DNA from: Streptomyces sp. ERV7
GTDB taxonomy: Bacteria > Actinomycetota > Actinomycetes > Streptomycetales > Streptomycetaceae
DNA: 64,000 bases
Direction: 5' to 3'
NCBI RefSeq assembly: GCF_001653515.1
Contig: NZ_LYOY01000040.1
Location: 1 to 64,000, forward strand
Positions 1 to 64,000 of the stretch are shown here, piece after piece (the stretch's first letter is position 1; each line of letters begins with the position of its first letter). Below the pieces are notes generated by a model. The model did not search any database and had not been told where the DNA came from. It was given only the letters and a program-made list of their open reading frames with translations. The translations under genes and the position numbers were made by a program.

Positions 1-4
1 CCCC

Positions 5-1423
5 GTGGACGCCCTGCCCGCCTGGCTGTCCAGCATGGTGCGCGGTGTCGCCGAGGAGACCCAAACCCCCGCCGACCTCGCCGGATGCCTGGCCCTGGCC
101 GTCCTGGCCACCGCCGCCGGGGGACGCGTCAAGGTGTGCGTACGCGGCCACTGGCGCGAGCCCGTGAACATCTACACCGCCATCGCCCTGCCCCCCGGCA
201 ACCGCAAGTCGGCCGTCTTCGACCTGATGGTTCAGCCCCTACTCGATGCCGAGAAAGCCCTGATCGAACTGTCCGGGCCGGTGCGAGCAGAGGCAGAAAC
301 CCTGATGGCACTGGCCAAGTCCGCCGCCACCAAGGCCGCAGAGAAGGCCGCCGGGGCAGATGCCGGACTACGCGAGACGCTGACCGCCGAAGCCGTCCAG
401 CTCGCCCAGGACGCGGCGAAGATGCGGGTTCCCGCCGAACCGCAGCTTGTCGCGGACGATGTGACCCCGGAGAACGTCGGGACGCTCCTGGACGAGCAGG
501 GCGGGCGCATCTCGTGCCTGAGCGCCGAGGGCGAGCTGTTCGACATCATCGCCGGGCGCTACACCGGCAAGCCCAACATGGGCATGTTCCTCAAAGGCCA
601 CGCAGGCGACATGCTCCGCGTGAACCGGCAGGGCCGCAGCGCCCAGCACGTCGCCTCACCGGCTGTCACGATCGGTCTGGCCGTGCAGCCGGAAGTCCTG
701 GACGCGCTCAGCCGCATCGACGGAGCCGACGGACGCGGCCTCCTGGCCCGCTTCCTGTACTCCAAGCCCCTGTCCCTGGTCGGCTCCCGCAGCCTCACCC
801 CCGCCCTGCTGGACGAGCAGGTGGCCGCCACCTACGCCAAACACCTGGCAGGCCTCACGCTCGCTCTGGCGGACTGGACCGACCCCGCCCTCATCCAGCT
901 CACCCCGGAAGCCGACGCGGTCCTGCTGGCCTTCCAGAAGGTCACCGAATCGCGCCTGGGGCCGGACGGGAGCTTCGCACCGATCGTGAAATGGGCGTCC
1001 AAGCGGGACGGGGCCGTGGCCCGCATCGCCGGACTCCTCCACCTCGCCACCCACCCCGAAGACGGATGGCACAAGCCCATCGAAGCCCCGACGATGGCCG
1101 CCGCCACCGAGCTGGGCGACTACTTCACCGCGCACGCCCTGGACGTGTTCAGCGCCATAAGCGCAGGCCCCGCCCACGAAGCAGCCGTGACCGTCCTGGC
1201 CCAGCTCGTCTCCACCAGCCCCGCGCAGTTCACCAAGCGCGAGCTGTTCCGCACGCTGCGCCGGGCCGACTTCCCTGCCATCGGCGACCTGGACCCTGCT
1301 CTGGCCCTGCTCGAAGAACACGGCTGGGTCCGCCAACAGCCCCCGCCCCCGCGCACGGGACGCGGTGGGCGACCCCCGTCGCCCCGCTACGAAACTCACC
1401 CGCGTATCGCACGCGGCGCCTGA
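5..1423 (+). CDS. DUF3987-type replication protein of an integrated element (5' partial)
   Basis: The reading frame is open to the left edge, so the GTG at position 5 is probably internal and the protein longer. Visible are 472 residues. A P-loop-like PPGNRKSA lies near residues 63-70, followed by a coiled, Ala/Glu-rich stretch at about 80-140 and a C-terminal winged-helix-like part at about 395-445, ending in a Pro/Arg tail. This matches the DUF3987 domain often found behind primase/polymerase modules in plasmids and integrative elements; that family link is from memory. It is followed by a repeat cluster, an excisionase and an integrase, the rep-xis-int order of pSAM2-like AICEs. I infer a role in replicating the excised element. 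Initiator versus helicase/primase function cannot be decided here. Confidence 0.75.
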   Translation: MDALPAWLSSMVRGVAEETQTPADLAGCLALAVLATAAGGRVKVCVRGHWREPVNIYTAIALPPGNRKSAVFDLMVQPLLDAEKALIELSGPVRAEAETLMALAKSAATKAAEKAAGADAGLRETLTAEAVQLAQDAAKMRVPAEPQLVADDVTPENVGTLLDEQGGRISCLSAEGELFDIIAGRYTGKPNMGMFLKGHAGDMLRVNRQGRSAQHVASPAVTIGLAVQPEVLDALSRIDGADGRGLLARFLYSKPLSLVGSRSLTPALLDEQVAATYAKHLAGLTLALADWTDPALIQLTPEADAVLLAFQKVTESRLGPDGSFAPIVKWASKRDGAVARIAGLLHLATHPEDGWHKPIEAPTMAAATELGDYFTAHALDVFSAISAGPAHEAAVTVLAQLVSTSPAQFTKRELFRTLRRADFPAIGDLDPALALLEEHGWVRQQPPPPRTGRGGRPPSPRYETHPRIARGA

Positions 1424-1677
1424 CACAACCCCCAGACCGCTGACAGAACTGACACAACCCCCAGCGCAAGCCGCTGACCTGCACGGACAGGCCTGATCGC
1501 GGCTCTGACAGAACTGAGCTAAAACTCGACAGAACCCTCGGCCCTCCCGCCGGGCGTCTGTGACAGAACCTCCCCCAGAGAGGTTCTGTCAGGTTTTAAT
1601 TCGGTTCTGTCAAAGATCCAGAAACCGCCAAACCGCCAGGTCAGCGGCTTACAGGCTAGGTTCTGTCGGTTCTGTCA
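1421..1677. repeat. Iteron-like cluster of 9-bp TGACAGAAC repeats, both orientations
   Basis: Between the DUF3987 gene and the excisionase gene a 9-mer recurs. TGACAGAAC occurs at 1441, 1506 and 1561, with variants TGACACAAC at 1421 and 1450 and CGACAGAAC at 1527. The reverse complement GTTCTGTCA occurs at 1583, 1604 and 1669, with a one-base variant at 1660. The two TGACACAAC copies are each part of a longer unit ending CCCCCAG. The copies at 1561 and 1583 lie in a perfect 12-bp inverted repeat (1561-1572 and 1580-1591) with a 7-base spacer. The density and two orientations suggest protein-binding iterons, an origin or an autoregulatory operator for rep/xis, rather than a simple terminator. 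This is inference. Confidence 0.7.
1561..1591. promoter_or_regulatory. Perfect 12-bp inverted repeat inside the iteron cluster
   Basis: The arms TGACAGAACCTC and GAGGTTCTGTCA flank seven bases. Each arm contains one copy of the cluster's 9-mer, so it is the most symmetric site of the cluster. It could be an initiator or repressor site; as RNA it would also form a strong hairpin downstream of the DUF3987 gene. Confidence 0.5.
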
Positions 1678-1723
1678 GCGGATTGCGACCCTGCCATCAG
1701 CTCGCACCGAGGAGGCAAGCAGC

Positions 1724-1909
1724 ATGAGCACCGCCGTGCGCCCCGTTGAGCCCCTTCTCTACACCCCCGAGGAAGCGGCCGAAGCCCTGCGGCTCGGACG
1801 GTCCACCGTCTACGAACTCATGGCCGCCGGCGTCTTGGCCTTTGTGAAGCAGGGGCGTTGCCGCCGCATCAAGGTGGACGTCCTGAAGGCCTACGTCGAG
1901 AGCCTCTGA
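1724..1909 (+). CDS. xis: Excisionase-type helix-turn-helix protein
   Basis: This 61-residue protein carries a MerR/excisionase-like helix-turn-helix over residues 11-60 (TPEEAAEALRLGRSTVYELM, then a basic wing GRCRRIK). Such proteins bend att DNA and steer the adjacent integrase towards excision. The start ATG has a good ribosome site, GAGGAGG, about 8 bases upstream. The gene sits directly downstream of the repeat cluster and 60 bp before the integrase, the usual xis-int pair in Streptomyces AICEs. A hairpin with a T-rich tail separates it from int, so int may be partly uncoupled from xis transcription. Assignment as Xis rests on size, fold and position. Confidence 0.8.
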   Translation: MSTAVRPVEPLLYTPEEAAEALRLGRSTVYELMAAGVLAFVKQGRCRRIKVDVLKAYVESL

Positions 1910-1921
1910 CCCCGCCCCTCA

Positions 1922-1957
1922 AGGCGGCCCCGGACACACGTCCGGGGCCGCCTCGTT
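1922..1957 (+). terminator. Hairpin terminator between xis and int
   Basis: A perfect 14-bp stem (1922-1935 with 1940-1953) closes on a 4-base loop ACAC and is followed by CGTTTT. It starts 13 bases after the xis stop and ends just before the int ribosome site. It looks like an intrinsic terminator or attenuator limiting int expression. Confidence 0.6.
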
Positions 1958-1969
1958 TTGGAGACCCTC

Positions 1970-3367
1970 ATGAGCCCCCGCAAGTCGAACTTGGAATCCA
2001 CTATCTACCTCGGTGATGACGGCTGGTGGCACGGACGCGTGACCATGGGCGTACTGGCCGATGGAAGCCCCGACCGCCGCCACCGCATGGCCCGCACAGA
2101 ACCCGCAGTGCGCCGTAAGGTGCGCGAGTTGGAGAAGCTCCGCGATGAGGGGCGCGCGACAAAGGCGGGCCGTAAGCCCACGGTCGGACAGTGGATGGAG
2201 ACCTACCTCACGGGCATCGCCAGTCTGAAGCTCAAGCCCCGGTCCCTGGACGACTACTGGTCCAAGACCCGCAACGACATCGTTCCCGGCGTCGGGAAGC
2301 ACCGCATCGACAAGCTCGCCCCGGAGCACCTTGAGCAGATGTACCGAGCCATGCTCGACGCTGGCCACGCACCATCCCACGTGGTCAAGGTGCACCGCAT
2401 CCTGTCCCGGGCCCTAAAGATTGCCCACCGCCGCCGGATGGTCGGTGAGAACGTCGCGATGCTGGTCGACCCACCCAGCATCGATGAGACCGAGACGAAC
2501 CCGTTCACCCAGGAAGAGGCGAAGGCATTCCTGGAAGCGGCGGCCAAGCGGCCCACGTTCATGCGGTGGGTCGTCGGCGTCGGCATGGGATTCCGCCAGG
2601 GCGAGACCTTGGGGCTGCGGTGGCCGTACGTCGACTTGGCCGCCGAACTGTTCCATCCCCGCTGGCAGTTGCAGCGGCTCACGTGGCGGCACGGCTGCGG
2701 CGACGCGCACGCGTGCGGGGCACGCCTGCATCGCTTCGAGCCCTGCCCGCCCAACTGCGCCACGCACAAGGGTTACAAGCGGGGCTGTCCGAAGCCGTGC
2801 ACTTCGACCTGCGTCAAGCATGCAAGCACCTGCCCGGAGCGCAAGGGCGGCGGTCTGGCCTTCACTCGTCCCAAGACGAAGAAGAGCACGAATCCCGTGC
2901 CGATCCCGCCCGCTTTCATTCCGTACCTGCTCGCGCACAAGGCTCAGCAGGACGAACTCCGCAAGGCGGCCGGAGAACTTTGGCAGGAGCACCAAGCCGT
3001 TTTCTCTCGACCCGACGGGCGTCCCATCGACCCCCGCGACGACTGGGAGGAGTTCAAGGAGCTGCTGGCAGAAGCGGGAATCAGCGACCGCCGCCTCTAC
3101 GACGGAAGTCGCCACACGGCAGGCACGATCCTCAATGAGCTGGGCGTGGACATGCCCACGATCATGGAAATCCTTCGGCACACCCAGATCAGCCAGACGC
3201 GCCGCTACGTCAAGGGCCGCTCACACCTCTCGAAGGACGCCATGCGTCGCATGGGAGACGCGTTTCTGCCCGCGCCGGAAGCGGCGCCCGAGCCCCCGAG
3301 TGAGACTAGAACTGAGACTGGGGACCGCCGCGCCGCCCGTGCGCGGCGCCGCCGCCGCATCCAATAA
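1970..3367 (+). CDS. int: Tyrosine site-specific integrase
   Basis: A 465-residue integrase that would catalyse integration and excision at the neighbouring tRNA gene. I chose ATG 1970 because GGAGA lies 6 bases upstream; a TTG at 1958 is in frame. An N-terminal arm-binding region (about 10-70) and a SAM-like core-binding domain (70-165) precede the catalytic domain. Catalytic residues visible are Arg209 (GFRQGETLGLRW), a Lys near 304 (PKTKKST), Arg381 (in DGSRHTAGT, where the usual first His is Asp), His404 (LRHTQ) and Tyr413. An unusual insertion at about 243-288 holds eight cysteines and may bind zinc; similar inserts occur in other actinomycete integrases. The basic C-terminus ends 48 bp from the tRNA 3' end, as expected for an att-proximal int. 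Confidence 0.93.
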   Translation: MSPRKSNLESTIYLGDDGWWHGRVTMGVLADGSPDRRHRMARTEPAVRRKVRELEKLRDEGRATKAGRKPTVGQWMETYLTGIASLKLKPRSLDDYWSKTRNDIVPGVGKHRIDKLAPEHLEQMYRAMLDAGHAPSHVVKVHRILSRALKIAHRRRMVGENVAMLVDPPSIDETETNPFTQEEAKAFLEAAAKRPTFMRWVVGVGMGFRQGETLGLRWPYVDLAAELFHPRWQLQRLTWRHGCGDAHACGARLHRFEPCPPNCATHKGYKRGCPKPCTSTCVKHASTCPERKGGGLAFTRPKTKKSTNPVPIPPAFIPYLLAHKAQQDELRKAAGELWQEHQAVFSRPDGRPIDPRDDWEEFKELLAEAGISDRRLYDGSRHTAGTILNELGVDMPTIMEILRHTQISQTRRYVKGRSHLSKDAMRRMGDAFLPAPEAAPEPPSETRTETGDRRAARARRRRRIQ

Positions 3368-3414
3368 AAGCAAAAGCCCCAGGTCACGGCGAGTGAGTCC
3401 TGAGGCTTCTACAG

Positions 3415-3488
3415 AGCCGCCTTCGGGATTCGAACCCGAGACCTACGCATTACGAGTGCGTTGCTCTGGCCAACTGAGCTAAGGCGGC
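3415..3488 (-). tRNA. tRNA-Thr (anticodon CGU), integration target
   Basis: The minus strand folds as a cloverleaf: acceptor arms GCCGCCT and AGGCGGC, D-arm TAGCTCAG, anticodon stem ACGCA/TGCGT with loop CTCGTAA (anticodon CGT in DNA), and T-loop GGTTCGAATCC. The discriminator is T and no CCA is encoded. The 3' end faces the integrase, so the 3' half of the tRNA is the probable att core: the element at the left inserted here and left the gene intact. The partner att site would be beyond the left edge. Confidence 0.93.
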
Positions 3489-3584
3489 ACGCCGTCCGCA
3501 CCATGGTGCGATCAGCAACGCGGCCAAGTCTACACAGTTTCCCGGGGTGCTCCTGACCACCCCTGTTCGAGGGACTCGCGCAGC

Positions 3585-5129
3585 TCAGGTGCACTTCTTG
3601 TCGGCCGGCGGGGCCGTCCCCTCCAGGAGGTACGTGTTGATCGCGGTGTCGATGCAGTCGCTGCCCCGGCCGTACGCCGTGTGGCCGTCGCCGTCGTACG
3701 TGAGGAGCCTGCCGGAGGCCAGCTGGGAGGCGAGGGACTTGGCCCACTTGTAGGGGGTGGCCGGGTCACGGGTGGTGCCGACCACGACGATCGGGACGGC
3801 GCCCTTCGCCTCGATGCGGTGCGCGGCCCCGGTGGCCTTGACCGGCCAGTACGCACAGTTCAGGATCGCCCAGGCGAAGCCCTCGCCGAAGACCGGCGAG
3901 GCCTTCTCGAAGGACGGGAGCGCGGCGGCGACCGCGTCGGGGCCGGAGAAGGCGGCGGGCAGGTCGAGGCAGTTCACGGCCGCGTTGGCGTACATGAGGT
4001 TGGCGTACTTCCCCTCCGCGTCGCGCTCGTAGTACGAGTCCGCGAGGGTCAGCAGGCCACCGCCGTCGCCCTGCATCGCGCGCGTGAGGCCGGTGCGCAG
4101 CTCGGGCCAGGTCGTCTCGTCGTACATCGCGGCGATCACGCCGGTCGTGGCGAGCGCCTCGCCGAGCTTGCGGGACTCGCCGGTCGCGACCGGCTTCGCG
4201 TCGAGGTCCGCGAAGAACGCCTTCAGGCGCGTCGACGCGTCCGCCACCGATGTCGTGCCCAGCGGGCAGTCCTTGCGCCGGATGCAGTCCGCCGCGAACG
4301 ACTGGAACGCCGTCTCGAAGCCCGCCGTCTGGTCGCGGTTCATCTCCAGGGCCGGCAGCGACGGGTCCATCGCGCCGTCGAGGACCAGGCGCCCGGTGCG
4401 CTCCGGGAACAGCTCGGCGTAGGTCGCGCCCAGGAACGTGCCGTAGGAGGCGCCCACGTAGTACAGCTTCTCGTCGCCGAGCAGCTGCCGCAGGATGTCC
4501 ATGTCACGGGCCGCCTCGACCGTGGACACATGCGGCAGCACCTTGCCCGAGTGCCTCTCGCAGCCCCGCGCGAAGTTCTTGAACGAGGACTCGAGCACCG
4601 CCTTCTCCCCGGCGTCGTCCGGGGTCTGGTCGACCTGGGTGTACGCGTCCATCTCCTGGCTCGTCAGGCATTCGACGGGCTCGCTGCGCGCCACCCCGCG
4701 CGGGTCGACGGCCACCATGTCGTACCGGGCCCGCACCGGGGCGGGGTAGCCGAGGCCCGCGTACTGCTGGAGGTAGCCGACGGCCGTGCCGCCCGGGCCG
4801 CCCGGATTGACCAGGAGCGACCCGATCCGCTTGCCCGGCCCGGTGGCCTTCTTGCGGGCGACCGCGAGGTTGATGGAGGTGCCCGTCGGCTTGGCGTAGT
4901 CGAGCGGCGCCTTCATCGTGGAGCACTCGAAGCCCGGTACGCCGCACGCCCGCCAGCTGAGCTTCTGCTGGTAGTACGGACGCAGGGCGGCCGATGTCTG
5001 GGCGCCCGCGGCCGAGGCGGTGGACGCCGTCGCGGTGGTGGACGAGCTGCCCGACGAGCATCCGGAGGCGAGCAGCCCGGCGGTCGCGATGACGAGGGCG
5101 GAGGAACGGAGCAGGCGCCTGGAGTCCAT
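3585..5129 (-). CDS. Secreted TAP-type alpha/beta hydrolase (tripeptidyl aminopeptidase family) lipoprotein
   Basis: A 514-residue exported hydrolase. ATG 5129 gives a lipoprotein signal peptide with lipobox LASGC (Cys24); an upstream in-frame ATG would add an implausible N-terminus. The fold matches Streptomyces tripeptidyl aminopeptidases (SlpD/SlpE/Tap): oxyanion region NPGGPGG, nucleophile Ser228 in GASYG, Asp455 in TRDPATP, His483 in DGDGHTAYG, and the C-terminal TAP domain ending with paired cysteines. It probably releases N-terminal tripeptides from extracellular peptides while anchored in the membrane. It lies downstream of holB on the same strand with a 140-bp gap, so it may have its own promoter. 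Exact peptide specificity is unknown. Confidence 0.88.
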   Translation of the reverse strand: MDSRRLLRSSALVIATAGLLASGCSSGSSSTTATASTASAAGAQTSAALRPYYQQKLSWRACGVPGFECSTMKAPLDYAKPTGTSINLAVARKKATGPGKRIGSLLVNPGGPGGTAVGYLQQYAGLGYPAPVRARYDMVAVDPRGVARSEPVECLTSQEMDAYTQVDQTPDDAGEKAVLESSFKNFARGCERHSGKVLPHVSTVEAARDMDILRQLLGDEKLYYVGASYGTFLGATYAELFPERTGRLVLDGAMDPSLPALEMNRDQTAGFETAFQSFAADCIRRKDCPLGTTSVADASTRLKAFFADLDAKPVATGESRKLGEALATTGVIAAMYDETTWPELRTGLTRAMQGDGGGLLTLADSYYERDAEGKYANLMYANAAVNCLDLPAAFSGPDAVAAALPSFEKASPVFGEGFAWAILNCAYWPVKATGAAHRIEAKGAVPIVVVGTTRDPATPYKWAKSLASQLASGRLLTYDGDGHTAYGRGSDCIDTAINTYLLEGTAPPADKKCT

Positions 5130-5269
5130 CCCCGGAGCGTAACCGGGGAGTGACGGCATGTGCCCCGTTGGCAGCCGGACGACGGCTCGTACGAGTGAGC
5201 CGGTCAACCGGGGTGACGGGAGTCCCCGGGGTGACGGGGGTCCGTCCTGGGGGCCGCCCGTCGGACGCC

Positions 5270-6475
5270 TCAGCCCGCCCGCAGCGCCAGCGTCATCGCC
5301 TCCACCGCGAGCAGCGGCGCCACATTGCGGTCCAGTGCCTCGCGGCAGGCGAGAACCGCCTCTATACGGCGCAGGGTCCCCTCGGGTGTGGAGCCGCGCG
5401 CGATGCGGTCCACCCCGTCCCGTACCTCCTCGTTGGCCAGGGCGATGCGGGAGCCGAGCTGGAGCGCCAGGACGTCCCGGTAGAAGCCGGTGAGGTCGGT
5501 GAGGGCGAGGTCGAGGCTGTCCCGCTGCGTACGCGTCTTGCGGCGCTTCTGGCGGTCCTCCAGCTCCTTCATCGCCCCGGCGGTGCCACGCGGCATACGG
5601 CCTCCGGCCTGGGCGCCGAGGGCCGCCTTCAGGTCCTCGGTCTCCTTGACGTCGACCTCTTCGGCGAGCTGTTTGGCGTCCTCGGCGGCCGTGTCGACCA
5701 GCTCCTGGGCGGCCTTGAGGCAGCCGCCCACGTCCTCGACCCTCAGCGGCACCTTCAGGACGGCGGCGCGGCGGGCACGCGTGCGGTCGTCGGTGGCGAG
5801 GCGGCGGGCCCGGCCGATGTGGCCCTGGGTGGCGCGGGCGGCGGCCAGGGCGGTCTCCGGCGGGATGCCGTCACGGCGGATCAGGACATCGGCGACGGCC
5901 TCCACCGGCGGTGTCCGCAGCGTCAGATGGCGGCAGCGCGAGCGGATCGTCGGCAGCACGTCCTCCAGCGACGGCGCGCACAGCAGCCACACCGTGCGCG
6001 GGGCGGGCTCCTCCACGGCCTTCAGGAGCACATTGCCCGCGCCCTCGGTCAGCCGGTCGGCGTCCTCCAGGACGATCACCTGCCAGCGGCCGACGGCGGG
6101 TGAGAGCTGGGCGCGCCGGACCAGGTCGCGGGTCTCCTTGACGCCGATGGAGAGCAGGTCGGTGCGGACGATCTCCACGTCCGCGTGTGTGCCCACGAGC
6201 GCGGTGTGGCAGCCGTCGCAGAACCCGCAGCCGGGCTGCCCGCCCAGCGCCCGGTCCGGGCTGACGCACTGGAGCGCCGCGGCGAACGCGCGCGCCGCCG
6301 TGGACCGGCCCGAGCCCGGCGGCCCGGTGAACAGCCACGCGTGCGTCATCTTCGACGCGTCCGGGACGGGCTCGCCGGCCGAGACGGCGGTCACCAGCGC
6401 GTCGGCGTCACGCGCGGCAGCGGCCAGCTGCTCCTGCACCCGGTCCTGGCCGACCAGGTCGTCCCACACCGTCAT
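5270..6475 (-). CDS. holB: DNA polymerase III delta' subunit
   Basis: A 401-residue clamp-loader subunit. It has an AAA+ core with a P-loop GPPGSGRST (Arg in place of Lys, common in delta'), a zinc-type cluster CGFCDGC preceded by two more cysteines, the Walker B-like VLEDADRL, and the SRC arginine-finger motif (TIRSRCRHL). The C-terminal half is helical. It would act with tau/gamma and delta to load the sliding clamp. It lies 102 bp downstream of tmk on the same strand, the usual actinobacterial tmk-holB pair. The start ATG 6475 gives MTVWDDLVGQD, the normal family N-terminus. Confidence 0.93.
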   Translation of the reverse strand: MTVWDDLVGQDRVQEQLAAAARDADALVTAVSAGEPVPDASKMTHAWLFTGPPGSGRSTAARAFAAALQCVSPDRALGGQPGCGFCDGCHTALVGTHADVEIVRTDLLSIGVKETRDLVRRAQLSPAVGRWQVIVLEDADRLTEGAGNVLLKAVEEPAPRTVWLLCAPSLEDVLPTIRSRCRHLTLRTPPVEAVADVLIRRDGIPPETALAAARATQGHIGRARRLATDDRTRARRAAVLKVPLRVEDVGGCLKAAQELVDTAAEDAKQLAEEVDVKETEDLKAALGAQAGGRMPRGTAGAMKELEDRQKRRKTRTQRDSLDLALTDLTGFYRDVLALQLGSRIALANEEVRDGVDRIARGSTPEGTLRRIEAVLACREALDRNVAPLLAVEAMTLALRAG

Positions 6476-6577
6476 GGGTCACCGCCTCCGCGCTCTGTTC
6501 CGCCCCGTACGTCCCCGCTACGACCCCATTGTGAGGGAGGGGTCGGACAATCCCGTCCGGGGCGGCCTTGCCGCAGG

Positions 6578-7474
6578 TCAGCGGCGGCGGCCCCGGCGGT
6601 CGTCATCGTCGTCGGGGTGCGGCCCGAGCAGTTCGTCGGCGAGCGTGGGCAGATCGTCCAGCGGGGTCTCCTCGGCCCAGTCCGAACGCCGCCGGGGCCG
6701 ACGGCCCCGCTCCGCCTTCGGCTCCGGCCCGGCCCCGGGCTCCGCGCGCAGCTGCTCGGGGTCGACCTGCGGCAGCTCACGCGTCCGCTCGTTCACCCGC
6801 TCGGGCTGCTCCTGCTCGTCCCGGAAGATCCCCGGCGGGAACCGGTCCGCGTCCCGCACCGGCAGATGCGCGGCGCTCCGACCGGCCCCTTCACGCACGG
6901 GCGGCAGCACCGTCGTCTCCTCGGCGTCCCGCGCCACCTCCCGTACGGGCGGCAGCACGGTCGTCTCGGCGGCGTCCCGCACGGGCGGCATGACCGTCGT
7001 CTCGGCGGCCTCGGCCGGGACCTGCGGCAGGACCGTGGTCTCGGCGGCTTCCGGCGCGGGCGGCACCGGGACCTCCTGGGTGACCTCGTCGGCGCTTTCC
7101 GCGGGCTTCACGACGGGCGTCGCGACCGTCACCTCGGAGGCCGACTCCGCCGCGGGCTTCCGCATCGCGCGCGTGGCGGACGTGCCGTCCGCGTCCTTGG
7201 GGGCGGCCGGGGCGGAGGGAGACGCGGTGGCGGCCGAAGCCGTCGCCGCAGCCGCAGCCGCGGCGGTCGCCGCCTCCGCGAGCCTCCGGGCCTCCTCCGC
7301 CCGCCGCAGCGCCTCCTCGGCCTTGCGCTGCTTCTCCAGGCGGCGCTCCTCGGCCTCGGCCCGCAGCTTGGCCTGCTCCTCGGCCTGCTTGCGCAGACGC
7401 TCCTGCTCGGCGGCCGCCGCCTTGGCCTCCGCCTCGCGCCGGACGCGCTCCTCCTCGGCGAGCCGGCGGGCCCC
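6578..7474 (-). pseudogene. Out-of-frame C-terminal remainder of the dTMP kinase gene
   Basis: This is the frame that should follow residue ~798 of tmk. It is open from about 7474 to the stop at 6578 and encodes more Glu/Ala/Arg coiled coil (ARRLAEEERVRREAE), an Ala-rich linker, then repeated ETTVLPPV units and an acidic, Arg-rich end. An internal ATG at 7165 could start a separate 195-residue ORF, but its lack of a domain and its smooth continuation of the tmk coiled coil make it far more likely to be the detached tail. From memory, Streptomyces homologues of this membrane kinase are near 1,080 residues; joining both parts gives about 1,096. Confidence 0.75.
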
Positions 7475-9867
7475 TCGGCCCGCACCCGCGCCTCCTCGGC
7501 CTGGCGCTCCTCCTCGCGGCGGCGCGCCTCCTCCAGCTCGCGCCGCTTGCGCTCCTCCTCCTCGGCGCGCAGCTTGGCGAGCTGCGCCTGGCGCTCGCGC
7601 TCCAGGCGCTCCTCCTCGGCCTTGCGCGCGGCCTCTTCCTCGGCCTTGCGCCGGGCCTCCTCCTCGGCCGCCCTGCGCGCCTCCTCCTGGGCCTTCACCT
7701 CGGCCTCGGAGAGCGGCAGCACCTGGTCGAGCCGGTGGCGTACGACCGTGGTGACCGCCTCGGGCTCCTGGCCCGCGTCCACCACCAGGTAGCGGGACGG
7801 GTCGGCGGCCGCGAGGGTGAGGAACCCGGCACGTACGCGCGCGTGGAACTCGGGCGGCTCCGACTCCAGGCGGTCGGGCGCCTCCGTGAACCGCTCGCGG
7901 GCGGTCTCCGGCGCGACATCGAGGAGCACGGTCAGGTGCGGTACGAGACCGCCGGTCGCCCAGCGGTTGATCCGGGCGATCTCGGTCGGCGACAGATCGC
8001 GCCCGGCGCCCTGGTAGGCCACCGAGGAGTCGATGTAGCGGTCCGAGATGACGATCGCGCCGCGCTCCAGGGCGGGGCGGACCAGCGAGTCGATGTGCTC
8101 GGCGCGGTCCGCCGCGTACAGCAGGGCCTCCGCGCGGTTGGAGAGCCCGGCGCTGGAGACGTCGAGCAGGATCGAGCGCAGCCGCTTGCCGACCGGCGTG
8201 GCGCCCGGCTCACGGGTCACCACGACCTCGTGGCCCTTGGCCCTTATCCACTCGGCCAGCGCCTGCGCCTGGGTGGACTTGCCCGCGCCGTCGCCGCCCT
8301 CCAGGGCGATGAAGAAGCCGGTGGCGGCGGGGGCCTGCGCCGGGTCGGCGCCGCGCACCGCGTCCCGCAGATCGCGCCGCAGCGGCACGCCCTGCCGGTC
8401 GTCGGTCTTGGCCAGGACGACCGCGGCGACCGGCAGCAGCAGCGCGCCGGCCAGCATCAGGGTGAAGCCGGCGCCGCCGTGCGCGAAGACGAACCCGTCG
8501 CCGGCGAGGCGGTGCGGGCCGATGGCGGCGGCGACCAGCGGGGCGAGGATCGCGCCGAGGCCGATCGCCACCCGTACGACCGCCTGAAGGTGGTCGGTGG
8601 TGCGGGCCCGGCGGTACTCCTCGGTCTCCTGGTCGATCAGCGTGTGGCCGCTGTTCGCGGCGACACCGGCCGCGACACCGGCGGCCAGCGCGATGAACAG
8701 CACGGTCGCCGTGTCCGGCACCAGGCCCATCGCCAGCAGCGCGACACCGGTGACGGCGATGGCGAGCGCGAGCAGCCGCCGCCGGGAGAGCACCGGGAGG
8801 ACCTTGGGCGCCGTGCGGACGCCGACGCCCGTGCCGCCGACCAGCGCGAGGATCAGCAGCGCGAACGAGGCCGGGCCACCGCCCAGGTCCGCGGCGTGCA
8901 GTACGGCGACGGCCGCGGCCGCGGCGATCGCGCCGGCGACCGCCCCGCAGGCCAGGACGAGCAGCGGGACCGCGCCCGTACGCCCCTTGTCGGGACCGGC
9001 GCCGGTCGAGGGCCTGCGCAGCCCCTCCAGCGGTGAGCGGGCGCGCGGAGTCTGGGAGTCCGGAAGTTCGAGCATCGCCAGGACGGAGACGGACGCGGCG
9101 AAGAGACCGGCCGCCACATACGAGCCGAGGGCCGCCTGGTGGAGTGAGAACCAGTCGATGCCCTTGCCGAGGCCCTTGCTGACCAGCGCGGCCACGAGCA
9201 GGGCGGCGGCGGCCGTCGGCACGGACGCGAACGTCGTACGCAGCGCCAGGCGCCGCAGCGCGTCCAGATGGTCCGGCAGCGGGCGCACGGCGGCGCCCTC
9301 CAGCGGGGGCGCGGGCAGCAGCGCGGGCGCCGCGCTCTCCTTGCACACCGTCCAGAACCGCTCGGCGGCCCCGGCCACGAAGGCGGTGGCCAGCAGGAAG
9401 ACCAGCGCGTTGTCGGGGGTCCAGTCGATCCACAGCGGCGCGACGATCAGCAGCGCGGCGCGTACGCCGTCCGCCCCGACCATGGTCCAGCGCCGGTCGA
9501 GGGGGCCGCTGGGCGCGGTCAGCGCGGACACGGGTCCGAGCAGCACCGCCCCGAAGAGGAAGGTAGCGAGGGCCCGGGCGCCGAGCACCGCGGCCACGGC
9601 GAAGGCCGCGCCCCGGTAGCCACCGCCGAGGGCGTCCTCCGAGACCGCCGTCTGCAGGGCCAGCAGCAGGAGGACGAGTACGGCGAGGGCGTCGCCGATC
9701 CCGCCGACGAACTGCGCGCTCCACAGCCGCCTGAGCGGCGGGATGCGCAACAGGGCCCGTACGGCACGCTCGCGTGAGTCGGCGGCTAGGGCGTCGGAGG
9801 TGGGGCTCACGACCGTGGGGGTCCCCCCTGCGCCTTCGGAGCTCTGGGGATGCTCGGCTCGCGTCAT
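7129..9867 (-). CDS. tmk: dTMP kinase fused to an MFS-like membrane domain (frameshifted near its end)
   Basis: The intact frame encodes 912 residues. Residues about 40-495 form a 12-helix MFS-like membrane domain. Residues about 516-725 are a complete thymidylate kinase: P-loop GGDGAGKST (523-531), TREPG, and DRYIDSSVAYQG. A charged coiled coil follows from about 730. The kinase makes dTDP from dTMP, here tethered to the membrane, an arrangement typical of Streptomyces. Around 7468-7475 the frame slips: after RVRAEG the protein turns into Arg/Pro-rich sequence, whereas the -1 alternative continues the coiled coil. One missing base in a G/C run explains this. The kinase domain lies well before the lesion, so catalysis is probably kept. 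Confidence 0.88.
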   Translation of the reverse strand: MTRAEHPQSSEGAGGTPTVVSPTSDALAADSRERAVRALLRIPPLRRLWSAQFVGGIGDALAVLVLLLLALQTAVSEDALGGGYRGAAFAVAAVLGARALATFLFGAVLLGPVSALTAPSGPLDRRWTMVGADGVRAALLIVAPLWIDWTPDNALVFLLATAFVAGAAERFWTVCKESAAPALLPAPPLEGAAVRPLPDHLDALRRLALRTTFASVPTAAAALLVAALVSKGLGKGIDWFSLHQAALGSYVAAGLFAASVSVLAMLELPDSQTPRARSPLEGLRRPSTGAGPDKGRTGAVPLLVLACGAVAGAIAAAAAVAVLHAADLGGGPASFALLILALVGGTGVGVRTAPKVLPVLSRRRLLALAIAVTGVALLAMGLVPDTATVLFIALAAGVAAGVAANSGHTLIDQETEEYRRARTTDHLQAVVRVAIGLGAILAPLVAAAIGPHRLAGDGFVFAHGGAGFTLMLAGALLLPVAAVVLAKTDDRQGVPLRRDLRDAVRGADPAQAPAATGFFIALEGGDGAGKSTQAQALAEWIRAKGHEVVVTREPGATPVGKRLRSILLDVSSAGLSNRAEALLYAADRAEHIDSLVRPALERGAIVISDRYIDSSVAYQGAGRDLSPTEIARINRWATGGLVPHLTVLLDVAPETARERFTEAPDRLESEPPEFHARVRAGFLTLAAADPSRYLVVDAGQEPEAVTTVVRHRLDQVLPLSEAEVKAQEEARRAAEEEARRKAEEEAARKAEEERLERERQAQLAKLRAEEEERKRRELEEARRREEERQAEEARVRAEGPAGSPRRSASGARRRPRRRPPSRSVCASRPRSRPSCGPRPRSAAWRSSARPRRRCGGRRRPGGSRRRRPPRLRLRRRLRPPPRLPPPRPPPRTRTARPPRARCGSPRRSRPPR

Positions 9868-9947
9868 CCGCCCAGCCTATCCGGAGCGCCGCGATCCCCG
9901 AGGGCCCGCCCGAACATACGGGCGGGATCCGCTCGCCACAGACGCGG

Positions 9948-9975
9948 CACGGCCGGGGCGATCGCCCCGGCCGTG
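9948..9975 (-). terminator. Perfect 28-bp palindrome downstream of topA
   Basis: CACGGCCGGGGCGA pairs with TCGCCCCGGCCGTG. It lies between the topA stop and the tmk start and is the likely topA transcription terminator. A second shorter inverted repeat (CCCGCCCG/CGGGCGGG) lies at about 9905-9926. Confidence 0.7.
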
Positions 9976-9998
9976 CCCCTTCGGCGTCTGTCCGGCGT

Positions 9999-12803
9999 CT
10001 ACTCGGCCGCTGCCGTCTTCTTCGCGGCGGTCTTCTTGGCCGGAGCCTTCTTGGCCGTGGCCGCGGTCTTCTTGGCGGCCGTCTTCTTCGCCGCGGTCTT
10101 CTTCGCGGGTGCCTTCTTGGCCGGAGCCTTCTTCGCCGTCTTCTTGGCGGGCCCCTTGGCGCGCTTCTCGGCGAGCAGCTCGTAGCCGCGCTCCGGAGTG
10201 ATGTCCTCCACGCTGTCGCCGGTCCGCAGGGTCGCGTTGGTCTCGCCGTCCGTGACGTACGGGCCGAAGCGCCCGTCCTTCACGACGACCGGCTTCTCGC
10301 TGACCGGGTCGGTGCCGAGCTCCTTGAGCGGCGGCTTGGCGGCCGCGCGGCCGCGCGCCTTCGGCTGCGCGTAGATCGCCAGCGCCTCCTCCAGGGTGAT
10401 GGAGAAGAGCTGGTCCTCCGTCTCCAGCGAACGCGAGTCCGTGCCCTTCTTCAGATACGGCCCGTACCGCCCGTTCTGCGCGGTGATCTCGACGCCCTCG
10501 GCATCGGCGCCCACCACGCGCGGCAGCGACATCAGCTTCAGCGCCTCGTCGAGCGTGACCGTGTCCAGGGCCATCGACTTGAAGAGCGAGGCCGTCCGCG
10601 GCTTCACCGCGTTCTTGCCCGTCTTCGGGGTGCCCTCCGGCAGGATCTCGGTGACATACGGCCCGTACCGGCCGTCCTTCGCCACGATCTGGTTGCCGCT
10701 CACCGGGTCCGCGCCCAGCTCGAAGTCGCCGCTCGGCTTGGCCAGCAGCTCCTCCGCCAGCTCGACGGTCAGCTCGTCGGGCGCCAGGTCCTCCTGCACG
10801 TCGGCGCGCTGGTGGCCCTCGGAGTCCTTCTCACCGCGCTCGATGTACGGCCCGTAGCGGCCGACCCGCAGCACGATGCCGCTTCCCACGGGGAAGGAGG
10901 AGATCTCGCGCGCGTCGATCGCGCCGAGGTCCGTCACCAGTTCCTTGAGACCGCCGAGGTGGTCCCCGTCGCCGTTCCCGGCGTCGGAGGCCGCGCCGGC
11001 GCCGGCCTCGCCCTCGCCGAAGTAGAAGCGCTTGAGCCACGGCACCGACTGGGCCTCGCCGCGCGCGATGCGGTCGAGGTCGTCCTCCATGCGCGCGGTG
11101 AAGTCGTAGTCGACGAGCCGGCCGAAGTGCTTCTCCAGCAGGTTGACGACGGCGAAGCTCAGGAAGGACGGGACGAGCGCGGTGCCCTTCTTGAAGACAT
11201 AGCCGCGGTCGAGGATCGTGCCGATGATCGACGCGTACGTCGAAGGACGGCCGATCTCGCGCTCTTCCAGCTCCTTGACCAGCGAGGCCTCGGTGTACCG
11301 GGCCGGCGGCTTGGTCGCGTGGCCGTCCGCGGTGATCTCCTGGGCCGACAGCGCGTCGCCCTCGGCGACCTGGGGCAGCCGCCGCTCGCGGTCGTCCAGC
11401 TCCGCGTTCGGGTCGTCGGCGCCTTCGACGTAGGCCTTCATGAAGCCGTGGAAGGTGATCGTCTTGCCGGACGCGGTGAACTCCGCGTCCCGCCCGTCGC
11501 TCGCCCGGCCCGCGATCCTCACGGTGACGGAGTTGCCGACCGCGTCCTTCATCTGGGACGCGACCGTCCGCTTCCAGATCAGCTCATAGAGCCGGAACTG
11601 GTCACCGGTCAGACCGGTCTCCGCCGGAGTGCGGAAACGATCACCCGACGGGCGGATCGCCTCGTGCGCCTCCTGCGCGTTCTTGACCTTCCCGGCGTAC
11701 GTACGCGGCTTCTCCGGGAGGTAGTCGGCGCCGTACAGCTGCGTGACCTGCGCACGGGCCGCCGAGATCGCGGTCTCGGAGAGCGTGGTGGAGTCCGTAC
11801 GCATATAGGTGATGAAGCCGTTCTCGTACAGCTTCTGGGCGACCTGCATGGTGGCCTTGGCCCCGAAGCCGAGCTTGCGGGAGGCCTCCTGCTGGAGCGT
11901 CGTCGTACGGAACGGGGCGTACGGCGAGCGGCGGTACGGCTTGGACTCGACCGCGCGCACGGCGAAGGCCGAGTCGGCGAGGGCGGCCGCCAGGGCCCGG
12001 GCGTTCACCTCGTCGAGGTGGAGGACGTCGCTCTTCAGTTGTCCGTCGGGACCGAAGTCGCGGCCCTGTGCCACGCGGCGGCCGTCGACCGACGCGAGCC
12101 GTGCCACCAGCGAGGACGGGTCGGAGGCGTCGCCCGCCCGGCCGGTGGAGAACGTCCCGGTCAGGTCCCAGTACTCAGCAGAACGAAAAGCGATGCGCTC
12201 GCGTTCCCGCTCCACCACGAGCCGGGTCGCCACCGACTGGACGCGGCCCGCCGAGAGCCTCGGCATGACCTTCTTCCACAGCACCGGCGAGACCTCGTAG
12301 CCGTAGAGGCGGTCGAGGATGCGGCGGGTCTCCTGGGCGTCGACCATGCGCTGGTTGAGCTCGCGCGGGTTGGCGACGGCGTCCCGGATGGCGTCCTTGG
12401 TGATCTCGTGGAAGACCATCCGGTGGACCGGGACCTTGGGCTTCAGGACTTCCTGGAGGTGCCACGCGATGGCCTCGCCCTCGCGGTCCTCATCGGTGGC
12501 GAGGAAGAGCTCATCCGACTCGGCAAGCAGCTCCTTGAGCTTCTTGACCTGCGCCTTCTTGTCGGCGTTGACGACATAGATGGGCTGGAAGTCGTGTTCG
12601 ACGTCCACGCCGAGGCGGCGCACCTCGCCGGTGTACTTGTCGGGCACCTCGGCGGCGCCGTTCGGGAGGTCGCGGATGTGCCCGACACTCGCCTCGACGA
12701 CATAACCGGGGCCCAGGTAGCCCTTGATCGTCTTCGCCTTGGCAGGAGACTCGACGATGACGAGTCGGCGGCCGCCCTTTGCGGTCTCGCTGGTCGGGGA
12801 CAA
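9999..12803 (-). CDS. topA: DNA topoisomerase I
   Basis: A type IA topoisomerase of 934 residues that relaxes negative supercoils. I chose the TTG at 12803 because it begins MSPTSETAKGG, the family start as I recall it, with GGAGAG about 10 bases upstream; an upstream ATG at 12878 would add a low-quality extension. The Toprim domain (RLVIVESPAKAKTI, then TDEDREGEAIAWHL) is followed by the gate domains with the catalytic Tyr in GFITYMRTDST. Several C-terminal repeat domains with DGRYGPYV motifs (at least five copies) come next. The protein ends in about 45 residues of AKK/APAKK repeats, a lysine-rich DNA-binding tail like that of other Streptomyces TopA proteins. Confidence 0.96.
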   Translation of the reverse strand: MSPTSETAKGGRRLVIVESPAKAKTIKGYLGPGYVVEASVGHIRDLPNGAAEVPDKYTGEVRRLGVDVEHDFQPIYVVNADKKAQVKKLKELLAESDELFLATDEDREGEAIAWHLQEVLKPKVPVHRMVFHEITKDAIRDAVANPRELNQRMVDAQETRRILDRLYGYEVSPVLWKKVMPRLSAGRVQSVATRLVVERERERIAFRSAEYWDLTGTFSTGRAGDASDPSSLVARLASVDGRRVAQGRDFGPDGQLKSDVLHLDEVNARALAAALADSAFAVRAVESKPYRRSPYAPFRTTTLQQEASRKLGFGAKATMQVAQKLYENGFITYMRTDSTTLSETAISAARAQVTQLYGADYLPEKPRTYAGKVKNAQEAHEAIRPSGDRFRTPAETGLTGDQFRLYELIWKRTVASQMKDAVGNSVTVRIAGRASDGRDAEFTASGKTITFHGFMKAYVEGADDPNAELDDRERRLPQVAEGDALSAQEITADGHATKPPARYTEASLVKELEEREIGRPSTYASIIGTILDRGYVFKKGTALVPSFLSFAVVNLLEKHFGRLVDYDFTARMEDDLDRIARGEAQSVPWLKRFYFGEGEAGAGAASDAGNGDGDHLGGLKELVTDLGAIDAREISSFPVGSGIVLRVGRYGPYIERGEKDSEGHQRADVQEDLAPDELTVELAEELLAKPSGDFELGADPVSGNQIVAKDGRYGPYVTEILPEGTPKTGKNAVKPRTASLFKSMALDTVTLDEALKLMSLPRVVGADAEGVEITAQNGRYGPYLKKGTDSRSLETEDQLFSITLEEALAIYAQPKARGRAAAKPPLKELGTDPVSEKPVVVKDGRFGPYVTDGETNATLRTGDSVEDITPERGYELLAEKRAKGPAKKTAKKAPAKKAPAKKTAAKKTAAKKTAATAKKAPAKKTAAKKTAAAE

Positions 12804-13074
12804 CTTCGCTCTTCTCTCCGGTCGGCACTCGGGTGGCACGTACGAGCTGTACGGTCGCTGCGGAGTGTGACGGTACAACCCGCCCCCGTGTCAAACAGCA
12901 AAAGCCCGCAGCGGCCACTCGAACGGTAACCCGACTTACGGCGAGTCTGCCGCCTGGACCGTCCCAGAACGTTCTGAAAAGCGTTTCGTCCCAGCGGAGA
13001 CCTGGGCACGAGCCCGGTCGGCCCGGCGCGGCGCCACGGCGTGGCCGGGGCTCACCGGCGGGTGCCGCCGAAGC

Positions 13075-13215
13075 TCACAAGCGTGTGAAGCACCACACCC
13101 CGGCGAGCAGGAAGACGGCGCCGAAGAGGACGGCCAGAGCCGCCGAGGCCACCAGCCCCGCCCACTGGTCGTACTCACCCCGCCATTGTGGCGGCTGGCA
13201 CTGACAAACACCCAC
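13075..13215 (-). CDS. Small single-pass membrane protein (46 aa)
   Basis: A short ORF beginning GTG at 13215. The frame shows a CxC motif near the start, then GEYDQWAGLVAS and one hydrophobic helix rich in Ala, Leu, Val and Phe, ending FTRL. Its third-position GC is very high, unlike the competing frames, which read Arg/Ser-rich. No function is known to me. The weak point is the start: GTG 13215 lies in the downstream arm of a probable terminator hairpin, and no clear ribosome site precedes it. The segment from about residue 14 on looks genuinely coding. Confidence 0.5.
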   Translation of the reverse strand: MGVCQCQPPQWRGEYDQWAGLVASAALAVLFGAVFLLAGVWCFTRL

Positions 13216-13244
13216 GGCCCGGCACCCACATGGGTCCGGGCCGT
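13214..13244 (-). terminator. Hairpin terminator after the 13.3-14.0 kb lipoprotein gene
   Basis: Arms ACGGCCCGG (13214-13222) and CCGGGCCGT (13236-13244) continue inward with ACCCA/TGGGT after one bulged base. On the minus strand it is followed by GGGTGTTTGTC. It lies 27 bp past the lipoprotein stop. Confidence 0.6.
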
Positions 13245-13270
13245 CCGAAAGGGCGCCTGCGGCCCAGGGG

Positions 13271-14005
13271 CTACTCGCCGCTCGACGAGGACGAGGGCTT
13301 GGCCGAGTCGGACGGCTTCGCCGACTCCGAGGGCTTGGCGGACTCCGAAGGCTTCGCCGAACCCGAGGGCTTCGCCGACTGCGAGGCCGAGCCCGAGGGG
13401 GACGCCTGCCTGGAGGCGTCGCCGCCGGCGGCGGGCGAGGCCGAGGAGGGCGCGGAGGCGGTCTGCTTCTGGCAGCCGGGCTGCTTCTGCATCGCCTTGC
13501 CGAGGTCGCCGGACTCCAGCTTCTTGAGCGCGTCGTCGCTGCTCTTGCTGATGGTGTTCAGCTGGTCGGCGACGCCCTTGAGGCCGTCGGCGAACTTCGC
13601 CTGGTCACCGGTGTCGAGCGCGTCGACCTTCTTCTTGAGGTCGGCGTACGAGGTGGAGGACGCGGTCAGCTCCTTGGCCGCCTCCTGCTGGGTCTTGTCG
13701 CCGTCCTTGACGGGCGGCTCACCGGCCTTGTTGAGGCTGTCCGCGAGCGACTTGTACGCGTCGGAGATCTGCTGGAAGGCGGCCGAGTCCGTCTTCTGGA
13801 CGTCAACCGGCTTGCTCTCGTCCGCCGTCTGCTTCTCGATGGAGGCGTTGGCGTCGGTGATCTTCTTGATCTGCGGCTGGGCCTGGTCGCAGAAGGTCTT
13901 GGCCCAGTCGTTCACCTTCTTGTCGGAGTCGTCGCTGCTGCAACCCGACAGTGCGAGCACCAGTACCGCGCCGCCGGACAGTGCGGCCGCAAGCTTCTTG
14001 TTCAC
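13271..14005 (-). CDS. Small secreted lipoprotein with Ser/Ala/Lys/Pro repeat tail
   Basis: A 244-residue lipoprotein of unknown role. GTG 14005 gives a signal peptide with lipobox LALSGC (Cys22); GGAAGGGA lies about 9 bases upstream. Longer upstream frames do not look coding. The mature part is helical and charged, with many Lys/Asp/Gln residues, and probably forms a helical bundle. The last 50 residues repeat SAKPSES-type units, typical of a flexible wall-spanning linker. It sits between topA and the pyrophosphatase gene on the same strand, with hairpins on both sides, so it is probably monocistronic. I do not recognise a ligand. Confidence 0.8.
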   Translation of the reverse strand: MNKKLAAALSGGAVLVLALSGCSSDDSDKKVNDWAKTFCDQAQPQIKKITDANASIEKQTADESKPVDVQKTDSAAFQQISDAYKSLADSLNKAGEPPVKDGDKTQQEAAKELTASSTSYADLKKKVDALDTGDQAKFADGLKGVADQLNTISKSSDDALKKLESGDLGKAMQKQPGCQKQTASAPSSASPAAGGDASRQASPSGSASQSAKPSGSAKPSESAKPSESAKPSDSAKPSSSSSGE

Positions 14006-14154
14006 CGGATCGGTCCCTTCCAAGGCTCTCGGCCCCGGAACATACACGCCAAGTGGGCGACAACCGCGTGTCGTACGTCTGACCTGCTCGCTTTTGCAGC
14101 CATTTGCACCAAGGGAGACAAGGCTCACGACCCGGGCTCGGACCCCGAAGAGAA

Positions 14155-14188
14155 GGGCGGACGGTGCGTCAATCCGCACCGCCCGCCC
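14155..14188 (-). terminator. Hairpin terminator downstream of hppA
   Basis: GGGCGG-A-CGGTGCG (14155-14168) pairs with CGCACCG-C-CCGCCC (14175-14188) with one A/C mismatch, 6-base loop. It starts 19 bp after the hppA stop in the direction of transcription. Confidence 0.6.
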
Positions 14189-14206
14189 GTTCTTGTCGCG
14201 CTGTCG

Positions 14207-16600
14207 CTAGGAAACGACCGCCGGGTCAGGCGACTTGGCGGTCATCTCATGGTTTCCCTCGTCGCCCACCGCCACTCCGCGGCGCTTGGAGACGTACACC
14301 GCGCCGACGATGACGGCCGTGGAGAGCACCGCCACGACCGTGCGCACGGCGGGGCTGGCGTCCGCCCCGTAACTGAACTTGACGACCGCGGGCGCGATGA
14401 GCAGCGCCACCAGGTTCATCACCTTCAGGAGCGGGTTGATGGCCGGGCCCGCGGTGTCCTTGAACGGGTCGCCCACCGTGTCGCCGATGACGGTGGCGGC
14501 ATGGGCCTCACTGCCCTTGCCGCCGAAGTTGCCGTCCTCGACCATCTTCTTGGCGTTGTCCCACGCGCCACCGGAGTTGGCGAGGAAGACGGCCATCAGC
14601 GTGCCGGTGCCGATCGCGCCCGCCAGGTACGAGCCGAGCGCGCCGACGCCGAAGGTGAAGCCGACCGCGATGGGCGCCAGCACCGCGAGCAAGCCGGGGG
14701 TTGCCAGCTCCCGGAGCGCGTCCTTCGTACAGATGTCGACGACTCGGCCGTACTCCGGCTGCTCGCTGTAGTCCATGATCCCGGGGTGCTCGCGGAACTG
14801 CCGCCGCACCTCGAAGACCACCGCGCCCGCCGACCGGGACACCGCGTTGATCGCGAGACCCGAGAACAGGAAGACGACGGCCGCGCCCAGCATCAGGCCC
14901 ACCAGGTTGTTGGGCTGCGAGATGTCCATGCTGAGGGTCATCTCGCTGGACTTGGCGCCCACGTCGTTCACCGCGGTGGCGATGGCGTCGCGGTACGAGC
15001 CGTAGAGCGCCGCCGCCGCGAGGACCGCGGTGGCGATGGCGATGCCCTTGGTGATGGCCTTGGTGGTGTTGCCGACGGCGTCCAGGTCGGTGAGGACCCG
15101 GGCGCCCGCGCCCTCGACGTCACCGGACATCTCGGCGATGCCCTGCGCGTTGTCGGAGACCGGGCCGAAGGTGTCCATGGCGACGATCACGCCGACCGTG
15201 GTGAGCAGACCGGTGCCGGCCAGCGCCACCGCGAACAGGGCGAGCATGATCGACGTACCGCCGAGCAGGAAGGCTCCGTAGACGCTCAGACCGATCAGCA
15301 GGGCCGTGTAGACCGCCGACTCCAGACCGATGGAGATACCGGCCAGGACGACCGTCGCGGGGCCCGTGAGCGACGACTTGCCGATGTCGCGGACGGGGCG
15401 CCGGGTGGTCTCGGTGAAGTACCCGGTCAGCTGCTGGATGACGGCGGCCAGCACGATGCCGATGGCCACCGCGATCAGCGCCAGGATCCGCGGGTCGCCG
15501 TCGTGCGTCTTGATGGCGGAGTCGGTGACCCCGTCCAACTCCGCGTACGTGGACGGCAGGTAGATGAAGACCGCCGCGGCCACCAGGGTGAGGGAGATCA
15601 CCGCGGAGATGAAGAAGCCGCGGTTGATGGCGGACATCCCGCTGCGGTCGGCGCGCCGCGGGGCGACCGCGAAGATGCCGATCATCGCGGTGACCACGCC
15701 GATCGCCGGGACGATCAGCGGGAAGGCGAGGCCCGAGTCGCCGAAGGCCGCCTTGCCGAGGATCAGTGCGGCGACCAGGGTCACGGCGTAGGACTCGAAG
15801 AGGTCCGCCGCCATGCCCGCGCAGTCGCCCACGTTGTCGCCGACGTTGTCGGCGATGGTGGCGGCGTTCCTCGGGTCATCCTCCGGAATGCCTTGCTCCA
15901 CCTTGCCCACGAGGTCGGCACCGACATCCGCCGCCTTGGTGAAGATGCCGCCGCCGACACGCATGAACATGGCGATCAGCGCGGCGCCGAGGCCGAAGCC
16001 CTCCAGCACCTTGGGGGCGTCCGCGGCGTAGACCAGGACGACGCAGGAGGCACCCAGCAGGCCGAGGCCCACCGTGAACATGCCGACCACGCCGCCCGTA
16101 CGGAAAGCGATCTTCATGGCTTTGTGCGAGACGGCCGTGAGATCTTTTTCGGGTTCGCCTTCCGCGGGGGTCGCCTCGCGGGCGGCGGCCGCCACGCGCA
16201 CATTCGCGCGTACGGCCAGGCGCATGCCGACGTATCCGGTCGTCGCCGAGAACAGCGCGCCGATCAGGAAGAAGGCAGACCGGCCCGCGCGCTGCGACCA
16301 GTTGTCGGCCGGCAGCAGGAAGAGCAGGAAGAACACCACGACGGCGAAGACGCCGAGGGTGCGCAGCTGCCGGGCCAGATAGGCATTCGCGCCTTCCTGC
16401 ACGGCTGCCGCGATCTTCTTCATCGACTCGGTGCCCTCACCGGCCGCCAGCACCTGGCGGACCAGCAGTTGGGCCACGACCAGGGCCGCGAGGGCCACGG
16501 CCGCGATAACGATCACGATCAACCGGTTGTCGTCGGTCAGAACCGCGGCCGCGAGTGAAGTGGGGTGATCGAGTTCTTGTGGGTTGAAGAGCCCCGCCAT
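14207..16600 (-). CDS. hppA: Membrane-bound proton-translocating pyrophosphatase
   Basis: A 797-residue integral membrane pump with about 16 helices that couples PPi hydrolysis to H+ export. ATG 16600 is preceded by AAGGAGG at ideal distance. Active-site signatures are clear: DVGADLVGK, the acidic EDDPRNAATIADNVGDNVGD, and DNAKK with GDTVGDPFKDTAGPA near the end. The selectivity site reads GNTTKAITKG, with Lys and Thr where potassium-dependent enzymes have Ala and Gly, so this is the potassium-independent, proton-pumping type. The hairpin after the stop suggests a single-gene unit. Confidence 0.96.
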   Translation of the reverse strand: MAGLFNPQELDHPTSLAAAVLTDDNRLIVIVIAAVALAALVVAQLLVRQVLAAGEGTESMKKIAAAVQEGANAYLARQLRTLGVFAVVVFFLLFLLPADNWSQRAGRSAFFLIGALFSATTGYVGMRLAVRANVRVAAAAREATPAEGEPEKDLTAVSHKAMKIAFRTGGVVGMFTVGLGLLGASCVVLVYAADAPKVLEGFGLGAALIAMFMRVGGGIFTKAADVGADLVGKVEQGIPEDDPRNAATIADNVGDNVGDCAGMAADLFESYAVTLVAALILGKAAFGDSGLAFPLIVPAIGVVTAMIGIFAVAPRRADRSGMSAINRGFFISAVISLTLVAAAVFIYLPSTYAELDGVTDSAIKTHDGDPRILALIAVAIGIVLAAVIQQLTGYFTETTRRPVRDIGKSSLTGPATVVLAGISIGLESAVYTALLIGLSVYGAFLLGGTSIMLALFAVALAGTGLLTTVGVIVAMDTFGPVSDNAQGIAEMSGDVEGAGARVLTDLDAVGNTTKAITKGIAIATAVLAAAALYGSYRDAIATAVNDVGAKSSEMTLSMDISQPNNLVGLMLGAAVVFLFSGLAINAVSRSAGAVVFEVRRQFREHPGIMDYSEQPEYGRVVDICTKDALRELATPGLLAVLAPIAVGFTFGVGALGSYLAGAIGTGTLMAVFLANSGGAWDNAKKMVEDGNFGGKGSEAHAATVIGDTVGDPFKDTAGPAINPLLKVMNLVALLIAPAVVKFSYGADASPAVRTVVAVLSTAVIVGAVYVSKRRGVAVGDEGNHEMTAKSPDPAVVS

Positions 16601-16796
16601 TCGTCCTCCTTGACGTTCAGAGCCCAAGATGTGGACGGATTGTAGGGAGCGGAACACGATCAAAACAGGGCGCGGCTAGCGGAATTGACCTTCAGTTGCT
16701 ACTCAGCAAATGATCGCGCCACGAAAAGGCCCCCGAAAGCGGTAATGGGGCAAAAGCATTGACGACTGATCAACGATCTAGAGAATTATCGCTAAA

Positions 16797-16825
16797 AATG
16801 AAAAAGGCCCTGCTCAGCAGGGCCT
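16797..16825 (-). terminator. Intrinsic terminator of the bldG operon
   Basis: A 9-bp stem, AGGCCCTGC/GCAGGGCCT (16805-16825), with a 3-base loop. On the minus strand it is followed by a run of T residues. It lies 26 bp after the anti-sigma stop and would end the bldG transcript. Confidence 0.8.
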
Positions 16826-16850
16826 GTACAGCGGGGGGTCGAAGGGTCGG

Positions 16851-17294
16851 TCAGGGCTCGGCGGTCGCCCCGGTGATCGGCCAGGTCATCCGGATGACAC
16901 CGCCGGACTCGTCCGAAGTGACCTCCACGTCGTCGACGAGGCCGCTGATGACCGCGAGGCCCATCCCGTCCTCCCCGCCGTCGTCCGGCTCCTCCTGGGC
17001 CGCCGCGCCGCGCACACCCGGCGCGGCACCCTCGGAACCCGGAGTGGGCACCTCGTCCCCGACCTCGATGGAGAACGCCTTCTCCTCCTCGGTCAGCGCG
17101 ACGCGCACCGGCGCCGTCACCCCGTACGCGCGGTGCAGCCCCACGGCACGGCTGCACGCCTCGCCGACGGCGAGCCTGACCTCGTCGAGGACCGCCTCGT
17201 CCACCCCTGCTCGGCGCGCCACGGCGGCCGCCACCAGGCGGGCCGTCCGGACGTGTTCGGGCTGGGCGCTGAAACGGAGTTCAACGGTGGCCAT
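16851..17294 (-). CDS. BldG-associated anti-sigma factor (HATPase, SCO3548/ApgA type)
   Basis: A 147-residue GHKL-type ATP-binding protein. ATG 17294 is preceded by GAGGGGG. The N-box region is VRLAVGEACSRAV and the G1 box is DGGEDGMGLAVISGLVDDVEV; a Gly/Pro/Glu-rich insert separates them. In Streptomyces the gene beside bldG encodes its anti-sigma partner, which binds BldG in a partner-switching circuit controlling development and antibiotic production. Both genes are on the same strand with an 85-bp gap and share the downstream terminator. The N-box keeps an acidic residue, so kinase activity is possible, but this cannot be shown from sequence. Confidence 0.88.
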   Translation of the reverse strand: MATVELRFSAQPEHVRTARLVAAAVARRAGVDEAVLDEVRLAVGEACSRAVGLHRAYGVTAPVRVALTEEEKAFSIEVGDEVPTPGSEGAAPGVRGAAAQEEPDDGGEDGMGLAVISGLVDDVEVTSDESGGVIRMTWPITGATAEP

Positions 17295-17379
17295 GCGATC
17301 CCCCTCGAACGTACGGGCGTGCTTGTCAGGGGCCCCGGGCCTTGAGGAGCCCGGTGCCCCTGTTCTTCCTCCGGAGCCG

Positions 17380-17733
17380 TCAGTCAGTGGCGTTGACGGC
17401 TTCGTCGACCGAGCCATGGATCGGGAACACCTTGGTGAGCCCGGTGATCCGGAAGATCTTCAGAATGCGCTCCTGGTTGCAGACGAGCCGCAGGGAGCCC
17501 TCATGGGCACGGACACGCTTGAGTCCGCCCACGAGCACGCCGAGGCCGGTGGAGTCGAGGAAGTCCACGCCCTCCATGTCGACAACCAGGTGGTAGCTGC
17601 CGTCGTTCACCAACTCGACCAACTGCTCGCGCAGCTTGGGCGCGGTATACACATCAATCTCGCCACCGACCTCGACGACCGTACGGTCGCCACCAGGGCC
17701 GGACACATTGCGAGTCGACAGGGACAGGTCCAC
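17380..17733 (-). CDS. bldG: Anti-sigma factor antagonist BldG
   Basis: A 117-residue STAS-domain protein that, when unphosphorylated, sequesters its anti-sigma partner and is required for aerial growth and antibiotic production. The start is GTG 17733, with GGAGGA 5-6 bases upstream. The phosphorylation motif [13 protein letters not shown] is intact; the Ser is residue 61 here, equivalent to Ser57 in S. coelicolor as I recall, because four residues (about 11-15, SGPGG region) are extra near the N-terminus. The rest of the family sequence appears fully conserved. It is divergent from the helicase gene across 79 bp. Confidence 0.95.
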
Positions 17734-17812
17734 GGATCCTCCAGCACCTTGCTATCGAGCGGCCGCCCCCTGAGTCTCCCCGGCGGAGCCAGAGAACGGA
17801 TCGCCAGCCGCG

Positions 17813-20503
17813 ATGGCATTCAATCACTTACCAGCAGCCATGCACGACGCCTTGGGACCATTGTCCGTCACGCCAGTGACACACTCGGTGCCGATGGCCA
17901 GGAATCTTCGCCCCAGAACACCCGCCAAGGGCACGGGTGAACGACCCGACCCGGGCACGGTCCTGCACCGGCTCGCCTCGGGAGCGGACCGGGCTGCGCG
18001 CATCACTCATACGGAGCACTTGCCCCCGCGTGAGGGCCGCCATGCAGTCTGGCCGCACCGCATCCGCCCGGAAGTGATCAACGCCATTCAGCGGGCCGGT
18101 GTGGAGCACCCCTGGGCGCACCAGGCTGCCGCCGCGGAGCACGCCCTGGACGGCGAGTCCGTGGTGATCGCCACCGGAACCGCCTCCGGCAAGTCCCTGG
18201 CCTACCTCGCCCCGGTCCTCAGCACGCTCCTGGACGGCTCCGAAGCCCCGAACGGACGCGGCGCCACCGCCCTCTACCTGGCCCCCACCAAAGCCCTCGC
18301 GGCCGACCAGCGCCGCTCGGTGAAGGCCCTCGCCCAGCCTCTGGGCAACGCGATCCGGCCCGCCGTCTACGACGGCGACACACCGGTCGAGGAACGCGAA
18401 TGGGTGCGCCAGTACGCCAACTACGTGCTCACCAATCCGGACATGCTGCACCGGGGCATACTCCCCGCCCACCCCAGGTGGTCCTCCTTCCTGCGCGCGC
18501 TGCGCTATGTCGTCATCGACGAGTGCCACACCTACCGGGGCGTCTTCGGCTCGCACGTCGCCCAGGTACTGCGGCGCCTGCGCCGGCTGTGCGCCCGCTA
18601 CGGCGCCGACCCCGTCTTCCTCCTCGCCTCCGCCACCGCCGCGCAGCCGTCCGTGGCCGCCCGCCGGCTGACCGGCCTGCCCGTCGTCGAGGTCGCCGAC
18701 GACGCCTCCCCGCGCGGCGAAGTGGTCTTCGCCCTGTGGGAGCCGCCGCTCACCGACTTCCAGGGCGAGAAGGGCGCCCCCGTCCGCCGCACCGCCACCG
18801 CCGAGACCGCCGACCTCCTCACCGACCTGGCCGTCCAGGGCGTCCGCACGGTCGCCTTCGTCCGCTCCCGGCGCGGCGCCGAGCTCGTCGCCGTCATCGC
18901 CCAGGAGCGGCTGTACGAGGTGGACCGCACCCTCGCCCGCCGCGTCGCCGCCTACCGCGGCGGCTACCTCCCCGAGGAGCGCCGGGCCCTGGAGCAGGCC
19001 CTGCACTCCGGCGAGCTGCTCGGCCTCGCCGCCACCTCCGCCCTGGAGCTCGGCATCGACGTCTCGGGCCTGGACGCCGTGATCATCTCCGGCTACCCCG
19101 GCACCCGGGCCTCGCTGTGGCAGCAGGCCGGGCGGGCGGGACGGTCGGGCGAGGGCGCGCTGGCGATCCTGGTCGCCCGGGACGACCCGCTGGACACCTA
19201 CCTCGTCCACCACCCCGAGGCGCTGTTCCAGCAGCCCGTCGAGTCGACCGTGCTCGACCCGGACAACCCCTACGTCCTCGCCCCGCACCTGTGCGCGGCC
19301 GCCGCCGAACTGCCGCTCACCGAGGCCGACCTGGAGCTCTTCGGTCCGGCGAGCCCCGGTCTGCTGCCGCAGCTGGAGGCCGCGAAGCTGCTCCGGCGCC
19401 GGGCGTCGGGCTGGCACTGGACCCGCCGCGAGCGGGCCGCCGACCTCACCGACATCCGGGGCGAGGGGGGCCGCCCGGTCCAGATCGTCGAGGCGTCGAC
19501 GGGACGGCTGCTCGGCACGGTCGACGCGTCCGCCGCCCACACCGCCGTCCACGACGGCGCCGTCCATCTCCACCAGGGCCGTACGTACCTGGTGAAGCGT
19601 CTGGACCTGGACGACCCCGACGGCTCGGTCGCCCTCGTCGAGGAGGCCAGCCCGCCCTATTCGACCGTCGCCCGTGACACCACCTCCATCTCCGTACTCG
19701 AAACCGACACCGAGATCGCCTGGGGAGCCGGCCGCCTCTGCTACGGCTCCGTCGAGGTCACCAACCAGGTCGTCTCCTTCCTGCGCCGCAAACTCATCAC
19801 CGGCGAGGTGCTCGGCGAGTCCAAGCTGGACCTGCCGCCCCGCACCCTGCGCACCCGGGCCGTGTGGTGGACGGTCACCGAGGACCAGCTCGACGCCGCC
19901 CGGATCAACCCGGAGATCCTCGGGGGCGCCCTGCACGCCGCCGAGCACGCCTCCATCGGCATGCTGCCGCTCTTCGCCACCTGCGACCGCTGGGACATCG
20001 GCGGCGTCTCGGTCCCGCTGCACCCGGACACCCTGCTGCCGACGGTCTTCGTGTACGACGGCCACCCGGGCGGCGCCGGCTTCGCGGAGCGCGCCTTCCA
20101 CACCGCGCGGGAGTGGCTGACGGCGACCCGCGAGGCCATCGCCTCCTGCGAGTGCGAGGCGGGCTGCCCGTCCTGCGTCCAGTCCCCCAAGTGCGGCAAC
20201 GGCAACGACCCACTCCACAAGCGCGGCGCGGTCCGCCTCCTCACGGAACTGCTACGGGGAGCGCCGGACGCGCCGGAGGCGCGGAACCAGGAACGGGAAG
20301 CCCCGGCGACGGCCGCTGAGGCCCCGGCGACTCCTGCGGCCTCTGAGGCTCCTGGGGGGCCTGTGGGGCCTGCGACTCCGGCTGCCCCGGCTGCCCCGGC
20401 CGCTGGGGAACCTTCGACCGGGGGGCGAGGTACTGGCGCCGGCCCGGGCCCTGCGGCAGGAACCGGTACGCAGGAGGAGCCGCCGGTCCCGCCCGGGACC
20501 TGA
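17813..20503 (+). CDS. DEAD/DEAH-box helicase with DUF1998 and Cys cluster (MrfA-like)
   Basis: An 896-residue superfamily-2 helicase. Motif I is ATGTASGKS, motif II DECH, and motif VI QQAGRAGRSGEG; the motor covers about residues 90-460. The C-terminal DUF1998 part (about 560-800) ends with a four-cysteine cluster, CECEAGCPSCVQSPKC, a metal site seen in the mitomycin repair factor MrfA of Bacillus. I infer a DNA-repair role. Residues about 810-896 are Pro/Ala/Gly-rich and overlap the convergent TadE-like gene by 263 bp; homologues probably end earlier. ATG 17813 begins MAFNHLPA, the usual family start as I recall. Confidence 0.9.
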   Translation: MAFNHLPAAMHDALGPLSVTPVTHSVPMARNLRPRTPAKGTGERPDPGTVLHRLASGADRAARITHTEHLPPREGRHAVWPHRIRPEVINAIQRAGVEHPWAHQAAAAEHALDGESVVIATGTASGKSLAYLAPVLSTLLDGSEAPNGRGATALYLAPTKALAADQRRSVKALAQPLGNAIRPAVYDGDTPVEEREWVRQYANYVLTNPDMLHRGILPAHPRWSSFLRALRYVVIDECHTYRGVFGSHVAQVLRRLRRLCARYGADPVFLLASATAAQPSVAARRLTGLPVVEVADDASPRGEVVFALWEPPLTDFQGEKGAPVRRTATAETADLLTDLAVQGVRTVAFVRSRRGAELVAVIAQERLYEVDRTLARRVAAYRGGYLPEERRALEQALHSGELLGLAATSALELGIDVSGLDAVIISGYPGTRASLWQQAGRAGRSGEGALAILVARDDPLDTYLVHHPEALFQQPVESTVLDPDNPYVLAPHLCAAAAELPLTEADLELFGPASPGLLPQLEAAKLLRRRASGWHWTRRERAADLTDIRGEGGRPVQIVEASTGRLLGTVDASAAHTAVHDGAVHLHQGRTYLVKRLDLDDPDGSVALVEEASPPYSTVARDTTSISVLETDTEIAWGAGRLCYGSVEVTNQVVSFLRRKLITGEVLGESKLDLPPRTLRTRAVWWTVTEDQLDAARINPEILGGALHAAEHASIGMLPLFATCDRWDIGGVSVPLHPDTLLPTVFVYDGHPGGAGFAERAFHTAREWLTATREAIASCECEAGCPSCVQSPKCGNGNDPLHKRGAVRLLTELLRGAPDAPEARNQEREAPATAAEAPATPAASEAPGGPVGPATPAAPAAPAAGEPSTGGRGTGAGPGPAAGTGTQEEPPVPPGT

Positions 20504-20810
20504 CCTCCGGGGCGTACGGGCCGAACTTCGCCCGTACGGTCACGTCGGCGATCTCCCCGGTCACCGCGCACCGCACCATCTCGCCGCCCTGCGCCCCGGC
20601 GACCCGGGTCGCCCCGGCGCAGGCCTCGGCCGTCCCCCACAGCGCCCGGTCGGCCGCCGCCAGTGCGGCCATGTCCGCCGCGCCACCCGCCCGGTGACGA
20701 GCCGCCACGGCCTGTCCGAAGGCGAGGACGGCCGCGAACACCACGCAGAGCGCGGAGGCGGCCACCGCCACCCAGACGGACGCCGAGCCCCGGTCCCGGG
20801 CGTGAGTCAT
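20241..20810 (-). CDS. TadE-like secreted/pilus protein (Rv3654c family)
   Basis: A 189-residue protein with an N-terminal DRGSASVWVAVAASALCVVF membrane helix and an adjoining helical region ending CAVTGEIADVTVRAKFGPYAP. This matches the TadE-like Rv3654c family that closes the Streptomyces Tad cluster. ATG 20810 overlaps a TGA in another frame (ATGA), with VARLRAR upstream, which is what remains of the expected upstream TadE gene. The last ~75 residues are Gln/Pro repeats lying antisense to the helicase tail. Its operon partners upstream are missing (see findings), so it may now be orphaned or silent. Confidence 0.7.
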   Translation of the reverse strand: MTHARDRGSASVWVAVAASALCVVFAAVLAFGQAVAARHRAGGAADMAALAAADRALWGTAEACAGATRVAGAQGGEMVRCAVTGEIADVTVRAKFGPYAPEVRSRAGPAAPPAYRFLPQGPGRRQYLAPRSKVPQRPGQPGQPESQAPQAPQEPQRPQESPGPQRPSPGLPVPGSAPPARPALPVAVP

Positions 20811-20875
20811 CTGGCCCTCAGCCGGGCCACCCCGCCCCCTCGGCCTCATCGCTCCGCCCCGCCACCCGGGCCCGC
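20811..20875. other. Left breakpoint of the Tad disruption
   Basis: On the minus strand the last codons of an upstream tad gene (VARLRAR then TGA) are visible; on the plus strand a truncated L,D-transpeptidase begins. No repeat or target duplication is obvious here. Confidence 0.5.
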
Positions 20876-21427
20876 TTCCCCGCCGCCAGCACCCAGGCGC
20901 TCGTCGTCACCGGCAAGGGGGCCGACGCCAGCGAGTCCACCGCCGTCCTCTACACCCGTGACCCGGTGAAGGGCTGGCAGCCCGCCGACGGCCCCTGGCC
21001 CGCCCGCAACGCGGCGCGCGGCTGGACCGGCGAGCACCACCTGGGCGACCTGCGCTCGCCCGTGGGGGTGTTCGGCCTCACCGACGCGGGCGGCCGCCTC
21101 GCCGACCCCGGCACCCGGCTGCCGTACGACCGCACGTCGGCCTTCACGGCGAGCGGCACCGGCGTCGAGGGCGAGCCCCTCGCGGGGTCCTTCGACTATG
21201 TGGTGGCGGTCAACTACAACCGCAGGCCCGGCACCACCCCGCTGGACTGGACCCGCCCGCTCGGCGCCGGACGCGGCGGCGGGATCTGGCTCCACGTCGA
21301 CCACGGCGGGCCCACGCACGGCTGTGTGGCCCTGCCCAAGGAACGGATGCGGCAGCTGCTGCGCGCGCTGGACCCGGCGCGCACCCCGGTGGTCGTGATG
21401 GGGGACGCGGCGGCGTTGGCCCGCTAG
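20876..21427 (+). pseudogene. 5'-truncated L,D-transpeptidase-like protein
   Basis: About 184 codons of a YkuD-type or related exported transpeptidase remain. The frame begins mid-protein at FPAASTQALVVTG and contains SPVGVFGLTD, GSFDYVVAVNYN and the catalytic region HVDHGGPTHGCVALP, where His and Cys match the HGC catalytic core. It ends VVMGDAAALAR at a TAG. No signal peptide, start codon or ribosome site exists in frame: upstream sequence is antisense to the TadE-like gene. The complete gene would carry an export signal and about 60-100 more residues. It is therefore a remnant cut at the rearrangement junction. Confidence 0.75.
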
Positions 21428-21444
21428 GGCCCGCCGCCCCGGGC

Positions 21445-21594
21445 TCAGTCGTCGGCCGGGCCCGGCGGGTCCGGCGACGGTGGGCCGTACGGGCGGCTGG
21501 CGCTCTGCCGGTTCGCCTCGCGGACCTTGGCCAGTAGCTCCTCGCGGCGGCGTGCGTCTTCCTCGGCCTGCTGCTGGTCGGTGCTCCCCGTCAC
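21445..21594 (-). CDS. Small charged hypothetical protein (49 aa)
   Basis: GTG 21594 is preceded by GAGGGGG at about 8 bases. The product has a helical Gln/Glu/Arg-rich N-terminal half (QQQAEEDARRREELLAKVRE) and a Pro/Asp-rich end. Codon use fits the genome. No function is recognised. It lies 17 bp from the convergent transpeptidase remnant and is separated from metG by a strong hairpin. Confidence 0.6.
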   Translation of the reverse strand: MTGSTDQQQAEEDARRREELLAKVREANRQSASRPYGPPSPDPPGPADD

Positions 21595-21673
21595 TGTGCG
21601 CACCCCCTCGGTACGTACCCCATGTGCGCAGCGTGCGCGCACGGGACGCGCCCCGCAACCGCCGACGGCATAC

Positions 21674-21736
21674 GAAGGGCCCGGAACCATCGCGTCCCCC
21701 TGATCCTTCAGAGCGGGGGAGGGTTCCGGGCCCTTC
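21674..21736. terminator. Bidirectional hairpin between metG and the small ORF
   Basis: A perfect 15-bp stem, GAAGGGCCCGGAACC (21674-21688) with GGTTCCGGGCCCTTC (21722-21736), encloses 33 bases with a small inner CCCC/GGGG hairpin. It begins 16 bp after the metG stop. Confidence 0.75.
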
Positions 21737-21751
21737 ACGTACACACAGGCG

Positions 21752-23359
21752 TTACGCGGGCTTCTCCTCCAGACGCGGGAACAGCACCGCGCCCTTCGTC
21801 ACCGTCGCGCCCACCGGCAGCTGACCCCAGCGGCCCGCGTCCTGGACCCGCTGGTCCGCCAGCGGACCCAGGCCGGCGGCCTCGGCGCCGAGCGAGTCCC
21901 ACAGCTTCTGCGAGGTGTCCGGCATGACCGGGTTCAGCAGGACCGCGACCGCGCGCAGCGCCTCGGCGGCCGTGTAGAGGATGGTCGCGAGGCGCGCCTT
22001 GCCCTCCTCCGACTCGTCCTTGGCCACCTTCCACGGCTCCTGCTCCGTGATGTAGCCGTTGACCTGCTTCACGAAGTCGAAGACCGCCAGGATGCCGCCC
22101 TGGAAGTCCAGCTCCTCGCCGATCCTGCGGTCCGCCTCGGCCACGGCCTTCGCCATGCCCTCGGCGATCGCCTGCTCGGCCTCGCCGGCGGCCGTCGCCC
22201 CGGGCAGCGTGCCGCCGAAGTACTTGCCGACCATGGCGGCCAGGCGCGAGGCGAGGTTGCCGTAGTCGTTGGCGAGCTCCGAGGTGTACCGGGCGGTGAA
22301 GTCCTCCCAGGAGAACGAGCCGTCCTGGCCGAAGGCGATGGCGCGCAGGAAGTACCAGCGGTAGGCGTCCACGCCGAAGTGCGAGGTCAGGTCCTGCGGC
22401 TTGATGCCGGTCAGGTTCGACTTCGACATCTTCTCGCCGCCGACCATCAGCCAGCCGTTGGCCGCGACCCTGCCGGGCACCGGCAGGCCGTTCGCCATCA
22501 GCATCGCGGGCCAGATCACCGCGTGGAAGCGGAGGATGTCCTTACCGATGAGGTGGACGTTGGCCGGGAAGGTCTCGTCGAACTTCGCCTGGTCCGAGCC
22601 GTAGCCGACGGCCGTGGCGTAGTTCAGGAGGGCGTCGATCCACACGTAGATGACGTGCTTGTCGTCCCACGGGACCGGGACGCCCCAGTCGAACGTGGAG
22701 CGGGAGATCGACAGGTCCTGGAGGCCCTGCTTGACGAAGTTCACGACCTCGTTGCGGGCCGACTCGGGCTGGATGAAGCCGGGGTTGGCCTCGTAGAACT
22801 CGACCAGCTTCGGGCCGTACTCGGAGAGCTTGAAGAAGTAGTTCTCCTCCTTGAGGATCTCCACCGGCTTCTTGTGGACGGGGCACAGCTTGGTGCCGTC
22901 CTCGGCCTCGATGAGGTCGCCGGGGAGCTTGTACTCCTCGCAGCCCACGCAGTACGGGCCCTCGTAGCCGCCCTTGTAGATCTCGCCCTTGTCGTACAGG
23001 TCCTGGACGAACTCCTGCACACGGTCGGTGTGCCGCTTCTCCGTCGTACGGATGAAGTCGTCGTTCGCGATGTCGAGGTGCTCCCAGAGGGGCTTCCAGG
23101 CCTCCTCGACGAGCTTGTCGCACCACTCCTGCGGGGTGACGCTGTTCGCCTCCGCGGTGCGCATGATCTTCTGACCGTGCTCGTCCGTGCCGGTGAGGTA
23201 CCACACCTTCTCGCCGCGCTGACGGTGCCAGCGCGTGAGCACGTCGCCTGCGACGGTCGTGTAGGCGTGGCCCAGGTGAGGAGCGTCGTTGACGTAGTAA
23301 ATGGGGGTCGAGACGTAAAACGCCTTCGCCCCCTGCTTCTCGGATCCAGTGGCCGCCAT
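21752..23359 (-). CDS. metG: Methionine-tRNA ligase
   Basis: A 535-residue class I synthetase that charges tRNA-Met for initiation and elongation. ATG 23359 (MAATGSEKQGAKAFYVSTPI) has AGGA upstream. The HIGH motif reads PHLGHAYTT and the KMSKS motif is intact (GEKMSKSN). A single CxxC (CVGCEEY) with a later CPVH marks the connective domain of the MetG2-like type. The C-terminal anticodon-binding helical domain is complete and there is no C-terminal tRNA-binding extension. It stands between a truncated transpeptidase gene and a truncated tadB, so this segment has moved into the Tad locus. The gene itself looks fully functional. Confidence 0.95.
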   Translation of the reverse strand: MAATGSEKQGAKAFYVSTPIYYVNDAPHLGHAYTTVAGDVLTRWHRQRGEKVWYLTGTDEHGQKIMRTAEANSVTPQEWCDKLVEEAWKPLWEHLDIANDDFIRTTEKRHTDRVQEFVQDLYDKGEIYKGGYEGPYCVGCEEYKLPGDLIEAEDGTKLCPVHKKPVEILKEENYFFKLSEYGPKLVEFYEANPGFIQPESARNEVVNFVKQGLQDLSISRSTFDWGVPVPWDDKHVIYVWIDALLNYATAVGYGSDQAKFDETFPANVHLIGKDILRFHAVIWPAMLMANGLPVPGRVAANGWLMVGGEKMSKSNLTGIKPQDLTSHFGVDAYRWYFLRAIAFGQDGSFSWEDFTARYTSELANDYGNLASRLAAMVGKYFGGTLPGATAAGEAEQAIAEGMAKAVAEADRRIGEELDFQGGILAVFDFVKQVNGYITEQEPWKVAKDESEEGKARLATILYTAAEALRAVAVLLNPVMPDTSQKLWDSLGAEAAGLGPLADQRVQDAGRWGQLPVGATVTKGAVLFPRLEEKPA

Positions 23360-23394
23360 GGTCGAAATCCTAACGGCCACGGGAAGATCCACTC

Positions 23395-23535
23395 ACCGCG
23401 AATTCTTGAGCCCGGGGTTTGGCTGCGGGCCGGTGGGCGGTTGCTCGCGCGTTCCCCGCGCCCCGTTTGTGCCCGGCCTTTGCCTGCGGGCCGGTGGGTG
23501 GTTGCTCGCGCAGTTCCCCGCGCCCCTGGGTAGTC
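23395..23535. repeat. Two copies of the 22-bp-core interspersed repeat at the tadB breakpoint
   Basis: Two units of the form CTGCGGGCCGGTGGGTGGTT followed by a CGCGCAGTTCCCCGCGCCCC core occur (second core 23507-23528). The second matches 27 bases of the repeat near 62.9 kb up to GGGTAGTC, where tadB coding sequence begins abruptly at 23536. Confidence 0.8.
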
Positions 23536-23816
23536 CGCCGCAGCCGGGCCAGCGGCAGCACCGAGCCCGCCAGCACCGCCACGGCCACCGCGACCGGCAG
23601 ACACAGCCACTCCGGACGCGCCCCGGCGCGCAGCCGCGCCCAGAGCCGCCCCCACGGCGGCTCATCGGGCTCCACCGCTCCTCCCGCGACGATCAGCCGG
23701 GCCCTGCGCAGCCCCTGCTCCCGCCCCACCGAGAGCCAGGCCGCCGCGAAAGCGCAGACGGCCGCCGCCGAGACCGGGGTGAGCCCGGGCGCCCCCGCCG
23801 CCGTCCAGGCCGTCAC
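23536..23816 (-). pseudogene. tadB: Truncated TadB-like (GspF family) gene, N-terminal fragment
   Basis: The fragment starts at GTG 23816, overlapping the tadA stop (GTGA), the normal coupling in this operon. It encodes about 93 recognisable residues: two hydrophobic helices and a cytoplasmic GREQGLRRARL segment, as in the N-terminus of Streptomyces TadB inner-membrane proteins. After LPLARLRR the frame runs into the interspersed repeat and translates it (QGRGELREQ...) until a stop at 23370. The GspF domain proper is absent, so the product cannot form the pilus platform. Confidence 0.7.
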
Positions 23817-25024
23817 CACGCACCACCGAGCAGCACCCGCAGCCGTTCCCAGCCGCGCTCCTGGACGAAGCCGCCCAGGCCCCAACGGAGCGCCGGGACG
23901 GCCACCACCAGCCCCGCCGTATCCCGCTCAAGGACCCGGACCTCGGCGACACGGCGCCGCCCGCCCCTGTCCCGTACGAGATGGAGCACCACCGAGAGCG
24001 CCGCCGCCAACTGGCTGTGCAGGGCCGCCCGGTCGAGCCCGGCCGCCGTGCCCAGGGCCTCAAGGCGGGCGGGCACGTCCGCGGCCGTGTTGGCGTGCAC
24101 CGTGCCGCAGCCGCCCTCGTGACCGGTGTTGAGCGCGGCCAGCAGGTCGGTGACCTCGGCGCCGCGCACCTCGCCCACGACCAGCCGGTCCGGTCTCATC
24201 CGCAGGGCCTGGCGCACCAGGTCCCGCAGGGTGACCAGGCCCGCGCCCTCCTGGTTGGCGGGCCGTGACTCCAGCCGGACCACATGGGGGTGATCGGGCC
24301 TCAACTCGGCCGAGTCCTCGGCCAGGACGATCCGCTCGCGCTCTCCGACGAGGCCGAGGAGCGTCGACAGCAGGGTCGTCTTGCCCGTGCCCGTGCCACC
24401 GCTCACCAGGAACGAGGCCCTGGCCGCGATGAGTGCCCGCAGCACCCCGTCCCCGCCCGGTGGCACCGTCCCGGCCGCGACCAGTTCGTCCAGCGAGAAC
24501 GCCCTCGGCCGCACCACCCGCAGCGACAGACAGTCCGCCCCGACCGCGACCGGGGCCAGCACCGCGTGCATCCGGGTGCCGTCCGGCAGCCGGGCGTCCA
24601 CCCAGGGCCGGGCGTCGTCCAGGCGCCGCCCGGCGACCGCCGCCAGCCGCTGGGCCAGTCGGCGCACGGCGGCCGTGTCGCTGAACCTGACCCCGGTGAG
24701 TTCGAGTCCGGCGCCCCGGTCCACCCAGACCCGGTCCGGGGCCGACACCAGGACGTCCGTCACCGCGGGATCGGCGAGCAGCGGCTCCAGCGGGCCCGTG
24801 CCGACCAGCTCGGAGCGCAACTCCTCGGCGCCGCCCAGGACTTCCGCGTCGCCCAGGAGACGCCCCTGGGCCCGCAGCGCCGCCGCGACCCGGGCCGGTG
24901 TCGGCTCGGCTCCGCTCTCCGCGAGCTGTTGGCGCACCGCGTCGAGCAGCGGCCTCGGCGACGCCGCGGACGGGCCCCGCGTTCCCGCCGCACCGCCCGG
25001 AGGCACCGCCGCACCCGTACTCAT
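23813..25024 (-). CDS. tadA: Tad secretion ATPase (CpaF/TadA family)
   Basis: A 403-residue hexameric secretion ATPase. Walker A is GGTGTGKTT, the Asp box [15 protein letters not shown], Walker B-like [11 protein letters not shown] and the His box [14 protein letters not shown]. It would power assembly of Flp-type pili together with TadB and TadC. Its start overlaps the ssd stop by 4 bp (ATGA) and its stop overlaps the tadB start, so ssd-tadA-tadB are translationally coupled. The ATPase looks intact, but because tadB is truncated and the following tad genes are absent here, its usual role is doubtful. Confidence 0.88.
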
Positions 25025-26124
25025 GCGACCGCACCCCCCGTCAGCGCCTGCTCCCAGAAGGCCGTGCAGAAGCGGGAGAGGGGACCGCGCACTTCGCTGC
25101 CCGGTGGAGCTCCCTTCTCCTGGGCCTCCAGCAGGCCGTACTCCACCGGGAGTTCACCGGCCAGGGGCAGCCCCAGGGCGGCCGCCACCCACTGCTCGTC
25201 GAGCCCCGCCGCGTACGGACCGCGCACCACCGCCCGCAGGTCCCGCAGCACCATGCCGACCGAGGAGGCGACCCGGTTGGCCGCCGCGACCGCGCGCAGC
25301 TCGGCGGGGACGACCAGCAGTCCCAGATCGAGCTGGGCCAGCGCCTCCGCCACCGCGTCGTCCACACGCCTGGGCAGGTCGACGACCACGACGCCGCCGC
25401 GTCTGCGCGCGGCCGCGAGGACCGCTCGCATCGCCTCCGCCGGGATCGCCACCGAATCGCCCCGGTCCCAGCTGAGGACGCGCAGCGCGTGCAGATGCGG
25501 CAGCGACTCCTCCAGCGCGCCTCCGGCGACCCGGCCACGGGAGGCGGCGAAATCCGGCCACCGTCTGCCCTCGGTCTGCTCGCCCCCGAGCAGCACGTCG
25601 AGGCCGCCTCCGAGGGGGTCGCCGTCGATGAGCATGGTGCGCCGGCCGGCCCTCGCCGCGGTCACCGCCAGGGCGCAGGCCAGCGTCGACGCACCGGCCC
25701 CGCCCCGCCCGCCGACGACTCCGACGGTGAGCGCCTGGCGGCCCACGCCCTCCGCCGCGTCCGCGATCCGGTCGACCAGCCACTGCTCCGCGTCGGGCAG
25801 CCGCAGCACGTGGTCGGCGCCGATCTCCACCGCCCGCTGCCACACCCCGGGGTCGTCCTGGTCCCGTCCGACGAGCAGTACTCCGCGCCTTCGCGCGGCT
25901 CCGCGCACCCGGGTCGCCGCGTCGTCCCCGACCAGGATCAGCGGTGCGCTCTCCCAGCCGGACCGGCGCTCGGGCACCGAGTGGTGCACCTCGGGCTCGG
26001 CTCCGGCGGCGGCGCACAGCCGCAGCAGATCGTCGAGCAACGCCTCGTCCTCGGTGACGATCAGCGGCCCGGAACGCCGCCCCTGAACACCCGGTGACCG
26101 GTCGGACACGATGGGTCCGTCCAT
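25021..26124 (-). CDS. ssd: Septum-site-determining protein Ssd (MinD/CpaE-like)
   Basis: A 367-residue ParA/MinD-superfamily protein. An N-terminal receiver-like region (about 20-115) is followed by a deviant Walker A, GGRGGAGAST, and a Walker A'-like region TMLIDGDPLGGGLD. The Ssd family heads the actinobacterial Tad operon and in mycobacteria affects septum placement; in Tad systems the equivalent is CpaE, which localises the apparatus. ATG 26124 starts MDGPIVSDRSPG. The gene is first in the coupled ssd-tadA-tadB unit, and its promoter must lie in the 444-bp gap upstream. Confidence 0.85.
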   Translation of the reverse strand: MDGPIVSDRSPGVQGRRSGPLIVTEDEALLDDLLRLCAAAGAEPEVHHSVPERRSGWESAPLILVGDDAATRVRGAARRRGVLLVGRDQDDPGVWQRAVEIGADHVLRLPDAEQWLVDRIADAAEGVGRQALTVGVVGGRGGAGASTLACALAVTAARAGRRTMLIDGDPLGGGLDVLLGGEQTEGRRWPDFAASRGRVAGGALEESLPHLHALRVLSWDRGDSVAIPAEAMRAVLAAARRRGGVVVVDLPRRVDDAVAEALAQLDLGLLVVPAELRAVAAANRVASSVGMVLRDLRAVVRGPYAAGLDEQWVAAALGLPLAGELPVEYGLLEAQEKGAPPGSEVRGPLSRFCTAFWEQALTGGAVA

Positions 26125-26568
26125 GATCTCCGCCCCCTCTCACTGCGATTCCCCGTGTCCGCGGATCTCGCGAACTGGAATCACGGTGGAGCGGTTCCGG
26201 AAATAAAGTGGATCTTGGTCAAAAACTGTGGACAACTCGGCGGTTGTGAATATTCCGTTCACCTATACCGGTGACTTCCGGAGCGCACTGGAACCATTAC
26301 GCTCCGTCACGAGTCTGGACGGGTGAAGGGGAGGAGCCGACGCGGCCCGAGGGAGGGGAAGGATCGTGTGCGAGGCCCGAAAATGCATCCGGACATGCGA
26401 CGACCCCCGCCGGGGGGGAGAGCGGGGGTCGTCTCTCCGGCCGACTCGGGGGGGGAGGAGCCGGACCGGGTTAGCACGGTCGCGAACGATCCGTGACTTC
26501 CATGGTGTACCCGAGAGCCTTCTCAGGCAAACCCACACGCCCCAGCGTACGCCGAATGGTGGGCGCCT
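26125..26568. other. Divergent intergenic region ssd / HAD gene
   Basis: A gap of 444 bp with no convincing ORF. It should hold promoters for both genes. It contains a DnaA-box-like TTGTCCACA on the minus strand (26227-26235), an A-rich stretch near 26220, and a 12-bp inverted repeat (26399-26410 with 26422-26433) that could attenuate the HAD transcript. Confidence 0.6.
26399..26433 (+). terminator. Hairpin in the HAD gene leader
   Basis: Arms GACGACCCCCGC and GCGGGGGTCGTC, 11-base G-rich loop. It lies about 135 bp upstream of the HAD start and may be an attenuator or a terminator of a short upstream RNA. Confidence 0.45.
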
Positions 26569-27405
26569 ATGCTCGCCTTCGTGGAAAACCACTCCTTGCC
26601 GCGGACCGCCGCCTTCTTCGACTTGGACAAGACAGTCATTGCCAAGTCGTCGACTCTCACGTTCAGCAAGTCCTTCTATCAAGGGGGACTCATCAACCGC
26701 CGGGCCGTGCTGCGCACGGCCTACGCACAGTTCGTGTTCCTCGCGGGCGGCGCTGACCATGATCAGATGGAGCGGATGCGCGAGTATCTGTCGGCGCTCT
26801 GCAAGGGCTGGAACGTCCAGCAGGTGAAGGAGATCGTCGCCGAGACGCTCCACGACCTGATCGACCCGATCATCTACGACGAGGCCGCCTCCCTCATCGA
26901 GGAGCACCACACCGCCGGCCGCGACGTCGTGATCGTGTCGACCTCGGGCGCCGAAGTGGTCGAGCCGATCGGCGAGCTGCTCGGGGCGGACCGCGTGGTG
27001 GCCACCCGGATGGTCGTGGGCCCCGACGGCTGCTTCACCGGGGATGTCGAGTACTACGCCTACGGCCCCACCAAGGCGGAGGCCGTCAAGGAGCTCGCCG
27101 CCTCCGAGGGCTACGACCTGGCCCGCTGCTACGCCTACAGCGACTCGGCGACCGACGTCCCGATGCTGGAGTCGGTGGGCCACCCCTTCGCGGTCAACCC
27201 GGATCGGGCACTCCGGCGCGAAGCGGCCATCCGAGATTGGCCGGTTCTCATCTTTGACCGACCCGTTCGGCTCAAGCAGCGGCTGCCCGCGCTCTCCATG
27301 CCGCCCCGCCCGGCACTGGTCGCGGCGGCCGCCGTGGGCGCCGCGGCGGCCACCGCCGGACTCGTCTGGTACGCGAGCCGGCGGCGCGCGGCGGCCGCGA
27401 GCTGA
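26569..27405 (+). CDS. HAD-IB family phosphatase (SCO3558-like)
   Basis: A 278-residue HAD hydrolase. Motif I is FFDLDKTVI (first Asp nucleophile), motif II STSGAE, and motif III YAYSDSATDVPML; the cap lies between motifs I and II. The SerB-like subfamily removes phosphate from small molecules; the substrate here is unknown. A basic, hydrophobic C-terminus (about 245-268, Ala/Val-rich, then SRRRAAAAS) suggests membrane anchoring. S. coelicolor has a homologue in the same place that has been called morphological-differentiation associated, as I recall. It is divergent from ssd. ATG 26569 lacks a strong ribosome site; a GTG at 26581 (VENHSLPR) is an alternative. Confidence 0.85.
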   Translation: MLAFVENHSLPRTAAFFDLDKTVIAKSSTLTFSKSFYQGGLINRRAVLRTAYAQFVFLAGGADHDQMERMREYLSALCKGWNVQQVKEIVAETLHDLIDPIIYDEAASLIEEHHTAGRDVVIVSTSGAEVVEPIGELLGADRVVATRMVVGPDGCFTGDVEYYAYGPTKAEAVKELAASEGYDLARCYAYSDSATDVPMLESVGHPFAVNPDRALRREAAIRDWPVLIFDRPVRLKQRLPALSMPPRPALVAAAAVGAAAATAGLVWYASRRRAAAAS

Positions 27406-27821
27406 CCGCGGAGCACCACGTCCAGCGGCCCTCCGATCAGCACTGACCGATCTGCCCTGTTTGAACCTAAAAGTAAAGAAGTGCAGTCAGGGGTTCCGCT
27501 TCACCCCCGCCTGGAGTACAAATAAGGCAACGGCCCGCGAGACCTGGGACATCCGAGAGGATCACCTTCTACGCAACACGGCCCCACGGACCGAAGCATG
27601 GACATCGAGCACCCACGCGACGTCGACCCGTCGATTACGGGCCAGCCGCACCAGGTGACGGGCAGAAGTTCCCGACCTGATGGGCAACATTCGAGGACGC
27701 TTGGTAACACGGTGAACATGCCAGCGGCGGTACCGATCCGGTACCGCCGCAACCCTTTTCCGGCGCCGTGCTTCCGGCTCCCGCCTTCCCGCACCAGGCG
27801 CCGTGTCGTCCACGCCGCCGT
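27406..27821. other. Intergenic region with hairpin; no gene recognised
   Basis: A gap of 416 bp between convergent genes. The only strong structure is the palindrome at 27724-27750. An 80-codon plus-strand frame from 27598 has mixed composition and no family features, so it was not called. Confidence 0.55.
27724..27750. terminator. Bidirectional hairpin between convergent genes
   Basis: Perfect 11-bp arms GCGGCGGTACC and GGTACCGCCGC with a 5-base loop, followed on the plus strand by AACCCTTTTCC. Confidence 0.65.
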
Positions 27822-28649
27822 CTACGCCGCCCCGCGCTGAAGCGCCTCGCAGACGGCCGTCGACTCCCGTACACCGAGCTCGACCGAGCGCCCGCAGTAG
27901 GTGATCCACGCGGCCACGCCCTCCGGCGTCCCCGAGGCATAGCCGTCCAGCGCCGCCGCGTACGCCGCGCGCCCCTGCTCCGCGTGGCCGACCTCGGCCG
28001 GGCAGATCGACTTCGGGTCGAGACCGCTGCCGATCAGCACGATGCGCTCGGCGGCCCGCGCCACCAGCCCGTTGTACGAGCCGAACGGACGCAGGGCGAG
28101 CAGTTCGCCGTGCACGATGGCCGCCGTGACCAGCGCCGGGGCCGAGGAGCCCGCGATGATCAGCTGGGAGAGCCCCTCCAGGCGGCCCGCCACCTCGTCC
28201 GCGTCCGGCAGCGGCAGCTCGATCAGCGGCTCGTCGACCGGCTCGCCGTGCTGACGGGGCCGGCCGACCGCGTCGGCGGAGTCCGCCGCGGCGACCAGAT
28301 GCAGCCGGGCGAGCACCCGCAGGGGCGACTGCCGCCAGATGGAGAGCAGTTGGCCGGCCTCGGCGGTCAGCCGCAGGGCGGCGCCGACCGTGCGCGCCTC
28401 GCTCTCCGAGCCGAAGTCGCTGCGCCGACGCACCTCCTCCAGGGCCCAGTCGGCGCCGGAGAGCGCCGCGCTGCCGCGCGCCCCCCGCAGTGCCGCCTCG
28501 GAGGTGATCTCGTTGCTGCGGCGCCGCATGACGCGGTGCCCGTAGACCCGGTCGACGGCTTTGCGCACGGAGTCCACGGCGTCCGGGACACCCGGCAGCG
28601 AGCCCAGGGCGACAAGCGGATCGGCGGCCGACGAGGCGTTCGTACTCAT
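27822..28649 (-). CDS. Fic-like protein lacking the catalytic histidine
   Basis: A 275-residue mostly helical protein. ATG 28649 (MSTNASSAADP) appears close to leaderless. The segment GELLALRPFGSYNGLVARA aligns with the Fic motif (HPFxxGNGRxxR) but has Arg for the catalytic His and SYNGL for the nucleotide-binding loop, so AMP transfer is unlikely. Streptomyces homologues are often labelled oxidoreductase without support in the sequence. It is divergent, 102 bp away, from the MinD-like ATPase gene. Its function is unknown; a binding or regulatory role of a degenerate Fic fold is my inference. Confidence 0.7.
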   Translation of the reverse strand: MSTNASSAADPLVALGSLPGVPDAVDSVRKAVDRVYGHRVMRRRSNEITSEAALRGARGSAALSGADWALEEVRRRSDFGSESEARTVGAALRLTAEAGQLLSIWRQSPLRVLARLHLVAAADSADAVGRPRQHGEPVDEPLIELPLPDADEVAGRLEGLSQLIIAGSSAPALVTAAIVHGELLALRPFGSYNGLVARAAERIVLIGSGLDPKSICPAEVGHAEQGRAAYAAALDGYASGTPEGVAAWITYCGRSVELGVRESTAVCEALQRGAA

Positions 28650-28751
28650 AAGTAGCGAGGCTACGCGTCCGGGCCCCACACCCCACCTTCGAGTGGTCTT
28701 CTTCACTCGCCACCCCTACATTGCGCGGTCGCGCGATTACCGTTGGTGAAC

Positions 28752-29738
28752 ATGAAGATCGCTTTCGTAGGGAAGGGCGGCAGCGGCAAGACCACGTTGT
28801 CCTCGCTCTTCATCCGCCACCTCACCGCCAACGAGGCCGCCGTGCTCGCGGTCGACGCCGACATCAACCAGCACCTGGGGGCCGCGCTCGGCCTGGACGA
28901 GCCGGAGGCCGCCGCACTGCCGGCGCTGGGCGCGCAGCTGCCGCTGATCAAGGAGTATCTGCGCGGCACCAACCCCCGTATCGCCTCCGCCGAGACGATG
29001 ATCAAGACGACTCCCCCGGGCCGCGGCTCACGGCTGCTGCGGCTGCGCGAGTCGAATCCGGTGTACGAGGCGTGCGCGCGGCGGGTGGTGCTCGACGACG
29101 GGGACATCCGGCTGATGGCGACCGGCCCGTTCAACGAGTCCGATCTGGGAGTGGCCTGCTACCACTCGAAGGTCGGGGCGGTGGAGCTGTGTCTGAACCA
29201 CCTGGTGGACGGGCCGGACGAGTACGTCGTCGTCGACATGACGGCCGGGTCGGACTCGTTCGCCTCCGGAATGTTCACCCGTTTCGACATGACCTTCCTG
29301 GTGGCCGAGCCGACCCGCAAGGGCGTGTCGGTCTACCGCCAGTACAAGGAGTACGCGCGTGACTTCGGGGTCGCCCTGAAGGTCGTCGGCAACAAGGTGC
29401 AGGGCCCCGACGACCTGGACTTCCTGCGGTCCGAGGTCGGTGAGGACCTGCTGGTCACGGTCGGCCACTCGGACTGGGTGCGCGCGATGGAGAAGGGGCG
29501 CCCGCCGCGCTTCGAGCTGCTGGAGGCCGACAACCGGCTCGCCCTCCAGGCCCTGCAGAACGCGGCGGACGACTCTTACGAGGCGCGCGACTGGGAGCGG
29601 TACACCCGGCAGATGGTCCACTTCCATCTGAAGAACGCCGAGAGCTGGGGTAACGCGAAGACGGGCGCCGACCTGGCTGCCCAGGTCGACCCCGACTTCG
29701 TCCTGCGGGAGGAACTTGCCGTTCCGCTTCCGGGCTGA
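28752..29738 (+). CDS. MinD/CooC-like ATP-binding protein
   Basis: A 328-residue deviant-Walker ATPase: GKGGSGKTT at residues 8-16 and AVDADINQHLG. Switch II probably lies at VVDMTAGSDSFAS. The family (MinD/ParA/CooC) couples ATP binding to dimerisation, for protein positioning or nickel-enzyme maturation. No metal ligands or carbon-monoxide dehydrogenase genes are nearby, so CooC function is not supported. I chose ATG 28752 (MKIAFVGKGG); TTG 28743 and GTG 28746 are in frame and none has a good ribosome site. It is divergent from the Fic-like gene, which may indicate a functional pair. Confidence 0.82.
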   Translation: MKIAFVGKGGSGKTTLSSLFIRHLTANEAAVLAVDADINQHLGAALGLDEPEAAALPALGAQLPLIKEYLRGTNPRIASAETMIKTTPPGRGSRLLRLRESNPVYEACARRVVLDDGDIRLMATGPFNESDLGVACYHSKVGAVELCLNHLVDGPDEYVVVDMTAGSDSFASGMFTRFDMTFLVAEPTRKGVSVYRQYKEYARDFGVALKVVGNKVQGPDDLDFLRSEVGEDLLVTVGHSDWVRAMEKGRPPRFELLEADNRLALQALQNAADDSYEARDWERYTRQMVHFHLKNAESWGNAKTGADLAAQVDPDFVLREELAVPLPG

Positions 29739-29740
29739 CC

Positions 29741-29759
29741 CCGCGAGCGCGGCTCGCGG
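29741..29759. terminator. Bidirectional hairpin terminator
   Basis: Perfect 8-bp arms CCGCGAGC/GCTCGCGG with a 3-base loop, filling the 27-bp gap between two convergent genes. Confidence 0.65.
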
Positions 29760-29765
29760 AGGCGG

Positions 29766-31046
29766 TCAGCGTGCGGCGGCGTGCTTGAGGCCGGGCTGCG
29801 GAAGCGGCTTGGCCGGCTGGACCGGCACGGCGGGCTGGGCGGTCAGAAAGGCCGTCCAGCCGCCCTTCGGGGCCTCTCCGACCTTCAGCTGACGGAATTT
29901 GTCGAGTGTCGACGGGTCCTGCGCGTCCAGCCAGTCGGCGAGCTGACGGAACGACACGCAGTGCACCTCGCGCTTGACGCAGACCGTCTTGATCGTGTCC
30001 TCGACGGCCCGCATGTACGTGCCGCCGTTCCAGGACTCGAAGTGGTTGCCGATGATCAGCGGCGCGCGGTTGCCGTTGTACGAGCGGTCGAAGGCCTGGA
30101 GCAGGCCGTCGCGCATCTGATTGCCCCAGTACTCGTGCTGGTCGGCCTCGCCCGTCACCGCGCCCGACTGGTTCATATAGAAGTTGTAGTCCATGGACAG
30201 CGTCTGGAAGGCGCGGCCCGGTACCGGCACCAGCTGCATGGACAGGTCCCAGATGCCGTTGTCGTTCTTCTTCGGCCACACCTGGTCGTTGACGCCGCTG
30301 GTGTCATAGCGCCAGCCGAGCTGGCCGGCCGCCTGCACGAAGTTCTTGCGGCCCTCCAGGCAGGGGGTGCGGCCGCCGATGAGCTCCTTGTCGTAGTCGA
30401 ACGGGAGCGGCGCCTCCGCCCTGAGCCCGGTGTTCGACTTCCAGTTCTTCACGAACGACTTGGCCTGCGCGATCTCGCTCTTCCACTCGTCCACCGACCA
30501 GGTGCCGACGCCGCCGTCGTTCCCGCAGAAGTGGCCGTTGAAGTGGGTGCCGACCTCGTTGCCCTCCTGCCACGCCCCGCGCAGCTGGGTGACCGTGTCC
30601 TTGATCCCCTTGAGGTCGTTGAACCCGATGTCACTGCTGCCCGACGAGTGCTTGGGCGCGGTGTACCGCTCGCGCTTCTCCTCCGGCAGCATGTACACAC
30701 CGCTGAGGAAGTACGTCATCGTCGCGTTGTACTGCTTGCCGACCTCGCGGAAGTGGGAGAACAGCCGCTGGCTGTCCTCGCCCGCGCCGTCCCAGGAGAA
30801 CACCACGAACTGCGGCGGCTGCTGACCGGGCGCCAGCTTGCGCGGCTTCAGCACATGGGGCTGGAGCCCGGTGAACGCGGTGGAGCCGTCCCCGATCAGG
30901 CGCACGGCGCTCTTGGGCGCGGCGGCGGGCGCCGCGGGACCCGGCGCGGCCGCCTTGGTCCCGTTCCCTACCGAGCATCCGGCGGCGCCCGCGACCAGCG
31001 CGGCGACGACGGCCCCGGTGGCGATCCTCTTCGTGGCGGCCATCAT
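29766..31046 (-). CDS. Polysaccharide-deacetylase-like lipoprotein
   Basis: A 426-residue exported protein. ATG 31046 (a second ATG follows at once) has GAGGGTGGG upstream and gives a lipoprotein signal ending GAAGCS. The fold follows the NodB-like carbohydrate esterase family: VVFSWDGAGED, where Asp occupies the first metal/catalytic site, GNEVGTHFNGHFCGNDGG containing the metal-binding HxxxH, and late NHFESWNGG. Cell-wall or extracellular glycan deacetylation is likely, but the substrate is unknown. The very long insert between the HxxxH region and the C-terminus is normal for actinobacterial members. It is divergent from the SulP-carbonic anhydrase gene by 298 bp. Confidence 0.78.
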   Translation of the reverse strand: MMAATKRIATGAVVAALVAGAAGCSVGNGTKAAAPGPAAPAAAPKSAVRLIGDGSTAFTGLQPHVLKPRKLAPGQQPPQFVVFSWDGAGEDSQRLFSHFREVGKQYNATMTYFLSGVYMLPEEKRERYTAPKHSSGSSDIGFNDLKGIKDTVTQLRGAWQEGNEVGTHFNGHFCGNDGGVGTWSVDEWKSEIAQAKSFVKNWKSNTGLRAEAPLPFDYDKELIGGRTPCLEGRKNFVQAAGQLGWRYDTSGVNDQVWPKKNDNGIWDLSMQLVPVPGRAFQTLSMDYNFYMNQSGAVTGEADQHEYWGNQMRDGLLQAFDRSYNGNRAPLIIGNHFESWNGGTYMRAVEDTIKTVCVKREVHCVSFRQLADWLDAQDPSTLDKFRQLKVGEAPKGGWTAFLTAQPAVPVQPAKPLPQPGLKHAAAR

Positions 31047-31344
31047 CCGCCCACCCTCTTCCTCGCAGATCAGCAGATCCGAAGATCTCTCACACTGAAT
31101 GTCATCAAATCGCCGCAAAAGTGACACGCAGCATGAAGGAAGGGGGCGCGACAGGCCGCACGAAAAGCTGCTTATTCACCGTTGAGAGTGAATCGTTGGC
31201 CCATTTGCCCTAAATGCGAAGCGCTGACCTTTACTCTGCATTACGATTCGTTTACCGAGAGTTGAGAATCCCGCCGCTGCACGCCGTGACCCACGGCCGC
31301 GACCCCACATCCGCGACCGCGCTGCCCCGGAGGAGACGGGAAAC

Positions 31345-33663
31345 ATGTCTGCCTGCGTCCCCACCCGCACCCAGCCCCTCACTCACCCCGACAGTCAGCA
31401 GCATCCGCACGCCCCGCCGCCCAGGAAGGGAGGCCGCCGCTTCCGGATCGCCGGAGCCGATCTGTCCGCATCCGTCACCGTCTTCCTGCTCGCCGTCCCG
31501 ATGTCGCTCGGCCTCGCCGTCGCCATCGACGCCCCGCTGGAAGCCGGCCTCATCGCCGCCGGAGTCGGCGGCATCGTCGCCGGGCTGCTCGGCGGCTCAC
31601 CGCTCCTTGTCAGCGGCCCCTCCGCCGGACTCACGGTGGTGTCGGCCGAGTTGATCCAGAGCTACGGCTGGCGCACCACCTGCGCCATCACCGTGCTCGC
31701 GGGTCTGCTCCAGATCGCGCTCGGCTCGCTGAAGACCGCGCGCTCCGCGCTCGCCGTGAGCCCCGCCATCGTCCACGGCACCCTCGCCGGCATCGGCGCC
31801 GCCATCGCCCTCGCCCAGCTCCACATCGTCCTGGGCGGCTCCCCCCAGAGCTCGGCCGTCGACAACGCCCAGGCGCTCCCGGACCAGTTGGCCAAGGTGG
31901 GGCCCGCCGCACCCCTCGTCGGGGCGCTCACCATCGCCGTGCTCCTGACGTGGCCCCGCCTCCCCGGCCGCGTCGGCAAGGCGCTGCGCCGCATCCCGGC
32001 CGCGCTCGCCTGTGTGGTCATCGCCACCGCCGTGGCCGCCGTGGCCGCGCCCGGCATCGCCCGGGTCGACCTGCCCTCCTGGGACGCGCACGTCCTGCCC
32101 GAGCTGCCGCACGGACCGGTGGCCGGGCTGGTCGCCGCCGTGCTCACGGTGACGCTGGTCGCCAGCCTGGAGTCACTGCTCTCCGCCGTCGCGGTGGGCA
32201 AGCTGGCCGCCGAGCGGCCGGGGGCCGGCACGCCCGCCCGGGCCGACCTCGACCGGGAGTTGCGCGGACAGGGCATCGCCAACGCCGTCTCCGGGCTGCT
32301 CGGCGGAATGCCGGTCTCCGGCGGCGCGGTGCGCGGCAGCGCCAATGTGCGGGCCGGGGCGACCGGCCGCGCCTCCACCGTGCTGCACGGGGTGTGGGTG
32401 CTGCTCGCCGCCGGGCTGCTCGTGGCCGTCCTGGAGTGGATCCCGCTGGCGGCGCTGGCCGCGCTGGTGATGATGGTCGGCATCCAGATGGTGTCCTTCG
32501 CCCACATCCGCAACGTCCACAGGCACCGCGAGTTCCTGGTGTACGTGGCGACGGTCGCCGGGGTGCTCCTGTTCGGGGTGCTCCAGGGCGTGGTCATCGG
32601 GATCGCCGTGGCCGTCGCGGTCGCGCTGCGCCGGGTCGCGCGCACCCGGATCACGGTGCAGCGCCAGGACGACCTGTCGTATCTGGTGCGGGCGCGCGGG
32701 CAGTTGACGTTCCTCGCCGTGCCCCGGCTGACCCGGGCCCTGAACCACGTACCCCAAGGGGCGCGCGCCGTCGTGGAGTTGGACGGCTCGTTTATGGACC
32801 ACGCGGCGTACGAGGCGCTGCACGGCTGGCAGGACACGCACACCGCGCGCGGTGGCGAGGTGCGGATCACCGGCCGGTCCGGCGGGCGGATCGCCGAGCC
32901 CGCCTCCAGTTCGCAGAACTGCTGCCGGCCCTGGACGCCCTGGCGCAACCACCACTGCCACGACAAGGCGCCGGCGCCGAGGCGGCACGGGCACCAACTG
33001 GCCAGCGGGCTGAGCTCGTTCCAGCGCAACACCGCGCCGCTGGTGCGGGACGAGCTGGCGCGCCTCGCGCGCGAGGGGCAGCAGCCGTCCCAGCTCTTCC
33101 TCACCTGCGCGGACTCCCGGCTGGTCACCAGCATGATCACGTCGAGCGGTCCGGGCGATCTGTTCACCGTGCGCAATGTGGGCAACCTCGTGCCCCTGCC
33201 CGGCGCGGAGAGCGGTGACGACTCGGTGGCGGCGGCGATCGAGTACGCGGTGGAGGTGCTGCGGGTCGAGTCCATCACGGTCTGCGGCCACTCCGGCTGC
33301 GGGGCGATGCAGGCGCTGCTGAACAGCAAGCCGGACGCCCCGCAGACGCCGCTGCGGCGGTGGCTGCGGCACGGGACGCCGAGCCTGGAGCGGATGGCGA
33401 GCCGCAAGCACTCCTGGGCGCGGATCGCCGGGCGGCTGCCGGCCGACGCCGTCGAGCAGCTCTGCCTCACCAATGTGGTGCAGCAGCTGGACCATCTGCG
33501 GCGCCACGAGTCGGTGGCGCGGCGGCTGGCCGAGGGCACGCTGGCCCTGCACGGCATGTACTTCCATGTGGCCGAGGCCCAGGCGTACTTGCTGGCGTCC
33601 GACGACTGCGAGGAGGTGTTCGAGGGGGTGGGTCCGACGACCCTTGAGGCATCCTGCACCTGA
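31345..33663 (+). CDS. SulP-family anion transporter fused to beta-carbonic anhydrase
   Basis: A 772-residue fusion. Residues about 38-430 form the SulP membrane domain (AVPMSLGLAVAIDAPLEAGL, GSPLLVSGPSAGLTV), 430-535 a degenerate STAS-like domain, and about 545-770 a beta-carbonic anhydrase with zinc ligands in CADSR and HSGCG. The pair suggests bicarbonate uptake or export coupled to CO2 hydration at the membrane. The ATG is preceded by GGAGGAGACGGG, a very strong ribosome site. In the STAS-to-CA linker a short Cys/His-rich stretch (SSSQNCCRPWTPWRNHHCHDK) appears; I cannot tell whether it is native or a local sequence slip. The gene is followed by acs after 236 bp. Confidence 0.92.
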   Translation: MSACVPTRTQPLTHPDSQQHPHAPPPRKGGRRFRIAGADLSASVTVFLLAVPMSLGLAVAIDAPLEAGLIAAGVGGIVAGLLGGSPLLVSGPSAGLTVVSAELIQSYGWRTTCAITVLAGLLQIALGSLKTARSALAVSPAIVHGTLAGIGAAIALAQLHIVLGGSPQSSAVDNAQALPDQLAKVGPAAPLVGALTIAVLLTWPRLPGRVGKALRRIPAALACVVIATAVAAVAAPGIARVDLPSWDAHVLPELPHGPVAGLVAAVLTVTLVASLESLLSAVAVGKLAAERPGAGTPARADLDRELRGQGIANAVSGLLGGMPVSGGAVRGSANVRAGATGRASTVLHGVWVLLAAGLLVAVLEWIPLAALAALVMMVGIQMVSFAHIRNVHRHREFLVYVATVAGVLLFGVLQGVVIGIAVAVAVALRRVARTRITVQRQDDLSYLVRARGQLTFLAVPRLTRALNHVPQGARAVVELDGSFMDHAAYEALHGWQDTHTARGGEVRITGRSGGRIAEPASSSQNCCRPWTPWRNHHCHDKAPAPRRHGHQLASGLSSFQRNTAPLVRDELARLAREGQQPSQLFLTCADSRLVTSMITSSGPGDLFTVRNVGNLVPLPGAESGDDSVAAAIEYAVEVLRVESITVCGHSGCGAMQALLNSKPDAPQTPLRRWLRHGTPSLERMASRKHSWARIAGRLPADAVEQLCLTNVVQQLDHLRRHESVARRLAEGTLALHGMYFHVAEAQAYLLASDDCEEVFEGVGPTTLEASCT

Positions 33664-33792
33664 CCCGCACCCGGCCCCCACCCGGCCTGCATCTCACAGG
33701 GTGCGGAGCCGCGCGTTCCGCGCATGCCTGAACCCGGGGCGGACCTTGTCCGTGAGACCGTCTGATGACACGCCGATGACCCGGATCCCTTA

Positions 33793-33806
33793 TAGGTCTA
33801 AACCAA
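33793..33806. promoter_or_regulatory. DasR-box-like palindrome upstream of acs
   Basis: TAGGTCTAAACCAA (core AGGTCTAAACCA at 33794-33805) matches 10 of 12 bases of the dre core TGGTCTAGACCA bound by the GntR regulator DasR. It lies about 95 bp before the acs start, in a locally AT-richer stretch. A match to a short degenerate motif; regulation is a hypothesis. Confidence 0.35.
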
Positions 33807-33899
33807 TTTTCGGGAGACTCTTGTCACCCGGCGATTGGACTGATGAGCTATGGCCCGGGACACATAGGCACATAGGACGCCCTGGGAAAGGGAGATGTC

Positions 33900-35852
<1,953 letters not shown>

Positions 35853-35873
35853 GCGCGGGGTGGTTTTGTCGGG

Positions 35874-35902
35874 GCCCGGCTGCGCGGTGCGCGCGGCCGG
35901 GC
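35874..35902 (+). terminator. Terminator of acs
   Basis: GCCCGGC (35874-35880) pairs with GCCGGGC (35896-35902), with further GC pairing inside; TTCCGGCGTTTTGCC follows. It starts 22 bp after the stop codon. Confidence 0.7.
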
Positions 35903-35948
35903 TTCCGGCGTTTTGCCCCCCACCCCGCCCGTTCCCTTAACCCTCCGG

Positions 35949-36225
35949 ATCCAGCCCCCTTTGGCTGCACATTCCGCCCCCTGCACCCCTGGCGGGGCTA
36001 CGCCCCTGCACCCCTTTGCGGGCCTGCGGCCCCGGACCTCCCTTTGCGGGGCCTGCGGCCCCTGCACCCCGCTCCGTCTTCACCTGCGGACCGTGCTGGG
36101 TTGCTCGCGCAGTTCCCCGCGCCCCTGAAAGGAACGGGGCTCCGCCCCGGACCCCGCTCCTCACGCGCCCGAGAGGCTGAATTTCCCGCCGCAGGGGCTG
36201 AATGTGCAGCCAAAGGGGGCTGGAT
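35949..36225. repeat. 277-bp element bounded by 26-bp perfect inverted repeats
   Basis: The left end reads ATCCAGCCCCCTTTGGCTGC (26 bp to 35974) and its exact reverse complement occupies 36200-36225. Inside are GCCTGCGGCCCC-type units and an interspersed repeat core. No ORF is present. The shape is MITE-like, though no target-site duplication is evident. Confidence 0.6.
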
Positions 36226-36561
36226 GCGCCGCCGTAGGGGCTGAATCGCTGCCGCCCGAGGGCTGGAAGTACCCGGGGCCGGAGATACCTGAGGGGCGCG
36301 GGGAACCGCGCGAGCAACCACCCACCGACCCGCAGACGAATCCCGCACACCCGGAGGGCTTCGCGGGGAACTGCGCGAGCAACCCACCACCGGCCCGCAG
36401 CCAAGGACCCGCCCTCCACAGCGGAGCGCCCCGCACCCGGGTAAAGACTTAGGTAAAGTAAGGATCGCGTCAATGGCGCGACAAGAAGGACCCAGGTGCG
36501 CCGGGAAGTCTGGTCGGCAACGTGCTTTGTCATGCCCGCCGAACCGACCGGAGGTCCCCCC

Positions 36562-37968
36562 GTGGCCGCGCCAGTAGACCGTCAGGACAGCAGCAGCCGG
36601 AAGTTTCTCGGGCGGCTCTCCTTGCCCGAGCGGAACTTCGTCGCGGACGCGCTCCGCGCCGAGACCGTGGGTGGCGTGCTGCTGCTCATCGCCGCGATCG
36701 TGGCGCTGATCTGGGCCAACACACTCGGTGGCAGCTACGCCGACGTGCGCGGGTTCCATGTCGGCATCGAAGCCCTCGGGCTCGATCTCTCGCTTCAGCA
36801 CTGGGCCGCCGACGGCCTCCTCGCGGTCTTCTTCTTCGTCGCCGGTATCGAGCTCAAGCGCGAGCTGGTCGCCGGTGAGCTGCGCGACCCCAAGGCCGCC
36901 GCGCTGCCCGTGATCGCCGCGATCTGCGGCATGGCCGTACCCGCACTCGTATACGCGCTGGTCAACACCGTCGGCGGCGGTGCGATGGACGGCTGGGCCG
37001 TGCCGACGGCCACCGACATCGCCTTCGCGCTCGCCGTCCTCGCGGTCATCGGAACCTCGCTGCCCAGCGCCCTGCGCGCCTTCCTGCTCACGCTCGCCGT
37101 CGTCGACGACCTCTTCGCGATCCTCATCATCGCCGTGTTCTTCACCAAGGAGATCGACTTCGTCGCGCTCGGCGGCTCGGTCGTCGGCCTCGTCGTCTTC
37201 TGGGTCCTGCTGCGCAAGGGCGTACGCGGCTGGTACGTGTACGTACCGCTCGCGCTGGTCATCTGGGGGCTGATGTACAACAGCGGCGTCCACGCCACCA
37301 TCGCGGGCGTCTCCATGGGCCTGATGCTGCGCTGCACCCGCCACGAGGACGAGGAGCACTCCCCCGGCGAGCACATCGAGCACCTGGTGCGGCCGCTCTC
37401 CGCGGGGCTCGCCGTGCCGCTCTTCGCGCTGATGTCGGCCGGGGTCGGCGTCACCGGCGGCGCGCTGGCGGACGTCTTCACCCGGCCCGAGACGCTCGGC
37501 GTGGTGCTCGGCCTCGTGGTCGGCAAGGCGGTGGGCATCTTCGGGGGTACGTGGTGCGCCGCGCGGTTCACCAGGGCCGAGCTCAACGAGGACCTCGCCT
37601 GGCCGGACGTCTTCGCCGTGGCCGCGCTCGCCGGGATCGGCTTCACCGTCTCGCTGCTCATCGGCGAGCTGGCCTTCGACGGCGAGGGCGCGCTGGCGGA
37701 CGAGATCAAGGCGGCCGTGCTGATGGGCTCGCTGATCGCCGCCGTGTTCGCCACCGTCCTGCTGAAGCTGCGGGTCCGCCGCTACCGGGCGCTCGTCGAC
37801 GAGGAGGAGCGCGACGAGGACCAGGACGGCATCCCGGATGTGTACGAACAGCACAATCCGGCCTACCACCTGCGCATGGCCGCCATCTACGAGGGGAAGG
37901 CGGCCGAGCACCGCCGCCTCGCGCAACTGGCGGGGGCGGGGAGCGACGAGGCCGACCGTCCGGCATGA
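36562..37968 (+). CDS. nhaA: Na+/H+ antiporter NhaA
   Basis: A 468-residue, about 12-helix antiporter exchanging Na+ or Li+ for H+. I chose GTG 36562 because GGAGGT lies six bases upstream; GTG 36496 and ATG 36532 in the same frame lack this. The cation-binding aspartate pair is present in AVVDDLFAILIIAVFF, and PTATDIAFALAVLAV precedes it, as in E. coli NhaA. The last ~90 residues form a hydrophilic, acidic then His/Arg-rich extension typical of actinobacterial NhaA. The next gene starts 76 bp downstream on the same strand. Confidence 0.93.
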   Translation: MAAPVDRQDSSSRKFLGRLSLPERNFVADALRAETVGGVLLLIAAIVALIWANTLGGSYADVRGFHVGIEALGLDLSLQHWAADGLLAVFFFVAGIELKRELVAGELRDPKAAALPVIAAICGMAVPALVYALVNTVGGGAMDGWAVPTATDIAFALAVLAVIGTSLPSALRAFLLTLAVVDDLFAILIIAVFFTKEIDFVALGGSVVGLVVFWVLLRKGVRGWYVYVPLALVIWGLMYNSGVHATIAGVSMGLMLRCTRHEDEEHSPGEHIEHLVRPLSAGLAVPLFALMSAGVGVTGGALADVFTRPETLGVVLGLVVGKAVGIFGGTWCAARFTRAELNEDLAWPDVFAVAALAGIGFTVSLLIGELAFDGEGALADEIKAAVLMGSLIAAVFATVLLKLRVRRYRALVDEEERDEDQDGIPDVYEQHNPAYHLRMAAIYEGKAAEHRRLAQLAGAGSDEADRPA

Positions 37969-38043
37969 TCTGACATCTGGGCCGGAGAAGGACATCTGGG
38001 CCGGGAGATGACGGGACCGGAGAAGAGAAGAGGGAGTCAGCGA

Positions 38044-38502
38044 ATGAGCGACCCCAGCAACACCGCCGTCGGCGCCGACCGCAGCCTCGGCCAGCTGGTC
38101 GCCTCGGCGACCGCCGAGATGTCCGCGCTGGTGCACGACGAGATCGCGCTCGCCAAGGCGGAGCTGCGCCAGGACGTCAAGCGCGGGGCGATCGGTGGCC
38201 TCGCCATCAGTACGGCGGGAGTGCTCGTCCTGTTCTCGCTGCCGGTGCTGAGTTTCGCGGCGGCGTACGGGATCCACAACCTGGGACTGGGCCTCGCCTG
38301 GTCGTTCCTGATCGTCGGCGGAGCGTTCCTGCTGCTCGCGGCCCTGCTCGCGCTGCTGTCCGTGGCCAAGTTCAAGAAGGTCAAGCCGCCGGAGAAGTCC
38401 ATCGCCTCGGCCAAGCAGACCGCGGCCGTGCTCGGGGGCGTCAAGCCGCATCCCCGCCCGGTCACGGAGCAGGCCCCGGCTGTGGCACGCTCGTCTGCAT
38501 GA
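38044..38502 (+). CDS. Actinobacterial holin-X-like membrane protein
   Basis: A 152-residue protein. An amphipathic N-terminal helix (LGQLVASATAEMSALVHDEI, then LAKAELRQDVKRG) precedes two transmembrane helices (about 55-85 and 90-115) and a charged tail. This matches the phage-holin-like superfamily III seen in actinobacterial genomes outside prophages; the function is unknown and no lysin is adjacent. ATG 38044 has GAGGGAG upstream. Its stop overlaps the next start by 4 bp (ATGA), so it is translationally coupled to the alpha/beta hydrolase. Confidence 0.8.
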   Translation: MSDPSNTAVGADRSLGQLVASATAEMSALVHDEIALAKAELRQDVKRGAIGGLAISTAGVLVLFSLPVLSFAAAYGIHNLGLGLAWSFLIVGGAFLLLAALLALLSVAKFKKVKPPEKSIASAKQTAAVLGGVKPHPRPVTEQAPAVARSSA

Positions 38503-39455
38503 CCGCACCTGATACCGGTACCGGCGCCACGGGCAGCCCGGGCGGCAATGGCAGCCCTGTCCGCATCGATGGTCCCTGGACACACAGGGACGTAGCGGCC
38601 AATGGTGCGCGCTTCCACATCGCGGAGCTGGGTGACGGTCCGCTGGTGTTGCTGCTTCACGGCTTTCCCCAGTTCTGGTGGACGTGGCGGCACCAGCTGA
38701 CCGCGCTCGCCGACGCCGGTTTCCGGGCGGTCGCGATGGACCTGCGGGGCGTCGGCGGCAGCGACCGCACGCCCCGGGGCTACGATCCGGCCAACCTCGC
38801 GCTGGACATCACCGGCGTCGTACGGTCGCTCGGCGAGCCCGACGCGGCGCTCGTCGGCCACGACCTGGGCGGGTATCTGGCGTGGACGGCGGCCGTGATG
38901 CGGCCCAAGCTGGTGCGCCGGCTGGTCGTCTCCTCGATGCCGCACCCCCGGCGCTGGCGCTCCGCGATGCTCTCCGACGTCTCGCAGTCGCGGGCCGGGT
39001 CGTACATCTGGGGCTTCCAGCGGCCGTGGCTGCCGGAGCGTCAGCTCGTCGCGGACGACGCGGCGCTGGTGGGGCGGCTGGTACGGGACTGGTCGGGGCC
39101 GGTGGCGCCGGAGGACGAGGCCGTGGAGGTCTACCGGCGGGCGATGACCATCCCGTCGACCGCGCACTGCTCGATCGAGCCGTACCGCTGGATGGTGCGC
39201 TCGATGGCCCGGCCCGACGGCATCCAGTTCAACCGCCGGATGAAGCGGCCGGTACGGGTACCGACACTGCATCTGCACGGCTCGCTCGACCCCGTGATGC
39301 GCACCCGCAGCGCGGCGGGCTCCGGCGAGTACGTCGAAGCGCCCTACCGCTGGCGGCTGTTCGACGGCCTGGGCCACTTCCCGCACGAGGAGGACCCGGC
39401 CGCGTTCTCGGCGGAGCTGGTGAACTGGCTGAAGGACCCCGAGCCCGACCGGTAG
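38499..39455 (+). CDS. Alpha/beta hydrolase (epoxide-hydrolase-like)
   Basis: A 318-residue hydrolase. The oxyanion motif HGFPQFWWTWRHQ and the nucleophile elbow VGHDLGGYLAWT (Asp nucleophile in GHDLG) are those of soluble epoxide hydrolases, with the catalytic His in GLGHFPHEE near the C-terminus. A lid region lies at about 140-230. No signal peptide is present, so it is cytosolic. It is coupled by ATGA overlap to the holin-X-like gene. The natural substrate is unknown; haloalkane dehalogenase is a less likely alternative. Confidence 0.85.
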   Translation: MTAPDTGTGATGSPGGNGSPVRIDGPWTHRDVAANGARFHIAELGDGPLVLLLHGFPQFWWTWRHQLTALADAGFRAVAMDLRGVGGSDRTPRGYDPANLALDITGVVRSLGEPDAALVGHDLGGYLAWTAAVMRPKLVRRLVVSSMPHPRRWRSAMLSDVSQSRAGSYIWGFQRPWLPERQLVADDAALVGRLVRDWSGPVAPEDEAVEVYRRAMTIPSTAHCSIEPYRWMVRSMARPDGIQFNRRMKRPVRVPTLHLHGSLDPVMRTRSAAGSGEYVEAPYRWRLFDGLGHFPHEEDPAAFSAELVNWLKDPEPDR

Positions 39456-39820
39456 CCCACCGGCAGTCCGACCGGGCAGCCCCGGCGCCCCTGTCCGGCA
39501 AGCGGACGGGAACGCTTGTCTGACGAACAGCCAAATGCCCGGCGCATAGGCCAATTGGCCGCCCGAGACGCGGTTACCGACCTTGGGGCCCGGGCAGACG
39601 TCGGGGTATGGGCTGGACGCACGACTACGGTGACGCAGCACGCAACCGCCGCTCGGCCACCGCGCCGATTTCGCACGAGAGGGGCGGCCCGCAAGGTCAG
39701 GGCCATGATCCCCAACTCGGTATTCCGCGTATCCTCCGCCGCCGGGCCCGCTGGGTCTCGGCCCGGCTGCGCCATTCGCGTACGTAGTACGAGCCACGCA
39801 TGCGCGACCTACGTACGCGA
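39456..39820. other. Intergenic region between convergent genes
   Basis: A gap of 365 bp. A minus-strand frame of 144 codons crosses it but is Arg/Ala-rich, overlaps the hydrolase and shows no family features. The only clear structure is the inverted repeat at 39776-39820. Confidence 0.55.
39776..39820 (-). terminator. Inverted repeat abutting the GH4 gene stop
   Basis: Perfect 12-bp arms TCGCGTACGTAG and CTACGTACGCGA, 21-base loop. It begins immediately after the GH4 stop codon and is the likely terminator of that gene. Confidence 0.55.
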
Positions 39821-41161
39821 TTACGGGCGCAGATAGGCGAGACCCGGGTGGGCGTCCCGATAGCCGTCCAGGAGCCGCCGGGCGACCTGGACGGAGTCGA
39901 TCAGCGGGTGCAGGGCGAAGGCCTTCACAGCCGCCCGCGCCGAGCCTGACTCGGCGGCCTCCAGGACACACCGCTCGACCGCCTTCACCGCGCTGACCAG
40001 GCCCGCCTCATGGCCCGTCAGCTGGGTCACGGGCAGTGGGCGCGGTCCTGAGGCGTCGACGCGGCACGGGATCTCGACGACCGCCTCGGCGTCGAGGGCG
40101 TGCAGCGAGGAGCCGTTGGGGACGTTGAGGATCAGCGTCGCCGGTTCGTCGCGCGCGATGGCCCGCATCAGCGCGAGGGCGACGTTCTCGTACCCGCCCG
40201 ACTCCAGGTCGTCCGCGGCGCGCTCGCCCGCGCCCGAGACCTCCCGGTTCTCGGACATGTACGTCACCTCGCGCTCGGCCCGGGTGCGGTCCCAGGCGTC
40301 CCACGCCTGCTCACCGCCGGTCACGGTCGCGTAGAAGCGCGCCTGCTGGTCCAGGAGGAAGGCGCCACGGGTGCGTTCCGCCTGCCGGTACGCGGCCACG
40401 GCCTCGCGGTTGAAGTAGTAGTAGTACAGGTACTCGTTGGGCATCGAGCCCAGCGAGCGCAGCCAGTCGGCGCCGAAGAGCCTGCCCTCCTCGAACGAGG
40501 CCAGCAGCGCGTCGTCCGCCAACAGGCGCGGCAGCACGTTCTCCTCGCCCTGGTAGAGGCCGTGCAGCCAGCCCAGATGGTTCAGACCCGCGTAGTCGAG
40601 CCGTACGGCGTCGAGGTCGGCGCCGACCGTACGGGCCACGCGGCGGGCCAGCCCGACCGGCGAGTCGCAGATGCCGATCACCTGTTCGCCCAGATGGCGG
40701 GCCATGGCCTCGGTGACGAGGCCGGCCGGGTTGGTGAAGTTGATGACCCAGGCGTCCGGGGCGAGCGCCTTGACGCGGCGGGCGATCGCGTCCGCCACGG
40801 GCACGGTCCGCAGTCCGTACGCGATACCGCCCGCGCCGACCGTCTCCTGGCCCAGGACGCCCTCGGCCAGCGCGACGCGCTCGTCGGCCGCCCGGCCCGC
40901 GAGGCCGCCGACGCGGATCGCGGAGAAGACGAAGTCGGCGCCGCGCAGCGCCTCGTCCAGGTCGGTCACCGCTCTGACGGACGGTGCGTCCTGGACACCC
41001 CGTGCCTGGTCGGCGAGGACCTTGGCGATGGCGGCGAGCCGGGCCGCGTCCACGTCGTACAGCGTGAGCTCGGTGACCCGGCCGGGTGCGCGGTCGCGCA
41101 GCAGGGCGCCGTATACGAGCGGCACGCGGAAACCGCCGCCGCCGAGGATCGTCAGTCGCAT
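39821..41161 (-). CDS. Family 4 glycosidase (6-phospho-beta-glucosidase type)
   Basis: A 446-residue GH4 enzyme. The N-terminal Rossmann motif is LTILGGGGFRVPLVY for NAD+; metal and sugar residues appear as NFTNPAG, ICDSPVGLARR and GLNHLGWLHG. GH4 enzymes use NAD+ and Mn2+ in a redox elimination mechanism on 6-phospho sugars, although actinomycetes lack many PTS sugars, so an unphosphorylated substrate is possible. ATG 41161 has GAGG upstream. No transporter is adjacent. The gene lies 49 bp downstream of the MarP-like protease gene start-stop border (41210) on the same strand, so a shared transcript is possible. Confidence 0.88.
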   Translation of the reverse strand: MRLTILGGGGFRVPLVYGALLRDRAPGRVTELTLYDVDAARLAAIAKVLADQARGVQDAPSVRAVTDLDEALRGADFVFSAIRVGGLAGRAADERVALAEGVLGQETVGAGGIAYGLRTVPVADAIARRVKALAPDAWVINFTNPAGLVTEAMARHLGEQVIGICDSPVGLARRVARTVGADLDAVRLDYAGLNHLGWLHGLYQGEENVLPRLLADDALLASFEEGRLFGADWLRSLGSMPNEYLYYYYFNREAVAAYRQAERTRGAFLLDQQARFYATVTGGEQAWDAWDRTRAEREVTYMSENREVSGAGERAADDLESGGYENVALALMRAIARDEPATLILNVPNGSSLHALDAEAVVEIPCRVDASGPRPLPVTQLTGHEAGLVSAVKAVERCVLEAAESGSARAAVKAFALHPLIDSVQVARRLLDGYRDAHPGLAYLRP

Positions 41162-41209
41162 TCCGGCCTCTTCGGGGAGTCGGGGTTCAGCGGGGCGGCG
41201 GGTCGGTGG

Positions 41210-42433
41210 TCACAGGGCGCACTGCTGGCTGTCGACCTGCTGGTTGGCGGTGCGGCCCAGCTGGATGTCCTCGCGGATCTCGGCGGCCGTCAGCGCGTAT
41301 CCGGTGTTCGGGTCGTCGAGGGACTTGGCGAAGACCACTCCGTAGACCTTGCCGTCGGGGGTCAGGAGGGGGCCGCCTGAGTTGCCCGGGCGGACCGTGG
41401 TGAACAGCGAGTAGACCTCGCGGGTGACCGTGCCCCGGTGGTAGATGTCCGGGCCCGGCGGGGTGATCCGGCCGCGGACGCGCGCGGCGCGCACGTCGTA
41501 CGGCTGGTCCTCGGGGAAGCCCGCGACGATCGCGCCGCTGCCGCTGTGCGCCGCCTGGGCGGAGAAGCGCAGCACCGGGGCCTTCAGGTCGGGCACGTCC
41601 AGGACCGCGATGTCGCGGCGCCAGTCGTAGAGCACCACGGTCGCGTCGTACGTCTTTCCCGTGCCGCCTATCTGGATCTTCGGGTCCTCGACGCCGCCCA
41701 CCACATGGGCGTTGGTCATCACCCGGCGCTCGGCGAAGACGAAGCCGGTGCCCTCCAGGCGCTTGCCGCAGCTGGGGGCGGTGCCGGTGACCTTGACGAT
41801 CGAGCGCTTGGCGGAGGCCGCGACGGGGCTGGTGGCCAGCGCCTGGTCGGGGGGCGGGACCTTGGTGATCGACTCGTTGGTGAACGGGGCGAAGACCTGC
41901 GGCAGCCCGTTCTGCGCCAGCATGGAGGAGAAGTCCGAGAACCAGGTGTACGCCTGCTTGGGCATCGCCTTGTCGACGCCGCGCAGGATCTGGGAGTCGT
42001 TGACCGCCCGTCCCAGCGCGTTGCCCCGGCTGGAGGAGTCCTGGGGGTCGGCCAGCGGGGAGAGCGCGGTGCCGATCAGCCAGGCGACCAGGAGCATCGC
42101 CACGACGTTGACCAGGGCGCCGCCCGTGGCGTCCAGGGCGCGCGCGGGCGACCAGGTGATGTGCTGGCGCAGCTTGTTGCCCAGATGGGTGGTGAAGGCC
42201 TGGCCCACGGAGGCGCAGACGATCACGACGACGACCGCCACGATGGCGGCGGTGGTCGACACCTCCCGCTTGTCCGTCAGCTGGTCCCAGATGACCGGCA
42301 GCAGATACACGGCGATGAGACCACCGCCGAGGAAGCCGATCACCGACAGGATGCCGACGACGAAGCCCTGGCGGTAGCCGACGATCGCGAACCACACGGC
42401 GGCGACCAGCAACAGGATGTCCAGCACGTTCAC
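41210..42433 (-). CDS. MarP-like membrane serine protease (CvpA-trypsin fusion)
   Basis: A 407-residue protein. Residues 1-125 are a four-helix CvpA-like membrane domain; residues about 205-390 are a periplasmic-side trypsin-like domain with His in TNAHVVGG, Asp in RDIAVLDV and Ser in RPGNSGGPL. Two cysteines frame the protease part (Cys near 222 and Cys405). The M. tuberculosis homologue MarP (Rv3671c) maintains pH and wall integrity under acid. GTG 42433 is the start. It sits 12 bp downstream of the NUDIX gene, and in mycobacteria nth, a NUDIX gene and marP are also neighbours, as here. Confidence 0.9.
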   Translation of the reverse strand: MNVLDILLLVAAVWFAIVGYRQGFVVGILSVIGFLGGGLIAVYLLPVIWDQLTDKREVSTTAAIVAVVVVIVCASVGQAFTTHLGNKLRQHITWSPARALDATGGALVNVVAMLLVAWLIGTALSPLADPQDSSSRGNALGRAVNDSQILRGVDKAMPKQAYTWFSDFSSMLAQNGLPQVFAPFTNESITKVPPPDQALATSPVAASAKRSIVKVTGTAPSCGKRLEGTGFVFAERRVMTNAHVVGGVEDPKIQIGGTGKTYDATVVLYDWRRDIAVLDVPDLKAPVLRFSAQAAHSGSGAIVAGFPEDQPYDVRAARVRGRITPPGPDIYHRGTVTREVYSLFTTVRPGNSGGPLLTPDGKVYGVVFAKSLDDPNTGYALTAAEIREDIQLGRTANQQVDSQQCAL

Positions 42434-42445
42434 GGGGTCAGCCTG

Positions 42446-43177
42446 TCACGCGTGCCAGTCGAGCGGGACCCGCCTGGTGCGATCCCAGGGGCGCTCCCAG
42501 CCCGCGAAGTGCAGCAACCGGTCGATCACCCCGGCCGTGAAGCCCCACACGAGGGCGGATTCGACCAGAAAGGCCGGGCCTGCGTGCCCGCGCGGGTGGA
42601 CGGCGGTGGCCCGGTTGGCCGGGTCCGTGAGATCCGCCACGGGGACCGTGAAGACCCGGGCGGTCTCCGCCGCGTCCACCGCCCGCACCGCGGTCGGCTC
42701 GCGCCACCAGCCGAGGACGGGGGTCACCACGAAGCCGCTCACCGGGATGTAGAGCCGGGGGAGCACGCCGAAGATCTGCACTCCCTCGGGGTCCAGACCG
42801 GTCTCCTCCTCGGCCTCGCGCAGGGCGGCGCGCAGCGGGCCGGTGGTCTGGGGGTCGCCGTCCTCGGGGTCGAGGGCGCCGCCCGGGAAGGAGGGCTGGC
42901 CGCCGTGCGAGCGCAGCTGGCTGGCGCGCTCCATGAGCAGCAGCTCCGGCCCGGCCGGGCCGTCGCCGAAGAGGATCAGCACGGCGGACTGGCGTCCGGC
43001 GCCGCTCTCGGGCGGCAGGAACCGGCTGAGCTGGAGCGGCTCGATCCGGTCGGCCGCGCGCGCGACGGGGTCGAGCCACGTGGAGGCCCTGGGGGCCGCC
43101 GCGGCCACCGGGGGCCGCCACGCCGCCCGGACCGCTCTCGTACGTCCTGCTGGTGTCACTCGCCTTGCTGGTGTCAC
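42446..43177 (-). CDS. NUDIX hydrolase, CoA pyrophosphatase-like
   Basis: A 243-residue hydrolase. The NUDIX box is GGALDPEDGDPQTTGPLRAALREAEEETGL, preceded by the family signature RSHGGQPSFPGG (RSHxGQ marks CoA pyrophosphatases). It probably hydrolyses CoA or related dinucleotides. The first ~35 residues in this frame are Arg/Pro/Ala-rich and unnatural; a neighbouring frame starting near 43190 (MTHASDTSKAS...) reads more like a real N-terminus and would need a one-base change near 43085 to join WLDPVARAA. A pair of 18-bp direct repeats (GTGACACCAGCA units) lies at the start. It lies between marP-like and nth genes on one strand. Confidence 0.82.
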   Translation of the reverse strand: MTPARRVTPAGRTRAVRAAWRPPVAAAAPRASTWLDPVARAADRIEPLQLSRFLPPESGAGRQSAVLILFGDGPAGPELLLMERASQLRSHGGQPSFPGGALDPEDGDPQTTGPLRAALREAEEETGLDPEGVQIFGVLPRLYIPVSGFVVTPVLGWWREPTAVRAVDAAETARVFTVPVADLTDPANRATAVHPRGHAGPAFLVESALVWGFTAGVIDRLLHFAGWERPWDRTRRVPLDWHA

Positions 43178-43287
43178 TCGCGTGCGTCATAGGCACCCCC
43201 GTCGTCCACCGGTCACAACGTCCGGGCCGGTCGCGTTCGTTCCGTACGCGCCGGTCGCGCTCGTTCCGTCAGGTCATCCGCGATCCG

Positions 43288-44382
43288 TCAGCCTGCCCCC
43301 AGCGGCGGGGCCGGGAGCCCCGGGTAGTCCGGGGGCGGGGAGAGCCGCTGGCCCGGGAAGCCGCCCTTCTCGTACTTCAGGAGCTTCTTCGCCTTCTCCG
43401 GGTCCGTCTCTCCCTCTCCGTACGCCGGGCAGAGCGGGGCGATGGGGCAGGCGCCGCAGGCGGGCTTGCGGGAGTGGCAGATGCGGCGGCCGTGGAAGAC
43501 GACGCGGTGCGAGAGCATCGTCCACTCGCTCTTGGGGAAGATCTCGGCGACCACGGCCTCGACCTTGACCGGGTCCTCCTCGTCGGTCCACTTCCAGCGG
43601 CGCACCAGACGGCCGAAGTGCGTGTCGACGGTGATGCCGGGGACGCCGAAGGCGTTGCCGAGCACCACGTTCGCCGTTTTGCGGCCGACGCCCGGGAGCT
43701 TCACCAGGTCCTCCAGGCGGCCCGGCACATTGCCTCCGAAGTCGTCGCGGAGGGCGGCGGCAAGACCCATGATCGACTTGGTCTTGGCCCGGAAGAAGCC
43801 GGTCGGCCGGATCAGCTGCTCGACCGCCTCCGGGTCGGCCGAGGCCAGGTCCTCCGGGGTCGGATACGCGGCGAACAGCGCGGGCGTGGTCTGGTTGACC
43901 CGCAGGTCGGTCGTCTGGGCCGACAGGACGGTCGCGACCAGCAGCTCGAAGGGGTTGTGGAAGTCGAGCTCCGGATGGGCGTACGGATACACGTCCGCGA
44001 GCTCCCGGTTGATCCGCCGGGCGCGGCGGACCATCGAGAGGTGCGACTCGGGTTTGGGGGCCTTGGCGGGCTTGGCGGGGGCGGCCTTGGCGGTTCTGGC
44101 CGTTCCGGTGGCCTTCGCGGTCTTGGCCGGGGCCTTCTTCGCGGCGGCCTTCCCTGGTGCGGCCTTCTTCGCGGCGGCCTTTCCGGGGGCGCTCACGGGC
44201 GCGTCCGGGGTGGCCGACGCGCCCGGGGCCGGCTCGGGTGCCGATGCGGCCCGATTGGCCGATTTTGATTCTTTCGCGGCTTTTTTCGGTTTAGCCGCGG
44301 GCTGTTCGCCCACAGCGGAATCATTGCCTGCGGACACTCGTACGGCCCCCCTGGCCTGCGCTCTCACCGGCGAATTGGACAC
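43288..44382 (-). CDS. nth: Endonuclease III with long Lys/Ala-rich N-terminus
   Basis: A 364-residue base-excision repair glycosylase/lyase for oxidised pyrimidines. The catalytic domain (about 115-340) has the helix-hairpin-helix [13 protein letters not shown] with the catalytic Lys, Asp in TVDTHFGRL, and a 4Fe-4S cluster [17 protein letters not shown] (C-x6-C-x2-C-x5-C). Residues 1-115 are repetitive [18 protein letters not shown] sequence, histone-H1-like, similar to the TopA tail in this window; it probably aids DNA binding. ATG 44382 is the track start; shorter starts are possible because the extension is not required for catalysis. It is divergent from crp by 194 bp. Confidence 0.92.
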
Positions 44383-44497
44383 CCGGCCAGCCTAAAGCCA
44401 CCCACTGACATCCGCCCCGGCCACAGCGAATCACCACCCCAATCGGCCCCCTGCCGCACGGTCCGGCGTTCGGGTGCGTCATCCTTGTGATTACCCG

Positions 44498-44513
44498 TGT
44501 GATTGATCGCACT
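44498..44513. promoter_or_regulatory. Crp-box-like palindrome upstream of crp
   Basis: TGTGATTGATCGCACT has the GTG-N8-CAC spacing of the CRP/FNR consensus TGTGA-N6-TCACA, matching one half-site fully and the other in its CAC core. It lies 64-79 bp before the crp start and about 115 bp before nth, and could mediate autoregulation. Motif match only. Confidence 0.4.
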
Positions 44514-44576
44514 GTTTACCCCGTCCGGCAAAATGGGCAGCACGGTCCCCTGTACCGGTCGACAAGGAGAGAACTC

Positions 44577-45251
44577 GTGGACGACGTTCTGCGGCGCGCC
44601 CCGCTCTTCGCGGCGCTCGATGATGAGCAGGCCGCGGAGCTCCGCGCCTCGATGAGTGAGGTGACGCTCGCCCGCGGCGACGCCCTCTTCCACGAGGGCG
44701 ACCCCGGCGACCGCCTCTACGTGGTCACCGAGGGCAAGGTCAAGCTCCACCGCACTTCCCCCGACGGCCGCGAGAACATGCTGGCGGTCCTCGGCCCCGG
44801 CGAGCTCATCGGCGAGCTGTCCCTCTTCGACCCGGGCCCGCGTACCGCCACGGCGACCGCGCTCACCGAGGTCAAGCTGCTGGGCCTGGGCCACGGCGAC
44901 CTCCAGCCGTGGCTGAACGCCCGGCCCGAGGTGGCCACGGCGCTGCTGCGCGCCGTCGCCCGCCGACTGCGCAAGACCAACGACCAGATGTCCGACCTGG
45001 TCTTCTCGGACGTCCCGGGCCGCGTCGCCCGCGCGCTCCTCGACCTGTCGCGCCGCTTCGGCGTGCAGTCGGAGGAGGGCATCCACGTCGTGCACGACCT
45101 GACGCAGGAAGAGCTGGCCCAGCTGGTCGGCGCGTCCCGCGAGACGGTGAACAAGGCCCTCGCGGACTTCGCGCAGCGCGGCTGGCTGCGGCTGGAGGCC
45201 CGTGCGGTGATCCTGCTGGATGTGGAGCGGCTGGCCAAGCGGTCGCGCTGA
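44577..45251 (+). CDS. crp: CRP/FNR-family transcriptional regulator Crp
   Basis: A 224-residue global regulator. GTG 44577 has AAGGAG nine bases upstream; an upstream ATG frame adds no family sequence. The cyclic-nucleotide domain (about 10-120) carries GELIGELSLFDPGPRTATA, the cAMP-binding loop (GELS, then Arg-Thr-Ala). The long C-helix follows, then the winged helix-turn-helix with recognition helix VGASRETVNKALADF. In Streptomyces Crp governs germination and many antibiotic clusters. A strong terminator follows. Confidence 0.94.
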   Translation: MDDVLRRAPLFAALDDEQAAELRASMSEVTLARGDALFHEGDPGDRLYVVTEGKVKLHRTSPDGRENMLAVLGPGELIGELSLFDPGPRTATATALTEVKLLGLGHGDLQPWLNARPEVATALLRAVARRLRKTNDQMSDLVFSDVPGRVARALLDLSRRFGVQSEEGIHVVHDLTQEELAQLVGASRETVNKALADFAQRGWLRLEARAVILLDVERLAKRSR

Positions 45252-45281
45252 CACGGCCGTTCACCTGCACGTTCGTATGTG

Positions 45282-45315
45282 ACGGGGCCCGCCTCCCTCG
45301 GGAGGCGGGCCCCGT
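45282..45315 (+). terminator. Terminator of crp
   Basis: Perfect 16-bp arms, ACGGGGCCCGCCTCCC with GGGAGGCGGGCCCCGT, closing on TC, followed by TGTC. It starts 31 bp after the crp stop. Confidence 0.85.
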
Positions 45316-45408
45316 TGTCAGTGGTCGGTCCTAGTCTGTGGATACGTGACAGACACGCCGCTCCTCGACAAGTGCACCGTGGCAGAAGACAAGTGACGGG
45401 CTATCCGG

Positions 45409-46239
45409 TCAGATCAGCCCGTGCTCGCTCAGATACTCCAGCTGCGCGCGTACGGAGAGTTCGGCCGCCGGCCACAGCGAGCGGTCGACGTCCGCGTAGA
45501 CACGGGCCACCACGTCCGCCGCCGTGGTGTGGCCGTTCTCCACGGCCGTCTCCACCTGGGCCAGCCGGTGGGCGCGGTGGGCGAGGTAGAACTCGATGGC
45601 GCCCTGCGCGTCGTCCAGGACCGGACCGTGCCCGGGCAGCACGGTGTGGACGCCGTCGTCGACCGCCAGCGAGCGCAGCCGTCGCAGCGAGTCGAGGTAG
45701 TCGCCGAGGCGGCCGTCGGGGTGGGCCACGACGGTGGTGCCGCGCCCGAGGACCGTGTCCCCCGTCAACACGGCCCGGTCCGCGGGGAGATGGAAGCAGA
45801 GGGAGTCGGCGGTGTGGCCGGGGGTGGGCACCACCCACATCTCCAGTCCGCCGGTGGTGATCACGTCACCGGCGCCGAGCCCCTCGTCGCCGAGGCGCAA
45901 CGCCGGATCCAGGGCGCGTACGTGCGTACGCGTCAGCTCCGCGAAGCGCGCCGCGCCCTCGGCGTGGTCGGGATGGCCGTGGGTGAGCAGGGTGAGGGCG
46001 ACCCGCTTGCCCATCCGCTCGGCGGTGGCGACCACGTTCCGCAGATGGGCGTCGTCGAGCGGGCCGGGGTCGATGACGACGGCGAGGTCGGAGTCGGGCT
46101 CGGCGACGATCCAGGTGTTGGTGCCGTCGAGGGTCATCGCGGAGGGGTTGGGCGCGAGGACGTTGACGGTACGGGTCGTGGCGGGGCCGGAGAGCACCTC
46201 GCCACGGGGCTGGCCGGGGAGGGCTGCGGCTTCGGTCAC
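45409..46239 (-). CDS. Metallo-beta-lactamase-fold hydrolase
   Basis: A 276-residue MBL-fold enzyme. Metal ligands are clear: THGHPDHAEG (HxHxDH), PTPGHTADS, GDTVLGRGTT and LPGHGPVLDD. The C-terminal ~60 residues form the helical domain of the RNase-Z/LACTB2-like group, with REQ-like His/Arg residues near HRAHRLAQVE. LACTB2 relatives act on RNA or thioesters; the substrate here is unknown. GTG 46239 has GGAAGGTG upstream. It is 46 bp downstream of a NUDIX gene on the same strand and may be co-transcribed with it. Confidence 0.86.
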   Translation of the reverse strand: MTEAAALPGQPRGEVLSGPATTRTVNVLAPNPSAMTLDGTNTWIVAEPDSDLAVVIDPGPLDDAHLRNVVATAERMGKRVALTLLTHGHPDHAEGAARFAELTRTHVRALDPALRLGDEGLGAGDVITTGGLEMWVVPTPGHTADSLCFHLPADRAVLTGDTVLGRGTTVVAHPDGRLGDYLDSLRRLRSLAVDDGVHTVLPGHGPVLDDAQGAIEFYLAHRAHRLAQVETAVENGHTTAADVVARVYADVDRSLWPAAELSVRAQLEYLSEHGLI

Positions 46240-46285
46240 GCGGGGGCACCTTCCATGGGAAGCGGGGGCGTGCTGGCGGGAGCGG

Positions 46286-47164
46286 TCACGGAGTGCCTCC
46301 GGCGGTACGTACGCGCTTGGTGAACTCGTCGTGCCCGGGCCAGCTCAGCACGATCTCACCGTCGTCGCCGAGACTCGCCCGGGCCAGCACGGGCGTGAGG
46401 TCGCGGGCCGCCGCGGCGGTGAGCACGTCGGCGGGGGTGGCGTACGGGAGCAGGGCGCGCAGGGTCGAGACGGTCGGGGGCATCATCAGCAGCTCGCCCG
46501 AGTCGTACCCGGCGGTGGCCTCGGCGGGCCGGATCCACACGGTCCGGTCGGCCTCGGTGGAGGCGTTGCGGGTGCGCTGGCCCTCGGGGAGCGCGGCGAC
46601 GAAGAACCAGGTGTCGTACCGCTTCGGCTCGAACTCGGGAGTGATCCAGCGGGCCCACGCGCCGAGCAGGTCCGAGCGCAGGACCAGACCGCGGCGGTCG
46701 AGGAACTCGGCGAAGGAGAGGTCGCGGGTGACGAGGGCGTGGCGGTCGGCCTCCCAGTCGTCACCGGTGGTGTCGCCCACGACGCTGTCGGCGTCGGGGC
46801 CGGCGAGGAGGACTCCGGCCTCCTCGTACGTCTCGCGGACGGCGGCGCAGACGATGGCCTGGGCGTCGTCCGCGTCCACGCCGAGGCGGGCCGCCCAGGT
46901 CTCGCGGGTTGGCCCGGCCCAGCCGATGCGGCGGGCGTCGTCCCTCGGGTCGACGCCGCCGCCCGGGTAGGCGTAGGCGCCGCCGGCGAAGGCCATGGAG
47001 GTGCGGCGGCGCAGCATGTGCACATCCAGCCCGCCGGGCTCGTCCCCGGCGCGGAGCAGCATGACGGTCGCGGCTCGCCGGGGCGCCACCGGGGTGAGGG
47101 TGCCGTGGGCTAGGGCGCGGATGCGGTCGGGCCATTCCGGCGGGTACCACTGACCATTGGGCAT
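46286..47164 (-). CDS. NUDIX hydrolase, RNase-adjacent NUDT19-like type
   Basis: A 292-residue NUDIX protein. The box is split by an insert, as in NUDT7/NUDT19-like enzymes: AYAYPGGGVDPRD is followed about 40 residues later by CAAVRETYEEAGVLL. An RxxxxxFAGG signature (RRRTSMAFAGG) precedes it. It may hydrolyse CoA derivatives. ATG 47164 begins MPNGQWYPPEWPDRIRAL, a family-like start. Its first 55 bp overlap the 3' end of the LCP gene on the same strand, and the MBL gene follows after 46 bp, so the three are probably one transcript. Confidence 0.83.
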   Translation of the reverse strand: MPNGQWYPPEWPDRIRALAHGTLTPVAPRRAATVMLLRAGDEPGGLDVHMLRRRTSMAFAGGAYAYPGGGVDPRDDARRIGWAGPTRETWAARLGVDADDAQAIVCAAVRETYEEAGVLLAGPDADSVVGDTTGDDWEADRHALVTRDLSFAEFLDRRGLVLRSDLLGAWARWITPEFEPKRYDTWFFVAALPEGQRTRNASTEADRTVWIRPAEATAGYDSGELLMMPPTVSTLRALLPYATPADVLTAAAARDLTPVLARASLGDDGEIVLSWPGHDEFTKRVRTAGGTP

Positions 47165-48351
47165 GGGCGGAGGCTATCCCGTGACGCGCGCATGTTCGAG
47201 GCCGCACGCCTCCGTGCCCCACCCCTCTCTGTGGCTGAGGGGGAGGGGGCCTTCTGTTCGCCGCCCGCGTCCTTGCCGTCGACCGTGCGGTCCGCGCGCA
47301 GGGCCGCGAAGAGCGCGTCGGCCTGCGGCCGCACTATCGCCACGCGCGCGCCCTCGTACCGCCAGGGCAGGGTGACGAACTTGGTGTTGTGCAGGTCGAT
47401 GTTCTTCATCGACATGGCGAAGGAGATCAGCTTGTCGGCCGAGCCGAGGCCCGGGTCGACGGTCAGGGAGCGGGTCGCCGCCTTGGCGAGCGGGAGCAGG
47501 GTGGTGGGATCGAGGCCCTGCTGCTTGACCTTCTTCATCAGGCCGGCGATGAACGCCTGCTGGCGCTGGATGCGGCCGATGTCCGAGCCGTCGCCTATGC
47601 CGTGCCGGATGCGGACGTAGTCGAGCGCCTTCTGGCCGGAGACCTCCTGGACGCCCTTGGTGAACAGCCGCTCCCCGTGCGCGTGGCGGTTGGGGTTGAG
47701 GTCGCCCTCGTAGATGTCCTTGGGCACACACACCTGGACGCCGCCGACGGCCTCGGTCATCTTGGCGAAGCCCGCGAAGTCCACGACGACGGTGTGGTCG
47801 ACGCGCAGCCCGGTCAGCTTCTCGACGGTGTTCTGGGTGCAGGCCGGGTTGCCCCGGGCGGTGTCGCCCACGGAGAACGCCGAGTTGAACATGACGTTGT
47901 GCCGCGTCGTGGTCCAGGTGCCGTTCGGCAGCTTGCAGGGCGGCACGTCGACCAGGGTGTCGCGGGGTAGGGAGATCGCCGTGGCGTGCTTGTGGTCGGC
48001 GTGGACGTGCATCAGGAACGCGGTGTCTGAGCGGCCGATGTCACCGCTGCCGTGGCCGTACTGGACGTTGTCGCCCGCGCGTGAGTCCGAGCCGATGACC
48101 AGGACGTTCTGGCCCTTGGCCGAGGCGGCCGGGCGGTCGCCGGAGACCCCGCCGTCGTCGAAGGTGCGGATGTCGCCGTTGAGCTCGAAGTAGATCCAGC
48201 CGAGCCCGGCGACCGCGAGGACGAGCAGGGAGACCAGCAGGGCCAGCACCAGACGCAGCCGACCGCGTCTGCGCCGCCCGGCCGGGGGCGCGCCGACGGC
48301 GCCCTTCCGGCTCCCGCCGCGCGCGTTTCCCGCCTTGTGGCTGCCTGCCAT
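47110..48351 (-). CDS. LytR-CpsA-Psr (LCP) family wall-polymer ligase
   Basis: A 413-residue membrane-anchored enzyme. Residues about 32-55 are the single transmembrane helix after a basic Gly/Arg-rich N-terminus. The LCP domain (about 90-310) shows VIGSDSRAG, SLPRDTLVDVP, KALDYVRIRHGIGDGSDIGRIQRQQ, with the conserved Asp/Arg residues for Mg2+ and polyprenyl phosphate. It would attach teichoic or other glycopolymers to peptidoglycan. ATG 48351 has AGGGTG upstream. The Ser/Pro/Arg-rich tail runs 55 bp into the NUDIX gene. It is divergent from tatA across 90 bp. Confidence 0.9.
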   Translation of the reverse strand: MAGSHKAGNARGGSRKGAVGAPPAGRRRRGRLRLVLALLVSLLVLAVAGLGWIYFELNGDIRTFDDGGVSGDRPAASAKGQNVLVIGSDSRAGDNVQYGHGSGDIGRSDTAFLMHVHADHKHATAISLPRDTLVDVPPCKLPNGTWTTTRHNVMFNSAFSVGDTARGNPACTQNTVEKLTGLRVDHTVVVDFAGFAKMTEAVGGVQVCVPKDIYEGDLNPNRHAHGERLFTKGVQEVSGQKALDYVRIRHGIGDGSDIGRIQRQQAFIAGLMKKVKQQGLDPTTLLPLAKAATRSLTVDPGLGSADKLISFAMSMKNIDLHNTKFVTLPWRYEGARVAIVRPQADALFAALRADRTVDGKDAGGEQKAPSPSATERGGARRRAASNMRASRDSLRPCPMVSGTRRNGPTASAP

Positions 48352-48381
48352 CCGTACACCCTGTCCATGGCCGATTAGTTG

Positions 48382-48398
48382 TACAGTTGCGCAATGTA
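48382..48398. promoter_or_regulatory. Operator-like palindrome between LCP and tatA genes
   Basis: TACAG-TTGCGCAA-TGTA: an 8-bp perfect palindrome flanked by TACA and TGTA with one extra base. It lies in the 90-bp divergent promoter region, a usual place for a repressor site. The regulator is unknown. Confidence 0.35.
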
Positions 48399-48441
48399 GC
48401 AAGTCTTACTGGGAGAGCCGCCGGGAGTGGAAGGACGACGG

Positions 48442-48618
48442 ATGTTTCTGCGCAATGGGCTGGAGCCCTGGCATCTGCTGATCGTTGCCGTGGTACTGAT
48501 CCTGCTCTTCGGCTCCAAGAAGCTGCCCGACACCGCCCGGGCGCTCGGCAAGTCGCTGCGGATCCTCAAGAGCGAGACGCGGGCGATGAAGGACGAGTCG
48601 GACGCCCCCCGCCCCTAG
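48442..48618 (+). CDS. tatA: Sec-independent translocase subunit TatA
   Basis: A 58-residue TatA/E-type protein. ATG 48442 is preceded by AAGGA at seven bases; GTG 48427 in frame would add MEGRR. The short N-terminus is followed by the transmembrane helix (LLIVAVVLILLFGSKKLPD), with the conserved FGxKKLP hinge, and an amphipathic helix ending in a charged tail. It oligomerises to form the twin-arginine pore. Streptomyces usually has another TatA elsewhere with TatC, which is not in this window, so this is probably a second copy. Confidence 0.9.
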   Translation: MFLRNGLEPWHLLIVAVVLILLFGSKKLPDTARALGKSLRILKSETRAMKDESDAPRP

Positions 48619-48655
48619 CCGCCGCGCGATCCGCTTGGCATGCGCATGCGCCGAG

Positions 48656-48664
48656 TTGTCCACA
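48656..48664 (+). promoter_or_regulatory. Isolated DnaA-box match
   Basis: TTGTCCACA, the exact Streptomyces DnaA-box consensus as I recall, in the 98-bp gap before the S9 peptidase gene. A single site; may be chance. Confidence 0.25.
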
Positions 48665-48716
48665 GGCTGCGGACGGTGGGGGCGGGTTGTCGGCGCGGCG
48701 GCGCATGATGGGGTCC

Positions 48717-50586
48717 ATGAACGAGATGCCGGAGTGGGAGAAGCGGTTCAGGGCACCCAGGGTCGGGCTCCCCGACTGGGCGGAGGACGCCCCGGACCGC
48801 TCGCTGTTCGTGTCGAACGCAACGGGGACGTACGAGCTGTACGCATGGGACCGGGCGACCGGCGCCCAGCGCCAGGCGACGGACCGGCCGAACGGGACGA
48901 CGGACGGGGTGCTGACGCCGGACGGCGAGGCGATCTGGTGGTTCAGCGACACGGACGGGGACGAGTTCGGCGTGTGGATGCGCCAGCCGTTCGGCGGGGG
49001 CGACGACGAGGCGGCCGTGCCCGGCCTGGAGCCGTCCTACCCGGCGGGCCTCGCGCTCGGCCGGGACGGCACGGCGGTGGTCGGCCGCTCCACCGACGAG
49101 GACGGCACCACGGTCCACGTCGTACGGCCCGGGGCCGCGCCCGTCGAGATCTACCGGCACCGCGAGTCGGCGGGCGTCGGCGACCTCTCGCACGACGGCA
49201 CGCTGATCGCCCTGGAGCACACCGAGCACGGCGACGCCATGCACTCGGCGCTGCGCGTGGTCCGGCTCGACGGCTCCACCGCCGCCGAGCTCGACGACAC
49301 CAAGGGCGGCGCCGAGGAGCTGGGCCTGGAGGTGCTCGGCTTCGCACCGCTGCCCGGCGACACCCGGCTGCTCATCGCCCACCAGCGCCGGGACCGCTGG
49401 GAGCCCATGGTGTGGGGGCCTGGAGGTGCTCGGCTTCGCACCGCTGCCCGGCGACACCCGGCTGCTCATCGCCCACCAGCGCCGGGACCGCTGGGAGCCC
49501 ATGGTGTGGGACGTGGCGTCCGGCGAGGAGACCGACCTCGCGCTCGAACTTCCGGGCGACGTCGTGGCGGAGTGGTACCCGGACGGCTCGGCGCTGCTCG
49601 TCGTCCACAGCTTCGAGGCCCGCAGCGAGCTGTTCCGGTACGACCTGGCGGCGGCCGAGCTGGTCGAGGTGGAGACCCCGGCCGGTTCCGTCTCGGGCGC
49701 CACGGCCCGGCCCGACGGGACCGTGGAGTACCTGTGGTCGTCGGCGGCGCGCCCCTCCGAGGTGCGCTCCACCACCGGCACGGTCGTCCTGGACCCGCCG
49801 GGGATGAAGGCACCGGGCTCGGTGCCGGTGGAGGACGCGTGGGTGGAGGGGCCCGGCGGCCGTATCCACGCACTGGTGCAGAAGCCGGCCGGATCCGGCC
49901 CGTTCCCGACGGTCTTCGAGCTCCACGGCGGCCCGACCTGGCACGACAGCGACGCGTTCGCGGCGGGCCCGGCGGCCTGGGTCGACCACGGGTTCGCGGT
50001 GGTGCGCGTCAACTACCGGGGCTCCACGGGGTACGGCAGGGAGTGGACGGACGCGCTCAAGCACCGGGTCGGGCTCATCGAGCTGGAGGACGTGGCGGCG
50101 GTCCGGGAGTGGGCGGTGTCGTCCGGCCTCGCCGACCCGTCCCGGCTGGTCCTGGCGGGCGCGTCCTGGGGCGGCTATCTGACCCTGCTCGGCCTCGGCA
50201 CCCAGCCGGAGGCGTGGGCGCTGGGCCTCGCGGTGGTGCCGGTCGCGGACTACGTCACGGCGTACCACGACGAGATGGAGGCCCTGAAGGCGATGGACCG
50301 CACCCTGCTCGGCGGCACCCCGGAGGAGGTCCCGGAGCGTTTCGAGGCGTCCTCGCCGCTGACGTATGTGGACGCGGTGAAGGCCCCCGTCTACATCTCG
50401 GCGGGCGTCAACGACCCGCGCTGCCCGATCCGGCAGGTCGAGAACTATGTGGACCGCCTGGCCGCGCGCGGCGCGGTGCACGAGGTGTACCGCTACGACG
50501 CGGGGCACGGCTCGCTGGTCGTGGAGGAGCGGATCAAGCAGGTGCGGCTTGAGCTGGAGTTCGCGGGGAGGCATCTGGCGACCTGA
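48717..50586 (+). pseudogene. S9-family prolyl oligopeptidase-like gene broken by a 94-bp tandem duplication
   Basis: The N-terminal beta-propeller part begins at ATG 48717 (MNEMPEWEKRFRAPRVG) and stays in frame to about 49415. The segment 49322-49415 is then repeated exactly at 49416-49509. Because 94 is not a multiple of three, the frame shifts. The C-terminal part in the other frame (49426-50586) holds the peptidase: Ser in GASWGGYL, Asp in GVNDPRCP and His in DAGHGSL. Deleting one copy restores an uninterrupted 591-residue protein of ordinary length. As written, translation from the true start gives a propeller plus nonsense to about 50552. A downstream restart at GTG 49426 would give a catalytic-domain fragment lacking most of the propeller. 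Confidence 0.88.
49322..49509. repeat. Perfect 2 x 94-bp tandem duplication inside the S9 peptidase gene
   Basis: Positions 49322-49415 and 49416-49509 are identical, with one further matching base. Being perfect, the event is either very recent or an assembly artefact. Confidence 0.95.
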
Positions 50587-50718
50587 GAACCCCCGGGCTC
50601 CCCGTCGCCCGGGGCCGGCCCGGGCCGGTGCCACCCGGCGCCCACCACCCGGGCCCCGCTGGGCAGCCCTGGGCACCCCGCAGCCCGGTACCCCGGAGGG
50701 ATTCCGTACCGTGGTGGT

Positions 50719-51486
50719 GTGTACCGGTTCCTGCTGACGCCCCGCTGGTGGGGGATCAACGTCTTCGTCGTGCTGGCCATCCCCTTCTGCGTGTTCATGG
50801 GGTCCTGGCAGCTCGGCCGCTTCGAGGACCGCGTGCAGTCGCACAACGCGGCCGACGAGCGGCCCGACCCCGCCGAGCAGAAGGCCGCGCCGCTGCGCGA
50901 GCTGCTGCCCGTCGACCAGAAGACCTCGGGCCGCACGGCGAGCGCGACCGGGCGGTACGGCGAGCAGTTCCTGGTGCCGGACCGGCGGGTGGACGGCCGC
51001 AGCGGCTCGTATGTGCTGACCCTGCTGCGCACCGAGGGCGGCAAGGCGCTGCCGGTGGTGCGCGGCTGGCTGCCCGAGGGCCGTCCGGCGCCCGCCCCGC
51101 CCACCGGCGAGGTCACCGTCGACGGTGCGCTCCAGGCGTCCGAGACGCCCGGGACGGACGGGGTGAACGCCTCGGGCGGGCTCCCTCAGGGGCAGCTCGG
51201 GATGATCAGCGCGGCGTCGCTGGTCAACCTCGTGCCGTACGAGGTGTACGACGCGTGGGTCACGCTTGCCCGGGCCGACTCGGGGATGGTGGCCGTGCCG
51301 GCCGCCAAGCCGCAGAACACGGGGCTGGATCTGAAGGCGTTCCAGAACCTCGGTTACACCGGGGAGTGGTTCGTCTTCGCCGGGTTCGTGGTGTTCATGT
51401 GGTTCCGGCTGCTGCGGCGGGAGGCCGAGGCGGCGGAGGACGCGGCGTTGGGGCTCAGCCCCGAGGTGCCCCAGGCTGCGCGCTGA
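50719..51486 (+). CDS. SURF1-family cytochrome oxidase assembly protein
   Basis: A 255-residue protein with the SURF1 layout: N-terminal transmembrane helix (about 8-30, GINVFVVLAIPFCVFMGSWQ, then LGRFE), an extracytoplasmic domain with VRGWLPEG, and a C-terminal helix (GEWFVFAGFVVFMWFRLLRR). SURF1 assists heme a insertion into cytochrome c oxidase. The start is GTG 50719, with GGAGGGA further upstream at about 50695; GTG repeats just before it make the exact start uncertain. It is 132 bp downstream of the peptidase pseudogene. Confidence 0.9.
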   Translation: MYRFLLTPRWWGINVFVVLAIPFCVFMGSWQLGRFEDRVQSHNAADERPDPAEQKAAPLRELLPVDQKTSGRTASATGRYGEQFLVPDRRVDGRSGSYVLTLLRTEGGKALPVVRGWLPEGRPAPAPPTGEVTVDGALQASETPGTDGVNASGGLPQGQLGMISAASLVNLVPYEVYDAWVTLARADSGMVAVPAAKPQNTGLDLKAFQNLGYTGEWFVFAGFVVFMWFRLLRREAEAAEDAALGLSPEVPQAAR

Positions 51487-51772
51487 GGCTCCGCCGGGAG
51501 GCGGTTCTCGGCTGCGGGCCGTCTGTGGCTGGTCGCGCGGTTCCCCACACCCCTGAAGAGGTGCGTGGTCGGCTGCGGGCCGGTGGGGGCTTGTCGCGCG
51601 GTTCCCCGCACCCCTCATAGGTCGTCGTTCGTCTGCGGACCGTGCTCGCTTGCTCGCGCGGTTCCCCGCACCCCTGAAACAGGCACCCGCGGGCTCGGCA
51701 ACGGCGACAGGAGCAGGACCGCATGGGGGCGGCGCCGGCACCCGCGCTCCTCCCCCTCCGGACGAGGAGCCG
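51487..51772. repeat. Three tandem interspersed-repeat units after the SURF1 gene
   Basis: Copies at about 51511-51556, 51572-51618 and 51631-51678 each read GCTGCGGGCCG... followed by a TCGCGCGGTTCCCC(G/A)CACCCCT core. They are variants of the 22-bp core repeat found near 23.5, 36.1 and 62.9 kb. The rest of the gap shows nothing. Confidence 0.8.
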
Positions 51773-53089
51773 TCAGGGGGTTGTCGGGGCCGGGGCCGCC
51801 AGGACTCCTGTGCGGTAGATCGTTCCGGCGCAGGCGTTGGGGATGGTCGCCTCGGCCGTCGGGGCGCCGGGTTCGGCGACATGGGTCACCGCCACCTTGC
51901 CGTCCGTCGGGGTGACCGGGTTCGCCGGGTCGACGGCGCCGAGCTGGGGCTCGGTGCCCGTCGGGGCCGTACCGGTCCCGGTGCCGCCGGTCGTCCCGCC
52001 GCTGCCTCCGCTGACCGTCGACGGCGAGGGGTCGGGCGAGGGCTGCGGCTTGGGACAGGTCTCGGACGGCACCCAGGCGAACTTGACCTCGTACGCCGCC
52101 GCCGGCTTGAGCACCAGACCGGTGGCTTCGAGGGCGGGGTCGGGCAGCCCGGCCGCCGGGTCGCCGGTGGCGTGGTCGACGACGGTGATCCGGGAGGCGT
52201 CGGCCGCGCCGAGCGCCTGGAAGTCGACCTTGCCGCCCCCGCTGACCTGGCAGAGCTTCTTCGAGACATTGGCGACGCGGAACGTGCCGTAGACCTTGCC
52301 GTCGGCGTCGGGCTTGCTGATCCGCGCGGACTTCACTCCGAGTTCGGTCGCGTCGCAGACCGGTGAGCCGACCACCACGGGTCCGCCGACGGGCCCGGTC
52401 TCACCGCCCACGGTGCCGCCGACGACGGTCCGGCCGGGCTCCTCGGGCTTGACGGTCCCGCTCGGCGCCGAGGTGCGGGTGGCCCGGCCGGAGGGCCTGT
52501 CGGCCCCCCGCTCACCGCCCTCCACACCCGGCGCGGTGCCGGTGCCGCCCTGCGCCTGCTGGCCGTGCCCGGCGATGGTGGGCCGGTCCTCGGAGGCCGC
52601 TCCGCTGTTGGCGACGTGCAGGAACGCGGGGATCGCGGTGCCGATCAGCAGCGCGGCGGCGGCCGCGCCGACCACCGCCTGCCGCTTGCGGGCCTGGCGG
52701 GCGGGGACGGCCCGGCGCAGCTGGTCCAGGGCTCCCTCGGACGGCTCCATGCCGTCCACCGCGCCGTGCAGCATCCTGCGCAGCGCGTCTTCGTCCGGGG
52801 TGAGGCCAGGTGGGAAGGGGTCGTTCACAATTCCGTTTCCAGTCCGGTCGTCCAGAGGGCGGTCGGGCCCGTAGATGCTCTCCCCGTGGCGGCGCTCCTG
52901 ATGGCGCTCCGGACGGCGGTCGCCGTCTTCGCCGTGGTGCCCGTGTTCCCCTCGGGCCCCGGCCGCGCCGTACGCGCCGCGCGTGTCCTGTGTGCCGTCG
53001 TCGCGGCGGCCGCGGTGGTCACCGCGCTCCCCGCCGTCGTCCCGCCGGTCCTCCCCGTTCCCGAATCCCGCATTCCACTTGGCGCTCAT
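51773..53089 (-). CDS. Membrane protein paired with the SigE-family sigma factor
   Basis: A 438-residue single-pass protein, probably the regulator of the preceding sigma factor. The N-terminal ~85 residues are Gly/Arg/Asp/His-rich and disordered; the cytoplasmic segment FPPGLTPDEDALRRMLHGAV (about 92-115) is the likely sigma contact, the transmembrane helix lies at about 138-160, and the outer part is Gly/Thr/Pro-rich with a cysteine-containing beta domain (about 245-350). Its start overlaps the sigma stop by 4 bp (ATGA), so the two are translationally coupled. An internal GTG near 52826 (VNDPFPPGLTP) is a plausible true start. It is not a classical zinc anti-sigma factor. Confidence 0.72.
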   Translation of the reverse strand: MSAKWNAGFGNGEDRRDDGGERGDHRGRRDDGTQDTRGAYGAAGARGEHGHHGEDGDRRPERHQERRHGESIYGPDRPLDDRTGNGIVNDPFPPGLTPDEDALRRMLHGAVDGMEPSEGALDQLRRAVPARQARKRQAVVGAAAAALLIGTAIPAFLHVANSGAASEDRPTIAGHGQQAQGGTGTAPGVEGGERGADRPSGRATRTSAPSGTVKPEEPGRTVVGGTVGGETGPVGGPVVVGSPVCDATELGVKSARISKPDADGKVYGTFRVANVSKKLCQVSGGGKVDFQALGAADASRITVVDHATGDPAAGLPDPALEATGLVLKPAAAYEVKFAWVPSETCPKPQPSPDPSPSTVSGGSGGTTGGTGTGTAPTGTEPQLGAVDPANPVTPTDGKVAVTHVAEPGAPTAEATIPNACAGTIYRTGVLAAPAPTTP

Positions 53090-53586
53090 ACCGGTGCCTC
53101 CATGGCTATCCGGAGTGCCGCGATGCCGCGCGAGCCGTACGCCTTCACCGAGCCCAGGGATATCCCCAGGGTCTCGGCGACCTGGGACTCGGTCATGTCC
53201 GCGAAGTACCGCAGCACGAGGACCTCGCGCTGGCGGCGCTGGAGGCCGCGCATGGCCTTGATCAGCGCGTCCCGCTCCAGCTGGTCGTACGCCCCCTCCT
53301 CGGCGCTCGCCATGTCGGGCATCGGCTTGGAGAGCAGCTTGAGCCCGAGGATGCGGCGGCGCAGCGCGGAGCGGGAGAGGTTGACGACGGTCTGGCGCAG
53401 ATAGGCGAGCGTCTTCTCGGGCTCGCGCACGCGCGAGCGGGCCGAGTGGACGCGGATGAAGGCCTCCTGGACGACGTCCTCGCAGGAGGCCGTGTCGTCG
53501 AGCAGCAGCGCGGCGAGCCCGAGCAGCGAGCGGTAGTGCGCGCGGTAGGTCTCGGTCAGGTGGTCGACGGTGGTACCAGCGGCCAT
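53086..53586 (-). CDS. SigE-family ECF RNA polymerase sigma factor (N-terminal frame disrupted)
   Basis: From ATG 53586 the frame gives 166 residues with a full sigma-2 region (YRSLLGLAALLLDDTASCEDVVQ, EAFIRVH) and sigma-4 helix-turn-helix (MTESQVAETLGISLGSVKAY). Upstream, an ORF from GTG 53759 encodes MAEVLDISVVPVRGAVV and MPVIAPMPTARP, which I recall as the conserved N-terminus of Streptomyces homologues, but in another frame. The two frames meet at a run of six G (53638-53643); one more G would join them into about 225 residues. The core sigma domains are unaffected, so function may survive through the internal start. It is coupled to the membrane partner gene. Confidence 0.82.
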   Translation of the reverse strand: MAAGTTVDHLTETYRAHYRSLLGLAALLLDDTASCEDVVQEAFIRVHSARSRVREPEKTLAYLRQTVVNLSRSALRRRILGLKLLSKPMPDMASAEEGAYDQLERDALIKAMRGLQRRQREVLVLRYFADMTESQVAETLGISLGSVKAYGSRGIAALRIAMEAPV

Positions 53587-53637
53587 GGCGTCGTCAGCGC
53601 CCTCGCGGGCCGACGTCGGCTGGGCGGGGACGCGGGT

Positions 53638-53759
53638 GGGGGGCGCGCGGTGGGCATGGGGGCGATCACCGGCATGCCGCCGGCCGGCCGCGGCCGCCGG
53701 AGCGGGCGGACCACTGCGCCGCGCACCGGAACAACGCTGATGTCGAGAACCTCTGCCAC
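53638..53759 (-). pseudogene. Detached N-terminal segment of the sigma factor gene
   Basis: GTG 53759 opens about 40 codons (AEVLDISVVPVRGAVVRPL, then GGMPVIAPMPTARPP) that continue into nonsense past the G-run. See the sigma-factor entry. Confidence 0.55.
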
Positions 53760-54054
53760 GCCAGTTGGACACGCTTCCCCCCGTCAGGGTTGTACGCGTA
53801 CGACACCGTTTTTGACAGTGCGACAAATGTCCTCATGCGTACTCGCTCTTCCCCAATGCCCCGATATTTACGGCACCTTGATGGGCGACCGCATAGACGC
53901 TCCATGCCGGGCTGCCGGTTGCAGGGACACGGAAATGAATCGTGTAACAGGGCAACAGCGCAGTTCAAGTGGTACAGACCAGCGACTTGCTCACAGAGCG
54001 TTCACAGATCCTACAAAGTCTGTGGCCTTCCGCGCCGCGAAATCGCTCGGGTAT
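53760..54054. other. Intergenic region sigma factor / asd
   Basis: A 295-bp stretch, AT-richer than its surroundings near 53800-54030, which presumably holds the sigma-factor promoter. A short ACAGA/TCTGT hairpin near 54004-54023 may terminate asd. No gene was recognised. Confidence 0.5.
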
Positions 54055-55110
54055 TCAGCCGAGGAATTCCGCGGCCGCCAGCTCCGCGATCTGAGCGGCG
54101 TTCAAAGCGGAGCCCTTGCGGAGGTTGTCGCCGCAGACGAAGAGATCGAGCGCGTACGGGTCGTCGGGCGAACGCCGCACCCGTCCCACCCACGCAGGAT
54201 CGGTGCCGACCGCGTCGGCGGGCGTCGGGAACTCCCCCGCCGCCGGGTCGTCCAGGAGCACCACACCGGGCGCGGTGGCCAGGATCTCGTGCGCCCGCGC
54301 CACCTCGACCTCGTTCTCGAAGGTCGCGTGGACGGAGACGGAGTGGGTGGTGACCACCGGGACCCGCACACAGGTCGCGGCCACCGCGAGCCGCGGCAGA
54401 CCGAGCACCTTGCGGGTCTCCTCGCGCAGCCCCAGCTCCTCGCTGGACCAGCCGCCGTCGGCCGGATCCCCGGACCAGGGCACCACATTGAGCGCCACCG
54501 GCGCCGCGAACGGCCCGGTGTCCTCGCCCACGGCCCGGCGCACATCGCCGGGGCCGGTGCCCAGTTCCGTACCGGCGACGAGGGAGAGCTGTTCGCGCAG
54601 GGTCTCGACGCCGGCCCGGCCGGCGCCGCTGACCGCCTGGTACGTGGAGACGACGAGTCCGCTCAGGCCGTACTCGGCGTGCAGCGCGCCCACCGCCACG
54701 ATCAGCGCGAGGGTGACGCAGTGCGGGGAGGCCACGATCCCGCGCGGCCGCAGCCGTACGGCGTGGGGGTTGACCTCGGGCACCACCAGCGGCACGTCCG
54801 GGTCCATCCGGAAGGCCGCCGAGGTGTCGACGACCACGGCGCCCTTGGCCGCGGCGACGGGCGCCCACTGGGCGGCGACCTGCTCGGGCACCAGGAAGAC
54901 GGCGACGTCGACGCCGTCGAGCGCCTCCTCGCCCAGGGCCAGGACCTCGCTCTCCTCACCGCGCACGACCAGCTTGCGGCCGGCCGAGCGCGGGGAGGCA
55001 ACGAGTCTGATCTCGCCCCAGACGTCCGCGTGCTGGGACAGGATCTGGAGCATCATCGCGCCGGCGCCCCCGGTCGCTCCGACGACCGCGAGAGCCGGCT
55101 TGCGGGTCAT
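54055..55110 (-). CDS. asd: Aspartate-semialdehyde dehydrogenase
   Basis: A 351-residue enzyme reducing aspartyl phosphate to aspartate semialdehyde with NADPH. The N-terminal Rossmann loop is [13 protein letters not shown]; the catalytic Cys is in SPHCVTLAL, which differs from the usual PNC motif (His before Cys), and the substrate region follows in [12 protein letters not shown]. The C-terminus is complete. ATG 55110 overlaps the lysC stop by 4 bp (ATGA), so the pair is translationally coupled, supplying lysine, threonine, methionine and diaminopimelate. Confidence 0.93.
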
Positions 55111-56378
55111 CGTCCGGTGCCTCCGTAGACGACCGCCTCGTCGGAGTCGGAGTCCAGGCCGAAGGCGGTGTGCACGGCGCGCACGGCCTCGTTGACGTCG
55201 TCGGCGCGGGTGACCACGGAGATGCGGATCTCGGAGGTCGAGATCAGCTCGATGTTGACCCCGGCGTCGCTGAGCGCCTCGAAGAACCCGGCGGTGACGC
55301 CCGGGTTGGTCTTCATCCCGGCGCCGACCAGCGAGATCTTGGCGATCTGGTCGTCGTAGCGCAGCGACTCGAAACCGATGGTCGCCTTGGCCCGCTCCAG
55401 GGCGTCGATGGCCTTGCGGCCCTCGGCCTTGGGCAGCGTGAACGAGATGTCCGTGAGCCCGGTGGACGCGGCCGACACGTTCTGGACGACCATGTCGATG
55501 TTGATCTCGGCGTTGGCGATGGTCCGGAAGATGGCCGCGGCCTCGCCCGGCTTGTCGGGGACCCCGACCACCGTGATCTTCGCCTCGGAGACGTCGTGCG
55601 CGACTCCGGAGATGATGGCGTGCTCCACCTGCTGATCCCCTCGCGGTTCGTTGCTGACCCAGGTGCCCTGAAGTCCGCTGAAGGACGACCGCACATGGAT
55701 CGGGATGTTGTATCGGCGTGCGTACTCGACGCAGCGGTGCAGCAGCACCTTGGAGCCGGACGCGGCCAGCTCCAGCATGTCCTCGAAGGAGATCCAGTCG
55801 ATCTTCTTGGCCTTCTTCACCACACGCGGGTCGGCGGTGAACACGCCGTCGACGTCCGTGTAGATCTCGCAGACCTCGGCGTCGAGCGCCGCCGCGAGGG
55901 CGACGGCCGTGGTGTCGGACCCGCCGCGCCCGAGCGTGGTGATGTCCTTCTTGTCCTGGGACACGCCCTGGAACCCGGCCACGATCGCGATGTTGCCCTC
56001 GTCCAGGGCGGTGCGGATCCGGCCCGGCGTGACATCGATGATCCGCGCTTTGTTGTGGACCGAGTCCGTGATGACGCCGGCCTGGCTGCCCGTGAACGAC
56101 TGGGCCTTGTGGCCCAGGTTTTTGATCGCCATGGCCAGCAGGGCCATGGAGATCCGCTCTCCGGCGGTCAGCAGCATGTCGAATTCCCGGCCGGTAGGCA
56201 TCGGAGATACCTGCTCGGCGAGATCGATCAACTCGTCCGTCGTGTCGCCCATCGCGGAAACCACGACAACGACCTGATGGCCGTTCTTCTTGGCTTCCAC
56301 GATCCGCTTGGCGACGCGCTTGATGCCCTCGGCATCGGCAACGGAGGAGCCTCCGTACTTCTGCACGACAAGGCCCAC
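55107..56378 (-). CDS. lysC: Aspartate kinase
   Basis: A 423-residue kinase that commits aspartate to the lysine/threonine/methionine branch. GTG 56378 has GAGGAG upstream. The kinase domain shows [26 protein letters not shown] and [15 protein letters not shown]; two ACT domains for feedback by lysine and threonine cover about 265-410 ([24 protein letters not shown]). Aspartate kinases of this class often have an internal start giving a separate beta subunit from the ACT part; that is family knowledge. Palindromes upstream of the start (56452-56481) may be operators. Confidence 0.96.
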
Positions 56379-56451
56379 GTGCGCTCCTCGCTCAGTCCAT
56401 TACTGCGGTCGGCTCAGTCTAACGAGCGGCCCGGATCCGCCCGGGAGGTGC

Positions 56452-56481
56452 CACATCGTGAGATGTCCCGCTCACGATGTG
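56452..56481. promoter_or_regulatory. Nested palindromes upstream of lysC
   Basis: A 10-bp perfect inverted repeat (CACATCGTGA at 56452-56461, TCACGATGTG at 56472-56481) with a 10-base spacer. The left half also begins a second palindrome, ACATC-GTGA-GATGT (56453-56466). It lies about 75-105 bp before the lysC start in a non-coding gap. Likely an operator or attenuator element; the regulator is unknown. Confidence 0.5.
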
Positions 56482-56609
56482 ATCTTGGTAGGACTCCCGG
56501 GTGGGGGGACGGATCCGGTCCGCTCGTGGAGGGGCACATGCCCGGCCGCACCGGTTGTACGCACGGGTGTGGGCCGGCTCACAGACCGCGGGGGCGGCGG
56601 GGGACGGCG

Positions 56610-57269
56610 CTACTTGACCGTACGCAGGCCCAGCGGGCCCGCGATCTCCTCGGCCATCACGCGCCCCGCCTCCTCGGCGAGCGACTCCTCGGTCAGGTCC
56701 TCGTCCGTGTCCAGCCCGTCCAGCTCCTCCAGGGGCTGGTTGAGGCGGACGTGGGCGACCAGCGACTGGAGGGCGCGCAGGGTCGCGGAGGCGGTGGAGC
56801 CCCAGTTGGAGAAGTAGGAGAACTGCCACCACCACAGCGCCTCGGTGGTGCGGCCCGCGCGGTAGTGGGCGAGGCCGTGGCGCAGATCGGTGACGACGTC
56901 GGCCAGGTCGTCGGAGATCCGGCAGGCGACGGGCGCCTTGCGCGGCTCGTACGGGTCGAAGACCTCGGAGTACACGTCGATGGGTTCCAGCAGGGCCGCG
57001 AACCGCTCGCGCAGGTCGTCGACGTCCGGCTCCGGGCCGAGGTCCGGCTCGTACCGCTCGTCCGGGACGATGTCCTCGTGCGCGCCGAGGCGGCCCCCGG
57101 CGAGCAGCAGCTGGGAGACCTCCAGCAGCAGGAACGGCACGGCGCTGTCCGGCTCGTCGCCCTTGGCCACCTCGGTGACCGCGACGATGAAGGACTCGAC
57201 CTGGTCGGCGATCTGGACCGCGAAGGAGTCCGGATCCTGGTTGGCCGCGTGCAGCGTTGCGTCAGACAT
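56610..57269 (-). CDS. DUF5063 domain protein
   Basis: A 219-residue acidic, mostly helical protein of unknown role. ATG 57269 ([11 protein letters not shown]) lies 11 bases after AAGGAAGG; a TTG at 57290 is in frame. Typical DUF5063 features are the Trp-rich [13 protein letters not shown] and an acidic C-terminal segment. No enzyme motif or membrane segment is visible. The start lies 8 bp inside the 3' end of recR, and this recR-DUF5063 coupling is conserved in Streptomyces as I recall, so a link to DNA repair is possible but unproven. Confidence 0.85.
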
Positions 57270-57861
57270 CGAGAAGTCGCCTTCCTTCAAAGGCCCGCCC
57301 GAGCGTGACCTCGTCCGCGTACTCCAGATCTCCCCCGACGGGGAGTCCGCTGGCCAGCCGGGTGACCCGCAGGCCCATCGGCTTGATCATGCGGGCGAGG
57401 TACGTCGCCGTGGCCTCGCCCTCCAGGTTCGGGTCGGTGGCCAGGATCAGCTCGGTGACCGTGCCGTCGGCGAGCCGGGCGAGCAGCTCGCGGATGCGCA
57501 GATCGTCCGGGCCGACGCCCTCGATGGGGCTGATGGCGCCGCCGAGTACGTGGTAGCGGCCCCGGAACTCACGGGTCCGCTCGATCGCCACGACGTCCTT
57601 CGGCTCCTCGACGACACAGATGACGGAGAGGTCGCGGCGCGGGTCGCGGCAGATGTTGCACTGCTCCTGCTGCGCCACGTTTCCGCACACCGCGCAGAAC
57701 CGGACCTTGTCCTTCACTTCGAGCAGCGCGTGCGCGAGCCGGCGCACGTCGGTGGGCTCGGCCTGGAGGATGTGGAAGGCGATCCGCTGCGCGCTCTTGG
57801 GACCGACGCCGGGCAGCCTGCCCAACTCGTCGATGAGGTCCTGGACCACGCCTTCGTACAA
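57262..57861 (-). CDS. recR: Recombination mediator RecR
   Basis: A 199-residue protein acting with RecF/RecO in loading RecA at gaps. It has the N-terminal helix-hairpin-helix ([17 protein letters not shown]), a zinc finger [16 protein letters not shown], and a Toprim domain ([27 protein letters not shown]). TTG 57861 starts [14 protein letters not shown] and has GAGAGG upstream. It overlaps the DUF5063 gene and follows the YbaB gene by 126 bp on the same strand. Confidence 0.95.
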
Positions 57862-57987
57862 CGGACTGCCTCTCGTGGGTCGTCTGGGTGCTTACGGTAG
57901 TTGGTGGGCGGGCGCCGCAGAAGGGCGGATCCGCCTTGTTCACCACTGTTCACCAGGGCCGTGCGGACGGGCCCGGGCCCGCTCCGC

Positions 57988-58323
57988 TCAGAAGGGCAGG
58001 CCCGGCATGCCGCCGAGGCCCTGGGCCAGCGGGCCGAGCTTCTGCTGCTGGAGCTGCTGGGCGTTCTCGTTGGCCGCGCGGACGGCCGCGACGACCAGGT
58101 CGGCGAGGCCCTCTGTGTCCTCCGGGTCGACCGCCTTCGGGTCGATGACGAGGCCGCGCAGCTCACCGGAGCCGGTCACGGTCGCCTTGACGAGACCGCC
58201 GCCGGCCTGGCCGTCGACCTCGGTCGCGGCGAGCTCCTCCTGCGCGCGGGCGAGGTCCTGCTGCATCTGCTGCGCCTGCTGGAGCAGCTGCTGCATGTTG
58301 GGCTGGCCACCACCAGGGATCAC
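57988..58323 (-). CDS. YbaB/EbfC nucleoid-associated protein
   Basis: A 111-residue DNA-binding protein. GTG 58323 ([20 protein letters not shown]) has ACGGAG upstream. The N-terminal Gln-rich helix and the conserved [18 protein letters not shown] core are clear; a second Gln-rich helix follows near the C-terminus. YbaB proteins form dimers that coat and bridge DNA, and the gene usually lies between dnaX and recR. dnaX is not seen upstream here; instead a divergent region leads to a gene fusion. Confidence 0.92.
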
Positions 58324-58655
58324 GGTGCACTCCGTCTTTTCGCGTCTTCGGATCGTCGGATCTGCCGGAAGGATCCGGCACTCCGAGCCTACGTGGTCTC
58401 CCCGCCCCCTGCTCCGCAACTCTTTCGAGTGAGTCGACGGAGGTTCTCCTACCTGATCAAGGCCCACTTACGGGGGGAAATACCGGGATATCGGCCCTGG
58501 CTCCCACCATTCGGCGGTAGGAAGGGCAGTCACGTCTCGGGGGAGGCCGGAAGGCGTCGCGCGGTGCGGTGCGGCGACGTAACTGTACGTTACGTCCCCG
58601 TCACCGCATGTGGCGGCGAGAGGGTTTTCGATACGCACCGCGGAGGGAGCGCCGG
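58324..58655. other. Divergent intergenic region YbaB / SLATT gene
   Basis: A gap of 332 bp with no ORF. It should contain both promoters. The clearest site is the 21-bp palindrome at 58576-58596. No tRNA was found. Confidence 0.55.
58576..58596. promoter_or_regulatory. 21-bp operator-like palindrome
   Basis: GACGTAAC-TGTAC-GTTACGTC: perfect 8-bp arms around a 5-base centre, about 60 bp before the SLATT start. Size and symmetry suit a dimeric repressor such as a TetR-type protein. Confidence 0.45.
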
Positions 58656-58870
58656 GTGAGCCAGCCGGAGATGCAGCCCGAGGGGCCCCCGGGACCGCCC
58701 CGGGACGAGCGCGACCTGACCGGGCGCCCGTTCCCGCTGGGCGACTGGGGCGAGCCCGCGGAACGCCTTGACGAGCTGTACCGGTGGGTCGAGGCGGGGG
58801 CGCTGCGCACGGCCGAGTGGTATCTGGCGGACCGGCTGTGGAAGCGGCGGGGGGCGCGGGTGCTGCGGGG
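58656..58870 (+). pseudogene. SLATT-domain gene, N-terminal fragment
   Basis: GTG 58656 with GGAGGGA upstream opens a protein beginning MSQPEMQPEGPPGPP and containing LTGRPFPLGDWGEPAERLDE and ALRTAEWYLADRLWKRRGA, which I recognise as the N-terminus of Streptomyces SLATT-domain membrane proteins. After about 72 codons (VLRGG) the family sequence stops and the frame runs antiparallel to sense through kinase DNA to a stop at 59183. The two transmembrane helices expected next are missing. Confidence 0.7.
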
Positions 58871-60474
<1,604 letters not shown>

Positions 60475-60487
60475 GGCGGAACGACGA

Positions 60488-60521
60488 CGGGGCCGCCGGT
60501 ACGAACGTACCGACGGCCCCG
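60488..60521. terminator. Bidirectional hairpin between kinase remnant and purA
   Basis: CGGGGCCG-CCGGTACG pairs with CGTACCG-A-CGGCCCCG, one bulge, short loop. It fills the gap between the convergent genes. Confidence 0.7.
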
Positions 60522-60536
60522 CAGCACACCTGTCGC

Positions 60537-61820
60537 CTACAGGAAGGAGTTGATCTCGATCGTCTCGGTCCGGCCGGGGCCGACACCGATCGCGGAGATC
60601 GGCGCGCCCGACATCTCCTCCAGCGCCTTCACGTACGCCTGCGCGTTCTTCGGCAGGTCGGAGAAGGTCTGCGCCTTGGTGATGTCCTCGGACCAGCCCG
60701 GCAGCATCTCGTAGATCGGCTTCGCGTGGTGGAAGTCGGTCTGCGAGTACGGGAGCTCCTCGACGCGCTTGCCGTCGATCTCGTACGCGACGCAGACGGG
60801 GATCTGCTCCCAGCCGGTCAGGACGTCCAGCTTGGTGAGGAAGAAGTCGGTGAGGCCGTTGACGCGGGTCGCGTAACGGGCGATCACCGCGTCGAACCAG
60901 CCGCAGCGGCGGTCGCGGCCGGTGGTGACACCGCGCTCGCCGCCGATGCGGCGCAGGTCCTCGCCGTCCTGGTCGAACAGCTCGGTCGGGAACGGGCCCG
61001 CGCCGACGCGCGTCGTGTAGGCCTTGAGGATGCCGATGACGCGGCTGATCTTCGTGGGGCCCACGCCCGCGCCGGTGCAGGCGCCGCCGGCGGTCGGGTT
61101 CGACGAGGTCACGAAGGGGTACGTGCCGTGGTCGACGTCGAGGAGCGTGCCCTGGCCGCCCTCGAAGAGGACGACCTTGCCCTCGTCGATCGCGTTGTTG
61201 AGGATCAGCGTCGTGTCGGCGACGAACGGCTTGATCTGCTCCGCGTACTGGAGCATCTCCTCGACGATCTTGCCGGACTCGATGGCACGCCGGTTGAAGA
61301 CCTTGGCGAGGAGCTGGTTCTTGCCCTCCAGCGCCGCCTCGACCTTCTGCTCCAGGATCGACTCGTCGTAGAGGTCCTGGACGCGGATGCCTACGCGGTT
61401 GATCTTGTCCGCGTAGGTCGGGCCGATGCCGCGACCGGTGGTGCCGATCTTGCGGGAGCCGAGGAACCGTTCCGTCACCTTGTCGAGGGTGACGTTGTAC
61501 GGCGTGATCAGGTGAGCGTTACCGCTGATGAGCAGCTTGGACGTGTCGACGCCGCGCTCGTTCAGCCCGCTCAGCTCGGAGAGCAGGACCGCCGGGTCGA
61601 CGACGACTCCGTTGCCGATGACCGGGGTACACCCCGGCGAGAGGATCCCGGAAGGGAGAAGATGCAGCGCGTACTTCTGGTCGCCGACGACGACCGTGTG
61701 GCCGGCGTTGTTGCCGCCTTGGTAGCGCACCACATAGTCAACAGATCCACCGAGGAGGTCGGTGGCCTTTCCCTTGCCCTCGTCACCCCACTGAGCACCG
61801 AGCAGCACAAGTGCGGGCAC
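60537..61820 (-). CDS. purA: Adenylosuccinate synthetase
   Basis: A 427-residue enzyme joining IMP and aspartate with GTP, the first AMP-specific step of purine synthesis. GTG 61820 ([18 protein letters not shown]) carries the N-terminal GDEGKGK phosphate loop and catalytic Asp; NNAGHTVV with the catalytic His, [14 protein letters not shown] and the C-terminal guanine-binding KLDVLTG are all present. It is divergent from the diacylglycerol-kinase-like gene. The 143-bp gap holds competing hairpins that may affect its leader. Confidence 0.97.
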
Positions 61821-61857
61821 AGGCGTACACCCCTTCCGGGCGGGGCATGTCCAAGGT

Positions 61858-61929
61858 CAGGGGCTTGTCGCCGCCTCACCAATGTGCCCCGGAATAGACG
61901 AAGCCCCTGGCGCAATAGCGCAAGGGGCT
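61858..61929. promoter_or_regulatory. Mutually exclusive hairpins in the purA / DGK-like gap
   Basis: AAGCCCCTG at 61901-61909 can pair with CAGGGGCTT at 61858-61866 (9 bp), or AGCCCCT with AGGGGCT at 61923-61929, the latter with an inner GCGC-AATA-GCGC stem. One strand segment thus has two partners, the layout of an attenuator. It could act on the leader of either gene. Confidence 0.4.
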
Positions 61930-61963
61930 CTTGCACAAAGATGCTACCCGAGGAAGGACCGAA

Positions 61964-62809
61964 GTGTCGGCTGCCGACCAGCTACTGGTGGTCATCGACC
62001 CGGTCGCCCGCCGTATCGACGGCGAGTCCGTACGGATCGCGAAGGATGTGCTGTGTGCGGGTGCACAGGCGAAAATATGCTGGCCGGAGGGGGTGGAGGA
62101 GTTCTCGCGCGCCCTGGCCCGGCGGGGTGGGCGACGGCCGGTGGTGGTGGGTGACGACCGGGCGCTGCTACGTACTGTGACCTTGCTCCAACGGGAACCC
62201 GAGCTGCCCGGCCCGGCCCTGGCGCTGGTGCCCGTGGGCACCGCCCCTTCCGTGGAACTTGCCAGGTCACTGGGGGTGCCGACGGGGGCGGTGGCGGCGG
62301 CCCGGGCGGTCCTGGACGGCTCCCCCCACCGCCTCGACCTGCTGGTCGACGACAGCGGGGGTGTGGTCCTCGGCGATCTGTGCATTCCGGCGCTGGCGCC
62401 GGTGCGGGCCGTTCCGCCGACGGTGTGGGGGACGTGCCGCTCGCTGGTCCGCACGCTGGTGCGCACCCCCACGCCGGTGGCGGCGGCCGTCGCCCACCGG
62501 TTGCGGGTGGAGGCGGACGGGGTGCTCCTGTCCGACCTCGACCGCCCGGTCGCGGGCGTGTCCCTGGCGTCCGGGGACGGCGCGGCCCATGTCGTCGTCG
62601 AGCCGCGTTCGGGGGCGGTGGTACGGGCGCGGGCCCGGGCGGTGACGGTGTCCGTGGGCGGGGCGCCGGGTTCGGCCGGGTCCCTGTCCGGGGACGGGTT
62701 CCGCTACCGGGCGGGGCCGGTGGTGACGGGGCCGGTGCGGAGCCGCACGTGGACGGCGGGTTCGTGGACCCTGACCCTGCCGGGTCCCTCCGGGGGCGGG
62801 TGGGGGTAA
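61964..62809 (+). CDS. Diacylglycerol/lipid kinase-like protein
   Basis: A 281-residue cytosolic protein. GTG 61964 has GAGGAAGGA six bases upstream. It resembles the DAGK catalytic family in layout: an alpha/beta N-terminal half (LLVVIDPVARRIDGES, LVPVGTAPSVELARSLGVP where family members have GTGN) and a beta-rich C-terminal half. The GTxND-like nucleotide loop reads GTAPS, so phosphotransfer is uncertain. The C-terminal ~40 residues are Gly/Ser-rich. It is divergent from purA, its usual position in Streptomyces as I recall. Substrate unknown. Confidence 0.75.
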   Translation: MSAADQLLVVIDPVARRIDGESVRIAKDVLCAGAQAKICWPEGVEEFSRALARRGGRRPVVVGDDRALLRTVTLLQREPELPGPALALVPVGTAPSVELARSLGVPTGAVAAARAVLDGSPHRLDLLVDDSGGVVLGDLCIPALAPVRAVPPTVWGTCRSLVRTLVRTPTPVAAAVAHRLRVEADGVLLSDLDRPVAGVSLASGDGAAHVVVEPRSGAVVRARARAVTVSVGGAPGSAGSLSGDGFRYRAGPVVTGPVRSRTWTAGSWTLTLPGPSGGGWG

Positions 62810-63152
62810 GTCCGGTTCTCCCGGGGGCGTACGCCCCCGGCCCCCTTTGCGGGGCCTGCGGCCCCCACACCCCACTTCGGGGCTCCGCCCCGGGCCTTGT
62901 GCGTGACCTGCGGGCCCGGTGGGGGCTGATCGCGCAGTTCCCCGCGCCCCTGGGTAGTCAGGGGCGCGGGGAACTGCGCGAGCAACCCAGCACGGTCCGC
63001 AGGAGACCACGGGTTCAGGGGCGCGGGGAACTGCGCGAGCAACCAGCCACGGGCCGCGGACGAACGACGGGCTCTTCAGGGGCGCGGGGAACTGCGCGAC
63101 CAGCCCCCACCGGCCCGCGGGTGAACACCGCGGGCCGGGACGGGCAGGGGGC
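62810..63152. repeat. Interspersed-repeat cluster with a 22-bp perfect hairpin
   Basis: The core CGCGCAGTTCCCCGCGCCCC (plus TG) at 62931-62952 faces its reverse complement at 62959-62980 across six bases, giving a perfect 22-bp stem; it lies within the gap between convergent genes and would act as a strong terminator. Two further reverse copies are at 63016-63037 and 63077-63098. GGGGCCTGCGGCCCC-like units precede at about 62820-62880. No ORF. Confidence 0.85.
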
Positions 63153-64000
63153 TCAGGCCACCCGCTCCCGCTCCGCGACCGGCTCGGCCACCGCCTGACC
63201 GTCCCGCATCAGCACCGCCGCCAGCACCGCCGCCACCAGCACCCCCACCGCGCTCACCGCGAACGTCGTCGACATCGCCGCCGTGAAGGCCGAGTGAGCC
63301 GTCCGTATCAGGGTCGCGTCGCCCTGGGCCGTCGCCAGCGCGCCCGCGATCGAGTGGCGGGCGGCGTCCGGCGTGTCCGAGGGCATCTCGGACGCGAAGC
63401 CGCTCGACAGGAGCGAGCCGAGGATCGCGATGCCCAGCGCCGTACCGGCCTGCTGGATCGTGTCGTTCAGGGCCGAGCCCACCCCCGCCTTGTCCGCCGG
63501 GATCGTCCCCATCAGCGCGCCGACCGCCGCCGGCATCGCCAGGCCCGCACCGAGGCCGAGCAGGCCGAGCGCGATCGCCGGGACCGTGAAGCCCGAGGAC
63601 GCCGTGACCGTGGTCAGCAGCGCGAAGGACGAGGCCATCACCAGCATCCCGGCCACGATCAGCCACCGGTTGCCGATCCTCGCCGCCAGCTGCGCACCCG
63701 CCGTGTTGCCCACCAGCGCCGTCACCGCGAGCGGCACGAACGCGAGGCCCGCCTTGACCGGCGAGTAGCCGAGGACGAACTGGAGGTACTGGGTGAGCAC
63801 CAGCAGCAGCCCGCCCGTACCGATCTGCACCAGCGCCAGCGACACCGAACCGCCGCTGAAGTTGCGGTGCCGGAACAGGACCAGCGGCACCATCGGCGCG
63901 GGCGTGACGTTCTCCCAGATCACGAACCCGGCGAGGGCGAGGACCGCGACCGCCAGGGTGATCAGCGAACGGCCGCCGAACGCCCCGTGCTGCGGAATCT
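63153..64000 (-). CDS. MFS drug exporter, DHA2/EmrB-QacA family (5' partial at the window edge)
   Basis: The C-terminal 282 residues of a 14-helix exporter; the frame stays open to position 64000, so the start lies beyond the window. About seven hydrophobic helices are visible, with PLAVTALVGNTAGAQLA, the cytoplasmic RIGNRWLIVAGM loop and GVGSALNDTIQQAGTALGIA, the latter motif typical of EmrB/QacA transporters. It probably exports drugs or secreted metabolites with proton antiport. The GTG at 63923 is internal. No regulator is visible on this side. It is convergent with the DGK-like gene across the repeat cluster. Confidence 0.85.
   Translation of the reverse strand, partial: IPQHGAFGGRSLITLAVAVLALAGFVIWENVTPAPMVPLVLFRHRNFSGGSVSLALVQIGTGGLLLVLTQYLQFVLGYSPVKAGLAFVPLAVTALVGNTAGAQLAARIGNRWLIVAGMLVMASSFALLTTVTASSGFTVPAIALGLLGLGAGLAMPAAVGALMGTIPADKAGVGSALNDTIQQAGTALGIAILGSLLSSGFASEMPSDTPDAARHSIAGALATAQGDATLIRTAHSAFTAAMSTTFAVSAVGVLVAAVLAAVLMRDGQAVAEPVAERERVA

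Follow-up and report, generated by a model that had tools for sequence, protein, structure and literature searches.

In the Streptomyces plasmid pWTY27, RepA footprints a long inverted repeat of iterons next to repA; this repeat is needed for replication, which proceeds bidirectionally (PMC3583192). Initiators of the SaPI type recognize, by means of their C-terminal domain, repeats located just 3′ of their own gene (PMC7581432; PMC6092414), and the origin layout reported in 2018 was described as occurring in no other known bacterial replicon (PMC6092414). Among the AICEs, the elements with RepAM have been predicted to replicate by the rolling-circle mode (PMC3218068, section 7). DUF3987 proteins, found with archaeo-eukaryotic primases, have been predicted to be helicases of mobile elements, and a C-terminal winged helix has been predicted to serve origin recognition in related proteins (PMC5862659). 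Among the papers listed by searches of open-licence full texts, none deals with an origin of such elements that is linked to DUF3987.

The window, i.e., the 64,000 nt analyzed, is the start of contig C40 (G000:C40:1–64000) of a 7.1-Mb genome in 116 contigs. It harbors the AICE features of a tyrosine integrase beside a tRNA gene, an xis-type gene, and a rep gene, and the gene calls of the sequence-only reading were upheld for DUF3987 (E 2e-97), the HTH_17/excisionase-type gene, the phage integrase, and tRNA-Thr. The window starts within rep, and the upstream part of the cut gene was not found in the assembly. In the relative L039, the same tRNA follows int as in the window, and the match to the FtsK/SpoIIIE-type family PF01580 is weak (24.4 bits vs. 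a cut-off of 24). No 18-mer repeat of the int–tRNA region was found within L039 in a search for attL/attR, a locus that may stop short of the other end of the element. L039 also carries a gene with a PycTM (Pycsar effector) domain at 2661–3107, ∼7 kb upstream of rep, possibly defence cargo. The region at 1421–1677 very probably serves as the origin of replication for an integrated conjugative-type element of Streptomyces. This candidate, derived from sequence comparison, is well supported: the array accompanies the DUF3987 gene, the class of its repeats changes together with the winged helix of the encoded protein, and a circular plasmid has the same module.

Ten copies of TGACAGAAC with 0–1 mismatch were found within the 257 bp of 1421–1677, six forward followed by four reverse, six of them exact (Table 1). 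The earlier claims of at least ten copies in two orientations and of a perfect 12-bp inverted repeat were thereby confirmed. At 0–1 mismatch, shuffling predicts 6.3 matches in the whole window; 13 are present, of which 10 lie inside the cluster. Six of the 15 exact copies in the genome are found here, so the 9-mer is not equally dense elsewhere. Multiple short repeats are hence clustered beside a rep gene as in iteron-type origins, the first of them sharing TGA with the DUF3987 stop codon (1421–1423). The A+T content at 1580–1619 is 57% vs. 28% for the window, and no 20-nt stretch with at least 15 A/T occurs anywhere in the array; the center (1537–1560) is G+C-rich, and the A/T-rich spacers sit inside the arms. 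No DnaA box (consensus TTGTCCACA, 0–1 mismatch) was found near the array, the nearest being at 17577. A DnaA box beside the iterons is frequent, not universal, in plasmid origins.

The array forms one long imperfect palindrome with its copies in mirror order about position 1559. The repeats of the sequence-only reading are real, and its iteron cluster missed this mirror-ordered palindrome; the direct-repeat label of iteron is too simple for a feature that is a mirror-symmetric double array. The stretch 1437–1481 pairs with 1637–1681 (45 nt, 80%) and 1503–1536 with 1582–1615 (34 nt, 82%), both about the same center, which ranks first among 127,512 window centers with 71 complementary positions out of 122, against a mean of 36.1 (sd 6.3) and 64 for the runner-up. 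Each arm comprises a tandem repeat pair with a 9-bp step, a box, and two repeats 21 bp apart, the spacer between the inner repeats being complementary to its own mirror spacer. Folding of 1421–1690 as single-stranded DNA gave z = −9.5, none of 200 shuffles being as low, and cruciform extrusion of the long palindrome is possible.

Table 1. Features of the predicted origin and its neighboring genes (positions in the window)
Feature	Position	Strand	Remark
DUF3987 gene (PF13148), predicted initiator helicase	2–1423	+	Pfam E 2.3e-97; 5′ end cut by contig start
C-terminal winged helix, predicted repeat reader, last 85 codons	1166–1420	+	Model of L087, class linkage
Predicted replication origin, mirror-symmetric double array of 9-bp repeat	1421–1677	.	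Center 1559
Repeat TGACACAAC, 1 mismatch	1421–1429	+	Overlaps rep stop codon
Repeat, exact	1441–1449	+	Tandem pair, first member
Repeat TGACACAAC, 1 mismatch	1450–1458	+	Tandem pair, second member; 9-bp step
Left box TGACCTGC	1475–1482	+	
Repeat, exact	1506–1514	+	
Left inner spacer	1515–1526	.	Mirror partner 1592–1603
Repeat CGACAGAAC, 1 mismatch	1527–1535	+	
Repeat, exact	1561–1569	+	Central position; absent from some relatives
Perfect 12-bp inverted repeat (1561–1572/1580–1591), then GGTTTTAATT	1561–1591	+	Terminator-like
Repeat, exact	1583–1591	−	
Right inner A/T-rich spacer GGTTTTAATTCG	1592–1603	.	
Repeat, exact	1604–1612	−	
Right box (+ strand, CCAGGTCA; − strand, TGACCTGG), differing at one base	1636–1643	−	Mirrors left box about 1559
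Repeat CGACAGAAC, 1 mismatch	1660–1668	−	Tandem pair with 1669–1677
Repeat, exact	1669–1677	−	
Small HTH_17/excisionase-type gene, 61 codons	1724–1909	+	Pfam, TIGR01764; outside origin
Tyrosine integrase	1970–3367	+	Pfam; outside origin
tRNA-Thr (CGT), presumed integration target	3414–3488	−	

A search with a 270-bp stretch against 392 genomes of the genus matched 32 of them. Thirty loci (L009–L038) were compared, L033–L038 being left out as short matches without a DUF3987 gene or repeats; in all 24 loci with a DUF3987 gene the array lies beside it, the repeats beginning at or beside the stop codon. A further set, taken from a scan of named genomes, consisted of the best 80 of 289 related loci, hence biased to close ones, of which 79 were usable (L120 was excluded owing to contig ends). 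In this set, a palindrome with symmetry z ≥ 5 was found behind the DUF3987 gene in 62 of the 79 loci, weak-symmetry loci such as L118 being scored as misses, and the shuffle maxima for those 62 (20 shuffles per locus) did not exceed 4.7. A 34-bp inner inverted repeat with at least 27 matches was present in 52/82 loci, and 41 shuffles reached at most 21. The repeat classes, assigned by exact k-mer counts with variants lumped, vary by lineage: TGACAGAAC and TGACAGAAA; CCGCAGAAA with CCGCACAAA/CCGCAAAAT; and CACAGAAA. Within the TGACAGAAC class, all 31 loci have at least two copies per orientation, and in 29 of them every forward copy lies to the left of every reverse copy.

The box, TGACC(T/A)GC, was found in the left arm of 72, the right arm of 64, and both arms of 62 of the 79 loci from the best 80 of 289, and relatives carry GCAGGTCA at the right-box position. 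As the box is itself a frequent 8-mer (17 occurrences in the window vs. 5 expected; 0.23 per kb in the flanks), its meaning rests on its mirrored position. In the alignment of 31 first-class arrays, 76% of the cells are mirror-paired vs. 33–39% when slid, and double changes exceed those of any of 500 shuffles (score 0.152 vs. 0.097 for shuffles and at most 0.099 when slid). The spacers alone are 49% complementary vs. 16–35% when slid (0.492 within vs. 0.442 across sequences). This covariation is real, modest, and inflated by relatedness, and gene conversion between the arms or shared ancestry would look alike in such counts.

A conserved small ORF of 108–135 aa is located between Prim-Pol and rep. 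It was considered as the reader of the box and rejected: one or more boxes are present in 55 of the 56 loci that carry the ORF, but 17 loci with both boxes have no detected ORF (L009, L086, and L120 left out of the comparison). An unannotated small ORF is also present between Prim-Pol and DUF3631 in L168 (NZ_CP108827.1; 9980–10330), with 31–36% identity to the ORFs of L039, L059, and L167. The family shows a CxCG...H...C pattern, and no Pfam match was obtained in the two copies scanned.

The AlphaFold model of L087, a 95%-identical relative (mean pLDDT 76; residues 215–275 and 283–291 unreliable), ends in a winged helix, with C-terminal elements H432–447, E451–453, H454–460, H469–481, E485–487, and E504–507; a second, poor model (A4, pLDDT 50) was left out. 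The Foldseek matches listed for the C-terminal domain are winged-helix regulators with a probability of ∼1 but E values of 0.43 or worse, and no meaningful match to a solved structure came from a profile search (best E 0.09). With VIA-align, all 50 matches listed were MCM, CMG, OCCM, or replisome entries, a type of Z score that helical models can reach by arrangement alone; the best match listed was 6mii_B (Z 13.5, rmsd 3.8, 234 aligned), over a core that is partly unreliable. Foldseek on the same model gave no match with E ≤ 0.001. The DUF3987 protein has a P-loop-like PPGNRKS, reminiscent of MCM, and its modeled likeness to MCM is a lead.

The relation between the winged helix and the array was evaluated on a helicase tree of 82 proteins minus their last 85 residues. 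The repeat class switches along this tree, class C showing five changes, at least four of which are forced by well-supported branches. In all 78 different-class pairs with helicase cores at least 85% identical, the winged helices are only 49–61% identical, and in the 349 same-class pairs with helicases at least 80% identical they are 66–100% identical; such pairs are not independent, some loci being one genome present twice via two collections (L064/L130 have identical values), and the number of changes is taken from the tree. At the DNA level, of the 64 pairs whose helicase DNA is at least 85% identical, 12 listed ones retain 85–92% identity in the helicase and 88–93% in int, with 64–70% in the winged helix and 68–73% in the array. 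Between L152 and L154, identity is 84–95% up to about −300 relative to the stop codon, 64–79% from −200 to +400, and 85–100% beyond, the drop spanning about −250 to +400. Since the winged helix and the array adjoin, one crossover could move both along with everything downstream; as the int flank stays alike while the winged helix and the array differ, they appear to be exchanged as a ∼650-bp cassette. This exchange is the main reason for assigning the array as a target to the DUF3987 protein, rather than to the integrase or the HTH protein. Judged from these sequence comparisons, the DNA-binding domain of the neighboring DUF3987 protein most likely recognizes the array, and the linkage of class and winged helix suggests repeats specific for their cognate initiator.

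The same comparison bears on the possibility that the array is a set of operator sites, without origin function, for a regulator (Rep or the small HTH protein) of xis–int expression. In its favor, the small HTH gene starts 47 bp downstream of the array, and the order rep–array–int is conserved, with a same-strand integrase following in 76/77 loci. The position between rep and int is therefore conserved, although the int sequence itself varies widely, from 95% identity to that of the window down to ∼30% or no match. An operator is nevertheless very unlikely: ten mirror-ordered sites over 257 bp exceed operator needs, the array switches with the rep winged helix while the int region stays at 88–93%, a homologue of xis was found in only 39/77 loci with two xis queries, and no promoter of the sigma-70 type, the type covered, was found at 1200–2000. 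Of the earlier proposal of an origin or a control switch between replication and excision, the origin is thus well supported by the linkage of the array with rep and its winged helix, and the excision switch is unsupported.

It is highly improbable that the palindrome acts as RNA, i.e., as a transcription terminator or structured RNA ending the rep operon, although 1561–1591 together with GGTTTTAATT scores as an intrinsic terminator (hairpin region 1561–1600), the fold is strong, and changes on both sides occur in 15/50 pairs. The central repeat that forms the hairpin is missing in L102, L105, L107, L114, L117, and L118, where the palindrome persists, and the repeats recur as 9-bp sites at fixed steps and track a DNA-binding domain. 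Counts of mismatches in paired context (G-T 102 vs. A-C 255), which would reveal a strand preference, are confounded by base composition, the + strand being C/A-rich (CC 203, GG 31; AA 59, TT 25). A terminator may coexist inside the origin. A rolling-circle double-strand origin with a hairpin, as in RepSA elements such as pSAM2, is extremely improbable: hairpins mark such origins and RepAM has been predicted to act in this mode (PMC3218068), but the adjacent gene encodes a winged-helix DUF3987 protein and not an HUH nickase, and many repeats in two mirror half-arrays are the layout of an initiator-helicase origin. That the repeats are arm-type integrase/excisionase sites is scarcely credible, despite the closeness of xis and int and a tRNA-Thr target downstream, as the array remains beside rep where int has been exchanged, changes where int is retained, and lies ∼1.7 kb from the tRNA.

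The association of the predicted origin with the initiator gene was also found on plasmids. The circular 18.5-kb Streptomyces plasmid NZ_CP107792.1 is organized as Prim-Pol, small ORF, DUF3987 (75%), ten-copy array, HTH, and integrase, which agrees with autonomous replication by this module but does not prove it. Two 14-kb plasmids with related Prim-Pol (73% and 60%) carry a DUF3631 gene instead of DUF3987, with a two-orientation array of 12 and 13 copies of CCGCTACC overlapping and following the DUF3631 gene end. In the DUF3631 (RepAM-type) plasmids L167 (12429–12630) and L168 (11440–11655), 12–13 copies of CCGCTAC in both orientations were located at the rep 3′ end.

Within the window genome, 12 Prim-Pol places were viewed, of which four have an array or palindrome and eight do not. 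At L187, a further DUF3987 gene is accompanied by a palindrome and two boxes; L185 and L177 have Rep candidates without Pfam matches, with two-orientation arrays (8 and 9 copies, respectively) and box copies; and L182 has a single 7-copy array. L177, L182, L185, and L187 form a set of co-resident replicons with a distinct repeat in each, and their use of different repeats makes replication incompatibility testable. Two Prim-Pol genes of equal score lie 6 kb apart at G000:C29:627964 and 633997, probably a duplication. The repeat of L181 at 4695–4946 was considered as a CRISPR and rejected, as it consists of a 61-bp G+C-rich unit repeated five times in tandem, without CRISPR-type spacers.

The expectation that homologous rep–xis gaps carry the cluster holds for close relatives but fails for 11 of 16 DUF3987 loci outside the genus, which have no array nearby. 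Arrays of other repeats, including CGTTGACA and CGGTGACA, were found in four of the 16 (L075, L077, L078, and L079), and L082 is weak. The densest array found is that of L079, a genome of the same class, where CGGTGACA occurs 18 times, in both orientations, around the 3′ end of the DUF3987 gene and behind it. Beside the homologue on a Tsukamurella plasmid (41%), GGGACAGAAG is present in five copies that all share one orientation.

A mechanism for the predicted origin can be proposed as follows. After excision of the element, the DUF3987 helicase-type initiator would bind the 9-bp repeats via its C-terminal winged helix. The two mirror half-arrays, with ∼5 sites each (the outer tandem pair, the box, and two sites two helical turns apart), would by their geometry seat two oligomers face to face. 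These oligomers would open the A/T-rich inner spacers and lead to theta-type replication in both directions, with priming by the Prim-Pol protein that intact relatives encode upstream. A wider and tentative proposal, which we hold to be somewhat less than probable, is that the winged helix of an MCM-like initiator and the mirror origin form a natural ∼650-bp cassette swapped between otherwise alike elements, and that two facing MCM-like hexamers together with Prim-Pol start replication in the archaeal-eukaryotic manner. If so, swapping the cassette would change both the replication specificity and the incompatibility of an element in a single event. The natural pairs differing only in winged helix and array offer a ready swap system.

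Compared with the known systems, the locus resembles pWTY27 in its Prim-Pol (repB there), a Rep of similar size (522 aa in pWTY27), a non-coding stretch of ∼300 bp, short repeats in two orientations, and a long inverted repeat (PMC3583192). The order Prim-Pol–Rep–inverted repeat array of the pWTY27 type is present in the intact relatives L039 and L059, and the window is cut before Prim-Pol. The two differ in that the pWTY27 repeats are GTGGGAAC/TTCCCAC and its RepA is a hypothetical protein, likened here by order and layout; the available parts of the pWTY27 texts describe no box, no exchange of reader and array, and no family (PMC3583192). The pWTY27 repeat as a triple matched in 22 of the 392 genomes, the matches listed looking like tandem or coding repeats and providing no usable relative. 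The rep-ori of SaPI/PICI and the Cch2-origin of SCCmec share with the present locus an initiator helicase, two repeat sets directly 3′ of its gene, a primase partner, and an integrated element, but their helicases are DUF927 and Primase_Cterm/D5 and their hosts are others (PMC7581432; PMC6092414). In SaPI/PICI, as far as described in the available text, a central A/T-rich region lies between the two sets of repeats; the window array has no such single region between its repeat sets, but mirrored half-arrays with a variable center and A/T-rich spacers within the arms. A two-set repeat origin behind an initiator helicase would hence not be confined to phage-inducible islands.

Intact relatives also resemble the AICEs with Prim-Pol/RepPP or RepAM in having an integrase beside a tRNA, an xis-like gene, Prim-Pol, and Rep, with a putative FtsK-type transfer gene known from the weak PF01580 match; unlike the present analysis, the available text on these types names no origin (PMC3218068). 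For RepAM, the rolling-circle prediction contrasts with the two DUF3631 plasmids described here, in which similar arrays occupy the same place behind the initiator gene. The available text on DUF3987 with archaeo-eukaryotic primases gives no origin sequence (PMC5862659), to which the present analysis adds a candidate target and evidence of linkage. DUF3987, labeled as of unknown function, would thereby be placed at the center of origin recognition, and Streptomyces integrated elements for which the surveyed papers, as far as available, name no origin are provided with a concrete candidate origin sequence and a predicted reader domain. Such an origin is known in principle from pWTY27 and SaPI; what is new is the initiator family, the mirror layout with its shared box, and the exchange of reader and origin as a cassette.
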